From positions 1 through 64,000 of the forward strand of contig PAVO01000007.1 in NCBI GenBank assembly GCA_002713215.1: a DNA stretch of 64,000 nt, written 5' to 3'. Origin of the DNA: Crocinitomicaceae bacterium (GTDB taxonomy: Bacteria > Bacteroidota > Bacteroidia > Flavobacteriales_G > Salibacteraceae). A program made the translations under genes and the position numbers. Of the stretch, positions 1 to 64,000 are shown piece after piece. The notes below the pieces were generated by a model. That model was not told the origin of the DNA. It saw only the letters and a list, made by a program, of their open reading frames with translations, and searched no databases. How positions within the stretch are numbered: position 1 is the stretch's first letter; the number at the start of each line of letters is the position of its first letter.

Positions 1-149
1 CAGGGCTGTTCCGTATTAAATGTACGATATTTACCTAATTTGCCACACTTATAAGTAGTAACCCACCTCCGCAGCCATTTATTGGTGTGGTCTACAGAGA
101 ATTATGTCTTTTTAGAGGGGAAAATCCCTAGAACCCCAGAAAGGAAATT

Positions 150-171
150 AAGGGAGCATACCTCCCTTTTC
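150..171 (+). terminator. Intrinsic terminator
   Basis: AAGGGAG (150-156), loop catac, CTCCCTT (162-168), then a short T/A-rich tail. It closes a unit lying upstream of the window; positions 1-149 show no gene. Confidence 0.6.
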
Positions 172-203
172 TAATTACCCGAATAACTACCGGAGTCATT
201 TAT

Positions 204-887
204 ATGAGCAATGACCGCAACGCACTGCTAATTCAACTAACCGCGCTATTAGGTCAAGCGTTTGAGAAAAGCGCACTACCACTAATAAATGAAGCGTGCC
301 GAGCTATCAGTTTGGAGATCTCCGATGATTTTACAGAACTGTTTGCTGGCAACGATATCGAAATCTGCGGACGCATCAAAGACGAACACTGGTTCGATGT
401 TACTTTACACGTAGGTCGTGGCTGGCACGCCAGCACACAATCGAAAGGCGAGTTGAAGAATCTCACCGAATATTACGACTCGAAGTACACTGCGTTCCTG
501 CAAGGCATCATTTCTCTTATCACGGCAAAATCTATCGCTGTTGAAAATTTGATCACTGAATTAGAGCGTAGAGCCACCGTAGACGGCGATTTGCCCGATG
601 TAATGAGTGTTGACTACCAGGCGGCGCAAAAGTTACGTCAGCTGCTTGCTGGCTTCGCTGACGGCTATGAACTGGCCCAATTTACTTCGTACTCTGAAAT
701 CGTTGGCCATGTTACCGGACGCAACCAACCTACGATCCGCGAACATTGCGACAAAGTTTATGCCCATGCAGCCACATTGGACACTGACAGGCTTGTATTT
801 GACGAGCCTATCCTCACCAAAGAACAAGGCGAACGATGGGTTCACGCTGCCGAGAACGCGCGTTCAAAACTAAATACCGAACAATAA
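204..887 (+). CDS. Hypothetical soluble protein, 227 aa
   Basis: I do not recognise this protein. It has no signal peptide or membrane-length hydrophobic run; the first half is mixed and acidic, the second half Ala/Glu/Leu-rich and probably helical. ATG 204 is chosen because GGAG (192-195) lies 8 bases upstream. Only 8 bases separate its stop from the next gene, so the two form a small operon. No AAC box precedes it, so it must be read from a promoter upstream of, or at, the preceding hairpin. Confidence 0.8.
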   Translation: MSNDRNALLIQLTALLGQAFEKSALPLINEACRAISLEISDDFTELFAGNDIEICGRIKDEHWFDVTLHVGRGWHASTQSKGELKNLTEYYDSKYTAFLQGIISLITAKSIAVENLITELERRATVDGDLPDVMSVDYQAAQKLRQLLAGFADGYELAQFTSYSEIVGHVTGRNQPTIREHCDKVYAHAATLDTDRLVFDEPILTKEQGERWVHAAENARSKLNTEQ

Positions 888-895
888 GGAAGGTT

Positions 896-1246
896 ATGAA
901 ACAAACTCAAGGGAACATTTATTTGGCGACGATCGTTGAACATTTCATTGCAAACGTACTCGCTCCGATGATGGATAATCCGATCGCACTGGTAGATGAA
1001 ATCGACGAGGAACGCTACCTTGAAATGCGGACGATGGTCAATGATGCCTTTCAGGTCGGCCCTGCGCCCGAATTCACTGGTTTTGTTGCGGAAGATACCG
1101 AGGCCGGTGATGTTAGCACTGTTCTTCAAGAGATGCTCTTTAAAAAGTATCCGCCGGAGAAAAACGAGATCATGCTCAGCTATGATGAACGCTTAGCGTT
1201 TCGTGATGAACTGATCGCCAGACTCGATGAAATGGTTGAGCGATAA
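896..1246 (+). CDS. Hypothetical acidic protein, 116 aa
   Basis: Unrecognised, soluble, acidic (many Asp/Glu, ending Asp-Glu-Met-Val-Glu-Arg). The reading frame is open from 836, inside the previous gene, but ATG 896 has AAGGAAGG directly upstream and is the sensible start. It is the second gene of the 204-1246 operon. The 220 bases after it contain only a possible hairpin (TGCTGGC...GCCAGCA, about 1426-1454). Confidence 0.8.
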   Translation: MKQTQGNIYLATIVEHFIANVLAPMMDNPIALVDEIDEERYLEMRTMVNDAFQVGPAPEFTGFVAEDTEAGDVSTVLQEMLFKKYPPEKNEIMLSYDERLAFRDELIARLDEMVER

Positions 1247-1467
1247 CGCGATTGATGCCGAGAAGGCCCCAATTGTGTTATTATGACCCTATACGGCGCA
1301 AGCCATGTTGAACACTGTAAGTTTTAAGCTGGTTTTGGACAGTGCAAAAATACTCAAAACCGCAACCTTGTTGGTCGTATTCTGAGGTCTCAGAAATCGG
1401 ACGGAGACAACTGTAAACCGTGGCTGCTGGCGTCATGTAAAACAATGCCAGCAAAATCACATTAAAT

Positions 1468-1508
1468 AACAACAAAAGTGTTGTTTTATTATGCCGTTCT
1501 GGTAATAT
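1468..1508 (+). promoter_or_regulatory. AAC-box promoter for 1546 gene
   Basis: Perfect inverted repeat AACAACAAAAGTGTTGTT at 1468-1485. Its right arm supplies the -35 TTGTTT (1481-1486); 16 bases later comes an extended -10, TGG-TAATAT (hexamer 1503-1508). The leader carries CACAGGGGAAAC before ATG 1546. The same geometry recurs through the window. A repressor bound to the palindrome would cover the -35; that role is inferred. Confidence 0.85.
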
Positions 1509-1545
1509 ACCCCTATAGCAAACATCATGTTCACAGGGGAAACAC

Positions 1546-1857
1546 ATGGCCAAATATATCGTAACCGTAAAACTTCGCGCACTTGATGCTGATGGCATCG
1601 AAGCTGGCGACATCAATACCGTTCACATACCAACCATCGCAAAAGATGAAGCCACTGCCATTAAGGGCGCTGTTGTCTACCATTCTGACGGTGGTCAGGC
1701 GCAAGAAAACGAACGCCTTGAAATGGAATGTAAAGAACCTGAACGCGGCTTAGTTTGGATTGCCACGCGCGCATTGCGTGTCACTGACGATGAGTGGGAT
1801 ATATTCCTCTGCGTCACCGATGGATTAACTGATGCGAAGGTGTGCAAAACAATCTAA
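1546..1857 (+). CDS. Hypothetical protein, 103 aa
   Basis: Unrecognised small soluble protein with alternating beta-like segments (it begins Met-Ala-Lys-Tyr-Ile-Val-Thr-Val-Lys). ATG 1546 sits 6 bases after the conserved CACAGGGGAAAC ribosome-binding leader. It is monocistronic: the next AAC-box promoter starts 3 bases after its stop codon, so adjacent regulated units are packed end to end. Confidence 0.85.
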   Translation: MAKYIVTVKLRALDADGIEAGDINTVHIPTIAKDEATAIKGAVVYHSDGGQAQENERLEMECKEPERGLVWIATRALRVTDDEWDIFLCVTDGLTDAKVCKTI

Positions 1858-1860
1858 TAA

Positions 1861-1901
1861 AACAACAAAAGTGTTGTTATTTTATTTCCCTGTGGTAATA
1901 T
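1861..1901 (+). promoter_or_regulatory. AAC-box promoter for 1944 operon
   Basis: AAC box 1861-1878 (perfect arms), -35 TTGTTA at 1874-1879, 16 bp, extended -10 TGG-TAATAT with hexamer 1896-1901. The leader ends CACAGGGGAAACTAGT before ATG 1944. Confidence 0.85.
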
Positions 1902-1943
1902 GAACTTATTGAGTTAACGACATATTTCACAGGGGAAACTAGT

Positions 1944-2192
1944 ATGTCACTTGCATTTGAAATCACACCTGAAGACGTCCAATCAGTATTTGCACAACAC
2001 TTTGGCGAGCACATCTCTGATGATAACGCCGAAGAGATCCTTGATAACTACATTCATGTTGATGACGTTGAGCGAGCAGCTCTATGCGCCAATGATATGG
2101 ACGAACAAACCAATTGCGCTCACGACGAAATCAAGAATCAGATCCAGGTTAACCTGGCTGATATTAATCTTCTACTCAATGAAGCGGCATAA
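1944..2192 (+). CDS. Hypothetical acidic protein, 82 aa
   Basis: Unrecognised, strongly acidic (Glu/Asp/Asn-rich, few basic residues) and predicted helical. First gene of an AAC-box operon, with ATG 1944 fixed by the module leader. An overlapping frame (1951-2220) is a shadow. The next gene starts 5 bases after the stop, suggesting translational coupling. Confidence 0.85.
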   Translation: MSLAFEITPEDVQSVFAQHFGEHISDDNAEEILDNYIHVDDVERAALCANDMDEQTNCAHDEIKNQIQVNLADINLLLNEAA

Positions 2193-2197
2193 TAACT

Positions 2198-2767
2198 ATG
2201 TCGCTCGGTCTACTTATTGAAAGCGCAGTCGCCCAGCACACTCGTGACGAAGTTGTCGACGTACTCGCCCTTGCAGCAGATTTCGGTTGCAAAGTGGTCA
2301 CGACATTTGAGCACTCTACCCTTAAAGGGGTGATGCGCCCGTGCAACGCCGATGATCAACTTGCTGAAATTGCACTTAATGAAAAAAACGATAATGCGAT
2401 GAACCGAACGGTCGTAGCGCTTATGCTGGCAGAGTACCTGACAAACCTTGTCCACGGTCGCAGTAAAAAAGTCACGATTGACACATTCTTCCTGTCGGAG
2501 CTTCGCAACTATAAGATGTCACCGTCTGTCATGGTTGGTACGCGTATCGCCATTCCCAGAGAAGTCATCAAAATGGTCGATTATCCAATGTTCAACACGC
2601 TGGATTACGCCAACGAAGCCGAGCTGCTTCCAAGCTTTGTCTCCAGTACGTTTGAAATGTCAAACTCATGGCTTATAAAGACCATGCATAGCATGGCGAC
2701 AAGCCAGCTGTTGAAGGTGATAAACATACGTAAAAAGTCTGACTTAAAACTGGCATCGATTCTATAA
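2198..2767 (+). CDS. Hypothetical protein, 189 aa
   Basis: No family firmly recognised. Residues about 75-130 (an Ala-Glu-Tyr-Leu-Thr helix, then a segment with Ile-Pro-Arg-Glu-Val) faintly recall the layout of ImmA/IrrE peptidases, but the HExxH zinc motif is absent, so I do not assign it. ATG 2198 has no clear Shine-Dalgarno and lies 5 bases after the upstream stop; it is probably translated by coupling. The next AAC box begins 6 bases after its end. Confidence 0.8.
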   Translation: MSLGLLIESAVAQHTRDEVVDVLALAADFGCKVVTTFEHSTLKGVMRPCNADDQLAEIALNEKNDNAMNRTVVALMLAEYLTNLVHGRSKKVTIDTFFLSELRNYKMSPSVMVGTRIAIPREVIKMVDYPMFNTLDYANEAELLPSFVSSTFEMSNSWLIKTMHSMATSQLLKVINIRKKSDLKLASIL

Positions 2768-2772
2768 AATAA

Positions 2773-2813
2773 AACAACAAAAATGTTGTTTTTATTTCCC
2801 CCTGTGGTAATAT
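2773..2813 (+). promoter_or_regulatory. AAC-box promoter for 2851 operon
   Basis: AAC box variant AACAACAAAAATGTTGTT (2773-2790), -35 TTGTTT, 16 bp, TGG-TAATAT (2808-2813). The leader reads CACAGGGGAACATT before ATG 2851. Confidence 0.85.
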
Positions 2814-2850
2814 GGATACATCAAAAAATGACATAGCACAGGGGAACATT

Positions 2851-3666
2851 ATGTCTCAAAATTTACTTACTCTTGGCTCACAAACTAATTCTAATCACCA
2901 CGTACCAGTTGGTGGACAGGTAAACCCTACCGAACTAGATGCGCTTATTTCAACTGTATCATCAGCTATTAACTGGGACATGCTTCCTAATGCAGAATCG
3001 GTAAAGCTGACTGACAGCCCAGCTTGCTACTTTGTTGACGAAGAAGGTCAAGACTGGGAGTGGGACGAGCCGTGGGAACAAACTGCCGTAGCAGTAGGCC
3101 CAACTAGCGTCACAATCATCTTTGTCCACTCTCACTCGGGTCATGAGTTATTCTTTACCTACGAGCGAACGGAAGCTGCGCAAGCACCTGCTTTCACAAG
3201 TTACTTGGATGAAGAAAAAGAAAATGCCGCGCGTGATAGCGTTAAAACACTGGATGATCTCAAAGAGTTTGCTAAAGAATGGGGTTTAGGCGAACAGATC
3301 AACTGTGCGACAGACTTTGTCCATATTAGTGATTTTGCTTTCCAAACGGCAAGAACAGCCTATGTGATCACTAAACAAGCGTTGCGTGATTACATTAATG
3401 ATAAAAACAACCATGACACACCTATTAATGAAAAGCGTCAAGCGGAGCATGGTTGGGACAACATTGCCACAATTGAAGATGTCCAACTGGTTCTTGAAAA
3501 CGAAGGCTTTGAATATGGCATCTTGCACAAGTCTTCATTCCTTGGTGTAGATGACGCCAAGTTCCACGCACTTAAATCAGAGTTTGAAGATGCACACTAT
3601 GCGCTTAATGATGCCGTTGGTATCGAATATACGCGCACTGCAACGAAAGAATTTGTCCCGATGTAA
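2851..3666 (+). CDS. Hypothetical acidic protein, 271 aa
   Basis: Unrecognised soluble protein with a marked acidic and tryptophan-rich patch near residues 65-85 (Glu-Trp-Asp-Glu-Pro-Trp-Glu). The frame is open from 2812, but that ATG lies in the -10/leader region; ATG 2851 follows CACAGGGGAAC and is the real start. Cotranscribed with the next gene (28-base gap). Confidence 0.85.
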   Translation: MSQNLLTLGSQTNSNHHVPVGGQVNPTELDALISTVSSAINWDMLPNAESVKLTDSPACYFVDEEGQDWEWDEPWEQTAVAVGPTSVTIIFVHSHSGHELFFTYERTEAAQAPAFTSYLDEEKENAARDSVKTLDDLKEFAKEWGLGEQINCATDFVHISDFAFQTARTAYVITKQALRDYINDKNNHDTPINEKRQAEHGWDNIATIEDVQLVLENEGFEYGILHKSSFLGVDDAKFHALKSEFEDAHYALNDAVGIEYTRTATKEFVPM

Positions 3667-3694
3667 GTCGGGACTCTGAAAAGGATGGGATGCC

Positions 3695-3925
3695 ATGACG
3701 CAATACGAGTTTGACACCATGGGGCACAACGCAACGATGTGGGTAATGTACCAAGGCCAACGCAAATACGTCATTGCCCTCTCCTTTACCGAACGCTTGT
3801 TCGCGCTGGTGGACAGTAAAGACAGCTACCCTGCCGATGTGTGGCAGTGGGTTCGCTGTGAAAATGTCGAGCTTATCAAGTGTAAAACGCTGCAATTTCC
3901 AACGCAAAATAAACTCAATAAATAA
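3695..3925 (+). CDS. Hypothetical protein, 76 aa
   Basis: Unrecognised small protein rich in aromatic residues (Tyr, Trp, Phe) with a basic C-terminus. AAGGATGG lies upstream of ATG 3695. Its stop codon overlaps the next AAC box by two bases. Confidence 0.8.
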   Translation: MTQYEFDTMGHNATMWVMYQGQRKYVIALSFTERLFALVDSKDSYPADVWQWVRCENVELIKCKTLQFPTQNKLNK

Positions 3926-3964
3926 CAACAAAAGTGTTGTTTTATTCCTGTAGTTTGGTATTAT
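3924..3964 (+). promoter_or_regulatory. AAC-box promoter for 4005 operon
   Basis: AAC box 3924-3941 (perfect), -35 TTGTTT, 16 bp, TGG-TATTAT (3959-3964). The leader is one of the twelve copies identical over the 27 bases ending at the ATG. Confidence 0.87.
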
Positions 3965-4004
3965 GTCTATATCGAAATGACATGCCAATCACAGGGGAAA
4001 CAGC

Positions 4005-4532
4005 ATGACTATTACACTTCAAACTGACCGTAAAATGACGCAACTTGTACAGAACGCAGAAGACCTGTACGCATCTATCGGTAAATACTACAACATCCTT
4101 CATTCTGATCGCACTCAGGGCAGCGGATTGCTGATCCAATTCGGCCGTCACCCAATTAAAGAAAACCACATTGAGTTCTCTAGCTTCAATGGTGGAAGAG
4201 TAACGCTTTATGTCCGCGAAGTAGCGCCGGAACTGATTGAGCGTATTACAGGCTTACGCCCTGTTGAGTTAGGCAAAAACCAAGATGCTCTGCGCGAAGA
4301 AAAAGGCAATAGCATTGCCAATGCATATGCCAGCACGTTCCAAGACAAAATCAACGCCTTTTTCCGTACTGACACGGTCACCATGAACATTGATACCTAC
4401 ATGAGTGCGAAATGTGCGCTTAAAATCGACGTCAGTCATTTAACTCACGAAGTGCTGGACGCCGTGAGTGAGATCCTCAAGTACAGCGGTTTAACACCAA
4501 AAATACCTTCAACTCGCCAGTACGAACTGTAA
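4005..4532 (+). CDS. Hypothetical protein, 175 aa
   Basis: Unrecognised soluble protein of mixed composition. Start fixed by the canonical leader (CACAGGGGAAACAGC-ATG). First gene of a three-gene unit (4005, 4578, 5195); a perfect hairpin lies just after its stop. Confidence 0.85.
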   Translation: MTITLQTDRKMTQLVQNAEDLYASIGKYYNILHSDRTQGSGLLIQFGRHPIKENHIEFSSFNGGRVTLYVREVAPELIERITGLRPVELGKNQDALREEKGNSIANAYASTFQDKINAFFRTDTVTMNIDTYMSAKCALKIDVSHLTHEVLDAVSEILKYSGLTPKIPSTRQYEL

Positions 4533-4539
4533 TTTATCC

Positions 4540-4558
4540 GGCTGGCCCAGTGCCAGCC
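4540..4558 (+). other. Intercistronic hairpin
   Basis: GGCTGGC-ccagt-GCCAGCC, perfect 7-bp stem between the 4005 and 4578 genes, without a T-tract. It is more likely an RNA-stability or translation element than a terminator. Confidence 0.6.
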
Positions 4559-4577
4559 CAAATCTTGAGGATTTATC

Positions 4578-5135
4578 ATGAGCAAACAGATTATAAACAC
4601 GTTGCTGACACTGCTGAACGTCACAGGCGAAATGGCCCGTTACTGGAGTGGACACCACTATAAAAACAGAACCCTTGATGAAGTGCGTGATATTTATTTG
4701 GACTGGGAATACACCATTAACCCAGCCACTATGAATGGCATTTACTACGACATGAGCGCAGAAGCCCAGCGCGAAGACAGCTTCAATCGTCGCTGGACTG
4801 GAACAATGTCTGATTGGGGATATATTGCCCTACTCAAAGCGCCGCGCGATGAAGCCAATGGCTTAGTTGAAATTGGCCTGATTGATGAGAGTTCCAAAAA
4901 AGTCGACAAGTCTGAGTACCACTGGATGATTTGCTATCCGGTTAAGCGCAACGGCGATTTGGATGATACGCGAGAAGTCAAAATCTATCGTGAAGATGTT
5001 CACCCAGAGATTGATTTGCAAGCGCTTAGCACATTAACGTTCCTGCAACTATTTGTGCTGATCGGGACGGTTAAGCTAAACATCTTCCTGAACGACGACC
5101 GCTTAAAACTCGACATCGATGATATCGAAGAATAA
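4578..5135 (+). CDS. Hypothetical protein, 185 aa
   Basis: Unrecognised. Residues 40-90 are rich in Trp/Tyr and the C-terminus is a mildly hydrophobic helix (around residues 150-170) followed by an acidic tail; not a convincing membrane anchor. ATG 4578 has a TTGAGGATTT ribosome-binding site. Middle gene of the operon. Confidence 0.83.
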   Translation: MSKQIINTLLTLLNVTGEMARYWSGHHYKNRTLDEVRDIYLDWEYTINPATMNGIYYDMSAEAQREDSFNRRWTGTMSDWGYIALLKAPRDEANGLVEIGLIDESSKKVDKSEYHWMICYPVKRNGDLDDTREVKIYREDVHPEIDLQALSTLTFLQLFVLIGTVKLNIFLNDDRLKLDIDDIEE

Positions 5136-5147
5136 CCACCTCGTTTA

Positions 5148-5163
5148 AGGGGCGAAAGCCCCT
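5148..5163 (+). other. Intercistronic hairpin with GAAA tetraloop
   Basis: AGGGGC-gaaa-GCCCCT, a 6-bp stem capped by a GNRA tetraloop, between 4578 and 5195. A near copy occurs at 10232-10249 in the same operon position. Confidence 0.6.
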
Positions 5164-5194
5164 GCGTATACACCTATTGCAAGGAATAGATGCC

Positions 5195-5464
5195 ATGAAT
5201 CAAACTACAGCAAAGAAGAAGGCGTATGAGGGTAATATTCGCGTTGGCTACCTGCGTGAATTGCTGAACAAAGCAAATAACACGGGTGTGTGCAAAATCA
5301 ACCCTAGTTTACCACGAGCAAAGGCCATTGAAATGTTTCTCGCTGGACTTGAAGGGCGGGACGATAACGACACTCCAAATACCACCATGATTGGTCGTCG
5401 TGACCGTATTACGCTAAACGTGTTCGGGATGACTGTTAAAAATATCCTAGCGGAATTCGGCTAA
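5195..5464 (+). CDS. Hypothetical basic protein, 89 aa
   Basis: Unrecognised; Lys/Arg-rich, unlike its acidic neighbours, so possibly nucleic-acid binding (inference). A TTG at 5177 is in frame, but ATG 5195 is preceded by AAGGAA (5181-5186, 8-base spacing) and is preferred. Last gene of the 4005 operon. Confidence 0.8.
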   Translation: MNQTTAKKKAYEGNIRVGYLRELLNKANNTGVCKINPSLPRAKAIEMFLAGLEGRDDNDTPNTTMIGRRDRITLNVFGMTVKNILAEFG

Positions 5465-5479
5465 AAAACTTTAAATAAA

Positions 5480-5520
5480 AACAACAAAAGTGTTGTTTTT
5501 ATTATCCCCTGTGTTACTAT
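5480..5520 (+). promoter_or_regulatory. AAC-box promoter for 5563 operon
   Basis: AAC box 5480-5497 (perfect), -35 TTGTTT, 16 bp, -10 TACTAT (5515-5520). The spacer contains CCCCTGTG, and with the CACAGGGG of the leader it forms a spaced inverted repeat. Canonical 27-base leader. Confidence 0.85.
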
Positions 5521-5562
5521 GAACACATAGAGAAATGACATGCCAATCACAGGGGAAACAGC

Positions 5563-5943
5563 ATGACACTTAATCCAATTCAACAAGCACTTTTAGATTC
5601 TGCAACTGATAAAGCTGCAATGCAAAAAGCCATCGAAACTGGCGTATTTTACGCTGAGGTTATCGAGGATATCTCAGGCGGCATGAACCCATCTTCATTT
5701 GAGTTCAACGGCATTACAGGCCCTTGTCTAATGGCCACGTATGACGAAGCACTTGCTGAGTACGAAGAAAACGTTGAAGAAATCGATTTACAAATCGCTC
5801 AGGGCGATCGTGATGACGATGATGAGTGGGACGGGTTTGTCGTAAAAGTCCTTTGGGACGGTGGTGACGACATTACGTTTGCTTGCCCACATACAAGCGA
5901 AGTAATGAGAACGGCTAACTGGAAAGAATCGTGTGGGCTTTAA
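5563..5943 (+). CDS. Hypothetical very acidic protein, 126 aa
   Basis: Unrecognised; long acidic stretch around residues 60-95 (Glu-Glu-Asn-Val-Glu-Glu..., Asp-Asp-Asp-Asp-Glu). Such charge resembles small DNA-mimic proteins, but nothing else supports that. Start set by the canonical leader. Confidence 0.85.
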   Translation: MTLNPIQQALLDSATDKAAMQKAIETGVFYAEVIEDISGGMNPSSFEFNGITGPCLMATYDEALAEYEENVEEIDLQIAQGDRDDDDEWDGFVVKVLWDGGDDITFACPHTSEVMRTANWKESCGL

Positions 5944-5979
5944 GCTCACACCCAACATTCACTAACAGGGGAAACATGA

Positions 5980-6189
5980 ATGTCTAATCGAGCAAATTTA
6001 ATTCAACAACTTACTGACGGCATGAACAAGCGTTACAACTCAGAACTGACGACAGAACAGGTCGAGCACTGGGTTGGCAGTGATGCCAACAATGACACCA
6101 TCAACGAGTATGTCGAAGAAGTGGTGTCAGGCGATGACAGTGCAGTGACACCTGATGACGTCATCTCGCTGTGGAACGATTGCCAATAA
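5980..6189 (+). CDS. Hypothetical acidic protein, 69 aa
   Basis: Unrecognised, Asp/Glu/Asn-rich. ATG 5976 would run into a stop after three codons; ATG 5980 opens the 69-codon frame and follows AGGGGAAAC, a leader-like ribosome site without its own promoter. Second gene of the 5563 operon. Confidence 0.8.
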   Translation: MSNRANLIQQLTDGMNKRYNSELTTEQVEHWVGSDANNDTINEYVEEVVSGDDSAVTPDDVISLWNDCQ

Positions 6190-6256
6190 TTCATTAAACA
6201 CTCCACGGGCACTCGCCTGCCCTGTGGACACTTTTGACAACCGATAGGAGAATCAC

Positions 6257-6475
6257 ATGGCTAAAGGACGTAAGATCCGCCCATTTGGCACTTACGGTAT
6301 TAATGATCACGACTGGCCAAGAGACCTGTATGACGTGGCAGACTGTCAGAACTTTTTACCCAAAGGGGCGCGCATTCGCAATAAAAAGGCAAAACGCCGT
6401 TTACACAACAAGCGCACGCGACACGCATTAAAATCGCAGACCTACCAAGAAGTAGAACAAGCCCTCGCTGCGTAA
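6257..6475 (+). CDS. Hypothetical basic protein, 72 aa
   Basis: Unrecognised; highly basic (clusters of Lys/Arg at residues 39-60), probably binding nucleic acid or ribosomes. Good ribosome site AGGAGAA before ATG 6257. Last gene before a strong terminator. Confidence 0.82.
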   Translation: MAKGRKIRPFGTYGINDHDWPRDLYDVADCQNFLPKGARIRNKKAKRRLHNKRTRHALKSQTYQEVEQALAA

Positions 6476-6494
6476 ACCAACTTCCCAACCAAAG

Positions 6495-6522
6495 CCCGTA
6501 CAGCTCTCTGTATGGGTTTTTT
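6495..6522 (+). terminator. Intrinsic terminator
   Basis: CCCGTACAG-ctct-CTGTATGGG (one G.T pair) followed by TTTTTT; ends the 5563-6475 operon. Confidence 0.85.
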
Positions 6523-6591
6523 ATTGCCACCCAGGTTATCGAGCACTTAACAGAGTAAGCCCCTACAATGAAGCTTATGGCGTTCTATGGG

Positions 6592-6620
6592 CAAAGAAAA
6601 GGGCGTTTTTTACCGCCCTT
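6592..6620 (-). terminator. Intrinsic terminator for the minus-strand gene
   Basis: Read on the minus strand: AAGGGCG, A-rich loop, CGCCCTT, then TTCTTT. It lies 28 bases past the stop of the zinc-finger gene 6648-7178. Confidence 0.75.
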
Positions 6621-6647
6621 GCTTATCACTATTCACTAAAAGGTCAC

Positions 6648-7178
6648 TTATGCCAATCCCAGCTTTTGAAAAGCCTGCGCCATAATACCCTTCGGCTTTG
6701 ACTCTTCAACCTTGGGTCGCTTGCTCACTTCATTAGCGATCTGAATACACGCATCAGCGGCTTTGGCGCACATCTCCACGTCGAACCATGCGAAGTGGCA
6801 TTCAGACTTGGAGATCCCCAATTTTTTGGCCAGTCTCTCATAGGCTTCGTTTCTATCCATGTCACCAGACGCGTAAAGCGGCGTGAAGTAGAACTTTGAA
6901 TCTTTACGCGCTTTGCGCATTTCTTCATTGGCCAGTGTACCCAATGGAATATTGGTAAAGGGATGAAGACCAACGTATGCTCCGCAGTCACCACACAAAT
7001 AAATCCACGGGTACTTGCCATAAGAGCGCCCGTTGTACACTTTGCTGTTTTCTACGATTTCAATCGCTTCTGATGCACAGCAATTACATTTTGTTGGTGC
7101 TGGAAGTGGATTCTTTACCTTCGCTGTCGCGCGTCGGCTCACGTTCCACGGTGTTGCTATTTTCTTTTCTTTAGCCAT
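6648..7178 (-). CDS. Zinc-finger-containing protein (DUF3268-like)
   Basis: 176-residue protein with two CxxC pairs (Cys31/Cys34 and Cys62/Cys65), followed by Gly-Ala-Tyr-Val-Gly-Leu-His and Pro-Leu-Gly-Thr-Leu-Ala, then an Arg-Lys-Ala-Arg segment and a His-Phe-Ala-Trp-Phe motif. This order is typical of the DUF3268 zinc-ribbon family found in phages and plasmids; molecular role unknown. The minus-strand start carries CAGGGGAAGC, so it uses the module's ribosome site. Its promoter shares the AAC box at 7233-7250 with the divergent gene. Confidence 0.8.
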   Translation of the reverse strand: MAKEKKIATPWNVSRRATAKVKNPLPAPTKCNCCASEAIEIVENSKVYNGRSYGKYPWIYLCGDCGAYVGLHPFTNIPLGTLANEEMRKARKDSKFYFTPLYASGDMDRNEAYERLAKKLGISKSECHFAWFDVEMCAKAADACIQIANEVSKRPKVEESKPKGIMAQAFQKLGLA

Positions 7179-7232
7179 GATTGCTTCCCCTGTTTAATCA
7201 ATAAACCCAGTATATAAAAAACTTACCATAAA

Positions 7233-7273
7233 AACAACAAAAGTGTTGTTTTATTTCTCCGGTTTGGTATGAT
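7233..7273. promoter_or_regulatory. Bidirectional AAC-box promoter
   Basis: One perfect AAC box (7233-7250) between divergent genes. To the right: -35 TTGTTT, 16 bp, TGG-TATGAT (7268-7273) for gene 7312. To the left the other arm gives TTGTTT, with TATATA about 15 bp on, for the zinc-finger gene. One site could control both directions. Confidence 0.8.
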
Positions 7274-7311
7274 GTCTATATTGAAAAAACAGACTCATAC
7301 AGGGGAAACAT

Positions 7312-7833
7312 ATGTCTGATAAAAAAATCGTAATTAAGCTTGATGAAAACGCACAAATCGACTGGGCCGCATCGAATCTCGGTGAAGACGTTGAAGTGAT
7401 CATTGTAGAAGATGATATCTGCGGTGAGCCAAACTGCATGCTAGGCGAAACAGAAAGCGTCATGGTATCAAAGATGGCCCATCCGGACCTTGACCGTGTC
7501 AATTTACTGGTTGAAGGTCGCCCTGCTCCAAAGACTGAAAACACCATTCCTGAGCAGCAGCATACATTCACCGATCAACAAGTCAGCGACTTTCTAGCGC
7601 CTAAATGGTGCAACAAAGACGACGAATTTATCGCGATTAACCAGGATCTGCGCCTGATGCTTTTCAAGCGTCCTGATGGCTTCTATGACTCGGTTTCGTA
7701 TTCACATCACTTTGAGCATGAACTGGTTACGTACTACATTCGCGGCACAGCTTCAGACACCATGCGCAACATTCGTGAACAGTTCCCTAGTGTGACGTTC
7801 CCGAAAGGCGCTAAAACACCATGGGAACGATAA
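7312..7833 (+). CDS. Hypothetical protein, 173 aa
   Basis: Unrecognised, acidic N-terminal 60 residues, more neutral C-terminus with aromatic and His-rich segment (Ser-His-His-Phe-Glu-His). The start follows CAGGGGAAACAT. First gene of a two-gene unit. Confidence 0.85.
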   Translation: MSDKKIVIKLDENAQIDWAASNLGEDVEVIIVEDDICGEPNCMLGETESVMVSKMAHPDLDRVNLLVEGRPAPKTENTIPEQQHTFTDQQVSDFLAPKWCNKDDEFIAINQDLRLMLFKRPDGFYDSVSYSHHFEHELVTYYIRGTASDTMRNIREQFPSVTFPKGAKTPWER

Positions 7834-7846
7834 GGAGATCACCAAC

Positions 7847-8359
7847 ATGGCAGAAAAAATTGAAGGATTTACCCTATTCATCGGTGCTATCGGAACACTT
7901 ATATTTGCGATAGCCATCTTCACCTTACTCGCGCGCAAAAAAGGCTCTGATAAGCTTTGCATTGATGACATTTGCGACCTGTATAAGCTAAATCGTTTTT
8001 TTGGCAACAAGGACACTCGCAAGCTCATCGAACGCTTAAAAGGGATGGGTTGTACCATTGAGGACCTTAGCAACCTAAACACATGCGACCCTATTTACAT
8101 CAATCTGACTGTTGCCGGAACAGATGACCGCCCGTTCATTGGCATTACTGAGCCAAACAACATGCAAGACGGCAACGTCTCCATGTGGGTGGGTATTGAC
8201 GACGACGACAATGTTGACGGTGTTGAGTGGCAAGACACACCTGAAGCGATGGCCAAAGTGATCGCCGAACGTATGGGCGTTGAGGTAACACCAATCATCA
8301 CCGGGTTCACCTCTGTGGCCTATGAAATGCGCGAGCACATCAACACATTTAACAAGTAA
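7847..8359 (+). CDS. Hypothetical membrane-anchored protein, 170 aa
   Basis: One N-terminal transmembrane helix (about residues 9-30, Phe-Ile-Gly-Ala-Ile-Gly...Leu-Leu-Ala) followed by Arg-Lys-Lys and a soluble, acidic domain, predicted to face the cytoplasm. AAGGAG ribosome site 8-9 bases before ATG 7847. Function unknown. Confidence 0.85.
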   Translation: MAEKIEGFTLFIGAIGTLIFAIAIFTLLARKKGSDKLCIDDICDLYKLNRFFGNKDTRKLIERLKGMGCTIEDLSNLNTCDPIYINLTVAGTDDRPFIGITEPNNMQDGNVSMWVGIDDDDNVDGVEWQDTPEAMAKVIAERMGVEVTPIITGFTSVAYEMREHINTFNK

Positions 8360-8368
8360 ACCAATATC

Positions 8369-8399
8369 ATAGGGCTGCAATAGCGGCCCTATCTTTATT
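8369..8399 (+). terminator. Probable intrinsic terminator
   Basis: ATAGGGC, loop, GCCCTAT (8369-8392), then CTTTATTT. The loop-side string GCAATAGCGGCCC is repeated 30 bases later without the partner arm, suggesting a local duplication. Confidence 0.6.
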
Positions 8400-8440
8400 T
8401 ATCATACGCAATAGCGGCCCCAGTTTATAAGGAGATTAAT

Positions 8441-8728
8441 TTGGGACTTTTAACACCACATAGCGACACGTTAATCACGATGTCCAGACTCATCTATGAA
8501 AAGCATGAGCTTAAGCCTGTATTGGGGCCTATCTCATTTACCATTGATGAAGAAGAAAAACAGGTCGTTGTCTGGCGGCATGATGATGAAAAAGGGACGG
8601 CGGATATTTTCGAGAGAACCTCTTTTGCCGAGGTTGTCGCCGCCTATCTAGGGCTTGAACTGGAAACAGATTTAGACTTGAATGACCCATTAACCAAAGG
8701 TCACAGACTGGGTAAGACGGGCCGATAA
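8441..8728 (+). CDS. Hypothetical protein, 95 aa, TTG start
   Basis: Unrecognised acidic protein. TTG 8441 is chosen because a strong AAGGAG (8429-8434) lies 6 bases upstream; the alternative ATG 8480 has no ribosome site. It follows a terminator-like hairpin, so its expression depends on read-through or an unseen promoter. Confidence 0.7.
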   Translation: MGLLTPHSDTLITMSRLIYEKHELKPVLGPISFTIDEEEKQVVVWRHDDEKGTADIFERTSFAEVVAAYLGLELETDLDLNDPLTKGHRLGKTGR

Positions 8729-8783
8729 CAAGCACAACCTGACGTGTTTCTGGCGTGAGTCGCGATACCGGCTCACCCTTACG

Positions 8784-8853
8784 TTGAAATATTTCAATTA
8801 TTTTCATATTTTAACAACAAAAGTGTTGTTTTTATTTCCCGTCGTGGTATTAT
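8784..8853 (+). promoter_or_regulatory. AAC-box promoter with upstream TTGAAATATTTCAA
   Basis: Second palindrome TTGAAATATTTCAA at 8784-8797, 15 bases before the AAC box 8813-8830; -35 TTGTTT, 16 bp, TGG-TATTAT (8848-8853). Just upstream is a hairpin, GTGAGTCG/CGGCTCAC (8755-8776), ending the previous unit. Confidence 0.87.
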
Positions 8854-8894
8854 GACTACATCAACTAAAGACATGTATTCACAGGGGAAACAAC

Positions 8895-9419
8895 ATGCCA
8901 TTTAAAGTAACTACTTCATCAGCCGTTCTTGACATTGCATCACTATTTGACCGTCAGGGCGACAAAGAAAGCATCACGCCTAAACAAGCGCTAACCGGTA
9001 TCTTTAAGCAAGAGATCATCCAGACTCGCGATTACCGTCTCTCGTTGGTTACCTACGTGGAATGCCAAGAAGAAGGTAAACCCAACAGCGGCTCAGAATT
9101 TGAACTGGAGCTGTCGTCAGAAGACAAGACACTCACCTTCTCATTTGTTGACGAAGCGCTTGAGTATATCGACGCCTATGTTCGCAACAAGCACCAAGTG
9201 CAACGTATCGAGTTCTCATTTGCAGGCCTTAACTCAGACCAATTTGAAATTATTCGCAAATCTATGAACGGTCGTAAGAGCGTTAAGCTTCCACAAGTCG
9301 GTGTAACCATCGTAGAAGTCGACGACATTGATGCCATCCGTCCGGTTGGCTTCGTGAAGCTGGACAAAGTAAACGACTTGGCGCCACTGTGGGACGCCCT
9401 ACAAGCCAAGCTTAAATAG
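8895..9419 (+). CDS. Hypothetical protein, 174 aa
   Basis: Unrecognised soluble protein with alternating beta-strand-like segments. Leader CACAGGGGAAACAAC precedes ATG 8895 and matches that of gene 10887. Followed by two long hairpins in its 3' region. Confidence 0.85.
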   Translation: MPFKVTTSSAVLDIASLFDRQGDKESITPKQALTGIFKQEIIQTRDYRLSLVTYVECQEEGKPNSGSEFELELSSEDKTLTFSFVDEALEYIDAYVRNKHQVQRIEFSFAGLNSDQFEIIRKSMNGRKSVKLPQVGVTIVEVDDIDAIRPVGFVKLDKVNDLAPLWDALQAKLK

Positions 9420-9421
9420 AA

Positions 9422-9463
9422 CCCCTGTACGCCCCGCTTATGCAACTCGCTGGCGGGGCACCC
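9422..9463 (+). repeat. CCCCTGT element with GC-rich hairpin
   Basis: CCCCTGT (9422-9428) followed by GCCCCGC (9431-9437) and GCGGGGC (9453-9459), then ACCC. The order CCCCTGT, hairpin, CACCC matches the first unit of the array at 12915-12953. Confidence 0.55.
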
Positions 9464-9482
9464 TATTCCCAACCTAACACAG

Positions 9483-9513
9483 CTCCAATCTGGCACCGCT
9501 GCCAGGTTTGGAG
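9483..9513 (+). other. Long hairpin, possible terminator
   Basis: CTCCAA-t-CTGGCA, loop ccgc, TGCCAG-gt-TTGGAG; a 12-bp stem with small bulges followed by ttgggttatt. It covers a possible TTG start at 9508, which argues for the downstream ATG 9541. Confidence 0.55.
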
Positions 9514-9540
9514 TTGGGTTATTATTCGCAAGATTTGGCT

Positions 9541-9807
9541 ATGACACAGACAGCTCAAAACAACTTAGTAAATGTCGCCTTCTCTTTAGAGAACGTTGAT
9601 CCTAACAGCTATGAGATTAACCTTATGCACCCAGAGGATGAAAACAGCTCTGAACGCTGTGTGTTTTTCATTGACCCTGGTGTGATCATCGGCTCTATTA
9701 AAATGGAAAAAGGGAAGTTGGTGGGAACCGGTCTGATTGCCCGTCACAATGTCCCCGTGTTCGCTGAGATGAAAGATATACTGCAACTTAAAAGCCTTGC
9801 TGCATAA
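9541..9807 (+). CDS. Hypothetical protein, 88 aa
   Basis: Unrecognised. The frame is open from TTG 9508, but that codon is buried in a hairpin stem; ATG 9541 is preferred although its ribosome site is weak. Its expression may depend on read-through from 8895. Confidence 0.65.
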   Translation: MTQTAQNNLVNVAFSLENVDPNSYEINLMHPEDENSSERCVFFIDPGVIIGSIKMEKGKLVGTGLIARHNVPVFAEMKDILQLKSLAA

Positions 9808-9838
9808 GTTAAATTATTTCGATATTTTTTAAAATAAA

Positions 9839-9879
9839 AACAACAAAAGTGTTGTTTTTAATGCTCCTTGTGGTACTAT
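9839..9879 (+). promoter_or_regulatory. AAC-box promoter for 9922 operon
   Basis: AAC box 9839-9856 (perfect), TTGTTT, 16 bp, TGG-TACTAT (9874-9879); a decayed form of the upstream motif (ATTATTTCGATATTTTTT) lies just before it. Canonical 27-base leader. Confidence 0.85.
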
Positions 9880-9921
9880 GAATACATAGACAAACGACAT
9901 GCCAATCACAGGGGAAACAGC

Positions 9922-10221
9922 ATGACAGCACAACTTACAACAGGCACTTTCGGTTCTTTTCACACTGGCGTTGACGAAGCAAATGGCAGCTTTGCAACGG
10001 TTCGTATCATCGATGCGCCAGAGATAGAAGAAAAATTAGCACTGGTGGTCATCAAGACACCAGGTAACGACGCAGTTACATCAACCAGCCCTATCCCATC
10101 TGATATGTGGGACTACATCAAAAAACAAGGCATCGAAGCTGCCCGCATGGCAGGTGTTGACATCGCACGTGAGCCGTTCCACCAATTCATTGCTCGCGAA
10201 TACTGGGACATCATCAAGTAG
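9922..10221 (+). CDS. Hypothetical protein, 99 aa
   Basis: Unrecognised. The frame is open from 9868 inside the promoter, but ATG 9922 follows CACAGGGGAAACAGC. Neutral to acidic, C-terminus aromatic (Arg-Glu-Tyr-Trp-Asp). First of two genes. Confidence 0.85.
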   Translation: MTAQLTTGTFGSFHTGVDEANGSFATVRIIDAPEIEEKLALVVIKTPGNDAVTSTSPIPSDMWDYIKKQGIEAARMAGVDIAREPFHQFIAREYWDIIK

Positions 10222-10231
10222 CGACGACCAC

Positions 10232-10249
10232 GAGGGGCGAAAGCCCTTC
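10232..10249 (+). other. Intercistronic hairpin with GAAA tetraloop
   Basis: GAGGGGC-gaaa-GCCCTTC, 7 bp with one G.U, between 9922 and 10275; close relative of 5148-5163. Confidence 0.6.
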
Positions 10250-10274
10250 TCAATCCTATAAGGACGGACTCACC

Positions 10275-10793
10275 ATGCAATTCATGATGACCAACGTAAA
10301 AGAACTTCTCCGCCTTGGCATTGAAGAACATGAGCTGGAAAAGCTCAATGAAGCCACAAACGACACAGACCAAGATGTTCAGGTTGTTGAAATTCTGAAA
10401 CATCTAGGGGCGCTCACGTTATTTCTCCTACTGGAATTTAAAAGGGGGAAGCGTGTCTTGTGTCAGTTTTGGGCTGATTCCATTAGGCTAGATCCTGATG
10501 CAGTTGATATGTATTACAATAAGGTTCTTGATGCTCGTAAAATGCACAAACAGCTTGATGACCCTTGCAGCAGCGAGTATGTCAACAATAGTGAATTCGA
10601 GCGGCTAGCACTTATAACCATTCGCCGTATCCGCTACGAAGCAAACATGGCGAGACACCCTTTATTCCCTCAGGGGCGTGCAAAGGAACTTATAGAGCGT
10701 GATGACGAACTAAACAAGCTACTTATTCCGTTGTTTGTCGTTCCCGATGATTTTGAGCCGCCGGAAGATCGCTATATTCCGATGGTAAAATAA
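10275..10793 (+). CDS. Hypothetical protein, 172 aa
   Basis: Unrecognised helical protein; residues 45-60 form a short hydrophobic stretch but too weak for a confident membrane helix. AAGGA before ATG 10275. Second gene of the 9922 operon. Confidence 0.82.
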   Translation: MQFMMTNVKELLRLGIEEHELEKLNEATNDTDQDVQVVEILKHLGALTLFLLLEFKRGKRVLCQFWADSIRLDPDAVDMYYNKVLDARKMHKQLDDPCSSEYVNNSEFERLALITIRRIRYEANMARHPLFPQGRAKELIERDDELNKLLIPLFVVPDDFEPPEDRYIPMVK

Positions 10794-10804
10794 TTTGCAA
10801 TAAA

Positions 10805-10845
10805 AACAATAAAAGTGTTGTTTTTATTCTCCGTCATGGTATTAT
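10805..10845 (+). promoter_or_regulatory. AAC-box promoter for 10887 operon
   Basis: AAC box with one change (AACAATAAAAGTGTTGTT, 10805-10822), TTGTTT, 16 bp, TGG-TATTAT (10840-10845). Leader matches that of gene 8895. Confidence 0.83.
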
Positions 10846-10886
10846 GAATACATCAACTAAGCACATGTATTCACAGGGGAAACAAC

Positions 10887-11468
10887 ATGGCAACGAACAC
10901 ATCTTATTACTTCGATTTAGGCGCTAACAACACGGTTGCAGCAGACACCATCAGCAGCATCATGTTTGTATTGCTTGATAACGCTGGTACGCAAATTTCA
11001 TTCAACAATGAAAACCTTGATAGCGTCAAAAACCAGCTTAAGAGCGCTATGCGCGCCGCTTTAGCTTTCGGCTCTACTTCCCAGCTAGCGATGGGTTTAG
11101 ATCGCTCATTCTCTTCACGCGTTAACGAAGAAGAGCAATTAAAGGAAATGTACGCATCGTTCGCAAAAGAGCAAAGCGAAGCCGAGCAGCTAGCAATGGC
11201 GCAATACAATTGTGCTGGTAATGATTTCAACCTGATTGAATTACCTTACATCGCCGTGCGCATGATGGTGGTTAGCTTCCTGAAAAAATACAGCGACCAG
11301 GTTATCGACGAAGCATTTGACTATGATCCAGACACGTTCGAGAAATTAATCACAATGTCTTACTCAAAGCGCTATCACAACCAACAGTTGTCAGACAAAT
11401 GTCTGCAACGCCTTGCGCGCACCATTGAAGGCTCTATCGAGTACCTGAAAGTAGCCGACGCACAGTAA
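10887..11468 (+). CDS. Hypothetical helical protein, paralogue of 21074
   Basis: 193 residues, predicted all-helical. Residues about 115-150 (Gly-Asn-Asp-Phe-Asn-Leu-Ile...Ala-Val-Arg-Met-Met-Val-Val-Ser-Phe-Leu) align with the same region of the 21074 product (Ala-Val-Arg-Phe-Met-Val-Val-Asn-Phe-Leu), and both genes lead AAC-box operons. They are paralogues of a family I cannot name. Confidence 0.85.
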   Translation: MATNTSYYFDLGANNTVAADTISSIMFVLLDNAGTQISFNNENLDSVKNQLKSAMRAALAFGSTSQLAMGLDRSFSSRVNEEEQLKEMYASFAKEQSEAEQLAMAQYNCAGNDFNLIELPYIAVRMMVVSFLKKYSDQVIDEAFDYDPDTFEKLITMSYSKRYHNQQLSDKCLQRLARTIEGSIEYLKVADAQ

Positions 11469-11479
11469 TCATTTTAAAA

Positions 11480-11498
11480 GGGGTGGGTGTCCTGCCCC
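11480..11498 (+). other. Intercistronic hairpin
   Basis: GGGGTGGG-tgt-CCTGCCCC, 8 pairs including two G.U, between genes 10887 and 11512. Confidence 0.55.
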
Positions 11499-11511
11499 TG
11501 ACGAGGGATTT

Positions 11512-11784
11512 ATGGAACGCAATTACATTGAAGAAAACTTGGTCGACACACCAGAGGTCGGCAAAGAGTATTACATCTGGGACAAAGTTGTCGGCCCAAT
11601 TGATGCCGATATCGTGAAAGTCGAAGCGATTGAAGATGGTAAGGCGACCATACGCTCACTGACCACCATTGACGCTAAACCTTTCACTGTGCCAGTAGAC
11701 TCGCTCAAGTGGGAGTGGGACAAGCAAGGCGCGGAAACTGATTGGGATGCTGTGTATTCCGAGAACACGGGGAGCGAAGGGTAA
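11512..11784 (+). CDS. Hypothetical acidic protein, 90 aa
   Basis: Unrecognised; beta-rich look, with Trp-Asp and Trp-Glu-Trp-Asp motifs and an acidic C-terminus. GAGGG upstream of ATG 11512. Its last codons form a perfect hairpin with the stop codon as the loop. Confidence 0.82.
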   Translation: MERNYIEENLVDTPEVGKEYYIWDKVVGPIDADIVKVEAIEDGKATIRSLTTIDAKPFTVPVDSLKWEWDKQGAETDWDAVYSENTGSEG

Positions 11785-11792
11785 CCCTTCGC
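11774..11792 (+). other. Hairpin with the stop codon in the loop
   Basis: GCGAAGGG-TAA-CCCTTCGC: a perfect 8-bp stem whose three-base loop is the TAA of the 11512 gene. Not followed by a T-tract. Confidence 0.7.
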
Positions 11793-11822
11793 CACCAATC
11801 CGACGAAAAAAGTTTAACTTTT

Positions 11823-11863
11823 AACAACAAAAGTGTTGTTTTGTTCGGTGGTTTTGGTATGAT
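11823..11863 (+). promoter_or_regulatory. AAC-box promoter for 11906 operon
   Basis: AAC box 11823-11840 (perfect), TTGTTT, 16 bp, TGG-TATGAT (11858-11863), canonical 27-base leader. This promoter would also transcribe the stem-loop array at 12915-13206 if no terminator intervenes; I see none. Confidence 0.85.
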
Positions 11864-11905
11864 GAACACATATCGAGATGACATGCCAATCACAGGGGAA
11901 ACAGC

Positions 11906-12181
11906 ATGAAGTTATTAACAAAATTTACAGAACCATCAGTGAACACCATGTTCGCAAGCTTGTTAACTATCGTTACCGCTGGTGGATTATACGCACTGTA
12001 TCTCCGCCTAGAAAATCTGGGCTGGGCTACACTGCAACAAGAGTGGATTACGTACTTGCTCATATACGCTGTAATGGCATCGGTTATTGTGATGTTCTGG
12101 ACTTTCGCAAGCATTATCGAAACCTGCGAACGCCAGGCCGCTAAATTCTACGAAGAATTAGCAGACATTACTCAGCATTAA
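11906..12181 (+). CDS. Small membrane protein, two helices, 91 aa
   Basis: Two predicted membrane helices (about residues 14-33 and 46-69), short termini, a Cys-Glu-Arg-Gln tail. Start set by the canonical leader; an overlapping frame from 11878 is a shadow. First of a three-gene unit in which two membrane proteins flank a soluble one. Confidence 0.85.
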   Translation: MKLLTKFTEPSVNTMFASLLTIVTAGGLYALYLRLENLGWATLQQEWITYLLIYAVMASVIVMFWTFASIIETCERQAAKFYEELADITQH

Positions 12182-12190
12182 GGACCGGTC

Positions 12191-12628
12191 ATGACAGAAG
12201 TAACCAACGTTTATTTTGCAATGGGGGCTATGAGCCACGCTGCACGCGCTCAAATCGCTGTCAAAGCGGCTGAGCTGGCACTACCGGTGTTTGAGAAAGC
12301 GCATCCGGATGACCGCCGAATTTTTAGTGCTGTCGATGCTGCAAAAGCACATCTTGCAGACGAAAAGACTTGGGACATATTTGACCTTGCTCATGCTGAT
12401 GGTCAGGCCCGTACTGCAATCAATGAGATTGCGAGCAAAATGGAAGACTTGAAGGTTAACCATGCCATGTATTCCGCCGTAAACGCTTGTGCTTACATTG
12501 CGGCCGACAACAAAGATGAATTCATGGATGCGGGTTTGGACGCTGTACGCTTCGCCATAGAAGCTGATCCAAGCATTGAGCAGCAGTTGGTAGCGTATAT
12601 CAACGACAATCAAGCTGAGCTTGCGTAG
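12191..12628 (+). CDS. Helical protein resembling Imm-5-like putative immunity proteins
   Basis: 145 residues, all-alpha. The segment Leu-Pro-Val-Phe-Glu-Lys-Ala-His-Pro-Asp-Asp-Arg-Arg (residues 30-42) followed by an Ala-rich helix resembles the signature of the Imm-5-like putative immunity family (LPxFExxxPDDxRP then AIEAA). The match is by eye to a short motif, so immunity is a suggestion only. Starts 9 bases after the preceding stop (GGACCGGTC-ATG). Confidence 0.7.
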   Translation: MTEVTNVYFAMGAMSHAARAQIAVKAAELALPVFEKAHPDDRRIFSAVDAAKAHLADEKTWDIFDLAHADGQARTAINEIASKMEDLKVNHAMYSAVNACAYIAADNKDEFMDAGLDAVRFAIEADPSIEQQLVAYINDNQAELA

Positions 12629-12636
12629 GTCCGGGT

Positions 12637-12909
12637 ATGTTCGAACGAATTAAACACGCATTGTTCTCTGTGGAATCAATGCTGATCATAGCAACATTGA
12701 TTTGTTGTGCCGCTGGCAGTTCAGCAGCGTATTACAACGACCTGTTGTTAGTTGAACTAGGTCAAAAGCCGCATAACTTGGGTATTGTGGCTCACTTGTT
12801 AGGATACTTTTTCGTTGCCTCTATATTTGGCTATGTGTATACCTTAGTAAAACTTTTTGAAGCGGCTATGGAGCCTGTTAAACCTTGGCACAGTCGCGGG
12901 AACGGTTAA
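12637..12909 (+). CDS. Small membrane protein, two helices, 90 aa
   Basis: Two predicted membrane helices (about residues 10-32 and 49-71). The 8-base gap and weak ribosome site suggest coupling with the preceding gene. With 11906 it brackets the Imm-5-like gene, so the three may form one membrane-associated module. The stem-loop array begins a few bases after its stop. Confidence 0.82.
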   Translation: MFERIKHALFSVESMLIIATLICCAAGSSAAYYNDLLLVELGQKPHNLGIVAHLLGYFFVASIFGYVYTLVKLFEAAMEPVKPWHSRGNG

Positions 12910-12914
12910 CCGAA

Positions 12915-13206
12915 CCCCTGTAGCCTTGCTCACTCTGTACGAGCGAGGCACCCCATTAGACTTAGTGGCGTCCCTGTTTAGCTGCTAAGTCGCCCCTTTA
13001 GACTTGATGGCGGGTCCCCTGCCGGCCATTGAGTCACCCATTAGGTTTGACGGCATCCCCTGTATTAGCCGTCGAACCACCCTATTAGACCTGGTGGCAT
13101 CCCCTGTCGCCACCGGGTCAACTTCTTCGGCTTGGCACCGCTCCCCTGTCTGGTGCTGAGCCAACCCTTTTGACTTGGCGCTAGATCCCCTGTCTGGCGC
13201 CGGGTC
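12915..13206 (+). ncRNA. Tandem array of seven stem-loops with CCCCUGU loops
   Basis: Stems: A 12923-12931/12941-12949 (preceded by CCCCTGT at 12915); B 12959-12969/12981-12991; C 13001-13011/13025-13035; D 13044-13054/13068-13078; E 13088-13098/13109-13119; F 13129-13139/13152-13162; G 13172-13182/13196-13206. B-G repeat every 41-44 bases. The stems differ in sequence (for example GACTTAGTGGC, GGTTTGACGGC, GGCTTGGCACC) yet stay fully paired, and each non-Watson-Crick pair is G.U in the + strand transcript, which would be A.C on the other strand. Loops D-G contain TCCCCTGT; B and C contain TCCCTGT and TCCCCTG. This complements ACAGGGGA in the regulated leaders. Linkers resemble ACCCTATTA. RNA structure is well supported; function is not known. 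Confidence 0.75.
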
Positions 13207-13223
13207 ACCCTTAACTGAATTCA

Positions 13224-13266
13224 AACATCATATTTGTTGTTTTTTTGAGAGCTTCCGTGGTACTGT
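13224..13266 (+). promoter_or_regulatory. Degenerate AAC-box promoter for 13312
   Basis: AACATCATATTTGTTGTT (13224-13241), TTGTTT, then TGG-TACTGT (13261-13266). The spacing is about two bases longer than standard and the CACAGGGG leader is missing. Confidence 0.6.
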
Positions 13267-13311
13267 TACCAATTATAAACGCCACTAACTCATGTATAAC
13301 CTTTAATCGCC

Positions 13312-14115
13312 ATGGAATTATTTGACAGCATCAGATTCAGTTCGCTTCCTGATAGGGTGGGATTTACTTTACAAGCTTCCAAGAATGACTTTAATTTATT
13401 CTCTTGTTTGATCTACACATTACTTTGCTCAAGAGAGCGTCACGAAATCACAAGACATTACGACGATTGGCCGTGGTCACATCACCTTTGTATCTCACAA
13501 TACATGCGAACAAGTTTCGTTGACAGAAAAACTGCTCGCGGGTATTACGAAGATGAAACAAATGAGGCTAGATATGCTGTTGACTATGATTATATTACGG
13601 CGTTTGTCATGGTTAGATTGTTTAGAAGCCAATTAGCTACATCACACTTCCCCGAGTGGGTACACGACGGCGTAACTCTTTTCGAAGAAATATTTAAGGC
13701 TAGTCTTATTTCAGATGGTATTATCGATAATGATGAATATTGGGATATTGTTACTTCTGGGTTTACAACCGACACAATGACGCCGCCAGGCATGCTGGCG
13801 AAAATCAATCATTTCTTTCGCATTACAGGTCGCCAGCGCATAAACCAAACAAAAGAGATCTTTCGCTCATTCAGTCCGTGGTGGGACAGGCAGTTCGTAA
13901 ATAATCCAAAGCTAAACAAAAAGGCCCTTACCCCTAGATGTTTTAACATTAGTTATCACGATTACTCTCTCGTGAGAGAGAAGATGAACATGTACGCAGA
14001 AACATTCACTGACAGACCAGACTTATTTTTCGTTGGCTACTTCCCTGTAGACTGGGACTGTTTCGATCACAATGAGGTGCTGAAGGATTTCACAAATAAC
14101 TCTGAAGAAAACTAG
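13312..14115 (+). CDS. Hypothetical protein, 267 aa
   Basis: Unrecognised; rich in Phe, Tyr, Trp and His, predicted mostly helical and soluble. Unlike its neighbours it has no Shine-Dalgarno before ATG 13312 and a variant promoter. Convergent with the 14232-15107 gene, also preceded by an AAC box, with a terminator between them. The pair stands apart in base composition (more AT-rich). Confidence 0.8.
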   Translation: MELFDSIRFSSLPDRVGFTLQASKNDFNLFSCLIYTLLCSRERHEITRHYDDWPWSHHLCISQYMRTSFVDRKTARGYYEDETNEARYAVDYDYITAFVMVRLFRSQLATSHFPEWVHDGVTLFEEIFKASLISDGIIDNDEYWDIVTSGFTTDTMTPPGMLAKINHFFRITGRQRINQTKEIFRSFSPWWDRQFVNNPKLNKKALTPRCFNISYHDYSLVREKMNMYAETFTDRPDLFFVGYFPVDWDCFDHNEVLKDFTNNSEEN

Positions 14116-14162
14116 CATAGTAACAACTACACACCCTTGAGCGAACAGCCGCGACTAAGGGT

Positions 14163-14187
14163 AAGGCAAGGGGCTATCCCTTGCTTT
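14163..14187. terminator. Terminator between convergent genes
   Basis: AAGGCAAGGG-gctat-CCCTTGCTTT, a 10-pair stem with one G.T, in the 116-base gap between convergent genes; can serve both directions. Confidence 0.65.
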
Positions 14188-14231
14188 ACATCTCGTTAGA
14201 ATGCCAAGCTCGCATCCATTTCAACTCTCAC

Positions 14232-15107
14232 CTATTGTTTCGATTTCATTGTTTCGAATGTTTCTTCTGGCAAATTTATGGAAACAACATAACCATCTGA
14301 TTCGAAATCATCAATGCCGCGCTCGTACTTTTCAACACGAACATTTTGAGAAGTGACACCTTGCGTTTTGCGAAGATGTTCTTTAACCCAGTGTAACACG
14401 GGGCGCTTTCGACCAGTTTCAGTTGTGGGACTTTCTCTGAATTTCATAAGGTCAACGATACCCTCACCACTAAGAGCAATCTTCAACCCTTTACCAGTCT
14501 CTTTGTTTGTGAACGTGGCATGAAAAACATCTTTACGTAAAATATCTTCAACCATTGAGCAAAACGCGATTAGTTTATCACCCACGTTCTCCCATGGTTT
14601 ACCATTGTAAAATACAGGAACCGATTTATTTTTATAGGTAACAGCAAGACATTTAACATACTCCCCACTACCGTCGAAACATTGTCTACGGTAATGCCAT
14701 TCGAAAGCGGCATCATGACGGGCAGCACTCACACCTTTCAACCTTTTTAAATCGGTAGGTACCACCTTTATCCATGCTACTGAAAGACCATCTAGCAATG
14801 CACATTCAAAACCATTTCCGATAAGTGTTTTTATATCTGAAACCAAGTACCCAGCATCATCAGAGAACAGTCTTTCTGACGTTTCATCTTTGATGCCTAG
14901 ACCAAAACTAACAAGGAATGGGTGATCTGGCTCGAACGAACGTCTAATTGCTTTGGATGGGTCAGTTTCTTCTATTGACCATGCGCCATTACCGCTCAAA
15001 GCATTTATTCCACTCTCTTTGACTTCGTGTTTATGTTTCATCCCTAAAAACTGATCAACAAAAAAATCAATTCTTTCATTCTTATCATTCTTTTTATCAT
15101 TTGCCAT
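14232..15107 (-). CDS. Hypothetical protein, 291 aa
   Basis: Unrecognised. Lys/Asp-rich N-terminus (first 15 residues), then a globular mixed domain; no membrane segment. GAGG lies shortly before the minus-strand ATG at 15107. Preceded on its own strand by an AAC box (15180-15197). Convergent with 13312. Confidence 0.82.
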   Translation of the reverse strand: MANDKKNDKNERIDFFVDQFLGMKHKHEVKESGINALSGNGAWSIEETDPSKAIRRSFEPDHPFLVSFGLGIKDETSERLFSDDAGYLVSDIKTLIGNGFECALLDGLSVAWIKVVPTDLKRLKGVSAARHDAAFEWHYRRQCFDGSGEYVKCLAVTYKNKSVPVFYNGKPWENVGDKLIAFCSMVEDILRKDVFHATFTNKETGKGLKIALSGEGIVDLMKFRESPTTETGRKRPVLHWVKEHLRKTQGVTSQNVRVEKYERGIDDFESDGYVVSINLPEETFETMKSKQ

Positions 15108-15156
15108 GACGACCTCGCACCTATTGCTTTAAATGTGTAACTTAATAGAAATCAAT

Positions 15157-15197
15157 GATATCAGAATACACCCATAAAAAACAACACAAATGTTGTA
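15157..15197 (-). promoter_or_regulatory. AAC-box promoter, minus strand
   Basis: On the minus strand TACAACATTTGTGTTGTT (15197 to 15180) provides TTGTTT, then about 16 bp to TGATATCAT. Drives the 14232-15107 gene; the CACAGGGG leader is absent. Confidence 0.65.
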
Positions 15198-15250
15198 TTT
15201 GTGTTAGGCTAAACTATGAACAAACAACCTTTACGTCAAACAAGCCTACC

Positions 15251-15321
15251 GTTAAAATATTTCAATTTTTCTCACTTTATCACAACAAAATTGTTGTTTT
15301 TATTTCCCGTTGTGGTACTAT
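15251..15321 (+). promoter_or_regulatory. AAC-box promoter with upstream motif
   Basis: Upstream motif variant GTTAAAATATTTCAATT (15251-15267), AAC box CACAACAAAATTGTTGTT (15281-15298), TTGTTT, 16 bp, TGG-TACTAT (15316-15321). Canonical 27-base leader. Confidence 0.83.
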
Positions 15322-15363
15322 GAATACATAGACAAATGACATGCCAATCACAGGGGAAACAGC

Positions 15364-15672
15364 ATGACAGTAACAACTTTAATTCCAACTAGCGGCGGCA
15401 ACAACCCAGTAAATGGATTACCTATCCAGCGCACATACTGTGTCGTTTTTGAGCGCAGCACACTTGAAATCCTCGCGACTGCCGGCACGCACAATGATGC
15501 ACAGGAAATCGCAAATTCTATCTACGTCGACAAGAAAATTGACGCTATCGCTGACGAAGTTCGCTTCCATGACGACAGCATCAACCCAATAAACATTATT
15601 GGCATGAAGCTAAGCCAGTTTGAACAGTTTGTAACAGAACACCCTAACCACCCAGCCATTGCTGGCCAGTAA
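15364..15672 (+). CDS. Hypothetical protein, 102 aa
   Basis: Unrecognised. N-terminal Thr/Gly/Asn-rich segment followed by a beta-alpha-looking domain (Tyr-Cys-Val-Val-Phe-Glu-Arg, then an Ala-rich helix). Start fixed by the canonical leader; first of two genes. Confidence 0.83.
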   Translation: MTVTTLIPTSGGNNPVNGLPIQRTYCVVFERSTLEILATAGTHNDAQEIANSIYVDKKIDAIADEVRFHDDSINPINIIGMKLSQFEQFVTEHPNHPAIAGQ

Positions 15673-15688
15673 TCCAGAAAGCAACTTA

Positions 15689-15706
15689 GGCACCTCACCA
15701 GGTGCC
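15689..15706 (+). other. Intercistronic hairpin
   Basis: GGCACCT-cacc-AGGTGCC, perfect 7-bp stem between 15364 and 15737. Confidence 0.6.
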
Positions 15707-15736
15707 GATATTACTCAGCAATAGGTTAGCGACGAA

Positions 15737-16138
15737 ATGAGAAACAAACACCCAGGCACATGCTACAAATGCGGCAAACCCGTTCTTAAAGGAAAGGGGA
15801 ACCCCGAGAAAACTAATGCGCACCATCGCAAGCTGGGAATTGTTAGTAAATGGGTGATCCATTGCACTCAATGTGCTGGCGTTCAGTTCGCACCAAAAAG
15901 CGTTGATAAAATTGCTAACCGCATCGTCAATGGCACACTCAACACAAACAATTACACCGTTGATGCATGGTTTGACGAGAAAGGCGCTGGTACATTTACC
16001 TTTTATCTATCTGGAATCCGCGAGCAAACGATAACAATGACGACTGCACTGACATCGCACAAGCCGGATGATGCAGAGATAAACCAAAAGCAAGCCGCTT
16101 TTAAAGCGCGAATCGAGCAAATTAAATCCGCAAAATAA
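15737..16138 (+). CDS. Zinc-ribbon protein, 133 aa
   Basis: Two CxxC pairs (Cys9/Cys12 and Cys43/Cys46) spaced as in a zinc ribbon, followed by a basic, beta-rich region. Probably zinc-binding; substrate unknown. The ribosome site is weak, with the hairpin just upstream. Second gene of the 15364 operon. Confidence 0.8.
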   Translation: MRNKHPGTCYKCGKPVLKGKGNPEKTNAHHRKLGIVSKWVIHCTQCAGVQFAPKSVDKIANRIVNGTLNTNNYTVDAWFDEKGAGTFTFYLSGIREQTITMTTALTSHKPDDAEINQKQAAFKARIEQIKSAK

Positions 16139-16149
16139 ATTCAAAATAC

Positions 16150-16190
16150 AACAACAAAAGTGTTGTTTTATTCCCTTGTTTTGATATGAT
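16150..16190 (+). promoter_or_regulatory. AAC-box promoter for 16231 operon
   Basis: AAC box 16150-16167 (perfect), TTGTTT, 16 bp, TGA-TATGAT (16185-16190), leader CACAGGGGAAACAGC. Confidence 0.84.
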
Positions 16191-16230
16191 GAACCTATCG
16201 AAACAGCATGCAATTCACAGGGGAAACAGC

Positions 16231-16647
16231 ATGACCACATTCACTACCTTTGCCGAAATACTTAACGATTGGTTAGGTGACATTAATCCAGAAGAGGCAA
16301 AACCTTCCTTCCCTTACGGAGTTCGAGTAGGCTGCGTTAAAATGGCATCGCCACGACACGAACGTTTTGACCTTATTCGTGATGCAGGCGCTGAGCTTCT
16401 GGACAAGATTTTCAATAATGAGCCGATCACAGATACATGTCCGGTGCTTATGTTCCCTGAACGCCATCTCAGTGTTCATGAACAACAAAGCCTAATGGCT
16501 CGCATGAATGACCATGTAAGCGCCAACAACTTTGAGCGAGTAGACATTATTACGTCATCACCGCTCATTATTGGCAACTTTACCCGCGATATTATTCGCA
16601 TCCTGACTTGGGAAGATGATCACAAACATGACGGCACGTTTAACTAG
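16231..16647 (+). CDS. Hypothetical protein resembling the C-terminal half of AAA/ABC-type ATPases
   Basis: 138 residues. A Pro-Val-Leu-Met-Phe-Pro-Glu-Arg-His-Leu-Ser segment and, 40 residues on, Asp-Ile-Ile-Thr-Ser-Ser-Pro-Leu-Ile-Ile resemble the Walker B/D-loop and switch-His (THSP) parts of RecF/AAA_21-type ATPases. There is no Walker A, the Walker B acid is displaced, and the switch His is Ser. It may be a captured, inactive half-domain, or chance. The frame is open from 16186, but ATG 16231 follows the leader. C-terminal codons pair with the 3' flank (GACGGC...GCCGTC). Confidence 0.7.
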   Translation: MTTFTTFAEILNDWLGDINPEEAKPSFPYGVRVGCVKMASPRHERFDLIRDAGAELLDKIFNNEPITDTCPVLMFPERHLSVHEQQSLMARMNDHVSANNFERVDIITSSPLIIGNFTRDIIRILTWEDDHKHDGTFN

Positions 16648-16704
16648 CCGTCATCACAGCGACACCTTCTAACGTAAATCACCCATATTCATCAGGGGAT
16701 AATT

Positions 16705-16944
16705 ATGGCATCTATGCAAAACATGACATGCTTATGCGGTTGCGGAAAAACCAAACAGGTTAGAACCGCTGACGTTAAGCGCGGTTGGGGTAAATACTAT
16801 TCGAAATCGTGCAAAGCAAGACACCAGAAAAACAATCACTCTCGTGGTGCAAACTTTGATTCGCTTCATTCGCTTGATGAAATTAACAAAGACACCCACC
16901 CTTTCAGCTCTGCTGGCATTGGGCAAGATGGTTACGGGTGGTAA
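16705..16944 (+). CDS. Small Cys-rich basic protein, 79 aa
   Basis: N-terminus with Cys9, Cys11, Cys13 and Cys36 in a basic context (Cys-Gly-Cys-Gly-Lys...Ser-Lys-Ser-Cys-Lys), like the short zinc-ribbon proteins common in phages. Leader-like AGGGGATAATT before ATG 16705. Its stop lies just before the next start, implying coupling. Confidence 0.8.
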   Translation: MASMQNMTCLCGCGKTKQVRTADVKRGWGKYYSKSCKARHQKNNHSRGANFDSLHSLDEINKDTHPFSSAGIGQDGYGW

Positions 16945-16946
16945 GT

Positions 16947-17516
16947 GTGAAAGACACAGTGATCCGCTTTTTTGAATCCATCGGTATCAGCACCCAGGCT
17001 CAACCGGGTGCTAACGGATTCATCCCCGGTGTACTCATTCAAAATGGCACGCTACTCTATGATCTTGAGGTTGCTTCATTGGCTGATCTACTGCACGAAG
17101 CAGCTCACCTAGCGATAACCCCAATGGAATACAGACATCTCATGAGCAAAGGCCTTATGTCTGGTCTTCGCGCTATGTTTGACTCACTGGAACGTGACAA
17201 CATAGAGCCAGACAGCCCTTTATCGAAAGCGATTATGCAATGTTCTGAAACCGAGGCTACGGCATGGGCGTATGCGGCTGGTATCCACTTAGGGATTAAA
17301 CCCTGTGACATTATCGACGCTAAGAGCTATGACGGCACTGGGCATGACATACTCAAAGCCTTGCAAATGAATGCTTACGTCGGCATCAACGGCCTTCACC
17401 ATGCTGGCATGTGCGTAAATGGAAAAGGGATGGCCGCCTTGCGTGGTACTGAACCCTATCCCCACATGCAACGATGGGTACAACCTGCCGGATTGTCAAA
17501 ATTGTCGCCGTACTAA
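16947..17516 (+). CDS. Putative zinc metallopeptidase-like protein (HEAAH), 189 aa
   Basis: Contains His50-Glu-Ala-Ala-His54 within Leu-Leu-His-Glu-Ala-Ala-His-Leu-Ala, the gluzincin-type zinc site, and a following helix with Glu101/Glu103 that could give the third ligand. The segment before it (Pro-Gly-Val-Leu-Ile...Gly-Thr-Leu-Leu-Tyr-Asp) matches the arrangement of uncharacterised bacterial proteins with a DLLHEAGH core. GTG 16947 has GGGTGG 5 bases upstream; GTG 16938, inside the previous gene, is an alternative. Third gene of the 16231 operon. Confidence 0.75.
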   Translation: MKDTVIRFFESIGISTQAQPGANGFIPGVLIQNGTLLYDLEVASLADLLHEAAHLAITPMEYRHLMSKGLMSGLRAMFDSLERDNIEPDSPLSKAIMQCSETEATAWAYAAGIHLGIKPCDIIDAKSYDGTGHDILKALQMNAYVGINGLHHAGMCVNGKGMAALRGTEPYPHMQRWVQPAGLSKLSPY

Positions 17517-17532
17517 AATAAAACCCGATTAA

Positions 17533-17573
17533 AACAACAAAAGTGTTGTTTTTGTTTCCCGCTATGGTAATAT
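17533..17573 (+). promoter_or_regulatory. AAC-box promoter for 17616 operon
   Basis: AAC box 17533-17550 (perfect), TTGTTT, 16 bp, TGG-TAATAT (17568-17573), canonical 27-base leader. Confidence 0.86.
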
Positions 17574-17615
17574 GAACACATAGACAAACGACATGCCAAT
17601 CACAGGGGAAACAGC

Positions 17616-18458
17616 ATGAACGTATTAGATTTTTTCTTACTACAAATGAGCGACAAAGATAACCAATTAGCTGCGCGCTCTCTTGAAATGAACTTCCGTT
17701 GCCTTACAGGCCCAAAGGGCTTTGATAATGCCATCAAGCGCATTGAACGCGATTTCCCAGGCCGTTTGGCACATGACTGGGTAAAACCACTTCTTGACGC
17801 TATTCGTCCGTTCTACGTACCTTACGACGATGACGACATGGATGAGTTGCTTGAACACGAAAATCCACAAGTTCGCGAAGCGGCAATGCAGGTGAAAATT
17901 AATAACGCCCGTGCTGATGACGATTTCGTCAACCCGTTAAACGCATTCCTTGAAGCAATGATGAAAAAGCTGAACGGTGGACGCGCATTCTTTGTCGGCA
18001 AAAATTTCAACTTAGATAACTTCACGACTGAAGAATTGGCGTTACCTTACATGCAGTGGATCACGTTATTCGCCAACCGTTACAACCAACTTAAAGCCGA
18101 AGGTTACAACAAGAAGATCATGCGTCTGTGCCGCATTCACCCTTGCGAGAACATCTCTGACGAGTTTGCAAGTGAGCTGGCGCAAATGTTTGAAGATGAC
18201 GACTGGTTTATTGGTATGGACTTCAACCAGTTCGTTAACTGGTACGTAAAGTCACGCGCTCACTTCACTGTTGAAAACGAAACACTAGAACCAGAAATGG
18301 CTGAGCGTATGACCAAGACGTTAAACGTATGGCACGAAGGTAAAGGGAAGAAGCTAAGTGACCACCTTTACTGGTTAAGCAGAAACTACGAGTTTCACCC
18401 AGTGCATAAACCTTATTTATCCAAATTCATCGCTGAGACGTTGAACATCAGCGAGTAA
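17616..18458 (+). CDS. Hypothetical protein, 280 aa
   Basis: Unrecognised; helical, with an acidic patch at residues 70-80 (Asp-Asp-Asp-Asp-Met-Asp-Glu) and many Trp/Phe/Tyr residues later. No signal or membrane segment. Start set by the canonical leader. A CCCCCTGT hairpin begins 4 bases past its stop. Confidence 0.85.
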   Translation: MNVLDFFLLQMSDKDNQLAARSLEMNFRCLTGPKGFDNAIKRIERDFPGRLAHDWVKPLLDAIRPFYVPYDDDDMDELLEHENPQVREAAMQVKINNARADDDFVNPLNAFLEAMMKKLNGGRAFFVGKNFNLDNFTTEELALPYMQWITLFANRYNQLKAEGYNKKIMRLCRIHPCENISDEFASELAQMFEDDDWFIGMDFNQFVNWYVKSRAHFTVENETLEPEMAERMTKTLNVWHEGKGKKLSDHLYWLSRNYEFHPVHKPYLSKFIAETLNISE

Positions 18459-18461
18459 TCT

Positions 18462-18498
18462 GATGGCCGGTGGCATCCCCCTGTCGCTACCGGCTATC
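18462..18498 (+). repeat. Dispersed CCCCTGT stem-loop
   Basis: GATGGCCGGTGGC (18462-18474), loop ATCCCCCTGTC, GCTACCGGCTATC (18486-18498): 13 pairs with two G.U wobbles, followed by ACCCTAT. Same plan as units B-G of the 12915-13206 array, here alone in a 3' region. Confidence 0.7.
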
Positions 18499-18524
18499 AC
18501 CCTATACCCAAAGGACCAATATAG

Positions 18525-18665
18525 ATGCCTTATATCACCTGCGATGATGGCAAAACCTACAGCCGCTACAATTCATCAACCTACGTCAAAGACTGTATCG
18601 CAAAGGCGCGAGGGGACGCTGTCGCCACAACCTTGCTGGATGACACTGAAAATAAAACACACTAA
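18525..18665 (+). CDS. Small hypothetical protein, 46 aa
   Basis: Short ORF with a good ribosome site (AAAGGA, 9 bases before ATG 18525) filling the gap between the 18462 hairpin and the next AAC box, which starts one base after its stop. The packing matches that of the other second genes here. Acidic C-terminus, one Cys pair (Cys6, Cys24). An overlapping frame 18463-18807 is a shadow. Confidence 0.65.
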   Translation: MPYITCDDGKTYSRYNSSTYVKDCIAKARGDAVATTLLDDTENKTH

Positions 18666-18666
18666 T

Positions 18667-18707
18667 AACAACAAAAGTGTTGTTTTTATTATCCCCTATG
18701 ATACTAT
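18667..18707 (+). promoter_or_regulatory. AAC-box promoter for 18747 operon
   Basis: AAC box 18667-18684 (perfect), TTGTTT, 16 bp, TGA-TACTAT (18702-18707). Leader CACAGGGGAAACAGC. Confidence 0.84.
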
Positions 18708-18746
18708 AACTACATCGAAACAACATGCATTCACAGGGGAAACAGC

Positions 18747-19313
18747 ATGGCTCAATTATGTGTATTTAGAAGTTCAGATTTTGGTACTGGTAAAGCGGGC
18801 TTTTTAGACGCGATGTCAGAAGGCGCAGTATACGATGTCGATTCAGACAACGGTGACTGCTCTTACGGTAACATGTACAACGTTCAGAACATGGGCAAAG
18901 CAATGGCCAAGTGTCTGGGCAATGAAGAGGTTGAAATCGGCGCCTACCGCAAATCTGGTGACGAATATGAATATGTATCACTGGATGAGATGGACGCAAC
19001 CACTCACCACGAAACTCACTCTTATGACTCGCTTGATGCTGGGTTTGATGTCGCCATTGAAGCGCGCAAAAAACAGCAGTCATTTATCGACAATGCGCTT
19101 GAGATGTTCTCTGTCCGCAGCGTTCCATTAAATGACGTTGGCAGCATGACGGTTGAGCAGCTGATCAACATTGGCCGTGAGCTCACCAAGCAGCAAAAGT
19201 CACCACAAGAAACCCCACTAACGTACGACAATGACCGCGCGCTATGGGTCGGCAAACCAAACGAACGCAGCTACTCACCTAGCCTAAAATCTGGTGTACC
19301 AGTATTCATCTAA
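18747..19313 (+). CDS. Hypothetical acidic protein, 188 aa
   Basis: Unrecognised. Acidic N-terminal half with Gly/Asn/Tyr-rich stretch and a His-His-Glu-Thr-His segment near residue 87; helical middle. First of three genes (18747, 19357, 19823). Confidence 0.83.
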   Translation: MAQLCVFRSSDFGTGKAGFLDAMSEGAVYDVDSDNGDCSYGNMYNVQNMGKAMAKCLGNEEVEIGAYRKSGDEYEYVSLDEMDATTHHETHSYDSLDAGFDVAIEARKKQQSFIDNALEMFSVRSVPLNDVGSMTVEQLINIGRELTKQQKSPQETPLTYDNDRALWVGKPNERSYSPSLKSGVPVFI

Positions 19314-19320
19314 CCCCAAC

Positions 19321-19337
19321 GGGAGGAAGCCCCTCCC
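19321..19337 (+). other. Intercistronic hairpin
   Basis: GGGAGG-aagcc-CCTCCC between 18747 and 19357; no T-tract. Confidence 0.5.
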
Positions 19338-19356
19338 CTTCATCTAAGGAGCAGTT

Positions 19357-19809
19357 ATGTCTGAACGCTTATTAACTGTCGTGGGTACGTTAGATGCAAT
19401 CAACGCTAAGTACGCATGGCTCATTGAAAACGACAATATCTGGATACAAAAGGTACTTGATCAGTATCACATGCTATTCAAATTAAACCGTAAATTCATG
19501 GACAATATTTTGAAACAACTGGGGATCACGGATTACAAATTCGCGTCACCGCAATTTTCAGAATTAACGCCTCATATTCAAACACCTGAATCGGAAGAGT
19601 CAGAGCAATCAGAGCAGTCTGAAAAAGATGAACTGGGCACCATGATGAAGGTTGAGGTTGCTTTGCATGAGGTGTGCGATGGCTATGAAAAGCTTCTTGA
19701 TAACAACCCGTACGCAACGGAAGAAATCAAAAACTTTTATAAGCCTTACATCCAATGCCACATAAGCTGCATTAAAAGATGCAAGCGTATTGTCTATTCA
19801 TACATGTAA
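19357..19809 (+). CDS. Hypothetical protein with Ser/Glu linker, 150 aa
   Basis: Unrecognised. Two helical segments joined by a low-complexity Ser-Glu-Gln linker (about residues 78-92), probably disordered; Cys-rich, basic C-terminus (Cys-His...Cys-Lys-Arg-Cys-Lys). AAGGAG before ATG 19357. Confidence 0.82.
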   Translation: MSERLLTVVGTLDAINAKYAWLIENDNIWIQKVLDQYHMLFKLNRKFMDNILKQLGITDYKFASPQFSELTPHIQTPESEESEQSEQSEKDELGTMMKVEVALHEVCDGYEKLLDNNPYATEEIKNFYKPYIQCHISCIKRCKRIVYSYM

Positions 19810-19822
19810 CAGGGTAAATGCC

Positions 19823-20041
19823 ATGGACATAAGAACCAATAAAGACCGCGCAGAGAGTGCATTTCGCGCACTGCAAAAATTTAGTCAGGTATCGGACATT
19901 CAAGACGAAGAGCCGGAAACGCAAATTGCAGATCTTCTGTGTAATCTCCAGCATTACGCTGATGAACAAGGGGTAGATTTCCAAGCCTGTTTGGACCGAG
20001 GCAATCGCAAATATTCCGAAGAGATTAAGCTCGAAGAATAA
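19823..20041 (+). CDS. Hypothetical protein, 72 aa
   Basis: Contains Asp-Leu-Leu-Cys-Asn-Leu-Gln-His-Tyr-Ala-Asp-Glu-Gln-Gly-Val-Asp-Phe, a pattern common in short uncharacterised phage and plasmid proteins (DLL..L.HYAD..G.DF). Function unknown. The frame is open from 19790, inside the previous gene; ATG 19823 with CAGGG upstream is more likely. Confidence 0.78.
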   Translation: MDIRTNKDRAESAFRALQKFSQVSDIQDEEPETQIADLLCNLQHYADEQGVDFQACLDRGNRKYSEEIKLEE

Positions 20042-20062
20042 GCCTAAAATAACTGCTAAAAA

Positions 20063-20103
20063 CACAACATTTTTGTTGTTTTTATATTCCTCTGTGGTAA
20101 CAT
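20063..20103 (+). promoter_or_regulatory. AAC-box promoter for 20144 operon
   Basis: CACAACATTTTTGTTGTT (20063-20080), TTGTTT, 16 bp, TGG-TAACAT (20098-20103), canonical 27-base leader. Confidence 0.82.
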
Positions 20104-20143
20104 GTCTATATTGAAATGACATGCCAATCACAGGGGAAACAGC

Positions 20144-20461
20144 ATGCAAAATATCACTTTAAAATCCGGCACCAAAGCGACCTTTGATGGACTTGATGAT
20201 TCAATCAGCTTCACTAACGGCAGCGCACAAATCCATGTCGATTTCATGTCGGAAGAATACAGCTTCTCGCTGATGATCGTTGATGGGACCGAAGATGAAG
20301 TCTACCCAATGACCGTCACATCAAACGTCTCAGCACGTGATATCGAATATTTCTCTCTTAGCGCCCTTGCTGACACAGAGCTATTGCTGACTGACATCAA
20401 AGACGCCATAAACAAACTTAACCCTAGATGCTCTCGCCAAGAAGCTTACTCGGGTCTTTAA
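20144..20461 (+). CDS. Hypothetical protein, 105 aa
   Basis: Unrecognised, acidic, beta-rich N-terminus and helical C-terminus ending in a basic stretch. Start set by the canonical leader. The next gene has a second copy of the same leader. Confidence 0.83.
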   Translation: MQNITLKSGTKATFDGLDDSISFTNGSAQIHVDFMSEEYSFSLMIVDGTEDEVYPMTVTSNVSARDIEYFSLSALADTELLLTDIKDAINKLNPRCSRQEAYSGL

Positions 20462-20492
20462 TTTTAACCATGCCAATCACAGGGGAAACAGC

Positions 20493-20876
20493 ATGAATAT
20501 AAACGCATCTTTTACCATCGCAGGATGGATCATCGCTACCGCACTTCGTGGCACTGAATTGACTGTCGAAGTCACTCACAAAGACGGTACTCCAATTTCA
20601 GAGACCGGAGCCGATATCGGTGGGGCCAATGAACTAGGCTACCGTTTTACCTCAGAACAAATTGAAGCCGAGTACCGCAGCCAAGGTGATGCCGAAGCTC
20701 CAACCATTGAAGGCAATATCACCATTGATGACTGGAAAATCGATATCGTTGTTGATGAAGATGATCACCTTAACCTGTATGTAACCAGTGTTGATGGTCA
20801 TGAAATTGAACATGACTCGCTAACCCATGGTACCTCGCATTCGAAATCGTGCGACTTGGTTATTGACCGTGTGTAA
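20493..20876 (+). CDS. Hypothetical very acidic protein, 127 aa, with an internal leader copy
   Basis: Unrecognised, strongly acidic and probably all-beta. The 27 bases before and including its ATG are identical to the canonical leader, but no AAC box, -35 or -10 accompanies them. The leader is therefore conserved as a translation or RNA-level element independently of the promoter. Confidence 0.83.
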   Translation: MNINASFTIAGWIIATALRGTELTVEVTHKDGTPISETGADIGGANELGYRFTSEQIEAEYRSQGDAEAPTIEGNITIDDWKIDIVVDEDDHLNLYVTSVDGHEIEHDSLTHGTSHSKSCDLVIDRV

Positions 20877-20992
20877 TAGTTAAAGGAGGGGTGGCAACAC
20901 CTCTCCACCCTGCCTGTCTCAGAACTTCGCGGAGACTGGTATTTTTCACTCAATGGCGCTGCGTGAATCATCGAAAAATAATTCAATATAAT

Positions 20993-21033
20993 AACAACAA
21001 AAGTGTTGTTTTATTCCCTCAGTTTGGTAATAT
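20993..21033 (+). promoter_or_regulatory. AAC-box promoter for 21074 operon
   Basis: AAC box 20993-21010 (perfect), TTGTTT, 16 bp, TGG-TAATAT (21028-21033), canonical leader. The preceding gap has a GGAGGGGT/ACCTCTCC hairpin (about 20885-20906) followed by ACCC. Confidence 0.85.
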
Positions 21034-21073
21034 GTCTATATCGAAATGACATGCCAATCACAGGGGAAACAGC

Positions 21074-21595
21074 ATGACACAAATTACTTTATCTTCACAA
21101 GACATCGTTACAGAAACACTATCATGCGTAGTGTACGTTGCTATCAACCATTACAACCCAATGTTCAAAGGTAACCCGCAATTAAAGCGCGTTATTGCTG
21201 ATTGCATTGAAGTCCAATTCGTTAAAACTCAAGAAGCCGTTGTTAGCTTGGGTACCGAGTTCTCCAACCGTGTAAACACACCTGAAATTGTTTCAAAGTT
21301 CTACAAAGCCCTTGCACCTTACCGTGCGAACGCTGACCGCCAAGCGCTTAAGCTGTACCAAAGCCGTGGCAATGAGTTGGGTATCAACCTGATCAATATC
21401 AGTGAGTGGGCGGTACGCTTCATGGTTGTTAACTTCTTGCAGGACAACTACGAGCGCATTGTTAATCGCACGTTCGAGATTGCACAGGAAGAAATCGACC
21501 ACATCATCGAATGCTCTGACGACTTCCAGAAATTCATGCTTAAATTCACAGATCAGCTTGAAGCTGGCCTACGCCACACAAAGTACCCTGAGTAA
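21074..21595 (+). CDS. Hypothetical helical protein, paralogue of 10887
   Basis: 173 residues, all-helical; shares the central Trp/Tyr-x-Ala-Val-Arg-x-Met-Val-Val-x-Phe-Leu region and overall layout with the 10887 product, although the N-termini differ. First gene of a three-gene unit. Its stop codon lies in the loop of a 9-bp perfect hairpin. Confidence 0.84.
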   Translation: MTQITLSSQDIVTETLSCVVYVAINHYNPMFKGNPQLKRVIADCIEVQFVKTQEAVVSLGTEFSNRVNTPEIVSKFYKALAPYRANADRQALKLYQSRGNELGINLINISEWAVRFMVVNFLQDNYERIVNRTFEIAQEEIDHIIECSDDFQKFMLKFTDQLEAGLRHTKYPE

Positions 21596-21605
21596 TTCAG
21601 GGTAC
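21583..21605 (+). other. Hairpin with the stop codon in the loop
   Basis: GTACCCTGA-gTAAt-TCAGGGTAC: perfect 9-bp stem whose loop holds the TAA (21593-21595) of gene 21074. Confidence 0.7.
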
Positions 21606-21617
21606 CGGAGCCTCATC

Positions 21618-21860
21618 ATGACTGAAGCACAAAAGCTCGTTGAGCAAATCAAACAAACCAACATGGCTGATCTCATCAAATCGATGGATGCTGACACACG
21701 CACCGCTCTCGTTGCTGAAATGGCCTCTCAGGACGTTTTAACCGTCGATGCTGATGAGTTTACCGATGAGGTGACCATGGTCTCTGACGTGTTCTCACGC
21801 AGCCAGGGATGCCCCGATACGCCGTATGAAACGGTTGTCACTGTCACTATTTATCGATAA
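21618..21860 (+). CDS. Hypothetical acidic protein, 80 aa
   Basis: Unrecognised. The frame is open from 21402, antiparallel in content to gene 21074, but ATG 21618 has CCGGAG 8 bases upstream and is the real start. Helical, acidic, ending in a short beta-like segment. Confidence 0.78.
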   Translation: MTEAQKLVEQIKQTNMADLIKSMDADTRTALVAEMASQDVLTVDADEFTDEVTMVSDVFSRSQGCPDTPYETVVTVTIYR

Positions 21861-21870
21861 GGCCAAGGTA

Positions 21871-22215
21871 ATGCCAAAAACAAACGTCCCAGACACCCTT
21901 TACGCCGTTACTGATCACCATGTGATCCTAAACCTCACTGTAAAGGACGTAACGCCCCGTGGTGAGTTCATTCAGGCAAAAACTGAACTGGCACCAGGTA
22001 GCGACACTGATTACGGCCAAGGCCACCACGAAAGCTATTTTAAAACGCTATACTTCAACCTTGACGGCACGCTGCATATGAAACATTCAACGGTGTTCAC
22101 TGAATTTGATGCCGCTAAACAGTACGCCATTAAGAACGCACAAGATGAAATCGAACGCGAAGAAAGTCGCATAGCGCGATTAAAGAGTAAACTGGCGCTA
22201 CTTGAAGCCAGCTAA
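21871..22215 (+). CDS. Hypothetical protein with C-terminal coiled coil, 114 aa
   Basis: Unrecognised; beta-rich first 75 residues, then a charged heptad-like helix (Glu-Ile-Glu-Arg-Glu-Glu-Ser-Arg...Lys-Leu-Ala-Leu-Leu-Glu). AAGG upstream of ATG 21871; an in-frame start at 21826 would overlap the previous gene. Confidence 0.8.
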   Translation: MPKTNVPDTLYAVTDHHVILNLTVKDVTPRGEFIQAKTELAPGSDTDYGQGHHESYFKTLYFNLDGTLHMKHSTVFTEFDAAKQYAIKNAQDEIEREESRIARLKSKLALLEAS

Positions 22216-22234
22216 TCCACCAGCTTCCCAACTC

Positions 22235-22275
22235 AACTCAGCGCCGTATGTTAACCCCTGTATCGGCGTTGAGTT
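22235..22275 (+). repeat. Dispersed CCCCTGT stem-loop joined to the upstream motif
   Basis: AACTCAGCGCCG (22235-22246), 17-nt loop containing CCCCTGT (22255-22261), CGGCGTTGAGTT (22264-22275): 12 pairs with one G.U. The right arm runs into TTGAGTTATTTCAA, so the hairpin and the motif before the next AAC box overlap. Confidence 0.65.
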
Positions 22276-22338
22276 ATTTCAATTATTTCTCCTAAAACAC
22301 AACAAAAGTGTTGTTTTATTCTCTCCATTTGGTAATAT
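22269..22338 (+). promoter_or_regulatory. AAC-box promoter with upstream motif
   Basis: TTGAGTTATTTCAA (22269-22282), AAC box CACAACAAAAGTGTTGTT (22298-22315), TTGTTT, 16 bp, TGG-TAATAT (22333-22338), leader ACACAGGGGAAACAAT. Confidence 0.83.
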
Positions 22339-22377
22339 GTCCATATCGAAATGACATGCCAACACAGGGGAAACAAT

Positions 22378-22629
22378 ATGGATGCAACACCAGAACAATT
22401 TCTAAAAATAAACGAAGGTCGCCGCATGGTGATGGCCAAGAAGATCAACGACAATGGCGAGGTTTACACAACTGATGACCTATTAGCGCTGGATAGCTAC
22501 ACCTTCCTGAAGAAGAAAAGCGTCACGCACTATGAGATCTTTCATGTCGATCCTATCAATCTTGGCATCAAAAACATTGAAGTCAACGCTGCCGTGCTCA
22601 GCGAAGAGGTTAAGGCTTACTTTAAGTAA
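22378..22629 (+). CDS. Hypothetical protein, 83 aa
   Basis: Unrecognised. An in-frame start at 22351 lies in the leader; ATG 22378 follows CAGGGGAAAC. Mixed charge. Its last codons and stop form a 23-base perfect palindrome. Confidence 0.82.
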   Translation: MDATPEQFLKINEGRRMVMAKKINDNGEVYTTDDLLALDSYTFLKKKSVTHYEIFHVDPINLGIKNIEVNAAVLSEEVKAYFK

Positions 22630-22634
22630 GCCTT
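22612..22634 (+). other. Palindrome spanning a stop codon
   Basis: AAGGCTTACTT-t-AAGTAAGCCTT; the TAA (22627-22629) of gene 22378 is in the right arm. Lies between it and gene 22668. Confidence 0.7.
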
Positions 22635-22667
22635 GTCGCCAACCCAATTAACCAGAGACTCATTACC

Positions 22668-23090
22668 ATGACCGAGCAATTAAATTATCGGCAAGAAAGT
22701 TCAATACTGGCAGGCCTGCGCGTTTTACAGGACATCATTGAAGGCAGTGAAGGGATCGATGGCTACCATCGACAACTCCCCCATTTCGATGATGTTGAGC
22801 CGTTAAGTTCTGAAGAGATTGACGAATTGTGCGAACGCGTAAACACATCTACTGTGCAGCTGGTAGATGCGCCCAAAACACCTGAAGGTGACGCACCGAC
22901 TATCGCCGGCGGTAAAATCTTTCATTCAAACGATATGACGTACCTTGAGGGTATCCAACGTGGCATTGAATTCGCGAACGACGGAGCACTTAACGCCCTT
23001 GGCATATTTGCCAGCGTTCACGAAGATTACGCTTTTATGCCTATTGTCGAAGACAGTGACGAAGACGAAGTGGATAACGAGTTCGTTTGA
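22668..23090 (+). CDS. Hypothetical acidic protein, 140 aa
   Basis: Unrecognised; acidic throughout with an acidic tail (Glu-Asp-Ser-Asp-Glu-Asp-Glu-Val-Asp). Last gene of the co-oriented block, closed by a strong terminator. Confidence 0.82.
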   Translation: MTEQLNYRQESSILAGLRVLQDIIEGSEGIDGYHRQLPHFDDVEPLSSEEIDELCERVNTSTVQLVDAPKTPEGDAPTIAGGKIFHSNDMTYLEGIQRGIEFANDGALNALGIFASVHEDYAFMPIVEDSDEDEVDNEFV

Positions 23091-23103
23091 ATCAAGCAAA
23101 AAT

Positions 23104-23128
23104 AAACCCGCTCATGTGGCGGGTTTTT
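23104..23128 (+). terminator. Intrinsic terminator
   Basis: AAACCCGC-tcatgtg-GCGGGTTT followed by TT; separates the + strand block from the convergent minus-strand gene. Confidence 0.85.
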
Positions 23129-23149
23129 ATTGTCTGGTAACTTAATTGG

Positions 23150-23782
23150 TTACTGTTGCTTTCTGCGACTCGTAAGCATCCCCATCAGCGCTAAGCTCGC
23201 AAAGGCCAAAGGCGTGGGAACGTCTGTTATGCCTGATATATTCTCCATGTCAGACCCGCTGATAGCCATATCGTAATTAGTGGACACCAAGAATACGCCA
23301 TCATAATCGCGATTTACATCCTGACCATTATAATAATCCAATTGATAGTTAATTGTAACTTTATTTGGAAACGCACCTAACAAGTATGTTCCTTCGCCGT
23401 CAATCTCATATTGACCATAAGTGTAGAACCCTACATTTTGCCCCATTAGAGCAAACTGCTCTATATCTTCCGCATCCGTATTCAAGTACATGTACGTTGT
23501 ACTTATATCATTCAAGCTAGAAAATGTAGATAACGCCAAATCATAAACATCTTGCGCCACTGGTAAACGCCAGCCTTCGAGTTCACCATTAGCCAACATG
23601 GCCTTAACTTGTGAAATCGATTTCCCACCAGTCACTGTCAAATCAAGCCACATTAGCCCGCTATTGGTATCCAGCGTTACCAGGCCATCTCCTTCTGATT
23701 CTAAGTCAAACTCCATCAACTTTGCATTGGCAGAACCAGCGAACAATACACCCGCAGTGACAATGCTAAAAATCCATTTCAT
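23150..23782 (-). CDS. Exported protein with DUF1566-like domain and PEP-CTERM-like tail
   Basis: 210 residues. Signal peptide (residues 1-20, ending Ala-Asn-Ala). Residues 33-80 (Asp-Thr-Asn-Ser-Gly-Leu-Met-Trp-Leu-Asp-Leu, then Gly-Trp-Arg-Leu-Pro) match the DUF1566/Lcl-type motif. The C-terminus has Val-Pro-Thr-Pro, a hydrophobic helix and Arg-Arg-Lys, the layout of a PEP-CTERM sorting signal with a variant motif. Such proteins are cut and exported by an exosortase of the host. No AAC box precedes it; it looks like cargo of different origin. Confidence 0.8.
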   Translation of the reverse strand: MKWIFSIVTAGVLFAGSANAKLMEFDLESEGDGLVTLDTNSGLMWLDLTVTGGKSISQVKAMLANGELEGWRLPVAQDVYDLALSTFSSLNDISTTYMYLNTDAEDIEQFALMGQNVGFYTYGQYEIDGEGTYLLGAFPNKVTINYQLDYYNGQDVNRDYDGVFLVSTNYDMAISGSDMENISGITDVPTPLAFASLALMGMLTSRRKQQ

Positions 23783-23946
23783 AAAAACATCTCCGTGTAA
23801 AATTTATAGACAACCCACGCAAGTCGCAAAGCGAATATTTCAGTGTACTTTACAACTTTTCACATCTACGCTGGATGGCGACTTCTTCGTGTTTTTTATG
23901 CAGAATTTGTACCAACGAATGAAAAGCTCATTTATTTTGAAATATA

Positions 23947-23974
23947 AAGAACCCACTCCATGAGCTGGTTCTTT
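23947..23974. terminator. Hairpin, probable terminator
   Basis: AAAGAACC...GGTTCTTT, perfect 8-bp arms around a 12-base loop, T-rich flank on either strand. It lies at the end of the pseudogene remnant. Confidence 0.55.
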
Positions 23975-24110
23975 CAAATTTTGCCCCAAGCTAAAATTTC
24001 TAGCTTTTGGCCCCTCAGTTCCAGAACATATGGTTCAATAAATTCCATTAGCGGGGCAAGCGCCTTGCCACGAAAACTAGCGGCCACATCCTCTGTATAG
24101 GCTAATGACT
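23974..24110 (-). pseudogene. Decayed partial copy of the 24693-25556 gene
   Basis: Minus-strand translation reads Ala-Tyr-Thr-Glu-Asp-Val-Ala-Ala-Ser-Phe-Arg-Gly, then Lys-Ala-Leu-Ala-Pro-Leu-Met-Glu-Phe-Ile-Glu. The two pieces match separated parts of the 24693-25556 product (Ala-Tyr-Ala-Lys-Gly-Ala-Leu-Ala-Asn-Phe-Arg-Gly and Lys-Ala-Leu-Ala-Pro-Leu-Met-Asp-Phe-Ile-Glu), with the intervening ~80 residues deleted. No start codon in frame. At DNA level, 24 bases around 24048-24076 are almost identical to 24914-24940. Confidence 0.75.
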
Positions 24111-24131
24111 TACTTATGCGCTCAGTTTGAT

Positions 24132-24677
24132 TTAATCGTTTTCAACGAAATCGAAATTAATCTCTGAACACCCCATTGCTTCCCACTCATTTATTTTGGC
24201 AATAAACGTTTTGGGCAACCTTAGACCTGCATCAATACACGCTTTCACGTCACCCACACTTGGGAATGCTGTTTGCAACTGGGTTCCGTCATGTTTCTGA
24301 GCCAAGGACTGTATTGTCTCCGTAATTAGGCTTAAACGCCCCATACACTGTAACTGCACAATCATACTTTGAGCGTCCACTGATGACAGCAAGTATTGCT
24401 GTTCTTCCAAAGGCTCCATTACGCCACCACGACTTACGCATGGGTAAACCTCAACATCTTTATTCAGATCGACATAAGCCAACCCGTCTCGGTCTACCGG
24501 TTTGGAATAATCGGCCTGCCCTGCTTTCTCGCGTTCAAGGAATGAATAAAGCTTCTCTTCATCCATCTCATTCACCGGAATGTTTTCTGTCATGATGATG
24601 CGATAAATATGTTTTGCCTCTTTATCGCAACCATCGAACAAATGGGGTGAACTCCCCTGCGCCTTTAGACCAGCCAA
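24132..24677 (-). CDS. Hypothetical protein in frame behind a TGA
   Basis: 181 codons from TTG 24677; an internal ATG at 24592 is also possible. Neither start has a ribosome site. The frame is the same as that of the upstream gene and stays open right after its TGA (24693-24695), so this may be the C-terminal part of one longer protein split by a nonsense change, or a read-through extension. No family recognised. Confidence 0.6.
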   Translation of the reverse strand: MAGLKAQGSSPHLFDGCDKEAKHIYRIIMTENIPVNEMDEEKLYSFLEREKAGQADYSKPVDRDGLAYVDLNKDVEVYPCVSRGGVMEPLEEQQYLLSSVDAQSMIVQLQCMGRLSLITETIQSLAQKHDGTQLQTAFPSVGDVKACIDAGLRLPKTFIAKINEWEAMGCSEINFDFVEND

Positions 24678-24692
24678 GGCGTTTTGTAATGA

Positions 24693-25556
24693 TCATTCAA
24701 CATCACCAGCCCCCTTTTCAACAACGTCGTCTTTAGCATCTAGCTCACTTTGCGCCTCCGCAGTTTCCAGAACCACGTCAGCTCCGGGTGTATCAAGTAT
24801 CACCTTACAAGCTGCAAGATGTTCCTCATACTCTTCATCAGTCATATCGTAGCGAGAATAGAAAATTTCATGACCTTTCGGCATGTTCATTTCCAGATCG
24901 TATCGCTCAATAAAGTCCATTAGCGGGGCAAGCGCCTTGTCATACGCCAAGCCGCCACAACGACTATTATTCCTCTGCCCGCTATAAAAAATCTTGGCTA
25001 AGTTGGCTAACTGGTACTGCACCAGGCGACGCAGGAACGACATATGGGCACTTTGTTGCTCCGGGTCAATTAATGATGCCGGGATTTTAATGTACGTGTG
25101 ACGCGAGGTTTGAACCGCTCTGACAAGATCTGCTGCTGTCGATGGTTTGTGGCAGTCACCCGCACCACGAAAATTAGCGAGCGCACCCTTTGCATAGGCT
25201 GTCGGGTATCGGCACAATTCATGATGCAACAATGCTTTGCGCTTGCTGATGTTTAGCATTTCGCGCAAACGTTGCTTATCCACTTCTCTTTGGTAGTGCG
25301 TATAAGCATTGACATCGTCGAGTCGCTCCACCTCAAGGCCAAGGGGTAGCGATAAAATGTCCGCAATGAACGCTCCACGGTCTGGGGTTTCACTGGTGTT
25401 ACTTAAGCTGATATTGTGACTGCCATAGATTTCAGCATCACCCATGACCATCAACACGATGCCGCCATGAATATCAAATGCACGCTCGGCACGACTTTCC
25501 ATGTCCAATGCAATGCCATAATCGCTGATAAACGCGATATTGCGACCTTCTAACAT
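24693..25556 (-). CDS. Hypothetical protein, 287 aa
   Basis: Unrecognised soluble protein, helical centre, long acidic tail (residues 240-287) that looks like a linker rather than a natural end, consistent with continuation into the ORF behind it. AAGGAAACTCT before the minus-strand ATG at 25556. A decayed partial copy lies at 23974-24110. Confidence 0.78.
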   Translation of the reverse strand: MLEGRNIAFISDYGIALDMESRAERAFDIHGGIVLMVMGDAEIYGSHNISLSNTSETPDRGAFIADILSLPLGLEVERLDDVNAYTHYQREVDKQRLREMLNISKRKALLHHELCRYPTAYAKGALANFRGAGDCHKPSTAADLVRAVQTSRHTYIKIPASLIDPEQQSAHMSFLRRLVQYQLANLAKIFYSGQRNNSRCGGLAYDKALAPLMDFIERYDLEMNMPKGHEIFYSRYDMTDEEYEEHLAACKVILDTPGADVVLETAEAQSELDAKDDVVEKGAGDVE

Positions 25557-25681
25557 AGAGTTTCCTTACTCTTATTTAATACAGATTTAGCCCTATGGTA
25601 TCAGGTTATGCGTAACTGGGGATAAACGCCGCTACAGAACATTTCAAACAATATAAATGCGCGTTCCCGAATTAAGAACAA

Positions 25682-25722
25682 AACATCACATTTGTTGTAC
25701 TTTCTGGTGCTGGTGGTATTAT
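25682..25722 (+). promoter_or_regulatory. Degenerate AAC-box promoter for 25759
   Basis: AACATCACATTTGTTGTA (25682-25699), 16-bp geometry kept, TGG-TATTAT (25717-25722). The CACAGGGG leader is replaced by AAGGTC before ATG 25759. Confidence 0.65.
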
Positions 25723-25758
25723 AAATAACACCAATTTAAAGAGTGAAACCATAAGGTC

Positions 25759-27405
25759 ATGTCAAATATTCAGGTCGACAATTTAATTATTGAGATAAAC
25801 AATATATTGCGACTGGATAACGACAAACCCGCACAGCGCGAGAAAATAGAAGCTAACAACCTCTCAAAAGGCATTTGGCCCGTTATCGCTCATTTACTTC
25901 TTAAGAACAGGTTAAGGGAAGCGAAGCGCTTATCCCTCGTGTGTTACCGGATGCGAGCGGAAAACACGTTCCCTTTTAACGCTGATCCTTACACTGGGCT
26001 AATCGAGCTGGCGTTCCATAAGCCATCCTACAAGGCGCTCAACGAGTTCGATAAACTGGCTTTTAATTCCGTTGGTTACAACTGGAAATCCCCGTACCCG
26101 CAAGAACAATACACAATCACTTTCAATAACCTGATTTTGTCGCGTGAATTCAAAAAGATTAAAGGCCTGCTTAAAAGCGGGAGTGAAAATAGCTGCCGTG
26201 TATTTCTTGATGTACTTGCCGATATACAACCAACTGATATACCTATTGACGATTTTGAGTACCTCATAACATCCATACCAACACCAGTAAAAAATTTAAA
26301 CTTCAGCTGGTCAGTTGAGCTTCTTGCTTCAGTATTCCCCAGCGAACATGCACCGCGCTATATCGCTTCTTTGCTGAAGTTATCACCGCCCATATCGGTA
26401 GTTAAACGAGCAATAGTGAAATCAACACTCACACCGTATGATTCAGACCACACAGAGTCGATGGCCACGCGCCTGCAAGCTAAGCTAAACGGTATTCTTG
26501 ACGTTCTGATGAGATACAGATCTGTTAAACGCAACATTGGCCACGCATCACACATGCTGATTGATGCGTTTGAAGAAATCGCCACTCTGAACCATGTCCC
26601 CGTTCGCCTAGAGGCGCTCAAGAGAATTTGTGAACATTACAACGAACCATGGCAGGAGCTTGGGAAAATATCGCTTATCAATAGCCTTGCGTACGCCGGG
26701 GGCGACGGTTTCAGCAATCAGCCAGGGTACTCTATCGAGCACCTGGTAAACGAATCAAATCGCTTATTTTCACTTGGTGTCGAAAAGCCGCAGCCGTCAT
26801 CACACTATGCAAACAACATCATGTTCGCCATTGGCAGCTATGAAGATATGCCTAACCCTGAAGTTACCCTGAGATTTTTAACGTACCTTAAGGATGAGCT
26901 GGGGATTTCGCCATCAGAACTGGCAATAACAAATATCCTGTTAAGCGAAGTCCAAGCAATGAGCAGTGACACAAACGGATCACCCAAACCAAGCGAAGTC
27001 ACCCCTCCTTGCCTATTGCAAAGTGCCCGAATATTTGACTTTAGCTTTAATAAAAGCAATCTGGACGAACTGTATTTGTCCTACGCATCTCGTGCATCAA
27101 TAGGCGCTGTTAAGTACCTTCACAATATAACCAAGCACGACCCAAGCTTTTTGTTCCAGTGCTTTGGCGGCACGATGAGATTGAACGAGTGCAACTTTAG
27201 CACCGACATAAAAACACTATCACGCCTACTTCTCGAAGCCACGGCTTGCGCATCTGAATATCGCAGAGGTTTAGCATACACGTTGCTTTCTTTCTTAGAT
27301 AAGGAGGACATCATCCGCGCTTCGACATCGACTAAGCACCGAGCACTATTATCGCAGTGGCAAAATAACCACCAGCATTGCGGCAGCGAGAACGCTACGC
27401 TTTAA
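25759..27405 (+). CDS. Hypothetical large helical protein, 548 aa
   Basis: Unrecognised; predicted almost wholly helical with repeated Leu-rich amphipathic segments, perhaps a helical-repeat scaffold. No Walker, HD, nuclease or membrane motif seen. Largest gene of the accessory part. A GTGA microsatellite starts 9 bases after its stop. Confidence 0.82.
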   Translation: MSNIQVDNLIIEINNILRLDNDKPAQREKIEANNLSKGIWPVIAHLLLKNRLREAKRLSLVCYRMRAENTFPFNADPYTGLIELAFHKPSYKALNEFDKLAFNSVGYNWKSPYPQEQYTITFNNLILSREFKKIKGLLKSGSENSCRVFLDVLADIQPTDIPIDDFEYLITSIPTPVKNLNFSWSVELLASVFPSEHAPRYIASLLKLSPPISVVKRAIVKSTLTPYDSDHTESMATRLQAKLNGILDVLMRYRSVKRNIGHASHMLIDAFEEIATLNHVPVRLEALKRICEHYNEPWQELGKISLINSLAYAGGDGFSNQPGYSIEHLVNESNRLFSLGVEKPQPSSHYANNIMFAIGSYEDMPNPEVTLRFLTYLKDELGISPSELAITNILLSEVQAMSSDTNGSPKPSEVTPPCLLQSARIFDFSFNKSNLDELYLSYASRASIGAVKYLHNITKHDPSFLFQCFGGTMRLNECNFSTDIKTLSRLLLEATACASEYRRGLAYTLLSFLDKEDIIRASTSTKHRALLSQWQNNHQHCGSENATL

Positions 27406-27413
27406 GGGAGGTG

Positions 27414-27457
27414 GTGAGTGAGTGAGTGAGTGAGTGAGTGAGTGAGTGAGTGAGTGA
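27414..27457. repeat. (GTGA)11 microsatellite
   Basis: Eleven uninterrupted tetranucleotides between the 3' ends of two convergent genes. It lies outside both reading frames, so slippage would change spacing or mRNA ends, not proteins. Confidence 0.9.
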
Positions 27458-27517
27458 CAGCGAGATCCCACCAGTAAGGCGAGGATAAGGCGACCCGTTT
27501 CCAAGCCGCCCTATTCA

Positions 27518-28123
27518 TTAGGCTTCGATCAGTTCATCCAAGCTCATAAGCATACATTCACCAAAGTATTCATTGAGTCGTGCAAGCTCAGGGTATCTTT
27601 CTGCGTAATCAAGGTAAGCGGATTCACACTTCTTAACCGCCACTTTGAACTCCAATACGTTACCCATAGCGTACTCACGTTTGGCCTTGTTATAAGCAAC
27701 GTACACATCAGCCGCTTTCACCAACTCAGACTCATAGGTCTTTTCATGGCAGATTGCTTCAATCTCTTTACGCATATACTCAGGCATTTTGCTGAATAGC
27801 AGCTTTTCGTTTTCTGCTTCAAGGCGCTTCCACGTCTCGTAAAACTCTTCTGAACTTCTCTTAATTGGGCTGGGGAGGTCTGTAGTCAAAACTTCCTCAC
27901 CATCATGCGCGATTGCGTATGACAGCATCTTAGCCATATCAATGTCATGGTCGAATTCATGCTTTGAGATAAGCCCCAGCAACAAGCTGGTTAATGTCAC
28001 TTCTGCTGAGTGTTCAAGCACGTTTTCTTGCTCGAATAATCCCATGCGATTCCAACGTGGCAATAGACGTTGACGGAACATTAAAGCTAAGAAAGCGTAT
28101 TGTTTTGCGGTATCTGAAATCAT
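27518..28123 (-). CDS. yfbR: YfbR-like HD-domain 5'-deoxynucleotidase
   Basis: 201 residues, the usual length of YfbR. Glu-Asn-Val-Leu-Glu-His38-Ser, His73-Asp74-Gly-Glu-Glu-Val-Leu-Thr-Thr-Asp-Leu-Pro-Ser-Pro-Ile-Lys, and a late Asp139 reproduce the HD-family metal ligands and the Thr/Ser-Asp-Leu-Pro-x-Pro-Ile/Val-Lys signature. The family removes phosphate from dNMPs, so it could alter the nucleotide pool. Its mRNA uses the module leader (CAGGGGAAAC before the minus-strand ATG), and an AAC box lies upstream at 28178-28195. Confidence 0.85.
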   Translation of the reverse strand: MISDTAKQYAFLALMFRQRLLPRWNRMGLFEQENVLEHSAEVTLTSLLLGLISKHEFDHDIDMAKMLSYAIAHDGEEVLTTDLPSPIKRSSEEFYETWKRLEAENEKLLFSKMPEYMRKEIEAICHEKTYESELVKAADVYVAYNKAKREYAMGNVLEFKVAVKKCESAYLDYAERYPELARLNEYFGECMLMSLDELIEA

Positions 28124-28152
28124 AGTTTGTTTCCCCTGTTTTCTATGACTTC

Positions 28153-28241
28153 ATTATAACAGTAAATCGCGCTAATTCACAACATATTTGTTGTTTTTAT
28201 TTCTGTTTTTACCGCTGATTTTAAACAACTTTAGTGTTGTT
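28153..28241. promoter_or_regulatory. Divergent control region with two AAC boxes
   Basis: CACAACATATTTGTTGTT (28178-28195) and AACAACTTTAGTGTTGTT (28224-28241). Leftward, TTGTGA and a near-perfect extended TATAAT (28153-28158) serve the YfbR-like gene. Rightward, a TATAAT at 28281-28286 lies close to ATG 28299. The only region with two good boxes between divergent genes. Confidence 0.75.
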
Positions 28242-28298
28242 TTTACCCTGTATTCATGAGAGACTCAATATACAAATTATTATAATGAGAATCACGCA

Positions 28299-28697
28299 AT
28301 GTCAGTTAAAGATTTAGATAAAGCCATTGCCCTTATTTCGAGCCACCGTAAAAGCATTGTTCAAAGCGCAACTGGCTCGGGCAGCTCGCTATTAAACGTC
28401 ATCCAGTTCACCAATGCAGCCTCTGAAACAGGTTTAAGCCTCAAGGCCGCTTTTGTGCTTTGCTACATACTGGAGAATGGCTCTGTATCTATCGAACAAC
28501 TCAAGCTCGCTGGCATCGCTACCACCCACAACGGCTCAATGGGTTCTATGTTCCGTAATGGCAAATTCTCTGAAAAAGAACTCATCTCAAAAGAGAACTC
28601 TGGTTATCGAGATATCGGGCGCACCTATAAGTTGACTAAAAAGGGCCATGAGCTTGCCAAGCAGTTGGCAGCAACGCTCGCTCCTGCACAACCTTAA
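28299..28697 (+). CDS. Winged-helix (MarR-like) DNA-binding protein, candidate module regulator
   Basis: 132 residues. Residues 45-122 follow a winged-helix plan: a helix (Leu-Lys-Ala-Ala-Phe-Val-Leu-Cys-Tyr-Ile-Leu), Val-Ser-Ile-Glu-Gln-Leu as helix 2, a Gly/Ser/Met-rich recognition-helix region, then a wing ending Arg-Thr-Tyr-Lys-Leu-Thr-Lys-Lys-Gly-His-Glu-Leu, typical of MarR-like proteins. Two AAC boxes precede it, as expected for an autoregulated repressor. That it controls the AAC boxes is inference. Confidence 0.65.
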   Translation: MSVKDLDKAIALISSHRKSIVQSATGSGSSLLNVIQFTNAASETGLSLKAAFVLCYILENGSVSIEQLKLAGIATTHNGSMGSMFRNGKFSEKELISKENSGYRDIGRTYKLTKKGHELAKQLAATLAPAQP

Positions 28698-29064
28698 ACT
28701 GACCCGTCTATCATTTCAGGGCGCCTAACCGCCCTAACCCCCTTCGAACCAACCAAATAAACCTAATGCAACAAGTCGCTCAAGTATTGGGGATTTTTTG
28801 CTACGCAAAACCGCATTGATTTGATGTGGAAAAATCGAAGATTTTACACACAACAACCCAACACTACTCACCAAACTCGCTCCCTAACAGTAAATGATTT
28901 TTTTGTTCTTGTTTTAAGCGCTTGTCTGCCTGTTCTGTATTTCAACTTAACCTTACGCACCGACTGTGAGCCTGGCGTTCTTTAGGCTTGGCAAGGAAGG
29001 GTTTTCTTTCATCTGTGTGGTTTGTCAATCCCGAGTGAAGGGAAACTTTTTTCAATTATTTCTG
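28698..29064. other. Intergenic stretch without a gene
   Basis: Holds AGGGCG-cctaac-CGCCCT (28718-28735, no T-tract), a TGTGGAAAAATC...GATTTTACACA hairpin near 28835-28860, and TTTCAATTATTT (29051-29062), a half of the upstream motif. No ORF with a ribosome site. Confidence 0.5.
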
Positions 29065-29115
29065 CTATCTGCAATGTGACTGCGGATAGGTCTGGATAAT
29101 GGAACATGTCATCAA
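29065..29115 (+). promoter_or_regulatory. Second promoter class, copy 1
   Basis: Hairpin CTATCTGCA-atgtgac-TGCGGATAG (29065-29089) followed by TCTGGATAATGGAAC and TGTCATCAA. Copy 2 at 29603 keeps both the hairpin and the following bases. The -10 may be GGATAAT. No AAC box. Confidence 0.65.
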
Positions 29116-29159
29116 GAGATGGCGACAATCATTCATTAATCACTAAGGGGAAACGCCTG

Positions 29160-29582
29160 ATGAACTTACTTAATACTGAACACTTCTACGACAAAACAAT
29201 GAACCACTGTGCAAACTATATGGTTGCTATGTGCAACAACCACAGTGTCATTGCTCTGGATATGGCTAAGGTTGTGACGTTGGTCTGGGGAAGTAATGAC
29301 GTTATCTATGCTGAGATTCGATTCCTTTGCACACTTCAATCACCTGCTAATGACGAACAATTATGGGCTTTACGTCGTGCCATTCATGATCATGGACTAA
29401 TCAATAATGTCAGATACTTAACAATGCGAGCAGATCGCCTTGAGAATAAAGGTATGCATGGGGTTGTGGTGAAGCTAGCTATTAAACCTAACCGTTTATC
29501 TGAACTGCATGAAGATACGCGCACAGAAGAACTCAAGCGCAATATGAAGGCCGCTGCATGTAGACGTTTATCACTTCGATAA
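29160..29582 (+). CDS. Hypothetical protein, 140 aa
   Basis: Unrecognised. The frame is open from 29106, but ATG 29160 follows AAGGGGAAACGCCTG, the same arrangement as at 29698. N-terminal Cys-rich helix, C-terminal Arg/Lys-rich. Its central part has the same rhythm as 29698 and 31388 (strand, loop, helix ending Gly-Leu), so a distant relation is possible. Confidence 0.78.
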   Translation: MNLLNTEHFYDKTMNHCANYMVAMCNNHSVIALDMAKVVTLVWGSNDVIYAEIRFLCTLQSPANDEQLWALRRAIHDHGLINNVRYLTMRADRLENKGMHGVVVKLAIKPNRLSELHEDTRTEELKRNMKAAACRRLSLR

Positions 29583-29602
29583 TATTAATTTCACTTTTAT
29601 GG

Positions 29603-29654
29603 CTTATCCGCAATCCCACTGCGGATAGGTCTGGATAATAGAACCTGTCATCAA
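29603..29654 (+). promoter_or_regulatory. Second promoter class, copy 2
   Basis: CTTATCCGCA-atcccac-TGCGGATAGG (29603-29629), then TCTGGATAATAGAAC and TGTCATCAA, nearly identical to 29065-29115. The differing stem bases still pair. Drives 29698. Confidence 0.65.
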
Positions 29655-29697
29655 TTGGTGATGGCAGAAAACCAAATCAGACAAGGGGAAACACCTG

Positions 29698-30057
29698 ATG
29701 AATAACTCAACCACTGAATACACGAAAACTAAAGCCGCATTGATGCAACTTACCCATGAGTTTATGGAAGGAATGGTCGCAGACCTAAACACCCAATATC
29801 AGACCACTGAACTGGATAATGTGTTGATGTTACCAAACGCACCACACATTGAACCTGAGCAGATCTTATTTGGCTTTGTGTTTATCAATGGTCGCCCTAG
29901 CGCACTTGATTTAATGGAGGTGGAAACGCGCTTTCACTTTGAACTTAAAGCCCGTGGCTTATCAGCAACATTCAGAACCCGCCCTTTGCAGGACTATCGT
30001 AAAAAGGATGCGTCGGTGTATTTCGTTATCGCTGAAACTGTAGCGCTGGAGCACTAA
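29698..30057 (+). CDS. Hypothetical protein, paralogue of 31388
   Basis: 119 residues. Aligns along its length with the 31388 product: Leu-Pro-x-Ala-Pro, then Ile-Leu-Phe-x-Phe, Ala-x-Asp-Leu-Met, Gly-Leu-x-Ala-x-x-Arg-Thr, and Tyr-Phe-Val-Ile near the end. Family unknown. AAGGGGAAACACCTG precedes ATG 29698. Confidence 0.82.
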   Translation: MNNSTTEYTKTKAALMQLTHEFMEGMVADLNTQYQTTELDNVLMLPNAPHIEPEQILFGFVFINGRPSALDLMEVETRFHFELKARGLSATFRTRPLQDYRKKDASVYFVIAETVALEH

Positions 30058-30107
30058 TTTTTAAGCCGCCCATAATGTATTTTATGGGTGGTATTTAACT
30101 GAAAAAT

Positions 30108-30148
30108 CACAACAAAAGTGTTGTTTTATTGCGACGCTTTGATACAAT
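30108..30148 (+). promoter_or_regulatory. AAC-box promoter for 30186
   Basis: CACAACAAAAGTGTTGTT (30108-30125), TTGTTT, 16 bp, TACAAT (30143-30148); leader ACAGGGGAAACTT. Confidence 0.82.
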
Positions 30149-30185
30149 GAACTTACTGAAAACAAAGGCTATACAGGGGAAACTT

Positions 30186-30755
30186 ATGGCAACCACAAAA
30201 CAAACAATTGCACAATTAATCAGCGAACAATTAGCAGTATTAAACCAAACCACTTACCAGCAATACTTTCAACTTTTAGGGGCAACTTTACGTCAACGCA
30301 CAGATGAACCATCAAAGTTTACTGTTATCGTTTTAATGCGCACTGACAGAGAAACCGGCAATATCTTTTACAACATTGCCAGAAGCTTTAAAAGCCACAT
30401 CGAGGTTCGCAATGGTATCCCATGCACTGTAGATTACGTTAAAATGGTTTACAAAAAAGAGGGGCTGTACGCCTTACTTATCAACCTAAACGTTGATATG
30501 GAAAGTGATCAACAAGGTGGGGACACTGGCGGCTCAATTGCTGTTAACCGCTTACTGAACATCATCGAAGTAAACAGTGATGATTCACTTGTCGATATTA
30601 AAGAGCTTGAATTTGAAAGCCTCACTGAATCTACCGCCATCACCATCACTAAAATGATGCTGGAAGAAACAGCAGTAGAAGCCGAAGCGGAGCAAGCCGC
30701 TAACGATGAAGAAGCGCAGTTCGAAGCCCTCGAAATTAGACCGCGCTACCGATAA
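30186..30755 (+). CDS. Hypothetical protein, 189 aa
   Basis: Unrecognised. Neutral N-terminal 100 residues (mixed strand/helix), then an acidic Ala/Glu-rich helical tail. The frame is open from 30129, but ATG 30186 follows the leader. Single-gene unit with its own terminator. Confidence 0.82.
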   Translation: MATTKQTIAQLISEQLAVLNQTTYQQYFQLLGATLRQRTDEPSKFTVIVLMRTDRETGNIFYNIARSFKSHIEVRNGIPCTVDYVKMVYKKEGLYALLINLNVDMESDQQGGDTGGSIAVNRLLNIIEVNSDDSLVDIKELEFESLTESTAITITKMMLEETAVEAEAEQAANDEEAQFEALEIRPRYR

Positions 30756-30765
30756 AGTTCGATTG

Positions 30766-30794
30766 GGGTGCGCCTAGCGCATCCTATTTTTTTT
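30766..30794 (+). terminator. Intrinsic terminator
   Basis: GGGTGCGC-cta-GCGCATCC, then TATTTTTTTT. Confidence 0.85.
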
Positions 30795-31381
30795 ACGCGC
30801 AGATGATGTATAGCGACAGCGTACTTCGTCCACTGCACCGACTCTTTACCTCATCAACGAGCCTCGTTGTCGACGTATGTGATGGAGGCGGAAACTCTCC
30901 GGATCAAGAGCGCAGTGACTGCGCCATGTAGACAATAGATAACACGCTATTTAATCCCCTGCCACACTCATCAACGCGGCACCGGCCGAGTTGTCACTCG
31001 AAAGCCTGGCAACACCATTCTTGAAAGGAACGATATTCATCTATTCACGTCCTGACCAAGCTTTGTAACCGAGCATCTCTCATGCAGTTAGAGCGCCCAA
31101 CCCCATGAATCCCATCTACATAAACACCCTGCCCGTTAAGAACAACACTCTTATCAGCGAATGATGGTTTCCATGATTTCACGTAGATAAAACGTTTCAT
31201 ATCCTTCGATTTTTCAATTAGGACCCTCGTTCAAAGATAACTAATTCAGCAGAACAGTCATAAATAAAAGAGCAAGGCTTCGCGCTTTCTCGCCCGGTCA
31301 CTGCGTGCTGCGGCCTGCGATGAGCCTCTGTTATTTACATCCCTTACTCCGCTCTCATGTTATCAAATTTCACAGGGGTAC
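30795..31381. other. Long gap with little coding potential
   Basis: About 590 bases. Contains a near-perfect palindrome, GCGCAGTgACTGCGC (about 30919-30933), TCCCCTG near 30956, and a 51-codon minus-strand ORF (31045-31200). No AAC box. GC-richer than its flanks in parts. Could hold a structured RNA or debris of a lost gene; I cannot tell which. Confidence 0.5.
31045..31200 (-). CDS. Possible small protein, 51 aa
   Basis: Minus-strand ORF starting Met-Lys-Arg-Phe-Ile-Tyr-Val-Lys-Ser-Trp, basic. AAGG precedes the ATG but only 2 bases away, which is poor. Weakly supported; could be a remnant. Confidence 0.25.
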   Translation of the reverse strand: MKRFIYVKSWKPSFADKSVVLNGQGVYVDGIHGVGRSNCMRDARLQSLVRT

Positions 31382-31387
31382 TAAAAA

Positions 31388-31750
31388 ATGCAAAATCAAA
31401 ATGACAATTTCGAAAAGTTTCGTCCACTAAAGATAAAAATCATGGAAACCATCCACACATTCGCTGAAGAGTTTATTGCGAAAATTAACGAGCAGAGCAG
31501 CGTAGAGCTTGATGGATTCATGGGACTACCATGGGCGCCTAAACTGCAAGAAGACGAGATACTCTTCCCTTTTATATGGCTTGGTAAGCCCGATGCAAAA
31601 GACTTAATGAATATCGAAGTGTTCTTTCAAGAATATCTCACCAAGGCTGGCTTGCGAGCATCAACTAGAACGGCGCCGCTCAAGTATGATGAGCGCAAAA
31701 ATGGCTGGATTTACTTTGTTATCTATCGTCCACACGGTGAGGTGCAATAG
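31388..31750 (+). CDS. Hypothetical protein, paralogue of 29698
   Basis: 120 residues, clear paralogue of the 29698 product (shared Leu-Pro-Trp/Asn-Ala-Pro, Asp-Leu-Met, Gly-Leu, Tyr-Phe-Val-Ile landmarks). ACAGGGGTACTAAAAA-ATG is a leader relic without an AAC box; the promoter is not evident. Confidence 0.82.
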   Translation: MQNQNDNFEKFRPLKIKIMETIHTFAEEFIAKINEQSSVELDGFMGLPWAPKLQEDEILFPFIWLGKPDAKDLMNIEVFFQEYLTKAGLRASTRTAPLKYDERKNGWIYFVIYRPHGEVQ

Positions 31751-31795
31751 CACCTCTTAATCCGGAGGCATCCGCCTCCATCACACACTCATTGT

Positions 31796-31820
31796 GCCGA
31801 CAATCTGTCGGCTCTTTTTT
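31796..31820 (+). terminator. Intrinsic terminator
   Basis: GCCGACA-atc-TGTCGGC followed by TCTTTTTT. Confidence 0.85.
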
Positions 31821-31852
31821 ACCTATGCCCGACCACCACCCCTAAAATAAAA

Positions 31853-31870
31853 AACAACATTAATGATGTT
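31853..31870 (+). promoter_or_regulatory. Degenerate AAC box before cytochrome b561
   Basis: AACAACATTAATGATGTT, one arm altered; no -10 at the standard distance (candidate TACAAT at 31901-31906). The gene has a conventional AAGGAGG ribosome site instead of the module leader. Confidence 0.5.
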
Positions 31871-31933
31871 TTATTCATTGCGCTTCGCGCTTAAGGTATT
31901 TACAATACCCGACTGCTTAAACAAGGAGGTTAC

Positions 31934-32479
31934 ATGCAAGCACGTTCATTTTCTAAAACGACCATCGCCCTACACTGGATTGTAGGCCTTACAATTATCG
32001 CTCTGATGGCGATTGGCTGGTACATGAAGGAGTTCAAGGACTACGGGTTGTACAATGTCCACAAATCCGTAGGTGTGATCATCTTCGCCGTGATCCTATA
32101 TCGCGTCGTGTATCGACTTATCAAAGGCTTTCCGACACCTGCCGGCACATCTGGTGCACTTCAGGCGTTTGTGGCTAAACTCGTACACTGGGCGCTTCTT
32201 ATTGGTACCGTTCTGTTCCCGTTATCAGGCGTTATGATGTCTGGCGCTGGTGGCCATGGCGTATACGTCTTTGGCGTAGAGCTGATAGCCAAAAACATCG
32301 ATGCCGCCACCGGCAAAACAGCCCCGATCAACGAAACCATTGCAGGCCTTGGCCATGAAATTCATGAATTCCTGCTATGGGGCATTGGCATCGTACTGGT
32401 ACTGCACATTGCTGGCGCTCTTAAGCACCACATCATCGATAAAGATATTACGCTAAAGCGTATGATTGGAAAGGCGTAG
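31934..32479 (+). CDS. Cytochrome b561 family protein
   Basis: 181 residues, the usual length for prokaryotic CybB-like proteins. Four membrane helices (about 12-30, 44-62, 82-101, 146-166) and the conserved histidines: His14 (Leu-His-Trp), His43, His144 and His158 are the likely haem ligands. Inner-membrane dihaem electron carrier oxidising quinol or reacting with superoxide in characterised relatives. Strong AAGGAGG before ATG 31934. Probably metabolic cargo. Confidence 0.9.
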   Translation: MQARSFSKTTIALHWIVGLTIIALMAIGWYMKEFKDYGLYNVHKSVGVIIFAVILYRVVYRLIKGFPTPAGTSGALQAFVAKLVHWALLIGTVLFPLSGVMMSGAGGHGVYVFGVELIAKNIDAATGKTAPINETIAGLGHEIHEFLLWGIGIVLVLHIAGALKHHIIDKDITLKRMIGKA

Positions 32480-32582
32480 GCGTTCTACCATTGTCCCTGT
32501 CGGTGTTTGCTGGCAGGGTATCCCATACCTCAATATCCCCTGCAATGCTCCGTTGCGTTATTTCAATTTTATACACTTAAAT

Positions 32583-32624
32583 AACAACATAAGTGTTGTT
32601 TTAATCACCCTGTTGTGAGATACT
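32583..32624 (+). promoter_or_regulatory. AAC-box promoter for 32665 operon
   Basis: AACAACATAAGTGTTGTT (32583-32600), TTGTTT, then TGTGA-GATACT (32619-32624), one base longer than usual. CGTTGCGTTATTTCAATTTT, a decayed upstream motif, precedes it. Leader ACAGGGGAAACAAT. Confidence 0.75.
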
Positions 32625-32664
32625 AACTGCATTGAAGAATTCAGCAATATACAGGGGAAACAAT

Positions 32665-32874
32665 ATGGCTGATGCACCTACTCTACAAGAATTTAACGCT
32701 GGCGAAAGTGGCCGTTCATTTGTCGTTTTTGATCAAACAGTACAAGAATACTGGAAAGACGACGGTTTCACCAAGTCTGCAAGCGAAGCTCAGGTATTCA
32801 ATGGTGGATTTGAAACCCAAGAGCAATTGGATGCTGCTTGGAAACATGGCTGCCGTATCGACTACGTGCAATAA
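32665..32874 (+). CDS. Hypothetical protein, 69 aa
   Basis: Unrecognised small acidic protein. ATG 32665 follows the leader; the frame is open from 32632. First of a six-gene run (32665-34859) with very short gaps. Confidence 0.8.
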   Translation: MADAPTLQEFNAGESGRSFVVFDQTVQEYWKDDGFTKSASEAQVFNGGFETQEQLDAAWKHGCRIDYVQ

Positions 32875-32883
32875 GGAGCTGTC

Positions 32884-33300
32884 ATGAAAAACGGATTGTT
32901 ACTTCTCTCTATCGCATTACTCACTGGCTTTGCACATAGCCTTGAGTTCGAAGAACAGATGGCCGCTGAAAAAGCCAAGGCATCCACTATGGATGTCGCT
33001 GACGAGCCAATCGAGTCCAAGCGTTCGCAGTTTCCTATCGACTTTGAAACGTTAGTCATCCGTGTTCGCTCTGGGTGTGAAGTAAAGGCAACCCGGGCGA
33101 CCGCATCGAACCTGCGCGCCCAGGTTGAATGTGATGGTGTATATCGCATCCACAACTGGGATGTGAACGCTATCGGCAAAAGCATTGTAATAGCCCCTGC
33201 TTTACAGGGTGAAGACACAATTATTTACGCATACAAGGCTGATGGTATCGACTGGGATACTGTTGGCGAGTACACAGTTAATGGCCCTATCGAACGATAG
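32884..33300 (+). CDS. Hypothetical exported protein, 138 aa
   Basis: Signal peptide (about residues 1-19, Leu-Leu-Leu-Leu-Ser-Ile-Ala-Leu-Leu, ending Ala-His-Ser). The mature part has an acidic helix and a beta-rich domain with two Cys (near residues 64 and 82) that may form a disulfide in the periplasm. AAGGAG before ATG 32884. Confidence 0.82.
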   Translation: MKNGLLLLSIALLTGFAHSLEFEEQMAAEKAKASTMDVADEPIESKRSQFPIDFETLVIRVRSGCEVKATRATASNLRAQVECDGVYRIHNWDVNAIGKSIVIAPALQGEDTIIYAYKADGIDWDTVGEYTVNGPIER

Positions 33301-33329
33301 CGGCTAGCAAGATTAAATCAGGGGAACTT

Positions 33330-33716
33330 ATGGCTGATCCACTTAGCTACGCTGCTGGCGAGTTAATATTATTCTCAAGAGAAGAGTATTCAGATTACTA
33401 CGTTGCGCGTACCGGCGTCGTCCTTAAAGACTTCGACGCGAATGCACTTTTGCCCGTCTGGGCTGAAGAACACGGCAAGCGATTACACAATACACCGTCC
33501 ACAACGTATCCATCTGGCTCTTACCGCAGAAACATGGGCCAGCCTGAGTTTTACGACTGGCTGATTGAAAACGGTTATGTCGCCCCTGTAAAAACACGCG
33601 AACTCCATGTTGGCTTCAGTGACGAAGTTATGCTGAGCAACAAAAACAGCGATACGTGGAATGAGCAAGGCGGAAATCTTGTCTGTGTTAATAACCAGAT
33701 TGGAGAAAACCGATGA
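33330..33716 (+). CDS. Hypothetical protein, 128 aa
   Basis: Unrecognised; aromatic-rich, no signal peptide. Leader-like CAGGGGAACTT before ATG 33330, without an AAC box. Its stop overlaps the start of the next gene (ATGA). Confidence 0.8.
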   Translation: MADPLSYAAGELILFSREEYSDYYVARTGVVLKDFDANALLPVWAEEHGKRLHNTPSTTYPSGSYRRNMGQPEFYDWLIENGYVAPVKTRELHVGFSDEVMLSNKNSDTWNEQGGNLVCVNNQIGENR

Positions 33717-34108
33717 AACACTCACTCATTATGGCCTTATCGCTGGTTTTCACGCTCACCGCGTGCACAGAGCCAGCACAGGTGGACACCTTCCCGAAAA
33801 TTGAACCAAGCGAGGACTATGTCCTTGCTTATTTCACCAGCGACGTTCGCTTGACCGACGAAGGTACAACGTCCGCCCTTATGGTTATGGGGTCGAAATG
33901 CAAACTCATGGTTAACATTCAACGTCAGGGCACCTATATCGCCCACATATCGCCACAGTCTGTACTTTGTGCTGACATAAGAACGAGAACTGAGTTGCAG
34001 CCGGGAACAATGTCTGACGCTTATGTTGATACACGCCAGATGAACATTGAGCTTCAGGACCAGGTCCGGTTCGAGCTTTACGATCCTGAATTTTTCAACT
34101 CACTTTAA
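33713..34108 (+). CDS. Hypothetical lipoprotein, 131 aa
   Basis: Lipoprotein signal: hydrophobic N-terminus ending Leu-Thr-Ala-Cys (Cys18). Mature part beta-rich with two further Cys. Overlaps the preceding gene by four bases, so translation is coupled. Confidence 0.82.
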   Translation: MKHSLIMALSLVFTLTACTEPAQVDTFPKIEPSEDYVLAYFTSDVRLTDEGTTSALMVMGSKCKLMVNIQRQGTYIAHISPQSVLCADIRTRTELQPGTMSDAYVDTRQMNIELQDQVRFELYDPEFFNSL

Positions 34109-34131
34109 ACGCACGACGAACCGGAGCACAT

Positions 34132-34323
34132 ATGACTTTAATTGGCCTGCCCGTATACAACAGCAAAAAAGAATTCAAAGGTACCGTCACCGACAGACAC
34201 CATGAGGGTGATGCCGATGTTATTGTCGTTGACGATAACTGGGAAGTCGAAGTGTCGAACGTTGAAAGAGTGCTATGGACACTTAAGCCTGACAACAGAG
34301 GCGAGCACATCCGCTTAAAATAG
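34132..34323 (+). CDS. Hypothetical protein, 63 aa
   Basis: Unrecognised beta-rich small protein (possible SH3-like barrel from strand spacing: Gly-Thr-Val-Thr-Asp...Asp-Val-Ile-Val-Val-Asp-Asp-Asn-Trp-Glu-Val). CCGGAG before ATG 34132. Confidence 0.78.
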   Translation: MTLIGLPVYNSKKEFKGTVTDRHHEGDADVIVVDDNWEVEVSNVERVLWTLKPDNRGEHIRLK

Positions 34324-34358
34324 CATGATCGACCATAATTAAGGCAGGGAACATTGTC

Positions 34359-34859
34359 ATGAAAAAGTATCTATTAACCAAGCCAATACGCGTTCGCACG
34401 TACGATGGTGACGTAAAGACCATTGAACCATCAGAACGGTTTGCTAATAATGTTTATTACGTGGACACCGAAGATAAGCGGCCTACTGGGCTGGTGGAGC
34501 CTGAATTCACATTATCGGTAAAAACAGGCTCTTGCTTACGAGCTGACTTCAGCGTACTACCAGAGATGCTTGAATCAAGCTTCACTGAGTTAACCCCTAT
34601 TGAAGATGGGCAGCGTTACCGTGCTCTCAAAGACACGACTGGGCATGTACACATTCTCAATAAATCCCCGTCACCGGTACCTATAAAAAAAGGGGATGTG
34701 GTCCGTGTGTATATCTATGGACATGATGTTTCATTCGTAATGGATAGCGACCCCGATCCTTTCCGTAATCGATTTGATTTGGTTGAAGTCAGCGCCAAAG
34801 CGTCCATGGTGGATTGCCGTACCCCAGATCCTGCGTTCTTCGAATTACTCCCGGCATAG
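34359..34859 (+). CDS. Hypothetical protein, 166 aa
   Basis: Unrecognised, beta-rich, with repeated Val/Arg/Tyr strands and an exposed Pro-Ser-Pro-Val-Pro turn. AGGGAAC upstream of ATG 34359. Last gene of the 32665 operon, followed by a terminator. Confidence 0.8.
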   Translation: MKKYLLTKPIRVRTYDGDVKTIEPSERFANNVYYVDTEDKRPTGLVEPEFTLSVKTGSCLRADFSVLPEMLESSFTELTPIEDGQRYRALKDTTGHVHILNKSPSPVPIKKGDVVRVYIYGHDVSFVMDSDPDPFRNRFDLVEVSAKASMVDCRTPDPAFFELLPA

Positions 34860-34880
34860 CTGGCTAAAGCAAGCACTACT

Positions 34881-34905
34881 GAGCCCAGGTTAACACTGGG
34901 CTTTT
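34881..34905 (+). terminator. Intrinsic terminator
   Basis: AGCCCAG-gttaaca-CTGGGCT followed by TTT. Confidence 0.85.
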
Positions 34906-34959
34906 GCATTAATAACCCAGCCATCTATCATTGATTCATTTCAATTATTTGCTACTTAA

Positions 34960-35000
34960 TACAACATTTTTGTTGTTTTTATTTCTCAGTTTGGTATGAT
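34960..35000 (+). promoter_or_regulatory. AAC-box promoter for 35043 operon
   Basis: TACAACATTTTTGTTGTT (34960-34977), TTGTTT, 16 bp, TGG-TATGAT (34995-35000); TTCATTTCAATTATTT upstream is the decayed second motif. Confidence 0.83.
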
Positions 35001-35042
35001 GAACATATTGAAAATGACATATCATTCACAGGGGAACACGAT

Positions 35043-35291
35043 ATGCAATTAGTCTCTCGCTTCGTTGCTGAAGCCATCGCAGAAAACGCATATGATGACA
35101 ACATCATCTCAGACAATGACGAATCAATCGAGGTTCGCGTTGTGCCTAGTTCACTCGACATGGACGCCATCAAAGGTTATGTAACCCACCAGCACGGCTG
35201 TGAAGATGCAGCACAAGTCGATATTGACGACTCGTTCAAAAACATCTCACTGTCATCTGACACCGAAATTACCATTTACTGGGAAGCATAA
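35043..35291 (+). CDS. Hypothetical acidic protein, 82 aa
   Basis: Unrecognised, very acidic (Asp-Asp-Asn-Ile-Ile-Ser-Asp-Asn-Asp-Glu). Start fixed by CACAGGGGAACACGAT. First of two genes. Confidence 0.82.
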   Translation: MQLVSRFVAEAIAENAYDDNIISDNDESIEVRVVPSSLDMDAIKGYVTHQHGCEDAAQVDIDDSFKNISLSSDTEITIYWEA

Positions 35292-35303
35292 GGAGCACTC
35301 ATC

Positions 35304-35744
35304 ATGATCGCAGAATACGTATTTAAAACAGGTTTCGAACTTCTTCACTTCTGGGCTGAGTTCGTCACACCAACTGACTTTGGTAAAAATGACGGTGTCT
35401 CAGTCAATGGTCAATTCATTCACTGCATCTCTGATGACGTGGAAAAAGCTCGCGTAATGATTGATGAGCACTACAAATCTATCGGTGTTTCGTGCAAAGA
35501 AATCGAACTGGTAAAACCTCGCACAACGAAAAATAGCGACCTGAAATACCTATCTAACCCAACTCAAGTTCTGGGCTACGATGGTGCGGTAACAGCCAAA
35601 ACTGAAAGTGCTAAAAAGGTATTACAGCTTATGGACTCAGAGGAAGATGGCGGTTGTCGCTATCAAGAGTTCGTGCGCCAGGTATCCAATGAAGATGGTA
35701 TTTCCTATGAACAGTTAGAGGCAGAGCTAGACCCTTTTGTTTAG
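35304..35744 (+). CDS. Hypothetical protein, 146 aa
   Basis: Unrecognised; aromatic N-terminus, charged middle, acidic C-terminus. AAGGAG before ATG 35304. Confidence 0.82.
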   Translation: MIAEYVFKTGFELLHFWAEFVTPTDFGKNDGVSVNGQFIHCISDDVEKARVMIDEHYKSIGVSCKEIELVKPRTTKNSDLKYLSNPTQVLGYDGAVTAKTESAKKVLQLMDSEEDGGCRYQEFVRQVSNEDGISYEQLEAELDPFV

Positions 35745-35806
35745 CCTGAAGCACAGAGCTTAATAACAAGGGTGTGGGGCTCGCGCCTATCTTGCACAAC
35801 GTCATA

Positions 35807-35836
35807 AAACCTCAGCATTGTCTGGGGTTTTCTTTT
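35807..35836 (+). terminator. Intrinsic terminator
   Basis: AAACCTCAG-cattgt-CTGGGGTTT (one T.G), then TCTTTT. Confidence 0.8.
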
Positions 35837-35854
35837 ATTTATCTTATTGTACCG

Positions 35855-35924
35855 TTGAAATATTTCAATTATTTTCCCAAATTAACAACAAAAGTGTTGT
35901 TTTAATATTAGAGTATGCTAATAT
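35855..35924 (+). promoter_or_regulatory. AAC-box promoter with perfect upstream motif
   Basis: TTGAAATATTTCAA (35855-35868), 15 bases, AAC box 35884-35901 (perfect), TTGTTT, 16 bp, TGC-TAATAT (35919-35924). Confidence 0.86.
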
Positions 35925-35962
35925 AACCACACTTAAACGAGATTTCACACAGGGGAAACAAC

Positions 35963-36541
35963 ATGAAATCAATCAAGACTTTACTTATCGCATCTACCGC
36001 CATCGCTTTGACTGCTTGTAACAGCACAGCACCCGTACAGCAATCTAACTTGCCAGAATGGGTGATGATGCCAAAAGTAGAAAACGGCATTACTGCGACA
36101 GAGTGTGTAGCCAGTTCAAACAGCTTCGGTATAGACCGTAATATGGCAACCGCTAACGCCCGTGTGGCCATTGCGCGTCAAATCCAGCTGAAAGTATCTG
36201 CGTTAGACAAAACCTATCGTGATCGCGTTGACGCTGATGCTGATAAGAAAACAGGTGCAACGTTCTCGTCTGTATCTCGCCAGTTGACTGACATGTCATT
36301 GACTGGTTCACAGATGGTACGCTCTGACATTATCACCATCGAGGGAACACCTCATATGTGTGTACAGGTCACACTTAACCCAAACAAAACCGATGCCCTT
36401 TTAGATAAAATAATTGCTGAAAGCGGCCGCAAAGTAAGCGCAAACGAAGATGCGGTGCTACGTGAAGAGTTCAAAGCTTATAAGGCGCAAGAAGAACTTG
36501 ACCGCGCACTGTATGGCGAACGTCTAACCACAGGCGACTAA
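35963..36541 (+). CDS. LPP20-like lipoprotein, 192 aa
   Basis: Lipoprotein signal ending Leu-Thr-Ala-Cys (Cys19). Pro-Glu-Trp-Val near residue 32, then a long Ala/Arg-rich helix (Met-Ala-Thr-Ala-Asn-Ala-Arg-Val-Ala-Ile-Ala-Arg-Gln-Ile) is the LPP20 family pattern. Anchored in a membrane facing the periplasm; role unknown. Start set by CACAGGGGAAACAAC, so this envelope protein belongs to the AAC-box set. Confidence 0.8.
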   Translation: MKSIKTLLIASTAIALTACNSTAPVQQSNLPEWVMMPKVENGITATECVASSNSFGIDRNMATANARVAIARQIQLKVSALDKTYRDRVDADADKKTGATFSSVSRQLTDMSLTGSQMVRSDIITIEGTPHMCVQVTLNPNKTDALLDKIIAESGRKVSANEDAVLREEFKAYKAQEELDRALYGERLTTGD

Positions 36542-36557
36542 CCAAAACAAACTGACT

Positions 36558-36582
36558 AAGGGTGACAAGTTCGCCCTTTTTT
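36558..36582 (+). terminator. Intrinsic terminator
   Basis: AAGGGTGA-caag-TTCGCCCTT then TTTTTA. Confidence 0.82.
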
Positions 36583-36604
36583 ATTGCTGAAAAACAGTTT
36601 CAAT

Positions 36605-36645
36605 CACAACATAATTGTTGTTTTTCTGTGTAATTTTGGTATGAT
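36605..36645 (+). promoter_or_regulatory. AAC-box promoter for 36687
   Basis: CACAACATAATTGTTGTT (36605-36622), TTGTTT, 16 bp, TGG-TATGAT (36640-36645), canonical 27-base leader. Confidence 0.84.
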
Positions 36646-36686
36646 GTTACATATCGAAACGACATGCCAATCACAGGGGAAACAGC

Positions 36687-37064
36687 ATGCTAAAAGAATA
36701 CTCATTACTTTATCGCTACCAAGATAATTGTTGTGTAAAAATGCTCGCCATTGATAAAGATGCGCTTGAAGCCGAAAGAAACAAACTCTTAAGCGATCCT
36801 GATTATACTCGGGTTGATGAAATCAAAGAGTCCAACACTCGCAGCTTAACGTACCGAGATTTAACCCCACAAATTCCTGGTGTCAATTTCATAAAAGGGA
36901 AAGCAATTCTCCTTGGTGAAATGCACATTGACGCTCGTTGCTCTGGCATGCGCTCATTGTACACTATGCCCGAGTTTAAAGATGAGGCTATTAAGGAATT
37001 TCAACAGCGCAGAAAAGGCCAGCAGTCAGCTTCTGATGCCTACTATTCTCTGAGTTGGGTATAA
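36687..37064 (+). CDS. Hypothetical protein, 125 aa
   Basis: Unrecognised; mixed charge, several Cys (residues 15, 16, 85), helical C-terminus. Single-gene unit; the next AAC box begins 17 bases after the stop. Confidence 0.83.
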   Translation: MLKEYSLLYRYQDNCCVKMLAIDKDALEAERNKLLSDPDYTRVDEIKESNTRSLTYRDLTPQIPGVNFIKGKAILLGEMHIDARCSGMRSLYTMPEFKDEAIKEFQQRRKGQQSASDAYYSLSWV

Positions 37065-37081
37065 ATAAAACCTCTTTTATT

Positions 37082-37122
37082 AACAACATTTATGTTGTTT
37101 TTCTTTGTGGTTTTGGTATGAT
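37082..37122 (+). promoter_or_regulatory. AAC-box promoter for 37166
   Basis: AACAACATTTATGTTGTT (37082-37099), TTGTTT, 16 bp, TGG-TATGAT (37117-37122). The leader has one extra G (ACAGGGGGAAAC). Confidence 0.84.
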
Positions 37123-37165
37123 GGTTACATATCGAAAAGACATGCAAATCACAGGGGGAAACAAC

Positions 37166-37501
37166 ATGCATGAACAAGGTCAAATTACCAAAGCTACCCG
37201 TATCATTGAGCGTCCTGACGGCACCCAGGTTCGCCTGGTAGCTCAGGCTTACTTTGGCGAAGGGCTTCACCGCTCTGTTGGCGTAGATGTATTCAAGCGC
37301 AGTGAAGATGACTCTCACTGGGTCATATGTAGCGATCAACCCCATCCGGACTGGCGCACCATGTCTGTCGAAGAATACGACAAGCGTGGTCGATGCGAAA
37401 AGTTTCAAATGGCCTCACACGGTGAGATCTTTAAAATCGCCAACCTGATCGGCAAATGGCCACATGAAATAAACCCAGATGATGCCGTCATTATCCACTA
37501 A
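37166..37501 (+). CDS. Hypothetical protein, 111 aa
   Basis: Unrecognised; beta-rich start, His/Trp-rich centre. The frame is open from 37055 through the promoter, but ATG 37166 follows the leader. Confidence 0.82.
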   Translation: MHEQGQITKATRIIERPDGTQVRLVAQAYFGEGLHRSVGVDVFKRSEDDSHWVICSDQPHPDWRTMSVEEYDKRGRCEKFQMASHGEIFKIANLIGKWPHEINPDDAVIIH

Positions 37502-37551
37502 CAAGGGATGGGGCTACTTCTTGTCGCCTCATTGCCCACTGCAATTTGGTG

Positions 37552-37621
37552 TTGAAATATTTCAATTTTAAGCTTATTTTAACAACAAAAATGTTGTTTT
37601 TCTGTGTGGTTTTGGTATGAT
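37552..37621 (+). promoter_or_regulatory. AAC-box promoter with perfect upstream motif
   Basis: TTGAAATATTTCAA (37552-37565), AAC box AACAACAAAAATGTTGTT (37581-37598), TTGTTT, 16 bp, TGG-TATGAT (37616-37621), canonical 27-base leader. Confidence 0.86.
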
Positions 37622-37661
37622 GATTATATCGAAACGACATGCCAATCACAGGGGAAACAGC

Positions 37662-37991
37662 ATGAAGACTTGGTTAGTAATGATGACTTGCGGTTCAATA
37701 TTTACCGCTTACATGATGACTCACACAGACGGCGCAATGGCCGACACGCGCAACGCTATTTTAGATAGCCGTGCAGAACGTGTTTACGCTGCCACTGGTG
37801 ACGCTGGAATGGCTTTTGGCACCGACTCTGTTCGTTACCACATCACAGGCCTGAGAGCGACTACACCGACGTCATGCCAGGCTGGCCACCAGCTATTGGA
37901 TAACGAATACAAACAAAACCCATCGACGACCCCGTCACCTGTTAAGAACGCAGAAATTACGCGTAAAATTAACAAGCTTTGCAACCTATAA
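37662..37991 (+). CDS. Hypothetical exported protein, 109 aa
   Basis: Hydrophobic N-terminus (Trp-Leu-Val-Met-Met-Thr-Cys-Gly-Ser-Ile-Phe-Thr-Ala) ending near Ala-Met-Ala, probably a signal peptide; two Cys late in the mature part could form a disulfide. First of three genes. The frame is open from 37617, but the leader fixes ATG 37662. Confidence 0.8.
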   Translation: MKTWLVMMTCGSIFTAYMMTHTDGAMADTRNAILDSRAERVYAATGDAGMAFGTDSVRYHITGLRATTPTSCQAGHQLLDNEYKQNPSTTPSPVKNAEITRKINKLCNL

Positions 37992-38002
37992 CCGGAGCAA
38001 CC

Positions 38003-38251
38003 ATGACCGCATCTGCAATCGAAATTAATGCAATCATATTTGACCAGCCCAGTGGCAACGTCAAAGGTATAGGCACTGCTTTTGTTCTTATCAAGGGGAA
38101 GCAAAGACGCATTGCGCATGCCACGCTATTCGTTGATGGTGAGCCTGAAATCTCTTTTGATATGCCTAAAAAGGCCACGCCACAAGTGCTATCTGATATC
38201 ACTGATGCGCTGTGCCAATTCAGAGAAAAACTAAACGAAGTTGACGCATAA
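38003..38251 (+). CDS. Hypothetical protein, 82 aa
   Basis: Unrecognised; beta-rich N-terminus, helical C-terminus. GGAG 5 bases before ATG 38003 is better than the in-frame TTG 37979 inside the previous gene. Confidence 0.8.
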   Translation: MTASAIEINAIIFDQPSGNVKGIGTAFVLIKGKQRRIAHATLFVDGEPEISFDMPKKATPQVLSDITDALCQFREKLNEVDA

Positions 38252-38281
38252 CCAACACTATACAAGCACAGGGGAAACAAA

Positions 38282-38626
38282 ATGCCATTTACAGCAGATA
38301 CTTTAAACCGATTAAAACCCGTAGAAATTGACGGTATCACCATACTGACCGATAACGAACACAAAGTAGCCGAAAAAGGTCACATCCACGCCCTGTTTAT
38401 GTGGAAAGAACCGGGCCTGTTACCACTTCTTAAGGAGAACGGGTATACGCTCGCCAATTACAACCTGCGCGCTGATTACGAAAGCGGTAAATATGGCAAC
38501 TGGGCATTACTCGACAAAGACAATAAACCGGTACTGCAAAGAGCCTGCGATGATTACCTTTATGCATTCAATAGCATCAGTTCGTATGCAGTGAAGCACT
38601 ACGGTTACAAACCCGAATCAAGCTAA
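38282..38626 (+). CDS. Hypothetical protein, 114 aa, with internal leader
   Basis: Unrecognised, aromatic-rich. ATG 38282 is preceded by GCACAGGGGAAACAAA without an AAC box or -10, like 20493: the leader sequence again occurs inside an operon. Confidence 0.82.
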   Translation: MPFTADTLNRLKPVEIDGITILTDNEHKVAEKGHIHALFMWKEPGLLPLLKENGYTLANYNLRADYESGKYGNWALLDKDNKPVLQRACDDYLYAFNSISSYAVKHYGYKPESS

Positions 38627-38652
38627 CTGGAGACGGTGAGCTCAACTCGATT

Positions 38653-38680
38653 AAAGCGGCTATTGGTCGCTTTTTTCTTT
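38653..38680 (+). terminator. Intrinsic terminator
   Basis: AAAGCGGC-tattg-GTCGCTTT then TTTCTTT. It is nested between CTCAAC (about 38641) and GTTGAG (about 38703), and ACCCCTAC lies between. Confidence 0.8.
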
Positions 38681-38703
38681 TATAAAACCCCTACATTTTA
38701 GCG

Positions 38704-38773
38704 TTGAGTTATTTCAATTATTTTCGCTTTTATACAACAAATATGTTGTTTTTGTTTTCCAGTCTGGTATGAT
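38704..38773 (+). promoter_or_regulatory. AAC-box promoter with upstream motif
   Basis: TTGAGTTATTTCAA (38704-38717), TACAACAAATATGTTGTT (38733-38750), TTGTTT, 16 bp, TGG-TATGAT (38768-38773), canonical 27-base leader. Confidence 0.85.
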
Positions 38774-38815
38774 GGTTACATATCGAAATGACATGCCAAT
38801 CACAGGGGAAACAGC

Positions 38816-39451
38816 ATGCATACACCAACTTTAAAACAAACAGAACTACTTCAGAAAATCAGCTCGCACGGCGGCATTCACACAACGGGTGCACTTGATA
38901 TGCGCATCGCAAATCCGCTTATCAAAGGTGGCTTCCTAAGTGTGGCCAACGGTGATGTAACGCTCACGTTCCAAGCGAAAAACTACTTGGCGTTAATGTC
39001 GGACAACACACACAGCATCCCAGCGCCTTACAGCATCAAAGCTTCTATCAGCCGTAACGCTAAACGTCACATCGTATTAGCCGGCAACTATGAGCGCCCT
39101 ACGTTCAAATGTGATGACTTAGTGGTTGAATCTGACGTTGCTACCGACTTTATGGCTCAGAGCCTGGCAGATAAGCTTAACGCTGAAATGCTACCAAAGC
39201 TTAACGAAATTATTGACGTGTACCAGCGCCACTACACCAACGCGCCATTAGGTGCAGACCTACGCGTTATCGTGCGTCGTGATGATGAGGGTCGCTTAGG
39301 TTGGTCATTCAATCGCCCAGTGCATAAGAACGGTGAATTCGTTACTCGTGGTGACACGGTCACGCTTGCCGACGGCAGAACGACAGCAACCGTTTTATTC
39401 GTGTTCGACGACAGACAACTAAAAGAAAACCTGAGCCAATTGGGGCAATAA
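38816..39451 (+). CDS. Hypothetical protein, 211 aa
   Basis: Unrecognised. Residues 1-60 could be a small winged-helix-like unit (Leu-Lys-Gln-Thr-Glu-Leu-Leu...Leu-Ile-Lys-Gly-Gly-Phe-Leu-Ser-Val), but this is weak; the C-terminal half is beta-rich. First of three genes; its stop sits in a hairpin loop. Confidence 0.82.
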   Translation: MHTPTLKQTELLQKISSHGGIHTTGALDMRIANPLIKGGFLSVANGDVTLTFQAKNYLALMSDNTHSIPAPYSIKASISRNAKRHIVLAGNYERPTFKCDDLVVESDVATDFMAQSLADKLNAEMLPKLNEIIDVYQRHYTNAPLGADLRVIVRRDDEGRLGWSFNRPVHKNGEFVTRGDTVTLADGRTTATVLFVFDDRQLKENLSQLGQ

Positions 39452-39460
39452 CGTTGCCCC
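39442..39460 (+). other. Hairpin with the stop codon in the loop
   Basis: GGGGCAA-TAAcg-TTGCCCC; the TAA of gene 38816 is in the loop. Confidence 0.7.
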
Positions 39461-39482
39461 TACACCCTTTTACAGAATTAGC

Positions 39483-39500
39483 GCAGGGGCTCTCCCCTGC
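39483..39500 (+). other. Hairpin carrying CCCCTGC
   Basis: GCAGGGG-ctct-CCCCTGC, perfect, between genes 38816 and 39525. It pairs a leader-like AGGGG with its own complement in cis. Confidence 0.6.
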
Positions 39501-39524
39501 CATGAATATCGCAAGGCCAACATC

Positions 39525-39728
39525 ATGCAAGTAGAACTGCAAGTAGAACTGAAAAAAGACAATCTAGGCACCATTCAGGTCAATATTGACGGCACTAACT
39601 TCGGTGTCTTTGATGATGCAATGGGCGACTCATTCGCATTTTACCCACGCCGTAATGAACAAATCACCGGCGATCATTACATTGCTATCGGCATTGCACT
39701 AAACGAACTTAACGACAAGAAAAACTAA
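39525..39728 (+). CDS. Hypothetical protein, 67 aa
   Basis: Unrecognised, beta-rich. Repeated Gln-Val-Glu-Leu at the N-terminus reflects a short DNA duplication (GCAAGTAGAACT twice, 39533-39550). AAGG upstream of ATG 39525. Confidence 0.8.
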   Translation: MQVELQVELKKDNLGTIQVNIDGTNFGVFDDAMGDSFAFYPRRNEQITGDHYIAIGIALNELNDKKN

Positions 39729-39740
39729 GGCAGAATCATC

Positions 39741-40637
39741 ATGGCTATCGTATACGCAGTAACAAACACTCCGGCAAAAGTAGGCGACATCATCTTTGGT
39801 GACGTCCCTAATATGCACGCATGCGAACTGGAGTGCGGCACTCAAATTTACTCACCTGAATTCTGCCTTATCGCATCTGAAGATGATGATTTAACTGGTG
39901 TGGTCGCGCTACGCCAGCTTGAAATCAACGAAGAAGAATTCGAGCTGCTAAGCAACTACACCAACATCGTATTGAACAGACAAACCGCCTTACCTATCAA
40001 AGCAGAAACATCAAACATTGCGTTCTGCACCGATAAGGAATGGAACCAGGTTAGTGACATCATGGCGCTGGCGCAGGTGGCATATACCTCACTACAGTTC
40101 AAGCATTTCACTGTGGCATTTGTGGAAGCTATGCACCGTATTAAGTCGATGTACGACACCGTTGAATGGACTAAACGCCTAACTGTCGGTGATGAAGAAA
40201 ACACTGCTGAAATGCTGTGGGGCTACTTGGTTCACCTGTTCACCACACAGAAGATCCTTGCGGTGGAAACTAAAGGCTTTACTGGCTACACCGAAACTCA
40301 GTACGGACAGAAGTTCTATGCCCGTGTTGCTATCTTTACGTTCGAAGATGTACAGGTCGCATTCTGTCTTGAGTGGAAAGATATAGCAGGTGACATCACC
40401 CCAATGAAACGTGTAGTCACCATCAACAATGACAAGGACTTTGAGCTTATCCCGGGTGGTGAGTGTGAAGATCCTAGTGTGCGCTCAGAGGACCATTTCC
40501 GCTATATGCTGAATGACTTAATGCGCTTTGATGTCATCACCGAAAACCTGCGCTTTGACCTCGTGGACTTGCGCAAAGATGAATACAGTCGTTTGCTACC
40601 TTTCACTAATATGCTAACGAATATACCTGAACAATAA
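39741..40637 (+). CDS. Hypothetical acidic protein, 298 aa
   Basis: Unrecognised soluble protein, acidic, mixed helix and strand, no catalytic motif that I can see. Third gene of the 38816 operon; AAGG before ATG 39741. Confidence 0.83.
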   Translation: MAIVYAVTNTPAKVGDIIFGDVPNMHACELECGTQIYSPEFCLIASEDDDLTGVVALRQLEINEEEFELLSNYTNIVLNRQTALPIKAETSNIAFCTDKEWNQVSDIMALAQVAYTSLQFKHFTVAFVEAMHRIKSMYDTVEWTKRLTVGDEENTAEMLWGYLVHLFTTQKILAVETKGFTGYTETQYGQKFYARVAIFTFEDVQVAFCLEWKDIAGDITPMKRVVTINNDKDFELIPGGECEDPSVRSEDHFRYMLNDLMRFDVITENLRFDLVDLRKDEYSRLLPFTNMLTNIPEQ

Positions 40638-40759
40638 GGGCTGGTGGGCGGTCTTTGCATCGCCCCAAACACCCTACTTTTGAACCCTGTAATGCAGCGT
40701 TGCGTTATTTCAATGTTTTGCTGCACACCCCAATTTGACGTCACTGGAGAGGACCATTT

Positions 40760-41122
40760 ATGCTTAACAGAACCATAGGCTCTATCATCTGGCTTGCACT
40801 ATTTGCCAGTTTAATCATGTTAGGAGGTTGCGTTCAGGATAAGGAAGCATCCATCGATTATCCTGAGCCTACCGCTAAAGAATTACAAGCCGCTTTTGAT
40901 AGATCAATCACAACACTCAATGAAGTAACAGGCAGTCAAATAGAAACGTTTGGCGTCGATTGGATTGAAGTCCCCAACAACTGCCGGCAGCATCTGGATT
41001 ACTTCGCTCAACAAGTATTGTGGGCCCGCATATACCAACCTAGCACTAAGTCAACACATACGCTTCACGTTGATTGCTCGATAGCAGAACGGTATAAACA
41101 AGATGCGCTAGCTTCCCAGTAA
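40760..41122 (+). CDS. Hypothetical lipoprotein, 120 aa
   Basis: Lipoprotein signal ending Leu-Gly-Gly-Cys (Cys24). The mature part is short, with two late Cys. GGAGAGG before ATG 40760. Upstream is CGTTGCGTTATTTCAAT without an AAC box; the promoter may be degenerate or the gene read from 38816. Confidence 0.82.
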   Translation: MLNRTIGSIIWLALFASLIMLGGCVQDKEASIDYPEPTAKELQAAFDRSITTLNEVTGSQIETFGVDWIEVPNNCRQHLDYFAQQVLWARIYQPSTKSTHTLHVDCSIAERYKQDALASQ

Positions 41123-41134
41123 ACAACCAATAAA

Positions 41135-41158
41135 AAGCCCGGAGTATCACCCGGGCTT
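41135..41158. terminator. Bidirectional terminator
   Basis: AAGCCCGG-agtatcac-CCGGGCTT, T-rich on the minus side; separates convergent genes 40760 and 41187-42500. Confidence 0.8.
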
Positions 41159-41186
41159 GTTCTTTCTTTACTGTATCAATCAGGTG

Positions 41187-42500
41187 TTATTTACCTTTCC
41201 CCTCTACGCTCTTCACGTATTCATGAATAACGCTAGCTGGCTCCATAAGGTACATCGCAATGTATTGAAACTGTTCCTCTGTAGAGGTGCGTTGTGTCTC
41301 AGAATCCATCTTGTAATCGATACTTTTAAGCATACCCATGATTGGGTGTCGCAACTCACGCGGTAACTCTTTATCTTTAGCCATCGCCGCTAAGTTATCG
41401 AGATTAAATCCTGCAACCAGATCTGCAAAGCGAGGCCCCTGCATCGTCGCCCCCACATTACAGAAGTACGCTTCCGTATAAGGACCGAATACCGACATGG
41501 CCCGACGAAACCAGAGCCCTTTCGCGTCAGCTGTACGCATTTTATTAAGACGAATGATGTGTTTTGACTGCTCGTCTTCCGCCTGCTCCATTTTAACAAT
41601 GTCATCTTTAACACTATCCAGATCCGTAAGGACAGATAGCTTTATACATGACATCAATGTCGCCACTGCATCCAGAAAAGCCAGCTTAGGCGCAGGCACC
41701 TTTATCTCGCTTTTTATTTCACTTTCGGCTTGTTTTCGCGCTTTGTTAGCATCGATATAGTCAATCAGCTTATCAAGTGCGCTAACCGAATCCTCAACAG
41801 CTTCGTTGAACTTTTCCTGCTGGAAATAGTGATCCGTTAGGTGAGGCTCTTTTACTTCGATGCCAGCATACTCCATACTGGCTATCAGGCGCTCTTTTAT
41901 CCAATCAGGTAAAGAACCGCCATCCAACCAGCGAGTAACGCTCGACAAGTTTGCCACTTCACGCATACGAGAAAGCGTAAAATCTTCCACCCCATTCGAG
42001 GCATAATAGTAAAGCGCAAGCACGCAGCCACAAAACAAGGAATCTTCCCCGTTATCCCAATTCTCGGCAATCTCATCTATCGAAGCGCTTGCAGCCTGCA
42101 AGACAATATCCTTAAGCTCATCCGGACCCGGGAAGTCGTTTAGGACATGCATATAAGGCCTAAGCTCTGCCACCTGCGTTAAGGGAATCGATACGCTCAT
42201 CTCCGCAAGGGCGCCCTGAAAATCCGCAAGTGTCACTTCCTTGGCCAGACCAATAGACGCACGATTATCAATCGGCTCTGCTTTGTCTGCCAGGACATTC
42301 ACACCCTGACTAAGCACCGTTTTCTTAGCCTCTTCGTAAGGCATAGAGAACATCTCTTGCGACAGCGCTTGTACAAGAACCATCAATGACAAGTTTTGGT
42401 TTTCAGGGTACTTTTGATCGAGACGGGCCTTAACACCCTTGGCCACTTTCTTAAACTTTTCGTCCGTCAGGACATAGGTAGGTTGCGTTGCATTATGCAT
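41187..42500 (-). CDS. Hypothetical protein, 437 aa
   Basis: Unrecognised; helical, with a central charged segment (Lys-Ala-Arg-Lys-Gln-Ala-Glu-Ser-Glu-Ile-Lys). An ATG 21 bases earlier (42521) is in frame, but GAGGAA sits 8 bases before the ATG at 42500. Monocistronic, on the strand opposite its neighbours, no AAC box recognised. Confidence 0.8.
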   Translation of the reverse strand: MHNATQPTYVLTDEKFKKVAKGVKARLDQKYPENQNLSLMVLVQALSQEMFSMPYEEAKKTVLSQGVNVLADKAEPIDNRASIGLAKEVTLADFQGALAEMSVSIPLTQVAELRPYMHVLNDFPGPDELKDIVLQAASASIDEIAENWDNGEDSLFCGCVLALYYYASNGVEDFTLSRMREVANLSSVTRWLDGGSLPDWIKERLIASMEYAGIEVKEPHLTDHYFQQEKFNEAVEDSVSALDKLIDYIDANKARKQAESEIKSEIKVPAPKLAFLDAVATLMSCIKLSVLTDLDSVKDDIVKMEQAEDEQSKHIIRLNKMRTADAKGLWFRRAMSVFGPYTEAYFCNVGATMQGPRFADLVAGFNLDNLAAMAKDKELPRELRHPIMGMLKSIDYKMDSETQRTSTEEQFQYIAMYLMEPASVIHEYVKSVEGKGK

Positions 42501-42786
42501 CGTTGTTTCCTCACATTCCATGTGCCTATTTCAATTCCGTTTGCTGAGAACACTACAAATCGCAGGCACAAAGTTTGTGTTGGATTTATGCATATCTAGG
42601 GAGTGCTAATTTGGCATACTGTTACCAGTTGTTCTCGCCATGCCCACTCAGGCTGCATACCTATATTAACAGATTTCTGTAAGGTGGGAGGGGCATACTT
42701 TGACGTTGTTGCATTCGCCACAAATCACCCCGAACAGGTCTGCATATTGAACTGTAAGCAGCGAAATGATCCCCTAAAAACTATCG
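42501..42786. other. Intergenic stretch without a gene
   Basis: About 290 bases between divergent genes. Near 42570 CACAAAGTTTGTGTTGG could be the promoter area for the minus-strand gene. No ORF with a ribosome site. Confidence 0.4.
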
Positions 42787-42856
42787 TTGAAATATTTCAA
42801 TTAATTGATTTCATAACAACATTTATGTTGTTTTTATATCGTCATTTCGGTATAGT
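42787..42856 (+). promoter_or_regulatory. AAC-box promoter with perfect upstream motif
   Basis: TTGAAATATTTCAA (42787-42800), AACAACATTTATGTTGTT (42815-42832), TTGTTT, 17 bp, CGG-TATAGT (42851-42856). The leader is altered: CTTGGGGAAGCAC. Confidence 0.78.
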
Positions 42857-42894
42857 TAACTTACCAACTTAATGAGCATGACTTGGGGAAGCAC

Positions 42895-43422
42895 ATGGCC
42901 ATTAACACATTCAATACGGGTGCCCAACTGGGAGCCGAACTGTTACAAAAAGCAATTCAATTACCATGGTCACCGTACATGGCTGTTAATCCAAACACGG
43001 GCGAACGCTACGTCGTAAAGAAGTCACCAGGCGTTATACAAGACATCCCTATTGAGCAAGCACCTGAGCTGCACGCGCTACTATCTAGCCATATAGAAAA
43101 CATGCCGGACTTTGATCCAGATAGGCACACTATCGGCGACAATATGTTGTTAGCAAGATACGAAACAAACAGCTCCATTCCCTTACATGATGACTGTGGG
43201 ACCATAAACATTAATGGGATCCCCTCACACGCTAAACACTCGCTTATGTTCTACCTGAATGATGCCGATGGCGGAGAGCTTCACTTCCCAGAACGCGACA
43301 TCACGATTAAGCCAACCTTAGGTGCTGGCGCCGTGTTTAACGCTGAAGAGATGCACCAGGTAAACACCGTCAATAGCGGCGTACGTTACGGCTTACTGTT
43401 ACGCAGTTATTACCCTATTTAG
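42895..43422 (+). CDS. 2OG-Fe(II) dioxygenase, prolyl-4-hydroxylase-like
   Basis: 175 residues. His98-x-Asp100, distal His154 and Arg164 form the Fe(II)/2-oxoglutarate triad plus cosubstrate Arg, in the usual order, with the typical Leu-Asn-Asp-Ala-Asp-Gly-Gly-Glu-Leu-His-Phe-Pro strand between. Family members hydroxylate protein prolines or other side chains; the substrate here is unknown. ATG 42895 follows GGGGAAGC. The only enzyme of this type in the AAC-box set. Confidence 0.85.
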   Translation: MAINTFNTGAQLGAELLQKAIQLPWSPYMAVNPNTGERYVVKKSPGVIQDIPIEQAPELHALLSSHIENMPDFDPDRHTIGDNMLLARYETNSSIPLHDDCGTININGIPSHAKHSLMFYLNDADGGELHFPERDITIKPTLGAGAVFNAEEMHQVNTVNSGVRYGLLLRSYYPI

Positions 43423-43514
43423 CCAACTGTTAGGCATTTCCTAATAGTTCGCTTTACCTATGGCCGGGTAACACATATACCCGGTGACTATTACAATACA
43501 AAAGGAAGCAAACC

Positions 43515-43871
43515 ATGAAAAAGACATTACTAAGCATCGCACTTGTGACGGCAGCAACTTTAGGCGCAACCGCAGCTCACGCAGCACCAAACTCATATCA
43601 GTACGGCACAGTAACCGAACTGGTTATCGGTCCAGGCGGAGCAAGTTTCCAGCTCGACACGTCGGCGGATAATATCGATATTCGCTCTGACTGTAATGAT
43701 GCCGGCGCACCACTAAACTTCACCATTGATACCACCACAATTGCTGGCGCCAAGATGTTTGACCTTGTACTGGACGCTAAGAAAGGTGGCTATAAATTAG
43801 GGGTGAATGGTGATGGTGTCTGTATTGGTACTGAGGCGGAAAAGGCAGACAGTATTGACCTGTCGTTCTAA
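43515..43871 (+). CDS. Hypothetical exported protein, 118 aa
   Basis: Clear signal peptide (residues 1-23, ending Ala-His-Ala). The mature part is beta-rich with two Cys (about residues 55 and 98) likely disulfide-bonded. AAGGAAG before ATG 43515. Probably cotranscribed with the dioxygenase gene. Confidence 0.85.
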   Translation: MKKTLLSIALVTAATLGATAAHAAPNSYQYGTVTELVIGPGGASFQLDTSADNIDIRSDCNDAGAPLNFTIDTTTIAGAKMFDLVLDAKKGGYKLGVNGDGVCIGTEAEKADSIDLSF

Positions 43872-43906
43872 CGTAACTCATCCTGTAAGTAGGATATAAA
43901 CGCTCG

Positions 43907-43935
43907 GCGCATCATCTCAGTATGGTGCGCTTTTA
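43907..43935 (+). terminator. Intrinsic terminator
   Basis: GCGCATCAT-ctcagt-ATGGTGCGC (one T.G) then TTTTAT. Confidence 0.82.
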
Positions 43936-43974
43936 TATGTGAACTAGACACAATAATTCCATAGATATGTATCG

Positions 43975-44045
43975 TTGAAATATTTCAATTATTTTCGCTT
44001 TATAACAACAAAAGTGTTGTGTTTTGCAACTCAGTGTGAGATTAT
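43975..44045 (+). promoter_or_regulatory. AAC-box promoter with perfect upstream motif
   Basis: TTGAAATATTTCAA (43975-43988), AACAACAAAAGTGTTGTG (44004-44021), TTGTGT, then GATTAT (44040-44045). Leader CACAGGGGAAACAATC. Confidence 0.82.
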
Positions 44046-44085
44046 AAACCTACTGAAGCAATGATGATTCACAGGGGAAACAATC

Positions 44086-44481
44086 ATGCAAATGCACACT
44101 CAAAAATGTATCGACGGCGGCTCTATGATTATGGGTCCAGACATTATCACTCCAGCTGTTAAGGTAGCACTGGATGACATTAAACAAATGCGTTTTACTG
44201 ACCAAGAAGACTTGGAATGTACCGAGAACGCAGTAGAAGAATATAACTGGGAACAGCTATCAGAACGCGAGAAAAAGATTGTATGTGCCATTATGGCTAA
44301 CGTATACAGCGATCACATTACTGACATGGATAAGTACATCGATACGATGGCAGAAAACGGAGTATTACTCTCTATTGCCCGCGATGGAACCATTATCCCA
44401 TGTGCAGAAGAATTTAACGGACTTGAGCAGACGTTCTTCAAGACACACGACTTGAATGAAGCCAAGCGCAGGCTCCACTAA
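44086..44481 (+). CDS. Hypothetical acidic protein, 131 aa
   Basis: Unrecognised; Met-rich N-terminus, acidic helical centre, basic last residues. Start set by the leader. Followed by about 500 bases without a gene. Confidence 0.82.
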   Translation: MQMHTQKCIDGGSMIMGPDIITPAVKVALDDIKQMRFTDQEDLECTENAVEEYNWEQLSEREKKIVCAIMANVYSDHITDMDKYIDTMAENGVLLSIARDGTIIPCAEEFNGLEQTFFKTHDLNEAKRRLH

Positions 44482-44767
44482 GAACAGGCAGAAAGGGGCA
44501 CACCAAGCCCCTTCAACCCTTATTACAGACGTCACCTCGCTGACATATCCGGACCTCATTGAACTCCGGATATAGCTCCGGACTTAACTCCGGACATACA
44601 GCAGGAACCATGCAAAGTTAGGCTCGTTCGCTCGCTGGTGGACTGGCCCAAACCGGTTCTTTTGTGACGCACCTAAGCTCCATTACATAGTAAAGGGGTG
44701 ATAGGTTTCACCTTCGCTGCTCTGCTGTGGCGAAGTGATTTTCGTTCATTACACAGTTACCCTGTGA
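44482..44767. other. Non-coding stretch with TCCGGA repeats
   Basis: Four TCCGGA palindromes at 44548, 44565, 44577 and 44589 (spaced 17, 12 and 12) in CTCCGGA context, after a hairpin AAGGGGC...GCCCCTT (about 44491-44511). No ORF seen. Probably part of a structured 3' region. Confidence 0.55.
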
Positions 44768-44800
44768 TGAGAGGCCCCGTCCCCTGCGGGTGTCCTCTCA
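44768..44800 (+). repeat. Dispersed CCCCTG stem-loop
   Basis: TGAGAGG (44768-44774), inner stem CCCG, loop TCCCCTG, CGGG, then CCTCTCA (44794-44800), followed by ACCCTATTTT. Same loop and 3' flank as the array at 12915-13206. Confidence 0.65.
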
Positions 44801-44874
44801 ACCCTATTTTCTAAATTCATTACCACCTAATTCACTCAACGTTCATCACCAGGTTGATACTATAAAAATCATCG

Positions 44875-44945
44875 TTGAGTTATTTCAATTTTTCACATCG
44901 GTTTACAACACAAACGTTGTTTTTGACGCTTATTCTTGGTACTAT
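44875..44945 (+). promoter_or_regulatory. AAC-box promoter with upstream motif
   Basis: TTGAGTTATTTCAA (44875-44888), TACAACACAAACGTTGTT (44904-44921), TTGTTT, 17 bp, TGG-TACTAT (44940-44945). Leader CACAGGGGAAACATAC. Confidence 0.8.
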
Positions 44946-44984
44946 ATAACCACTGAAACGTTGTTACACACAGGGGAAACATAC

Positions 44985-45224
44985 ATGTTTAACGTACAGA
45001 TGGTTGGGGACAAATTAATCCCAAATTTACCTCACAATTTCAATGTCGATGCCGATAACAAAGAAGACATGGAAAAGAAGATTTCTGATGTCGCCGGCGT
45101 AGATATTTCCATCTTGTTTATCGATGTTCTGGATATGAACGGACGTGACCACGATACCGTTATCTCAGTTGATGGTAGTTACCACAGCCACCGAGCTAAC
45201 GTGACCCAGACAACAGTTATCTAA
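44985..45224 (+). CDS. Hypothetical acidic protein, 79 aa
   Basis: Unrecognised, acidic. The frame is open from 44790, but ATG 44985 follows the leader. The stop is in the right arm of a perfect 11-bp hairpin. Confidence 0.82.
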   Translation: MFNVQMVGDKLIPNLPHNFNVDADNKEDMEKKISDVAGVDISILFIDVLDMNGRDHDTVISVDGSYHSHRANVTQTTVI

Positions 45225-45232
45225 CTGTTGTC
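45209..45232 (+). other. Hairpin spanning the stop codon
   Basis: GACAACAGTTA-tc-TAACTGTTGTC, perfect; the TAA (45222-45224) of gene 44985 opens the right arm. Confidence 0.7.
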
Positions 45233-45441
45233 TGCCATATTTCTGAAATGTTTTCCATGACATTTCACGCCAATCTCTAGTTATTTCGTGCCAAAATCAA
45301 ACAACTTGATATAGCACAATAACTATACTAATTATTAAGATATATTAACCATATACTTGTTGTGGGCTTAACAATAATTTGGCACAATGCGCGCCAATTT
45401 GACGCTATATAGCAAGAATTGAATACTAAGTAAGGCCTATT

Positions 45442-45750
45442 ATGGATTTAAACATTACCGACCTGTCAGCATCTCGTCGTGAACCAAAAGACGTTCTCGA
45501 CTGGTTTGTTGAACTAAGTGAAAAGGGCTTACTGTGGCATTTAGATGATGATCCTCGCGATTGCCTTTCTCTTCACAATCTTCCTGAAGAACAAATGCGA
45601 ACCATCATCTCTAATCAGAGTCTAGTGTTTGCCATTTCGGAAGAACAACACTTCTGCCCATTCGCCATGCTGGTGGATGTAAGCAACTCAGATAACCACG
45701 GTAAGGAGCTAAAGATTGACAGCTACCTACCCTCAAAATCTACAAGCTAG
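45442..45750 (+). CDS. Hypothetical acidic protein, 102 aa
   Basis: Unrecognised, acidic, with Trp/His/Leu-rich centre. Preceded by TAAGG and an AT-rich stretch without an AAC box. Ends at a strong terminator. Confidence 0.78.
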   Translation: MDLNITDLSASRREPKDVLDWFVELSEKGLLWHLDDDPRDCLSLHNLPEEQMRTIISNQSLVFAISEEQHFCPFAMLVDVSNSDNHGKELKIDSYLPSKSTS

Positions 45751-45783
45751 TCTGTTAAGAACGACAAATTAAACCTATTAAAA

Positions 45784-45812
45784 AAGCGGCGTAATGCCGC
45801 TTCTTTGTTTCC
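45784..45812 (+). terminator. Intrinsic terminator
   Basis: AAGCGGC-gtaat-GCCGCTT, then CTTTGTTT. Confidence 0.85.
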
Positions 45813-45831
45813 ACTTATACCTAACAATCAA

Positions 45832-47118
45832 TCATGATGCCATCGCAACCTCTAAGACTTTCTCAGCGCGAATACTTGCATCGATAGATGTAGACAGGAG
45901 CTGTATCGACATCAGCGCCGCACACGCTGTTAGCGGAATGTTTGCCCCATCATCAAGGTCTAACAATGCTACATTCAGCTCCACTTGAGACTCATGCCAT
46001 TTATCAAAAATAGCTTTGGCGCCGGCAACCGTTCGTTCGTGATCACCAAACTTAAGGCCCTGTGAAAAACCTTCAATACCATCAACCAGCTGCTGAATCA
46101 TAAAGGCATCACGCTCCATGTTTTCAGGCTTAATAAAGAGTAAGGCGCGGTTGAGTTGCTGCACCGTGTTCAAGAAACCCCCGAACGCCATCATAAGCTT
46201 ATTGTTGGCTGAAACATACAAATTACTCGCCATTGTTACTTCGTCAACATCGTTAAGGGCAGCGTCCATTTTAAGACCTAGATCTGAAGGAGAGTTATCC
46301 AGCACCTTATCGAGCAACAGCTCCTTGTCAGCATCAAATTGCTCATTAGTGTCATCAGAACCTTTAGCTGCAACACTATCAGCTTCCGCTAAGAAATCAT
46401 CACATTCATTGCATTCCGCCTGGCACCCAATGCAAGGGTCAATATCGTCGTCAATGAACGTTACTGGGATGTCTTTATTGTCATCATCAGGCTTCACACC
46501 AGATTCAGAACCGGCAACGAAACCCGTGTTCAGCTTGCTAGTAAGCTTGAATCCGAACAAGAGGAAAACACCAACAGGGATCATGCCAAGGTAAGGCAAT
46601 ATGCTCTGCTGCCCAGCCAGAATTTCTCTTACTGCGTCTGGCTGCCCGCTTGTCACTATTGCGGAAGAAACACTTGTGATGGCGACCATTACACAGAAAC
46701 AAATAAACCACCCTGTGTGGTGAAAAAGAATCGCTCGACATGATGAATACAATAGACCTACCGTTGCCACTACCAGTGCAAAAGAAACTATCGTTTGCGG
46801 CAACCCTATTAGCAGAACAGATAACAAATAACCTCCAAGAACATACAACGAGACATAGGTTGCATTGATTATGGTTAAACCGTTTTTCCCGGTTCTGGCG
46901 CTTGAAATCGCCGGCATTGAAACACCTATCATCATTAACGCAAATTCAGCGTAATCATCAGTGCGAACTATCCATTCGCTTGGGTACATAATCATCGACA
47001 CAAGCATCATTAATGAATACCAAAGCAGGATTCGAAAGTAAGGTTCGCTTCGCAGTATTACATCGTCACCGACAAGGCCAAAGGCATCTGATAGCTTAAT
47101 TTTTCCCGCTAAATTCAT
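45832..47118 (-). CDS. Multi-pass membrane protein with cytoplasmic domain, 428 aa
   Basis: About six membrane helices in residues 28-195, then a long acidic, soluble region containing Cys-Ile-Gly-Cys-Gln-Ala-Glu-Cys-Asn-Glu-Cys (possible metal site) and helical segments. The frame is open from 47142; AAGGA favours the ATG at 47118. Not recognised. First of three neighbouring minus-strand membrane genes, each apparently separately expressed. Confidence 0.8.
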   Translation of the reverse strand: MNLAGKIKLSDAFGLVGDDVILRSEPYFRILLWYSLMMLVSMIMYPSEWIVRTDDYAEFALMMIGVSMPAISSARTGKNGLTIINATYVSLYVLGGYLLSVLLIGLPQTIVSFALVVATVGLLYSSCRAILFHHTGWFICFCVMVAITSVSSAIVTSGQPDAVREILAGQQSILPYLGMIPVGVFLLFGFKLTSKLNTGFVAGSESGVKPDDDNKDIPVTFIDDDIDPCIGCQAECNECDDFLAEADSVAAKGSDDTNEQFDADKELLLDKVLDNSPSDLGLKMDAALNDVDEVTMASNLYVSANNKLMMAFGGFLNTVQQLNRALLFIKPENMERDAFMIQQLVDGIEGFSQGLKFGDHERTVAGAKAIFDKWHESQVELNVALLDLDDGANIPLTACAALMSIQLLSTSIDASIRAEKVLEVAMAS

Positions 47119-47246
47119 ATTCGTTCCTTCACTCTTACCCAACTAAATCGCTCCGTTGAATTGTTTCAATTCCTGTTCGTAAACCCGTCGATTTAGTGCA
47201 TTTAACATAGGGTACTGACACCAATATCAATACCCGCTTATCCAAA

Positions 47247-47954
47247 CTAACCCCATCTATCTTCCAGTGCGACTGGACCATTATTACGGGTAACACCCAT
47301 ACGCTCGTGGGCTGCGTCACATACTGAATGCGTTAACACTATCGCCATCACAATAGAGATACATAGGCTCGCTAATGCCAATACACCTGTCTCACTATTG
47401 CCGTAAATAAGAAGATTAACGTCACCTGCTGCTATAGCGATATACACCATCAAACCGATTGGAATAACACTCAACACTAGTGCTGCAAACTTGGCCATGG
47501 CCTGCTGGTTTGATACTGAAAAGAATCGCCATACCCAGACCAATACAAACGAACTAAACACCACTGTTGCGTGAATAACGAAGTCAGATAGATGCATTCC
47601 ACCTACCAGACCACCAACAATCGGTAGCGATAAAACCATACCAAGTGACGTACCACGACCACGCCACCCCCTTTTAGCCACATAGTGTCTTGCCTTCATT
47701 TTGTCGTACACCATAGAGGCTCGTAACATGACCACATATAAGATCCCAATCGATAGATACTGGAACTCTTCCATGTGACCAAACTTCTTTAAAACATCCT
47801 TGATGTTTAACTCATCAAGTAACAAAGGTGCCAACCAAAACAGTGCTGCCGCCACCGTCATCAGGAACGCCACTTTTAATAAATGCGCGCTCGCATCTAA
47901 TGTCATTAATCGTGCATTGGCGATGGCTTCCTGCCGTGTCATTCGTTTATCCAT
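47247..47954 (-). CDS. Multi-pass membrane protein, 235 aa
   Basis: Six or so predicted membrane helices, short charged loops; no family recognised. Starts Met-Asp-Lys-Arg-Met at 47954 (GAGA upstream); an earlier in-frame TTG is less likely. A half AAC box (AACAACATTTATGTAGT on the minus strand) lies about 40 bases upstream. Confidence 0.78.
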   Translation of the reverse strand: MDKRMTRQEAIANARLMTLDASAHLLKVAFLMTVAAALFWLAPLLLDELNIKDVLKKFGHMEEFQYLSIGILYVVMLRASMVYDKMKARHYVAKRGWRGRGTSLGMVLSLPIVGGLVGGMHLSDFVIHATVVFSSFVLVWVWRFFSVSNQQAMAKFAALVLSVIPIGLMVYIAIAAGDVNLLIYGNSETGVLALASLCISIVMAIVLTHSVCDAAHERMGVTRNNGPVALEDRWG

Positions 47955-48174
47955 AAACAAGTTCTCAAATTAAAAATAGTCCCACACATCATACTACATA
48001 AATGTTGTTTATATCAATCGACACTTTTGTTTTGCGCGCCTGTTTATATGGCTTTTTGCCACTTATTATCAACAGTACGACTTTAGTTTGAATAGAGGGA
48101 GATGTGCATTTGGCGTGTGAGACGCGCGAGAGAAAATTGAGACCACCAACGACAGCTGGTGGCCATATGGGAGA

Positions 48175-48867
48175 TCATACAGACGTCAGATTAACACCCT
48201 GTTTATTGTCATCCCGGGCGCGAATATCACCCAGCAACCCCCGGTAAAAGTTAAAACCTGCCAGCAATAAGCCTACAGTCATCGAACCCAAAGCTACCCA
48301 GGTTAGTTCGTGCGTCGTATAGATACTGGCATCACCCTCTTTAGCCAATATCGCATAGAATAGTGCCCCAGCTAACATGCCAGTAAAGGCAACAAATAGA
48401 GTCAGACGTGCTGGCCCCTTGTATTGTTCATTGGTACCCCCCATGGCAACCATACTTGCGCCTGATACCAGAACATAAGCCATCGTAACCATGTATATAT
48501 GGAGGAAATACTCAAGGATTTCACCCTTCAATACAACCACAATCGCGCCCACAGAGCCAAGTAAAACACCAACTTCTAACGCCAGCATTGTTCTACCAAG
48601 TGAGTCTCCCAGCTTCACGTCTATACACTCAGCAATGACATAGAGTAAGATGTAAGAGAAACCAAATGACAGACCTACTACCAGCTTCGGATCCTCAACA
48701 CCCATTAAGTTTGTTATCCCCAATAACCACGGGAACGCGGCTACAAACAGAGGTATAAATGCCGTTACGGCAGATGCACATATAGTTAGAATTAGCTCCA
48801 TAGGATTGTAGCTAAACACCAATGCAGGCTCGGATTGAATTCCCTTTTCTTGCATATCATCATCCAT
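48175..48867 (-). CDS. Multi-pass membrane protein, 230 aa
   Basis: About six membrane helices after an acidic N-terminus; Gly-rich helices. No family recognised. GGAG before the ATG at 48867. Upstream (minus strand) AACAACACTTTTGTGCT resembles one arm of the AAC box. Confidence 0.8.
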   Translation of the reverse strand: MDDDMQEKGIQSEPALVFSYNPMELILTICASAVTAFIPLFVAAFPWLLGITNLMGVEDPKLVVGLSFGFSYILLYVIAECIDVKLGDSLGRTMLALEVGVLLGSVGAIVVVLKGEILEYFLHIYMVTMAYVLVSGASMVAMGGTNEQYKGPARLTLFVAFTGMLAGALFYAILAKEGDASIYTTHELTWVALGSMTVGLLLAGFNFYRGLLGDIRARDDNKQGVNLTSV

Positions 48868-49001
48868 AATGACTTCTCCAGATTGTATTTTAACGGGCGA
48901 AAATTAGCACAAAAGTGTTGTTGAATCTACCAGCAATGCAGACATGTCGACTATATATGGACAGCCCTTACATACCAGCAAACACCGAATAATGTAGACC
49001 A

Positions 49002-49075
49002 AAAACAACACTATTGTGACACATTTATGTTGTACATGATGTTAGTAGGTAGTATCATTTATATGCGGTATGTGC
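49002..49075 (+). promoter_or_regulatory. Possible tandem degenerate AAC boxes
   Basis: AACAACACTATTGTGA and CACATTTATGTTGTA lie within 49006-49036, then AGG-TAGTATCATTTATATG. Suggests a decayed module promoter before 49089; no CACAGGGG leader. Confidence 0.4.
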
Positions 49076-49088
49076 CGCGTTACACCGG

Positions 49089-49607
49089 ATGACAACAATG
49101 ACCACTTGGTACCTCGATAAAGAGAACAGTTCAGCGCATGAAATTGTTAAAACCAAACACTCCGGAACTACGCTAGCCTGTGTTGTTGCTAACATCCAAT
49201 TCAGCGACGAAAGCAACACCTTACAGTGTCTAAAGCGTGTAGATATAACGCAAGACAGCATCGTATCCATTGAAGAAATATGCTCAGCAGACGACATCTT
49301 CGCCCTTTCAATTGCAGAGCGCCTTAACGGTAAAAAGCTTATTAACAAAGCAGACTTGGCCGGCGTGATAATTCGTGCACAGAACTTCTTATCAACAGAT
49401 GAAGATGAAAGCATAAATGGAACAGTAGAAGCCAAAATGTTTCGTGACTACATGGTGAAAATGAATCAACTTATAGGTCACGGAGCATCGAAAGAAGCAC
49501 TCATATGTGGGACGGTCGTTCGAGCCATCCATCGTCAACTATGCGATAAAATAGAAACTAAATCATCTAGCAACGATCCGGATTGTTCTAAGGCTATATC
49601 GTCTTAA
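49089..49607 (+). CDS. Hypothetical protein, 172 aa
   Basis: Unrecognised; acidic, mixed helix/strand, Ser-rich C-terminus. ATG 49089 (or 49098, three codons on) lacks a clear ribosome site. Followed by a strong terminator about 100 bases later. Confidence 0.75.
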   Translation: MTTMTTWYLDKENSSAHEIVKTKHSGTTLACVVANIQFSDESNTLQCLKRVDITQDSIVSIEEICSADDIFALSIAERLNGKKLINKADLAGVIIRAQNFLSTDEDESINGTVEAKMFRDYMVKMNQLIGHGASKEALICGTVVRAIHRQLCDKIETKSSSNDPDCSKAISS

Positions 49608-49708
49608 TCTACTATACTAATGGCACTCGCACTGGTAAAAGACAAAGAACAAATGCTGGTGTCGTGCGCTAACTAAATCAGTGCTTACCCAACCACTGAC
49701 TCTTGCTC

Positions 49709-49739
49709 GCCCGGTCACGATAACGGCCGGGCTTTTTTA
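49709..49739 (+). terminator. Intrinsic terminator
   Basis: GCCCGG, 12-base loop, CCGGGC, TTTTTT. Confidence 0.85.
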
Positions 49740-49870
49740 TACCTACCTCTATATAGCACCAACAAGTAAACACCCTTAACACCCACCAACCAGGCTGATA
49801 AATTGCTATAAATAACACCCAATACTAATATAAAAAACAACATAAACGCGCAGTAGAGACGTACATAACA

Positions 49871-50152
49871 TTGGATATCTTTAACAAGAATGGCTCGCAG
49901 CACCTTATAATAAACCCCAGTGTAGATATAGATGTTGCCAAGGCAATCAGCACAGCCTCTATATGGTTTGCTTTAACATATATAGGGGCAATAACCTTCA
50001 TGGCACTAACCAGTGAGCAACAACCACACAGCGTTATTTCGTTCCTTTTGTCATCTGATAACTCTGTATCTATAGCGACCACAACCATTGTGATTTCTTT
50101 AGCCACTCTATGCACACACATAGCCAGAGCTCTTAACCAAATAAAGTCATAA
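49871..50152 (+). CDS. Possible small membrane protein, 93 aa, TTG start
   Basis: Two predicted membrane helices (about residues 24-46 and 63-85). TTG 49871 is the only plausible start and has no clear ribosome site; AT-rich codons unlike the rest of the window. An antiparallel frame (49825-50187) is the alternative reading. Moderate support only. Confidence 0.5.
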   Translation: MDIFNKNGSQHLIINPSVDIDVAKAISTASIWFALTYIGAITFMALTSEQQPHSVISFLLSSDNSVSIATTTIVISLATLCTHIARALNQIKS

Positions 50153-50227
50153 CACCAACCTACAACACCCCGCGCAACAGACCTCATAGCACCTATACCC
50201 GGAGGGAAACCTACTATTCATATCGGG

Positions 50228-50593
50228 GTGATCGTCATAAACATTATGTGCATTGTATGGATGACATATGTAGGAGATAACAACACCCAGATAGACATAA
50301 CTATCGCGCTTCTTTCTGCCAATATTATCTATGTGTTGTCCAACGAAATGACTCTCAATGTATACTCATTACTATCACGGAAACACCGGGGGAACCCTCC
50401 TGTTCACATACACCTAATCACTCTGCTGATATCATCATCTCTTGCGCTAGGACTTAACAAATCGACCTCAATTATATTCAATCTTTCGGGTAGCCTAGAT
50501 ATGACATACACATATATAGGAGCACTCTTTCTATATACGTTATCTATCTATCACTTCGCATTTAGAATGCCCACCAACGACAAAAGACATTAG
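50228..50593 (+). CDS. Possible membrane protein, 121 aa, GTG start
   Basis: Three or four hydrophobic segments; AT-rich, many ATA codons. GTG 50228 or ATG 50246 could start it; GGAGGG lies about 25 bases upstream. With 49871 it may be a foreign two-gene insert. Confidence 0.5.
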   Translation: MIVINIMCIVWMTYVGDNNTQIDITIALLSANIIYVLSNEMTLNVYSLLSRKHRGNPPVHIHLITLLISSSLALGLNKSTSIIFNLSGSLDMTYTYIGALFLYTLSIYHFAFRMPTNDKRH

Positions 50594-50786
50594 CCACCTC
50601 TTGCTTCAACTGGCATCAAACAACTCTCACATTCGGAAGTGAGATTTTGCACAAGCGTTACATATAACACCACTATGCATTGCCTGTTTTTATTGAGCAC
50701 CTATTGTATGATGATGCTACAGTTGCATGTGTTTCTTTAAAGGGAAGATGGGGCTTGTTCTTGTTGTTAGTGTGTGAAAATAAACA

Positions 50787-50836
50787 TTGAAATATCTCAA
50801 TTTTTACTTGACGTTAGGCTCAAATATTGAGATAAT
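50787..50836 (+). promoter_or_regulatory. Strong sigma-70-type promoter flanked by two palindromes
   Basis: TTGACG (50808-50813), 17 bp, GATAAT (50831-50836). TTGAAATATCTCAA (50787-50800) lies before the -35 and CTCAA-ata-TTGAG (50819-50831) overlaps the -10. Both resemble the TTGAAATATTTCAA motif seen upstream of AAC boxes, here placed as a repressor site would be. Confidence 0.7.
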
Positions 50837-50871
50837 TTAATCATAGAGAGAGCACTTGGAGATAGATAGAT

Positions 50872-50922
50872 ATGAAGTTAATTACTGGAACGGAAGCCCG
50901 AAAAAATGACATTAGATTGTAG
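50872..50922 (+). CDS. Sixteen-codon ORF with antitoxin-like start
   Basis: Met-Lys-Leu-Ile-Thr-Gly-Thr-Glu-Ala-Arg-Lys-Asn-Asp-Ile-Arg-Leu-stop, with GGAG 10 bases upstream. The first 12 residues recall the N-terminus of Phd/YefM antitoxins (TEARKN-type). It may be a truncated antitoxin relic, a true small peptide, or the start of a non-coding RNA. Confidence 0.4.
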   Translation: MKLITGTEARKNDIRL

Positions 50923-51493
50923 GCACAGACAAGCACGCCCAAGCCAAATGAAATAACGAACCACTCCCCCTATATACCAACCCCATTTCGCTGTTACCCT
51001 ACACGAGCCTAAGAAGAACAGACAACAAGACCTGACTTCATTTTACCTCTATTGATAAAAATAATTGGTTTTAAACTTGATTTTTAGCTTTGTTTTATTG
51101 CTGTACATTTTTATACCTGCATAGAACTTGCGTCTCCAAAACCCACTGGTTAATGCTATAAATAGCAATCCAAAATCGACATTTTGACGACACCGACTCG
51201 CACCCATGATCCATGCATCACATAGCGATCTTTTGCGATCATAATCAAACCATACGGCCACCTGCCCCACAACCCGCATGACACCTGTCTCTCAGGAAAT
51301 TGAATACTTCATCATTAGATCCTACCCCCCACATTACTCTTGCCGTTCCGTCGTAAAGAGAGACGCTTGAATCGCCAGCAAGAGAGACGCGCAAGATTTT
51401 ATCAAAAGAGACGAATATCAAAATGCACAAATCAATAAACCATTATTAACCACTATTAAATCAACGACAGCCTCTGCTTATGAAATTTCTCAT
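50923..51493. other. AT-rich stretch without a convincing gene
   Basis: Contains two consecutive minus-strand frames (51245-51430 and 51049-51279) without ribosome sites, probably spurious or remnants, and a repeated AGAGAGACGC (about 51357 and 51384). No promoter match. Confidence 0.4.
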
Positions 51494-51640
51494 CAACAAT
51501 TTATATGTTGTATATTTTTTTATTTTCTTTTTCGTCCAGATAAATATTTTCGACTAACATAGCCTCTGCCGAACGGAGAAAAGCAAGGATGCTGTCCACG
51601 TTTTTTTTCTTTGACGCAATCATGATTGTTTAGTGTTAAT
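51494..51640 (+). promoter_or_regulatory. Control region of pilS
   Basis: AACAATTTATATGTTGTA (51494-51511) is a degenerate AAC box. Closer to the gene, TTGACG (51611-51616) and TGTTAAT (51634-51640) form a likely promoter with the perfect palindrome CAATCATGATTG (51617-51628) between them, a plausible operator. Confidence 0.55.
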
Positions 51641-51660
51641 CGAAGAAAATGGAGTTAACT

Positions 51661-52206
51661 ATGCGTAAACACAACAACCTCAACAAGCAAGGCGGTTTTA
51701 CATTCATCGAACTGATGATTGCCGTCGTTATCATCGGCTTAGCGTGGGCTTTCTTGGCACCTCAATTACAAGGTCTTATGGACCGCAACGTAACCGTGCA
51801 AAGTGAGACTGGCGCTATGACGCGTACATTCAACCAAATTCAGGATCGTTACTTCGATGAAATCATCGATGCTAACTTCAATACTGAGGTTGCAATTCGC
51901 GGTCGCCTGGTGGCAGAAGCTTATAACAATAACGGTACTGACACGATCTACAACATCTTTGATGGTGCAATCACTATCACAGGTGTAGCTGACAACGGTT
52001 GGACTTGGGTTTCAGAAAGAATCCCTACTAACTCTTGTGCATCATTGATCACTAGTGCAAAGACTGTTGGTTATGAAACATTCCAGGTAACTGGTGGTGC
52101 TGAGCGTCGTTATTCTGAAGCGACTAAAGACGAAATCGCAAGTGACTGTGAAAACGGTGACACAGACGATTACGTTACCATTACGTGGACGAAAGAAGAG
52201 TCTTAA
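51661..52206 (+). CDS. pilS: Type IVb major prepilin (PilS-like)
   Basis: 181 residues. Short leader with Gly12 before Phe13 (Gly-Gly-Phe-Thr-Phe-Ile-Glu-Leu), Glu at mature position 5, a hydrophobic helix to about residue 34, and two C-terminal Cys that can close the D-region disulfide. Cleaved by a prepilin peptidase and assembled into the thin conjugative pilus. An ATG 12 bases earlier (51649) is in frame, but GGAG directly precedes 51661. Followed at once by a terminator, as expected for a highly expressed pilin. Confidence 0.8.
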   Translation: MRKHNNLNKQGGFTFIELMIAVVIIGLAWAFLAPQLQGLMDRNVTVQSETGAMTRTFNQIQDRYFDEIIDANFNTEVAIRGRLVAEAYNNNGTDTIYNIFDGAITITGVADNGWTWVSERIPTNSCASLITSAKTVGYETFQVTGGAERRYSEATKDEIASDCENGDTDDYVTITWTKEES

Positions 52207-52227
52207 TCGGCACTCTAAAACGGACAC

Positions 52228-52258
52228 AAAAAAGCCGCTCTTTGTAGCGGCTTTTTTA
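52228..52258 (+). terminator. Intrinsic terminator after pilS
   Basis: AAAGCCGCT-ctttgt-AGCGGCTTT flanked by A and T runs. Would limit read-through into pilV. Confidence 0.88.
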
Positions 52259-52324
52259 TTGAATTCTTTTAAGTGAATTCAAGATGAAGTTAGGTCAGTA
52301 ACTTCGGAGCAATTTTTCGCAATG

Positions 52325-52360
52325 AGATTTAAGAGATGGAAGGTAATTCCATCTAAATCT
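52325..52360 (+). other. Long hairpin upstream of pilV
   Basis: AGATTT-aag-AGATGGAA, loop ggtaa, TTCCATCTAAATCT: 14 pairs with a three-base bulge. Located between the pilS terminator and the pilV start; could be a leader control element. Confidence 0.55.
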
Positions 52361-52488
52361 GGGGTCAGTATCTCACAATAATCACGCCACTTCAAGTCCA
52401 ATTTACCTCGATCTGTTATTATACCTTTCACATCCATGGATGATGCTGAAGCGCAACAGCAATTTATACCTGATAAGGACGTCAAAAA

Positions 52489-54675
52489 ATGAGTTTTCGA
52501 AAACAACCAAACTATTCTGGAAAACAATCCGGATTCACCCTGATTGAATTAACAATCGGAGTCGTAGTCACATTTACTATACTTAGCATTGTCGGCGCAT
52601 GGCTTTCTGGTATTAAACACACGTTTAACATCAACACTGCCGCAAAGGATATTAGTAAAGTCGCAATCGCCGTCCAACGACGCAATGCTCACGATGGTTA
52701 CTTGTTTTCTTACTGGGATGAAAACGGTGGACGTGCAGCAACAGATGCAACACTTTCTTGGGATGCTGGCGACATGGATGAATTTCTAACTGATTACTTA
52801 GTTGGCCGACGAAACCCAGGTTGCGGTAACGATGCGGAAGGATGGAATCCATTAAACAATTTGGGAACACCTGATGATGGTGCAGAAACAAGCATGGAAC
52901 GAGCTGCATTAGTTGGTTGTAACGACCTCCGCGCACGCCTTCCTTTTGATGTGACAATTTCAGCGGCCTTATCACCAGATGCTAACGATACGGTGAGCAG
53001 ATTTGCTCTTTATATCGATACAACAAATGTTAACTTCGGCCACAAGAATGATGAAGATAATAACTTCCTAAATCTTAAAAAATGGCAACTCGCTTTCGAG
53101 GATGCTTTGCGCAACGGTAAATCAGGTTCGCCCGAGGTTGTTTTCGGCACTGTCGGAAACCTTGGTGATATCGATGACGATGGTCTTTACACAGACACAG
53201 AGTGTGAAGACGAGCTTATTGATGGAAACGAATGTTCACTTATTATTTATATCGATTTCGCAGGATTAACAAACGGAAGATTCAAGCGCACAGACAATCA
53301 AGATTTCTTCGTTGATGATGTAACGTTTGGTGACTCATTAGCAGCGGTTGATAGGCAACGTTGCGCCTACTATGAACAAGATGCTGTAACCGGACTTTGG
53401 AATGGCCAGGTTGTAGATTGTGCTATTCGCGCTGGCATTGGTGACGATCAAGTTGTTTTAGTTGCTGATGGTGTGGTCACAAATGAAGTACGTATTTCTC
53501 CAGATAAAAATGCCGCTGGCGACGCAGTTGCTGTTGATGCTTTTTGTAATGCATTCGTAAAAGGCGCTGATGATGAACTTGAGGTTGCAGCCGCCCCACT
53601 AGATCAAACTCCTTGTGGTATCACAGTTGATGGCGCCGTCGTACAAATGCTAACAAATGAACTTCATGTTGCAACCACGGCCTACGCTGGTGAAATCGTA
53701 TCTGGACCAATTATGTCTAGTGACATCACAATCTTCAACGAAACACCAGGTACCACTGCATTCCAAATTCTGGATTCAACTGGAGCCAATCAGGTGTTTG
53801 TAGTTGACAATAACGGGCGTGCTTTAGTGGGAAGCACAATGACTGTTCGTGATGATGCTACATTCGAAACAAACGTACAGGTGAACGAAGATCTAACCGT
53901 AGGTGAGAACGTCACATTCGGCATGATACAAAATACGAACACAGTAACCTTCGGTGATGGTGGTGCATCCTCATTAACTTTTTCTCGCGATGGGGCCGGC
54001 ACTTTCACGATGCAAGGGCAAGGGCTTGGTCTTCAGCTTTTAGCTAACGATGATGGTGAAGGTATCAAGTTTGAAAACGATGGTGATGAAACAACTATCA
54101 AGATGTTTGCCGACAATGGTGTGGTTACAGAAAACGGGACCTCTTTCCACAATTCTAAGAGTACACTATCAAACGCGGATTTTGATGCAGCTGGGATCAC
54201 AACCGAGCAACTAAGACGTCGCTCTGCACTGGTCACGGCTGACATGGCGAAGTATCTCGATGATACGAGCTCACCAATCCAAATTGTTGGTGTAGATCGC
54301 ATCGAAGGTGCGTACATGCAAATGACAAAACCAGACTGTCTTTACTTCTTAGATGACGCGAACTATTCGAGCCCAGAAGCTAACCCTTATAGAGACTTAA
54401 TCGATAGTGGCACTCTAGCAACTACGGATGGGCAAAGTTTGGCTCGTTTAATCTTGGTGCCAACTTACTTTAAGACATACAACTCGGCATTCGGTGACAA
54501 CCAAATTTACGCACAACACGCAGCGCATGCTTCTTCAACTGCGTGGGACATCTATCTATATCTATCTGGTGAAGGTGCGTTTGACACTGGTGCTCGTGAG
54601 GATGGTGCCGGTGGCTCTATGGCAATAACGATGTGTGACTACAGTGGTATGAATTTCTCACAACAGACTTTCTAA
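52489..54675 (+). CDS. pilV: PilV-like minor pilin / tip adhesin, 728 aa
   Basis: Prepilin-type N-terminus (Gly15, then Phe-Thr-Leu-Ile-Glu and a hydrophobic helix to about residue 38) on a very long, acidic, beta-rich body. Residues from about 400 on resemble repeated strands of tail-fibre or adhesin shafts, with a globular C-terminus containing two Cys. In R64-type systems PilV sits at the pilus tip and recognises the recipient's surface. No shufflon-type inverted repeats were seen near its 3' end. AAGGA before ATG 52489. Confidence 0.75.
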   Translation: MSFRKQPNYSGKQSGFTLIELTIGVVVTFTILSIVGAWLSGIKHTFNINTAAKDISKVAIAVQRRNAHDGYLFSYWDENGGRAATDATLSWDAGDMDEFLTDYLVGRRNPGCGNDAEGWNPLNNLGTPDDGAETSMERAALVGCNDLRARLPFDVTISAALSPDANDTVSRFALYIDTTNVNFGHKNDEDNNFLNLKKWQLAFEDALRNGKSGSPEVVFGTVGNLGDIDDDGLYTDTECEDELIDGNECSLIIYIDFAGLTNGRFKRTDNQDFFVDDVTFGDSLAAVDRQRCAYYEQDAVTGLWNGQVVDCAIRAGIGDDQVVLVADGVVTNEVRISPDKNAAGDAVAVDAFCNAFVKGADDELEVAAAPLDQTPCGITVDGAVVQMLTNELHVATTAYAGEIVSGPIMSSDITIFNETPGTTAFQILDSTGANQVFVVDNNGRALVGSTMTVRDDATFETNVQVNEDLTVGENVTFGMIQNTNTVTFGDGGASSLTFSRDGAGTFTMQGQGLGLQLLANDDGEGIKFENDGDETTIKMFADNGVVTENGTSFHNSKSTLSNADFDAAGITTEQLRRRSALVTADMAKYLDDTSSPIQIVGVDRIEGAYMQMTKPDCLYFLDDANYSSPEANPYRDLIDSGTLATTDGQSLARLILVPTYFKTYNSAFGDNQIYAQHAAHASSTAWDIYLYLSGEGAFDTGAREDGAGGSMAITMCDYSGMNFSQQTF

Positions 54676-54691
54676 AAAGTGTTATGATACT

Positions 54692-54710
54692 GGTCCGGGC
54701 TTTCCGGGCC
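54692..54710 (+). other. Hairpin between pilV and dotD-like gene
   Basis: GGTCCGG-gcttt-CCGGGCC, seven pairs with one G.U, no T-tract; may adjust expression of downstream transfer genes. Confidence 0.55.
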
Positions 54711-54753
54711 ATTCCATGGATTGGATTTAGGTGTAATAAAAAGGATTTTAAAA

Positions 54754-55293
54754 ATGAAACGCGCGATTCATTTCTTAGCAGCAGCTATTGCTATTGGCAC
54801 CCTCAGTGGATGTGCCACATCTCCAAAGACAGAGCCGAAAGCTTTGTCTGCTTATGAAAAAGCCATCTTAGCCGAGTACCAACGCACGGAAGAAGTGCTG
54901 TCTAAAGCAGCTTTAATTTCTTCTCGCAGTTTAATGGTTATGGCGCGAACAAAACAAGCTAAAGACCAGCCTACTTTAACTGCTGAACAAGTTCGACTTG
55001 CTCGTGCTCAAAACAATTACATCCCAATTGGAATGGAGCTGGTTGAAAGCATCCCATGGGATGGTGCGCCTGAACCGCTACTGGGCACTATCGCAGCAAT
55101 GGCTGGATACACTCTTAATTTCTCAAACCAGGCACCACCTATCAGTAAAGATATAACGATTTCTTCTGATAAGCGAAACCTTCGTAGCTTCATCTATGCG
55201 ATTGAACAACAGACGACTGATTACATCAAAGACATCGACATTGATGACAAAAGTACAAACAAGTCAATCACCATTACATACGTAAGTTTCTAA
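54754..55293 (+). CDS. dotD: DotD/TraH-like transfer lipoprotein
   Basis: 179 residues. Lipoprotein signal ending Leu-Ser-Gly-Cys (Cys20), a charged helix, then a C-terminal domain (residues about 95-179) with the secretin N0-like pattern: Pro-Leu-Leu-Gly-Thr-Ile-Ala...Tyr-Thr-Leu, Asp-Ile-Thr-Ile-Ser-Ser, final Ile-Thr-Ile-Thr-Tyr. DotD is an outer-membrane core component of type IVB systems. AGGA before ATG 54754; an earlier in-frame start is unlikely. Immediately upstream of dotC-like, the usual order. Confidence 0.78.
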   Translation: MKRAIHFLAAAIAIGTLSGCATSPKTEPKALSAYEKAILAEYQRTEEVLSKAALISSRSLMVMARTKQAKDQPTLTAEQVRLARAQNNYIPIGMELVESIPWDGAPEPLLGTIAAMAGYTLNFSNQAPPISKDITISSDKRNLRSFIYAIEQQTTDYIKDIDIDDKSTNKSITITYVSF

Positions 55294-55305
55294 GCGAGGT
55301 TGAAT

Positions 55306-56388
55306 ATGTCTATTAAAAGACTTTTAATCAGTCTCGCCATCGTCTCGGTTTCAAACTTATCTTTCGCGCAAGATGGGGATGATTCAAAGCCGGTTGATCC
55401 TACTCTTACGATTAAAGAGCAACGACGCTTGGAACAGATGGTGGACCGAACCAAAGTTGATGAGCTTCAAAGCCTTTATGCTGAGTATGGAGACGGCAGT
55501 GTAAAGGTTGATCACAGCTATATGCTTGAGCGCCCTCTCACACAAGAAGAAGTGCTGAACTTTAATCACCCATACTTGCAGATTCATTTGTCTCAATTAA
55601 CTGAAAAAGAACGTGATGACATCATTGAATCAATCCAACAGGATGCCCAAAGGAAAGCCAGGCTTACTGCTGTCATGAATATGGGAATGCGATACGGACA
55701 CAAGGCAGGGCTTTACTATGAGGCCCACAATTATTTTGACCGTATTCGTGGTGACCTTTACCACAAGCTGACCGAAGCATATCCGTTCGATTCTCTTATG
55801 CTAGCTGGCGGTAAAATTAAGCCTCCACTAATTGAAGAGATTGGCTATAGCGAAACGATCGAAGACAAGCGTCGAATTCGAAAAATTAAAAAACGCTACC
55901 AAATTGAAGAGCAGGCCGAAGTGATCTTAAAGGCCCCTTCTGTACTTGGTTTCTTCACAAACCTTAAAATCCCTAAACCGACACCACCGAGCGTCTACCT
56001 TCTTCCTATTAACGAAGACGAACTTAGCTACTGGAAAAAGGGCGTGATGAACGGGTGGTTAGAAGGCGTACGTTACGCTCACAAAATTATTCGCTTTGAT
56101 TATCGTGAAATGGCAAGAACATTAAATGGCTATGTTCGATTCCATGTACTTCATGATCGTGGCGTGATCAATATGCCAAGTTACCAGAATCTAAATGTTG
56201 GCACTAACGCAATGGGCAACGTTGTAAATATCGGCGAAGGCGTATTTGAAATCACCGAAATGCCTCAGCTTAATGACAATAGCGATGAGTGGATTGCATT
56301 ACCTGTTGTCGATGACATTTTCGATAAACTTTCGGATGAAGAAATTGACAAGTTAATGAACGAACTTTATGAATCAGGAGCGATGTAA
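55306..56388 (+). CDS. dotC: DotC/TraI-like transfer protein
   Basis: 360 residues. Signal peptide (about residues 1-21, ending Phe-Ala). The DotC domain is recognisable: Met-Arg-Tyr-Gly-His-Lys-Ala-Gly-Leu near residue 126, Phe-Asp-Ser-Leu-Met-Leu, Lys-Pro-Pro-Leu-Ile-Glu-Glu, Leu-Leu-Pro, Trp-Lys-Lys-Gly-Val-Met-Asn-Gly-Trp-Leu-Glu-Gly, and a Tyr-Val-Arg-Phe segment. Works with DotD to place the outer-membrane complex. No lipobox Cys, unlike the Legionella protein. GAGG 6 bases before ATG 55306. Stop overlaps the next start by one base. Confidence 0.82.
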   Translation: MSIKRLLISLAIVSVSNLSFAQDGDDSKPVDPTLTIKEQRRLEQMVDRTKVDELQSLYAEYGDGSVKVDHSYMLERPLTQEEVLNFNHPYLQIHLSQLTEKERDDIIESIQQDAQRKARLTAVMNMGMRYGHKAGLYYEAHNYFDRIRGDLYHKLTEAYPFDSLMLAGGKIKPPLIEEIGYSETIEDKRRIRKIKKRYQIEEQAEVILKAPSVLGFFTNLKIPKPTPPSVYLLPINEDELSYWKKGVMNGWLEGVRYAHKIIRFDYREMARTLNGYVRFHVLHDRGVINMPSYQNLNVGTNAMGNVVNIGEGVFEITEMPQLNDNSDEWIALPVVDDIFDKLSDEEIDKLMNELYESGAM

Positions 56389-57584
56389 TGGCTTTTGATT
56401 TAGCTAACCCTGATTCATTGCTCGTACCTGAGTCGCTAGAAGACGAGATTGTAAACTCGATGGATGCAAAGGTATTCCGACGCATACTACTACACGGATT
56501 CAAGTTAGAAGTATCGGACATTTCTTTTCAAGAAGGCATGCCTGTCATTATCAAGAAAAATAACTTGGTTTTCAGAATCACTCGTTCTTACCTACAAAGG
56601 GCAACAATTAAAAATATTGTGAGCGTTGTTCATAATGCTCAAGAAGGTGATGACAGCGCGCTAACAACCATCATGCAGGGCAACCCTTCCAACTTAACTT
56701 ATAGTTACAAGGTACCTATCCCTGACGGCCACGAAGGGATCCGTTATAGGGTAAATGTTTTGCGTGAAGGTGAACGTGGCGTTTCGCTTGTAATGCGTTT
56801 GAACAAAGAAGACATCTTTGACCTTGATCAGATCGGTTTGTCTGAAGAGCATATCATCTACAAAAACATGTTCCCGACTAAAGGATTGAATCTTGTTACT
56901 GGTTCCGTGGATAGTGGTAAGACAACCCTACTCTATGCGTGCTTAAAGCATTTTATTTTGAATTCACCTCGAAGTGCATTTATTGACACCTACGAGTCGC
57001 CAATCGAAGGTAACTTGCGAGATTTGCCATCTAAGTTTGAAGTATTCAATAAAAAAGTTTCGCAAATGGCAGTACCTTGGGCCGTCCCTTCATTCGCAGC
57101 TGGGATAACCGAATCATTACGTCGAAACGCTGACATTATTTTAACTGGTGAGGTAAGAACACCAGACGAAGTGAATGGCGTAATTAACGGTGTAATGCAG
57201 ACAGGTAAGTTAATACTTGGAACCATGCACACCGATAACACTTCAATGTCTGTTAACCGTATGATTTACGCTTTAAACAACAGCAGCGAAGCTGAAGTTA
57301 AATCGAAAGTGTATGACTTACTATCTTCATTGAACATGGTGGTCTCTCAGAAACTGCTTGAGACCGTAAACATGAAGCGTACAGCTGTTAATGAAACATT
57401 TATCGTCACCAAGGAAATCAGAGACACACTTCAAGCTCTTCCTATAGATCGCGTTGCCAGGGAAATTAAAGGAATTATGGTCGAACAGAAAGCTACCATT
57501 GTTGATAACGCAAGAAAGCGACTTGAGGCTGGCATCATAAGCGAGCAAGTGTTCGATGAATTCCAAGCATCTTACAGCTACTAA
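56388..57584 (+). CDS. dotB: DotB/TraJ-like ATPase
   Basis: 398 residues. Secretion ATPase of the VirB11/PilT class: Walker A Gly-Ser-Val-Asp-Ser-Gly-Lys-Thr-Thr (172-180), Walker B Asp-Ile-Ile-Leu-Thr-Gly-Glu-Val-Arg (249-257) and the His box Leu-Gly-Thr-Met-His (277-281). In type IVB systems DotB powers assembly or substrate passage from the cytoplasmic face; in R64 TraJ has this role. Translationally coupled to the dotC-like gene (TAATG). Confidence 0.9.
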   Translation: MAFDLANPDSLLVPESLEDEIVNSMDAKVFRRILLHGFKLEVSDISFQEGMPVIIKKNNLVFRITRSYLQRATIKNIVSVVHNAQEGDDSALTTIMQGNPSNLTYSYKVPIPDGHEGIRYRVNVLREGERGVSLVMRLNKEDIFDLDQIGLSEEHIIYKNMFPTKGLNLVTGSVDSGKTTLLYACLKHFILNSPRSAFIDTYESPIEGNLRDLPSKFEVFNKKVSQMAVPWAVPSFAAGITESLRRNADIILTGEVRTPDEVNGVINGVMQTGKLILGTMHTDNTSMSVNRMIYALNNSSEAEVKSKVYDLLSSLNMVVSQKLLETVNMKRTAVNETFIVTKEIRDTLQALPIDRVAREIKGIMVEQKATIVDNARKRLEAGIISEQVFDEFQASYSY

Positions 57585-57599
57585 GCATCAGGGGGTAAC

Positions 57600-57890
57600 A
57601 TGGCTGAAAATGTACAATTAGAAACCACACAGATAACGTTGCGGGCTCATGCAATTGCCAGCAAGCGCTCAACATTTATCTTTGGAACAAGCAATCGATT
57701 ATTGCTTCCGCTTGTGTTCATGACTGCGTTTACGCTACCCAATGGACACTATTCTGTATTTATCGCGACCCTCGTCATCTTCTTCCTAGAAATTGTGTTA
57801 AGATACATGCTGAAGATGACCATGAAGGAAGCAATCTTCGGTATAACGTCTGCCGCTTTTGGCTCGAAACGTAAGCCAGTAAGAAATTAG
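57600..57890 (+). CDS. icmT: IcmT/TraK-like small membrane protein
   Basis: 96 residues with two closely spaced hydrophobic segments (about residues 30-45 and 49-66) after a Phe-Ile-Phe-Gly-Thr-Ser-Asn-Arg-Leu-Leu-Leu-Pro stretch and a basic C-terminus. Length, topology and position right after the ATPase match IcmT/TraK. The identity rests mainly on context. GGGGG before ATG 57600. Confidence 0.65.
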   Translation: MAENVQLETTQITLRAHAIASKRSTFIFGTSNRLLLPLVFMTAFTLPNGHYSVFIATLVIFFLEIVLRYMLKMTMKEAIFGITSAAFGSKRKPVRN

Positions 57891-57912
57891 ACAATTCAGG
57901 GATGATTTAGAG

Positions 57913-59061
57913 ATGAAAGGGATTTCAAACAAACAACTTGTTGCTACGGCAATTGCCTTTGCGCTGAGCGGCACTTTATCTTTTACTGCTACGGCAGGCG
58001 TAAACATTTTAACCGATGATATCACTGTTCAGACAGAAGCTGATCCAAGTGGTTATTTCTCTCAAAATGGTTCTACCACTGAACGCGCCGAACCGGTTAT
58101 GGGTGGCGGCGATTCAATGTCATTATCTCTCGCCACCAAGGTAATTATTCCACCTGACTGGAAGGTAGAGCAATCAGGCGACTTCTACGCCAAAACTGTT
58201 GACTGGAAAGGCGGTCTTGCTTGGCCGCATATTATGCGAAATATCGCCAATGACGAAGGCATCTTTGTCTCTCTGGATTGGGTTAAGAAAATTGCAACCA
58301 TCAACGTCCCTGAAGGCGAGAGTCTTATTGCAGAATCGACAGCAAGCGCTGAAAAGCTTGATGAGATTCGCGAACAATATACTGTGAAGCAAACTCAAGA
58401 ATGGCAGCGACGTGTTGACGCCGAAACCGAACTGTCTAACGAACAAGATCGCGTTGCTCGTTATATGGAAAACAGCAGAGCAGCGGCAGAAAACAACCAA
58501 GAGTTTATTGCAAACCTAAACAAGCAAAACGCTGAGTCAGAAAAGAAGGCGATGCGATTAGCTGCACAGTTAGAAGCTGAGCGCAAAAAGAATGCAGAGT
58601 TAGCTGAAAAATACGCTGTAATTGATCCTGCGTTATCACCTAGCAATAAGCAGGTGGATGCCGTTGAGCTTTACGAAGAGTACAACAAACGTTGGGTTCT
58701 GCCATTTAACACTGATTTTGAATACTTCCTGAAAGGCGGTCATTCCGACCTGCTACTGTCTGAAACTCCTGCAACGTACATTGCCAAGCAAGGTTCGCTG
58801 GAAGACGTTATTAAGCAATGGGCTAGTGAACTTAACTGGCATGTCGAGTACCGCACAGATGTTCGTCACTACAACCCATACAAAGTCGAATTTAAAGGAA
58901 ACCTATATGAAGCCGGTCGTGACTTCATTTCAATCTTCCTTAAATCTCGCAGACCTCTGGACATTAAATTCTATCCAGATGTTAAACCTATTGTCGATGG
59001 TCAGGAAATGGAAGGCCTGATTGTTATTGACGATCTTAAATACAACAGAGGCGTTAAGTAA
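57913..59061 (+). CDS. pilL: PilL-like protein with two TcpQ-like domains
   Basis: 382 residues. Signal peptide (about residues 1-29). Residues about 65-135 (Pro-Pro-Asp-Trp-Lys-Val...Val-Asp-Trp) and residues about 285-375 (Leu-Glu-Asp-Val-Ile-Lys-Gln-Trp-Ala-Ser-Glu-Leu-Asn-Trp...) both look like TcpQ/PilL domains, joined by a charged coiled coil (140-235, Glu/Gln/Lys-rich). R64 PilL carries one such domain; the duplication is unusual. Periplasmic, probably helping the secretin. Confidence 0.7.
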   Translation: MKGISNKQLVATAIAFALSGTLSFTATAGVNILTDDITVQTEADPSGYFSQNGSTTERAEPVMGGGDSMSLSLATKVIIPPDWKVEQSGDFYAKTVDWKGGLAWPHIMRNIANDEGIFVSLDWVKKIATINVPEGESLIAESTASAEKLDEIREQYTVKQTQEWQRRVDAETELSNEQDRVARYMENSRAAAENNQEFIANLNKQNAESEKKAMRLAAQLEAERKKNAELAEKYAVIDPALSPSNKQVDAVELYEEYNKRWVLPFNTDFEYFLKGGHSDLLLSETPATYIAKQGSLEDVIKQWASELNWHVEYRTDVRHYNPYKVEFKGNLYEAGRDFISIFLKSRRPLDIKFYPDVKPIVDGQEMEGLIVIDDLKYNRGVK

Positions 59062-59095
59062 CTGCGCCGGTTACTAATTGGTAAGGGATTACACA

Positions 59096-60808
59096 ATGAA
59101 AAAATCATTAACGGCACTCGCAGTCGCAAGCGTAGTTTTAACGGCTGGCTGCTCATCATCACACGGGCCAAGCTTCGAGCGCGCTCAAGAACGTGTAGCG
59201 AAAGTGACGGATGCGACGTTTGATGAGAACGTCAAAGACATCACCCCTACCCGCTTCCCTGTTGGCGAAGTCGTTCACGGCACTGCTTATCATGATGTAA
59301 ACAACTACTCATTTATTGAGAAAGATGAGCGAAATCTTCCTGCTGCATACGACGAACCTGTATTCATTTCTGCAAATGACGATGGCTCAAACCCAGAGTA
59401 TACAGTGGATGAATTTGCTGCGATGCTTTACAAACTTTATGGCATCATTTTAGATGTATCATCTGATGATCTGAAAGTTTTATCTGCGGCCACAGAAGAC
59501 GACCAGTCGCCTTCAATTTTACAGCCATCAATTATCCCGCAGGGGGTAGTTTCTGATGCCGCAGCAGATTACCAGGTACCGGAACAGTCCACTGCGAACA
59601 AGCCTACGTCATCACGCGACCAACTTTTCCTCAAACCATTCAAGTTTGAAGGTAAGGTTCGTGACATGCTTGACTACGTAGCTACACTTAACGGACTTAA
59701 ATGGAAGTACAACCAAGAATTTGGTCGTGCATACCTGTATGCGTATGAAACTCGTGAGTTTATGGTGTATGACTTCTCTGCTGAGCGCCAACAACAGAAC
59801 ACCATCACAACAACCAGTAAGCAGCAGTCTGAATCGACTCAAGGCGGCAGTTCGAAAAGCTATACCAAGCAAAGTAATGTTAAGCCTTGGGATGAGCTTA
59901 AAGATAACGTTGAATCAATGCTTGAAGGAAGCGAATACTCAAGCGCTACGTTCAATGAAAAAACCGGTATGGTCATCGTTAAAGCGAATGACTACACCTT
60001 ATCTCGCGTCTCAAGCTACATCGACAAGATGAACACTCTGACGACTACTGATATTACGGTTGACTACCGCATGATCCGAGTTCGATATTCAGAATCAGAC
60101 ATTTTTCAAATCAATGCAAACTTCCTAAACGAAGGCTTGAGCAACAATATGTTTGGCGACTTCAGTATGAGTGCGGGCATGGGGGAAATGTCACCTAACA
60201 TTTCAGGTAACCTTTCAACGTTACAAGAACTTGCTGGAGGCAACTTCTTAACGCTTGCCACTGACTCATTCCAAGGCCTATTTGGTTACTTGAACAGCGT
60301 TGGTACGGCAGAATTATCTTACGAGACCCAGGTTAACACTCCGAACAACGAGCTTTACACACACCAAGGTGGCAGCAATGAAGAGTACATCTCTTCTATC
60401 GAGCGCTCGACTACGACATCAACTACAAGTCAAGAAAACTTGTCGACGAAGAAAGACGTGGCCGTTGATGGCATTAGCATGACCATCTTACCTCGCATTG
60501 CCGGTGACCAAATCAAACTGGATTACGACATTTCAGCGTCTGATTTTATCGCGCTTAAAGATGCAGGTCTGGGTAATGGCCTAGAAGGCATCAAACTTCG
60601 TCAAGATTCTTCTTTGGATTTGTCTGGCTCCGCAATCTTGGAAAACGGTGTAACTCGTGTTGTAAAAGTGATTCATGAACGCGATGAAACCACTGATGCG
60701 CAAGGACCAATCGATAAGGCGCTGTACTTCTTAGGCGGTAAACAGAACCGCACTAAAAACCATAGTGCAATCATCGTAACGATCACTGCGTACTACAATA
60801 ACAAATAG
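59096..60808 (+). CDS. pilN: PilN-type secretin lipoprotein
   Basis: 570 residues. Lipoprotein signal ending Thr-Ala-Gly-Cys. N-terminal N0/TcpN-like region with Asp-Glu-Phe-Ala-Ala-Met-Leu-Tyr-Lys-Leu-Tyr-Gly-Ile, a second module around residues 180-225, a Gln/Ser/Thr-rich linker, then a secretin C-terminal domain (Val-Asp-Gly-Ile-Ser-Met-Thr-Ile-Leu-Pro-Arg). Forms the outer-membrane channel of the type IVb pilus. AAGGGA before ATG 59096. Length is close to R64 PilN. Confidence 0.83.
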   Translation: MKKSLTALAVASVVLTAGCSSSHGPSFERAQERVAKVTDATFDENVKDITPTRFPVGEVVHGTAYHDVNNYSFIEKDERNLPAAYDEPVFISANDDGSNPEYTVDEFAAMLYKLYGIILDVSSDDLKVLSAATEDDQSPSILQPSIIPQGVVSDAAADYQVPEQSTANKPTSSRDQLFLKPFKFEGKVRDMLDYVATLNGLKWKYNQEFGRAYLYAYETREFMVYDFSAERQQQNTITTTSKQQSESTQGGSSKSYTKQSNVKPWDELKDNVESMLEGSEYSSATFNEKTGMVIVKANDYTLSRVSSYIDKMNTLTTTDITVDYRMIRVRYSESDIFQINANFLNEGLSNNMFGDFSMSAGMGEMSPNISGNLSTLQELAGGNFLTLATDSFQGLFGYLNSVGTAELSYETQVNTPNNELYTHQGGSNEEYISSIERSTTTSTTSQENLSTKKDVAVDGISMTILPRIAGDQIKLDYDISASDFIALKDAGLGNGLEGIKLRQDSSLDLSGSAILENGVTRVVKVIHERDETTDAQGPIDKALYFLGGKQNRTKNHSAIIVTITAYYNNK

Positions 60809-60818
60809 AGGTCGCCCA

Positions 60819-62711
60819 ATGAGTAAATTAACCAAAGTTAAAATTGGTGAAAGCGAAAGCACGCTACTCGTTGGTCTGAATTGGGAGAAGGTGGATCCAA
60901 AGAGCCGCCTCTTCCTGCCTCTGGCTATCAAGCGCTTAGCAATCGAATCCAACAAGCACTTTGCTGATACAAACATTGTCGAGAAAGCAGAAGATTCCCC
61001 GGCTCGTTACCAGTATGTATTGGTTGACGAAAGTGATATTCCAGAAAATAGCAAAGTTGTTACCGGTGCTCGATTCGCTCTCGCGTGTAAAGAGAAATAC
61101 ACCGTAAAAGAAAACCAGGCTTTCGTATTCATCAAAATCATTGATGGTGGACGCTATTGGATTTCTGCAATAACTTCTCGCGGCGAATTCTTGAACGAGT
61201 ATGAGACTGTTGTCCGTGACAGGTTTGAGCTGGGTGACAAGTTGGAAGAGCTATCTCTAACAGAGACAGTAAACTTTGCATACCTCAAAACTGAAGCTGC
61301 AATAAAAGGGTTGGTAAACCGATTCCTCAGTGATGAAGACTTCTCAGAAACATCAATTCCAGATGAAGATATCGAGTCAATCCTCTCAAATACAGCTGAA
61401 TTGAAGCGTGTACACAAACCATCAAAGATTAAAGTCAAAAAGATTGGCACTGGCGCATTTGCCGCAGTAGCGGTTACCGCTGGATTTTTCGGATGGTCGT
61501 ATATGTCACAATCGGACGCATTCTCTTACCTTGAAGATGCGTCTAAAATTCGTGATGCTGAACGACAAGAGTCCCGTTACTCGAAATTGATCACCAAGTC
61601 TAAGACATCGTCTAAAACTTGGAGCGATGAATCGTTCCGCGATGCTACGCTTGATCAGTTTATTGAAGATTACAAGCGCTCTCTTTACGACCCATTGCAA
61701 ATCACGTGGGTATTCCGAGAAATTGAAGACACATTGCCAGTTTTCCTTCGTGAATGGAAATTGGAAAACATTCAGTTTGTAGACAATAGATTTCTGGTAA
61801 CGTACTCCCGCATACCTTCTTCGATTGGCGTTTATTTCTTACTTGATGAAAAAATTAAAGAAATTTCTGAAAGTAGCGACAAGTTAGACATTCGACAATT
61901 TGCTTTGACGGATAAGGGTGAAACCCGTGTTTACTCGGTAACTCCGTCTGAAAAAATGAATCGCCAAGGTGCAATGGCCAGTACCGAAGACCTGTTAACA
62001 GAAGAGCGTAAGGTCAAGAAGCAAATGCGTCGTTCTTGGAAAGATGCAAAAGACTCTTACCAGGATTTTTTAACAGCGACACAGCGTTACAGTAACCTGA
62101 CATTTTCAGAAAAATGGATTGACCGTGAAGCTATCAGTTTGCAACAGCAAGCAGAAGCGGCTCTGGATAAAGCAAAACGCTCGGTAACTCGTGTTAACAA
62201 GCTATTCGGTATAACCGATTCAATGGAGCTTGCGACCATCGACAACAAGTTCATCATTGGTCAGGTTATGGACTTTGTAACCATGATGCAGATGGATAGC
62301 CTTTTCCACTGGTACTACCCAACAAAAATGAAGTCATACCCTGACGAAAAAATGTTGGAAGACATGCAGAAGAAGTCGAAGAAAAGCAAGGGTGGTTCTT
62401 CTTCAAAGTACAAGCAATACACTGCTGGCATTGAGGTTTACTCAGTTAAAATTGAGAGCCAAAAATCAGAAAGCGAAGGTGATGAGTCAAACTCCGTATC
62501 CACTTACGGCATTAATGATATGATACAGCTTGGCTACTTAATCAATAAGCCCTACGTTCAAGTGGATCGAGTCGAGTACGACCGAGACAGTCAAGAGTGG
62601 GCGTTTATGATACACTTTAACAGAATGACTCCTGAGTTCGAAAGAACCATTAACCGATATACGTTGGAGTCTCAGGGTTACCGCAGGGAGCGAAACAGTA
62701 ATGAAAATTAA
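60819..62711 (+). CDS. pilO: PilO-like pilus assembly protein, 630 aa
   Basis: N-terminal cytoplasmic region (about 200 residues), one membrane helix (209-228, Gly-Ala-Phe-Ala-Ala-Val-Ala-Val), then a long periplasmic helical region and a Lys/Ser-rich stretch near residue 530. Matches the PilO2 layout of type IVb pili (inner-membrane platform), but is markedly longer than R64 PilO, with an extended C-terminus. Overlaps pilP by 11 bases. Confidence 0.75.
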   Translation: MSKLTKVKIGESESTLLVGLNWEKVDPKSRLFLPLAIKRLAIESNKHFADTNIVEKAEDSPARYQYVLVDESDIPENSKVVTGARFALACKEKYTVKENQAFVFIKIIDGGRYWISAITSRGEFLNEYETVVRDRFELGDKLEELSLTETVNFAYLKTEAAIKGLVNRFLSDEDFSETSIPDEDIESILSNTAELKRVHKPSKIKVKKIGTGAFAAVAVTAGFFGWSYMSQSDAFSYLEDASKIRDAERQESRYSKLITKSKTSSKTWSDESFRDATLDQFIEDYKRSLYDPLQITWVFREIEDTLPVFLREWKLENIQFVDNRFLVTYSRIPSSIGVYFLLDEKIKEISESSDKLDIRQFALTDKGETRVYSVTPSEKMNRQGAMASTEDLLTEERKVKKQMRRSWKDAKDSYQDFLTATQRYSNLTFSEKWIDREAISLQQQAEAALDKAKRSVTRVNKLFGITDSMELATIDNKFIIGQVMDFVTMMQMDSLFHWYYPTKMKSYPDEKMLEDMQKKSKKSKGGSSSKYKQYTAGIEVYSVKIESQKSESEGDESNSVSTYGINDMIQLGYLINKPYVQVDRVEYDRDSQEWAFMIHFNRMTPEFERTINRYTLESQGYRRERNSNEN

Positions 62712-63642
62712 ACATGGATTGTTGATTTTTGCAATTGGTGCAGCCGTACACGGAGGCGCCATTGCAGCAGACAAAAAAGACACTAACCTTCAGAATCAAG
62801 CTGAGTCCTTTAAAGCAGATCAAGACACGGTTTCTCGTGACAAACTGGTCTCTGAAGGCCGTGAAATTACTGACGCTCGCTCGGCTATCCGTAATGATGA
62901 GTATTTTGATAGCTTAAAACAAAGCGCGGCCCAAACAAAGACTGGACGAATCAACACCCAACTTGATTTGGAACGCAATGAGTTCATCTTAAATAATGTC
63001 CCGGTGCATATTCGCGTTGCAGGAGAACAGGAAGTGCAAGCGTATGTTCGAAAGCACTTCATTGACAATGAAGATCCTACAAACAACAGCGCGGCTGTAG
63101 AAGCTAAAACCCTGTGGAAAAACACAGATAGCTCTCTAACCGCGCCGGCTTCAACAGACTATGGGTGGCAACCGGTAGTCAGAGAAGTAAGCAACACCGC
63201 CCAGGTGGTAAACAAAGACCCTGAGCCAATCAAGCAAGAGCCTGTCGAGCTTGATAATGATGACGACACCGAAAGCGATGAAAGCAAGGCCCCTCTTGAA
63301 TTGACGGCTGAAGACTTAGCTCGCCTATTTGATAATGGTTCTACGAACCAGCAACCAAACATGCTACCTGATGCTGACACTGAGAAGAATGTAGTGATAA
63401 ACACCATTACAGTTAATCGCGTCATTATCGCACCAAAGGCTCAGATCGCGGATATCGAAGTAAACTTCACCGTAGTTCATCCAGGCGGTAGCAAAAAGGT
63501 CGACAAGACATTCAAACAAGTATCTCCAGGCCACCTGTTTGAAGTTGATGGTGTGCGATTTGAAATAGCAGCACTCACTCGACACAGTATCGTTTTAACA
63601 AATGTTGAAACAGACAAGTCCTACTCGCAAATAATCGACTAA
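62701..63642 (+). CDS. pilP: PilP-like pilus assembly protein, 313 aa
   Basis: Signal peptide (about residues 1-23), charged and acidic middle, and a C-terminal beta domain (residues about 225-313) with the small-barrel rhythm of PilP (Ala-Gln-Ile-Ala-Asp-Ile-Glu-Val...Gly-His-Leu-Phe-Glu-Val-Asp). Periplasmic partner of PilN and PilO. Longer than R64 PilP through its N-terminal half; assignment rests largely on position after pilO. Confidence 0.65.
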   Translation: MKIKHGLLIFAIGAAVHGGAIAADKKDTNLQNQAESFKADQDTVSRDKLVSEGREITDARSAIRNDEYFDSLKQSAAQTKTGRINTQLDLERNEFILNNVPVHIRVAGEQEVQAYVRKHFIDNEDPTNNSAAVEAKTLWKNTDSSLTAPASTDYGWQPVVREVSNTAQVVNKDPEPIKQEPVELDNDDDTESDESKAPLELTAEDLARLFDNGSTNQQPNMLPDADTEKNVVINTITVNRVIIAPKAQIADIEVNFTVVHPGGSKKVDKTFKQVSPGHLFEVDGVRFEIAALTRHSIVLTNVETDKSYSQIID

Positions 63643-63675
63643 TATAACGGTCTTAGTTTGCGAATCAGATTTTAA

Positions 63676-63694
63676 GGGCGCATGGATTGCGCCC
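63676..63694 (+). other. Intercistronic hairpin
   Basis: GGGCGCA-tggat-TGCGCCC, perfect, between pilP and the next gene; no T-tract. Confidence 0.6.
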
Positions 63695-63705
63695 TCGGAG
63701 TTATC

Positions 63706-64000
63706 ATGGAAGATAGAAGAACAAAAAAGATCGATGTTAGTGAGATCGGACATCTGCCAACAAAATGGCAAATCCACTCTCCTTTCTATATGGATGCCAA
63801 ACATCCTCTCTTTATTAACGAAGATACCAAAAAGCACATTGCGGTAATCGAATCTTTGGATGTTCAAAACACTGGGGCTCGACGAGCAAAAACGCTGCTT
63901 TACATTGTGTACTTTGGTCAAGGTCACTATCCGCGCCAGGTCATGCGTTATTTCAAAGAGCAGAATAACCAAGATACTGATTTCGTATTTGCGAAATGTG
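63706..64000 (+). CDS. Partial gene at window end, pilus operon
   Basis: Open from ATG 63706 (CGGAG upstream) to the window edge, 98 codons. The position after pilP is where the PilQ ATPase stands in R64-type clusters, but the visible N-terminus (basic, with Tyr-Ile-Val-Tyr-Phe-Gly-Gln-Gly-His-Tyr-Pro) shows no ATPase motif yet, so I leave it unnamed. Confidence 0.7.
   Translation, partial: MEDRRTKKIDVSEIGHLPTKWQIHSPFYMDAKHPLFINEDTKKHIAVIESLDVQNTGARRAKTLLYIVYFGQGHYPRQVMRYFKEQNNQDTDFVFAKC

Follow-up and report, generated by a model that had tools for sequence, protein, structure and literature searches.

Loops of a seven-hairpin array and of dispersed 3' hairpins complement a repeated ribosome-binding leader on a putative conjugative plasmid

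We find that a tandem array of seven hairpins carries loops complementary to the Shine-Dalgarno stretch of a leader repeated before some 70 genes, that the leader is itself a hairpin, and that single hairpins with the same loop core occur elsewhere on the same contigs, mostly behind stop codons. The window, meaning the whole stretch of 64,000 nucleotides analysed here, is the first 64 kb of C7, a 372-kb contig in a 5.03-Mb assembly of 56 contigs. C7 looks like a large conjugative megaplasmid because a T4SS-type region, with a TraI-type T4SS protein and a T2SSE ATPase, starts at about 52 kb. The same leader module is found on C30 (156 kb) and on C4 (197 kb; four leaders); the three contigs are separate in the assembly and may or may not form a single replicon. 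We judge it somewhat better than an even bet that the plasmid encodes a family of 3'-end hairpins acting on the leader loops by base-pairing, with the array as its multivalent form. If this is true, one RNA code of 6-8 bases in about 70 start-codon hairpins, answered by 3' hairpins, would make up a compact translational regulon. Plasmids need hundreds of cargo genes to be quiet yet inducible, and a limited literature search found no description of a comparable translational regulon on plasmids.

The sequence-only reading had placed seven hairpins downstream of the gene at 12637, and the fold of the + strand finds all of them at 12923-13206 (Table 1). Their loops were said to be identical in D-G, with near copies in B and C, and this is borne out: hairpins D-G present UCCCCUGU, complementary to the leader over 8 bases, C presents UCCCCUGC with 7, and B has GUCCCUGU, the complement of ACAGGG (6 plus bases). 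The loop of hairpin A offers just CUCUGU, and a linear CCCCTGTA stands ahead of it. A U.G wobble had been claimed at the fifth pair of nearly every unit; as read from the sequence, it is there in A and in C-G, and the exception is B, which has U-A.

That reading had further proposed that the non-Watson-Crick pairs are all G.U on the + strand, pointing to selection on a structured + strand RNA. Indeed, when we collected uninterrupted stems of at least 10 pairs centred on CCCCTG, allowing Watson-Crick and G.U pairs yielded 16 stems with 31 wobbles (three of these stems are leaders read on the reverse strand), while allowing Watson-Crick and A.C pairs yielded none. The region 12896-13260 also folds better as + strand (-159.9 kcal/mol) than as - strand (-127.0 kcal/mol), a gap of 33 kcal/mol. 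Selection has therefore acted on the coding strand. On the ground of the G.U/A.C asymmetry we set aside a reading of the hairpins as single-stranded-DNA recombination sites behind genes, like integron attC, which we hold to be extremely improbable; they are stop-proximal, imperfect and repeated beside small variable genes, as such sites might be, but pairing is G.U-only on the coding strand, no attC core was seen by eye, and the stems of the leaders track the coding sequence.

The array loops had been said to match the ribosome-binding leaders of about 30 genes, and the window holds 31 exact ACAGGGGA leaders. In total, ACAGGGGA occurs 36 times against 1.07 expected: 31 copies lie shortly before a start codon, four are the array itself and one is in a promoter. 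A 32nd leader has the variant ACAGGGGGA. Taking C7, C30 and C4 together, we count 71 leaders ahead of ORFs with 45 codons or more. Searching for the motif does not by itself account for it: a profile of the promoter regions upstream of leaders, built without the Shine-Dalgarno stretch, recovers largely the same set of genes, and about ten others whose near variants retain GGGGAAACA or nearly so. We used this profile in place of a strict promoter regular expression, which returned only four sites.

The leader forms a hairpin with ACAGGGGA in its loop: the bases 5' of ACAGGGGA make up one arm and pair with an arm that includes the AUG. When arms were exchanged among 57 distinct leaders, native arms paired at -3.70 kcal/mol compared to about -1.7 kcal/mol for swapped ones (z = -8.7; 0 of 20,000 permutations). 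The z value was -8.5 with Watson-Crick and G.U pairs, -8.2 with Watson-Crick pairs and -6.8 with Watson-Crick and A.C pairs; the sense-strand pairing rule suits the arms a little better. Unconstrained folding of these short leaders leaves the Shine-Dalgarno core unpaired in just 21 of 57, which suggests that their structure may be dynamic; opening it costs 2.2 kcal/mol on average and up to 9.7 kcal/mol. Many leader genes sit in compact modules, as at 5474-5512, where a terminator, AACAACAAAAGTGTTGTTTTT, overlaps the next promoter; in such modules the -35-like TTGTTT of the next promoter sits inside the terminator tail. On C30, a plasmid-borne DnaN-like beta clamp (140205-141326) has a regulon-type promoter and a CTGGGGAAACA leader.

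About ten more sites with CCCCUG-loop hairpins lie outside the array on C7 and C30. CCCCUG and the leader core CAGGGG are exactly complementary. Most of these hairpins are on the coding strand and start 2-17 nt past a stop codon; the location of the array at the 3' end of a gene, recognized earlier, is confirmed and extends to stop-proximal hairpins generally. The match between loop and leader, which is far above chance, is no accident of one array, because it recurs at these sites with unrelated stems. Stems under UCCCCUG(U) loops measure 11-16 bp, and many of the CCCCUG-loop hairpins are followed by linkers that read like ACCCTATT. When strong coding-strand hairpins were listed without bias, the top loop hexamer on C30 was CCCCTG (8 of 90 loops), and on C7 1-45.5 kb CCCCTG or CCCTGT (6 of 33 loops) ranked joint first.

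These hairpins covary, in keeping with the earlier statement that stems vary while pairing is kept. Among 12 UCCCCUG hairpins from C7 and C30, both sides have changed at 13 of 14 pairs, and an invariant U.G closes the CCCCU loop. The covariation score is 0.78, compared to 0.25 for shuffled and at most 0.29 for slid alignments; five of the 12 are array units and seven have other stems, and covariation events are fewer than cells because the array units may be linked by duplication. A covariance model built from the hairpins gave 15 matches in the 5.03 Mb. Of these, 14 fall on C30 or in the first 45 kb of C7; the fifteenth is weak (E 0.26) and lies on neither contig. These hairpins and the leaders share C7 and C30 and, the leaders of C4 aside, neither was seen elsewhere among the sequences searched. 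The dispersed 3' hairpins, the leader hairpin and the second plasmid-like contig are additions to the sequence-only reading, whose interpretation is partly supported overall.

Stop-proximal hairpins can protect mRNA ends, and the hairpins at 14554 and 28926 of C30 look like terminators with a CCCCUG loop. We nevertheless find it quite doubtful that the family consists of ordinary 3'-end elements for stability, processing or termination whose match to the leader is incidental: the loop hexamer ranks first or joint first in the regulon regions, is exactly complementary to the leader core and sits on unrelated stems, and the recurrent AT-rich terminators here carry an AAAG loop.

The simplest account is that hairpin loop and ribosome would compete for the leader loop. 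The 3' hairpins would present UCCCCUG(U) to a CAGGGG(A) loop at the translation start of about 70 genes on the same contigs; this loop would hold the Shine-Dalgarno stretch, and the AUG would fall within the 3' arm. A GC-rich loop-loop contact of 6-8 bp would cover the Shine-Dalgarno stretch and exclude ribosomes, so that repression would be a likelier outcome than activation and many unrelated small plasmid genes could be damped jointly. The predicted duplex has an energy of -13.6 kcal/mol for 8 bp and -10.0 kcal/mol for 6 bp; once the cost of opening each partner is subtracted, about -6 to -11 kcal/mol remains for 6-8 bp. As in base-pairing RNAs, at least 6 contiguous bases complement the target Shine-Dalgarno stretch and are predicted to be accessible on both sides. 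Among known plasmid antisense RNAs, 6-7 GC-rich pairs are a usual size for a loop-loop contact. ColE1 RNAI, CopA and the IncI Inc RNA all use short GC-rich loop-loop recognition on plasmids; these are cis-encoded with one replication target, whereas the hairpins here match many genes.

No promoter of its own was found ahead of the array, and the terminator behind it is weak; a terminator scan did not score the hairpin at 13222-13246. The array would probably be transcribed from the putative promoter at 11855 as the 3' end of the mRNA of the 11906-12909 operon, with the transcript ending at the T-run near 13246, and it may be active inside the operon mRNA or following cleavage in the linkers. 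At window position 9422, a linear CCCCTGTA immediately follows a stop codon, like the copy at 12915, and no hairpin is obvious there.

Nearly all of the hairpins are in operons with a regulon-type promoter, and most of these operons, that of the array included, have a leader. Such an arrangement would fit action in cis, in which a 3' or intercistronic loop kisses the leader loop at the 5' end of its own mRNA and the resulting ring of 1-2 kb reports completeness or sets translation; terminating ribosomes would sweep the stop-proximal position. We think this unlikely, however, given that the operon of the + strand hairpin at 23317 of C30 has no CAGGGG anywhere, that hairpins occur in no more than about a dozen of the roughly 70 operons with a leader, and that one leader needs fewer than seven. 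The 23317 operon and the valency of the array therefore favor action in trans. Base-pairing in trans could, more tentatively, reach further, and we see some possibility of a megaplasmid-wide network from mRNA to mRNA: every regulon message would have the common 5' loop and a subset the complementary 3' loop, messages would regulate one another with the array as hub, and the whole might be gated by an extrachromosomal CsrA in a host lineage otherwise lacking this protein.

The sole csrA of the genome lies on C4 (90768-90974, - strand), a contig with four leaders; CsrA was absent from each of 34 other genomes in its family, and a related Alteromonas mediterranea megaplasmid has csrA. The plasmid CsrA RsmQ binds GGA at hairpin tops (PMC9928087). 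Because the leader loop contains a GGA that overlaps the Shine-Dalgarno stretch (ACAGGGGA), CsrA may concern the leader, and the C4 protein could plausibly be a partner of the hairpins or else a rival explanation for the leaders. It could be that the leaders are targets of plasmid-borne CsrA and that UCCCCUG hairpins mask their GGA sites, modulating its access. This seems improbable to us; the leader reads GGGGA and lacks the full AnGGA core, and C4 may belong to a different replicon. CsrA does not explain the array, and the array is not a CsrB-type decoy, because its loops have no GGA on the coding strand. The array does resemble CsrB/RsmZ and the RsmQ system in that hairpins are arrayed with one loop motif and CsrA is encoded on a leader-bearing contig, but on the selected strand its loops carry the complement of the GGA motif in place of the motif. 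A transcript of the - strand would have ACAGGGGA in its loops, offer six GGA loops and might act as a CsrB/RsmZ-like decoy for the CsrA of C4. We give almost no credence to this reading and set it aside on the G.U/A.C asymmetry: A.C mismatches break the - strand stems, the fold is poorer, and it is on the opposite strand that hairpins follow stop codons.

The closest likeness to the array is in the cuckoo RNAs, CcsR1-4 of Rhodobacter and SmelA075/SmelA099 of Sinorhizobium, which are tandem hairpins with variable stems, a constant anti-Shine-Dalgarno loop and a varying number of units; the Rhodobacter CcsR RNAs lie 3' of a small-protein gene, have a terminator at the end and have been suggested to occlude several ribosome-binding sites (PMC3927594, PMC10253847). 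The array shares with them a tandem arrangement of at least two hairpins in which the stems vary and the loop is constant. In contrast, its loops are UCCCCUG(U) and not the cuckoo motif CCUCCUCCC (PMC3927594), and no DUF1127 small-protein gene precedes it (12637-12909 has no Pfam match); it is therefore not a member of that group, and by analogy appears to work like those RNAs, as a variety of anti-Shine-Dalgarno hairpin RNA. Cuckoo/CcsR RNAs are processed sRNAs under a stress sigma factor. They are encoded on an alphaproteobacterial chromosome, whereas the array is on a probable conjugative plasmid. New here are the common target, a dedicated start-codon hairpin repeated at about 70 genes, and the single copies behind stop codons. 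UCCC loops also contact Shine-Dalgarno stretches in S. aureus RNAIII, via loop-loop contact, and in Listeria LhrC; these are chromosomal sRNAs with diverse targets, while the targets here share one sequence and structure.

Table 1 Features of the array operon, CCCCUG-loop hairpins and leaders (window positions unless C30 is named).
Feature	Position	Strand	Observation
Extended -10-like element TGGTATGATG, putative promoter of array operon	11855-11864	+	profile match
Leader hairpin of array operon	11882-11908	+	ACAGGGGA (11892-11899) in loop, AUG in 3' arm
First gene of array operon, ORF 91 aa	11906-12181	+	ORF list
Second gene, ORF 145 aa	12191-12628	+	weak Imm5-like match, below cut-off
Third gene, ORF 90 aa	12637-12909	+	array starts directly behind its stop
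Linear CCCCTGTA	12915-12922	+	directly 3' of stop codon, ahead of hairpin A
Hairpin A, loop ACUCUGUAC	12923-12949	+	fold
Hairpin B, loop GUCCCUGUUUA	12959-12991	+	fold
Hairpin C, UCCCCUGC	13001-13035	+	fold, covariance-model search
Hairpin D, UCCCCUGU	13044-13078	+	fold, covariance-model search
Hairpin E, UCCCCUGU	13088-13119	+	fold, covariance-model search
Hairpin F, UCCCCUGU	13129-13162	+	fold, covariance-model search
Hairpin G, UCCCCUGU	13172-13206	+	fold, covariance-model search
Weak hairpin then T7, terminator-like	13222-13246	+	fold and sequence; probable transcript end
Single hairpin, loop CCCCCUGU	18461-18499	+	2 nt past stop of 17616-18458
Single 3' hairpin, loop ACCCCUGU	22235-22275	+	behind gene 21826-22215
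Single hairpin, loop UCCCCUGC	44768-44800	+	then ACCCTATT
C30 single CCCCUG-loop hairpins	38746, 28926, 16436, 14554, 11912, 11330	-	
C30 two-unit array	26953/26917	-	strong terminator-like hairpin behind
C30 single CCCCUG-loop hairpin	23317	+	
Leader ACAGGGGA	1533-1540	+	
Leader ACAGGGGA	1929-1936	+	8-bp leader stem with AUG
Leader ACAGGGGA	2838-2845	+	stem GACATA/TATGTC
Leader ACAGGGGA	3991-3998	+	
Leader ACAGGGGA	5549-5556	+	
Leader ACAGGGGA	5965-5972	+	stem ACATTCA/TGAATGT
Leader ACAGGGGA of gene 6648-7178 (-)	7186-7193	-	
Leader ACAGGGGA	7299-7306	+	
Leader ACAGGGGA	8881-8888	+	
Leader ACAGGGGA	9908-9915	+	
Leader ACAGGGGA	10873-10880	+	
Leader ACAGGGGA	15350-15357	+	
Leader ACAGGGGA	16217-16224	+	
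Leader ACAGGGGA	17602-17609	+	18461 hairpin behind its gene
Leader ACAGGGGA	18733-18740	+	
Leader ACAGGGGA	20130-20137	+	
Leader ACAGGGGA	20479-20486	+	
Leader ACAGGGGA	21060-21067	+	
Leader ACAGGGGA	22364-22371	+	
Leader ACAGGGGA of gene 27518-28123 (-)	28132-28139	-	11-bp leader stem
Leader ACAGGGGA	30173-30180	+	
Leader ACAGGGGA	32651-32658	+	stem TCAGC/GCTGA
Leader ACAGGGGA	35028-35035	+	stem CATATC/GATATG
Leader ACAGGGGA	35949-35956	+	stem GATTTCA/TGAAATC
Leader ACAGGGGA	36673-36680	+	
Variant leader ACAGGGGGA	37151-37159	+	
Leader ACAGGGGA	37648-37655	+	
Leader ACAGGGGA	38268-38275	+	
Leader ACAGGGGA	38802-38809	+	
Leader ACAGGGGA	44071-44078	+	stem ATGATT/AATCAT
Leader ACAGGGGA	44970-44977	+	

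We also searched beyond this genome. At E 0.01 the hairpin covariance model had no match in 148 other genomes of the class, no Rfam family scored above its gathering score in the window or in L008/L009, and no DNA similarity to the array was found in plasmids and phages. Across the family, the order and 395 genomes of the class, the leader pattern matched more than once in this genome only; it had no match in a genome-contig collection and a single match in each of four contigs of a viral-contig collection, and the one of these four inspected, L033, has no second leader. A search of the genome-contig collection with a T4SS-region protein returned no relatives. This genome has no ProQ/FinO-type chaperone.

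Among related plasmids, the nearest one found was Alteromonas mediterranea pAMCP48-600 (47% in two proteins), whose own repeated leader, TTCACACACACGAG, differs from the one here. The 234 kb read contain no clear antisense copy of TTCACACACACGAG, and the searches made found no related plasmid in which a changed leader goes with a matching changed loop. About 1.7 kb of pAMCP48-600 without annotated genes (L059:11880-12350) holds a hairpin pair in three copies, with no Rfam match in the region; the pairs are followed by TTCACACGAGATATTACTC-like sequence, which resembles the plasmid's own leader in sense orientation. Lastly, positions 1-140 of the window are a contig-end repeat. Many plasmids of Vibrio and Alteromonas carry stretches 97-100% identical to it, and the start of C30 shares part of it.
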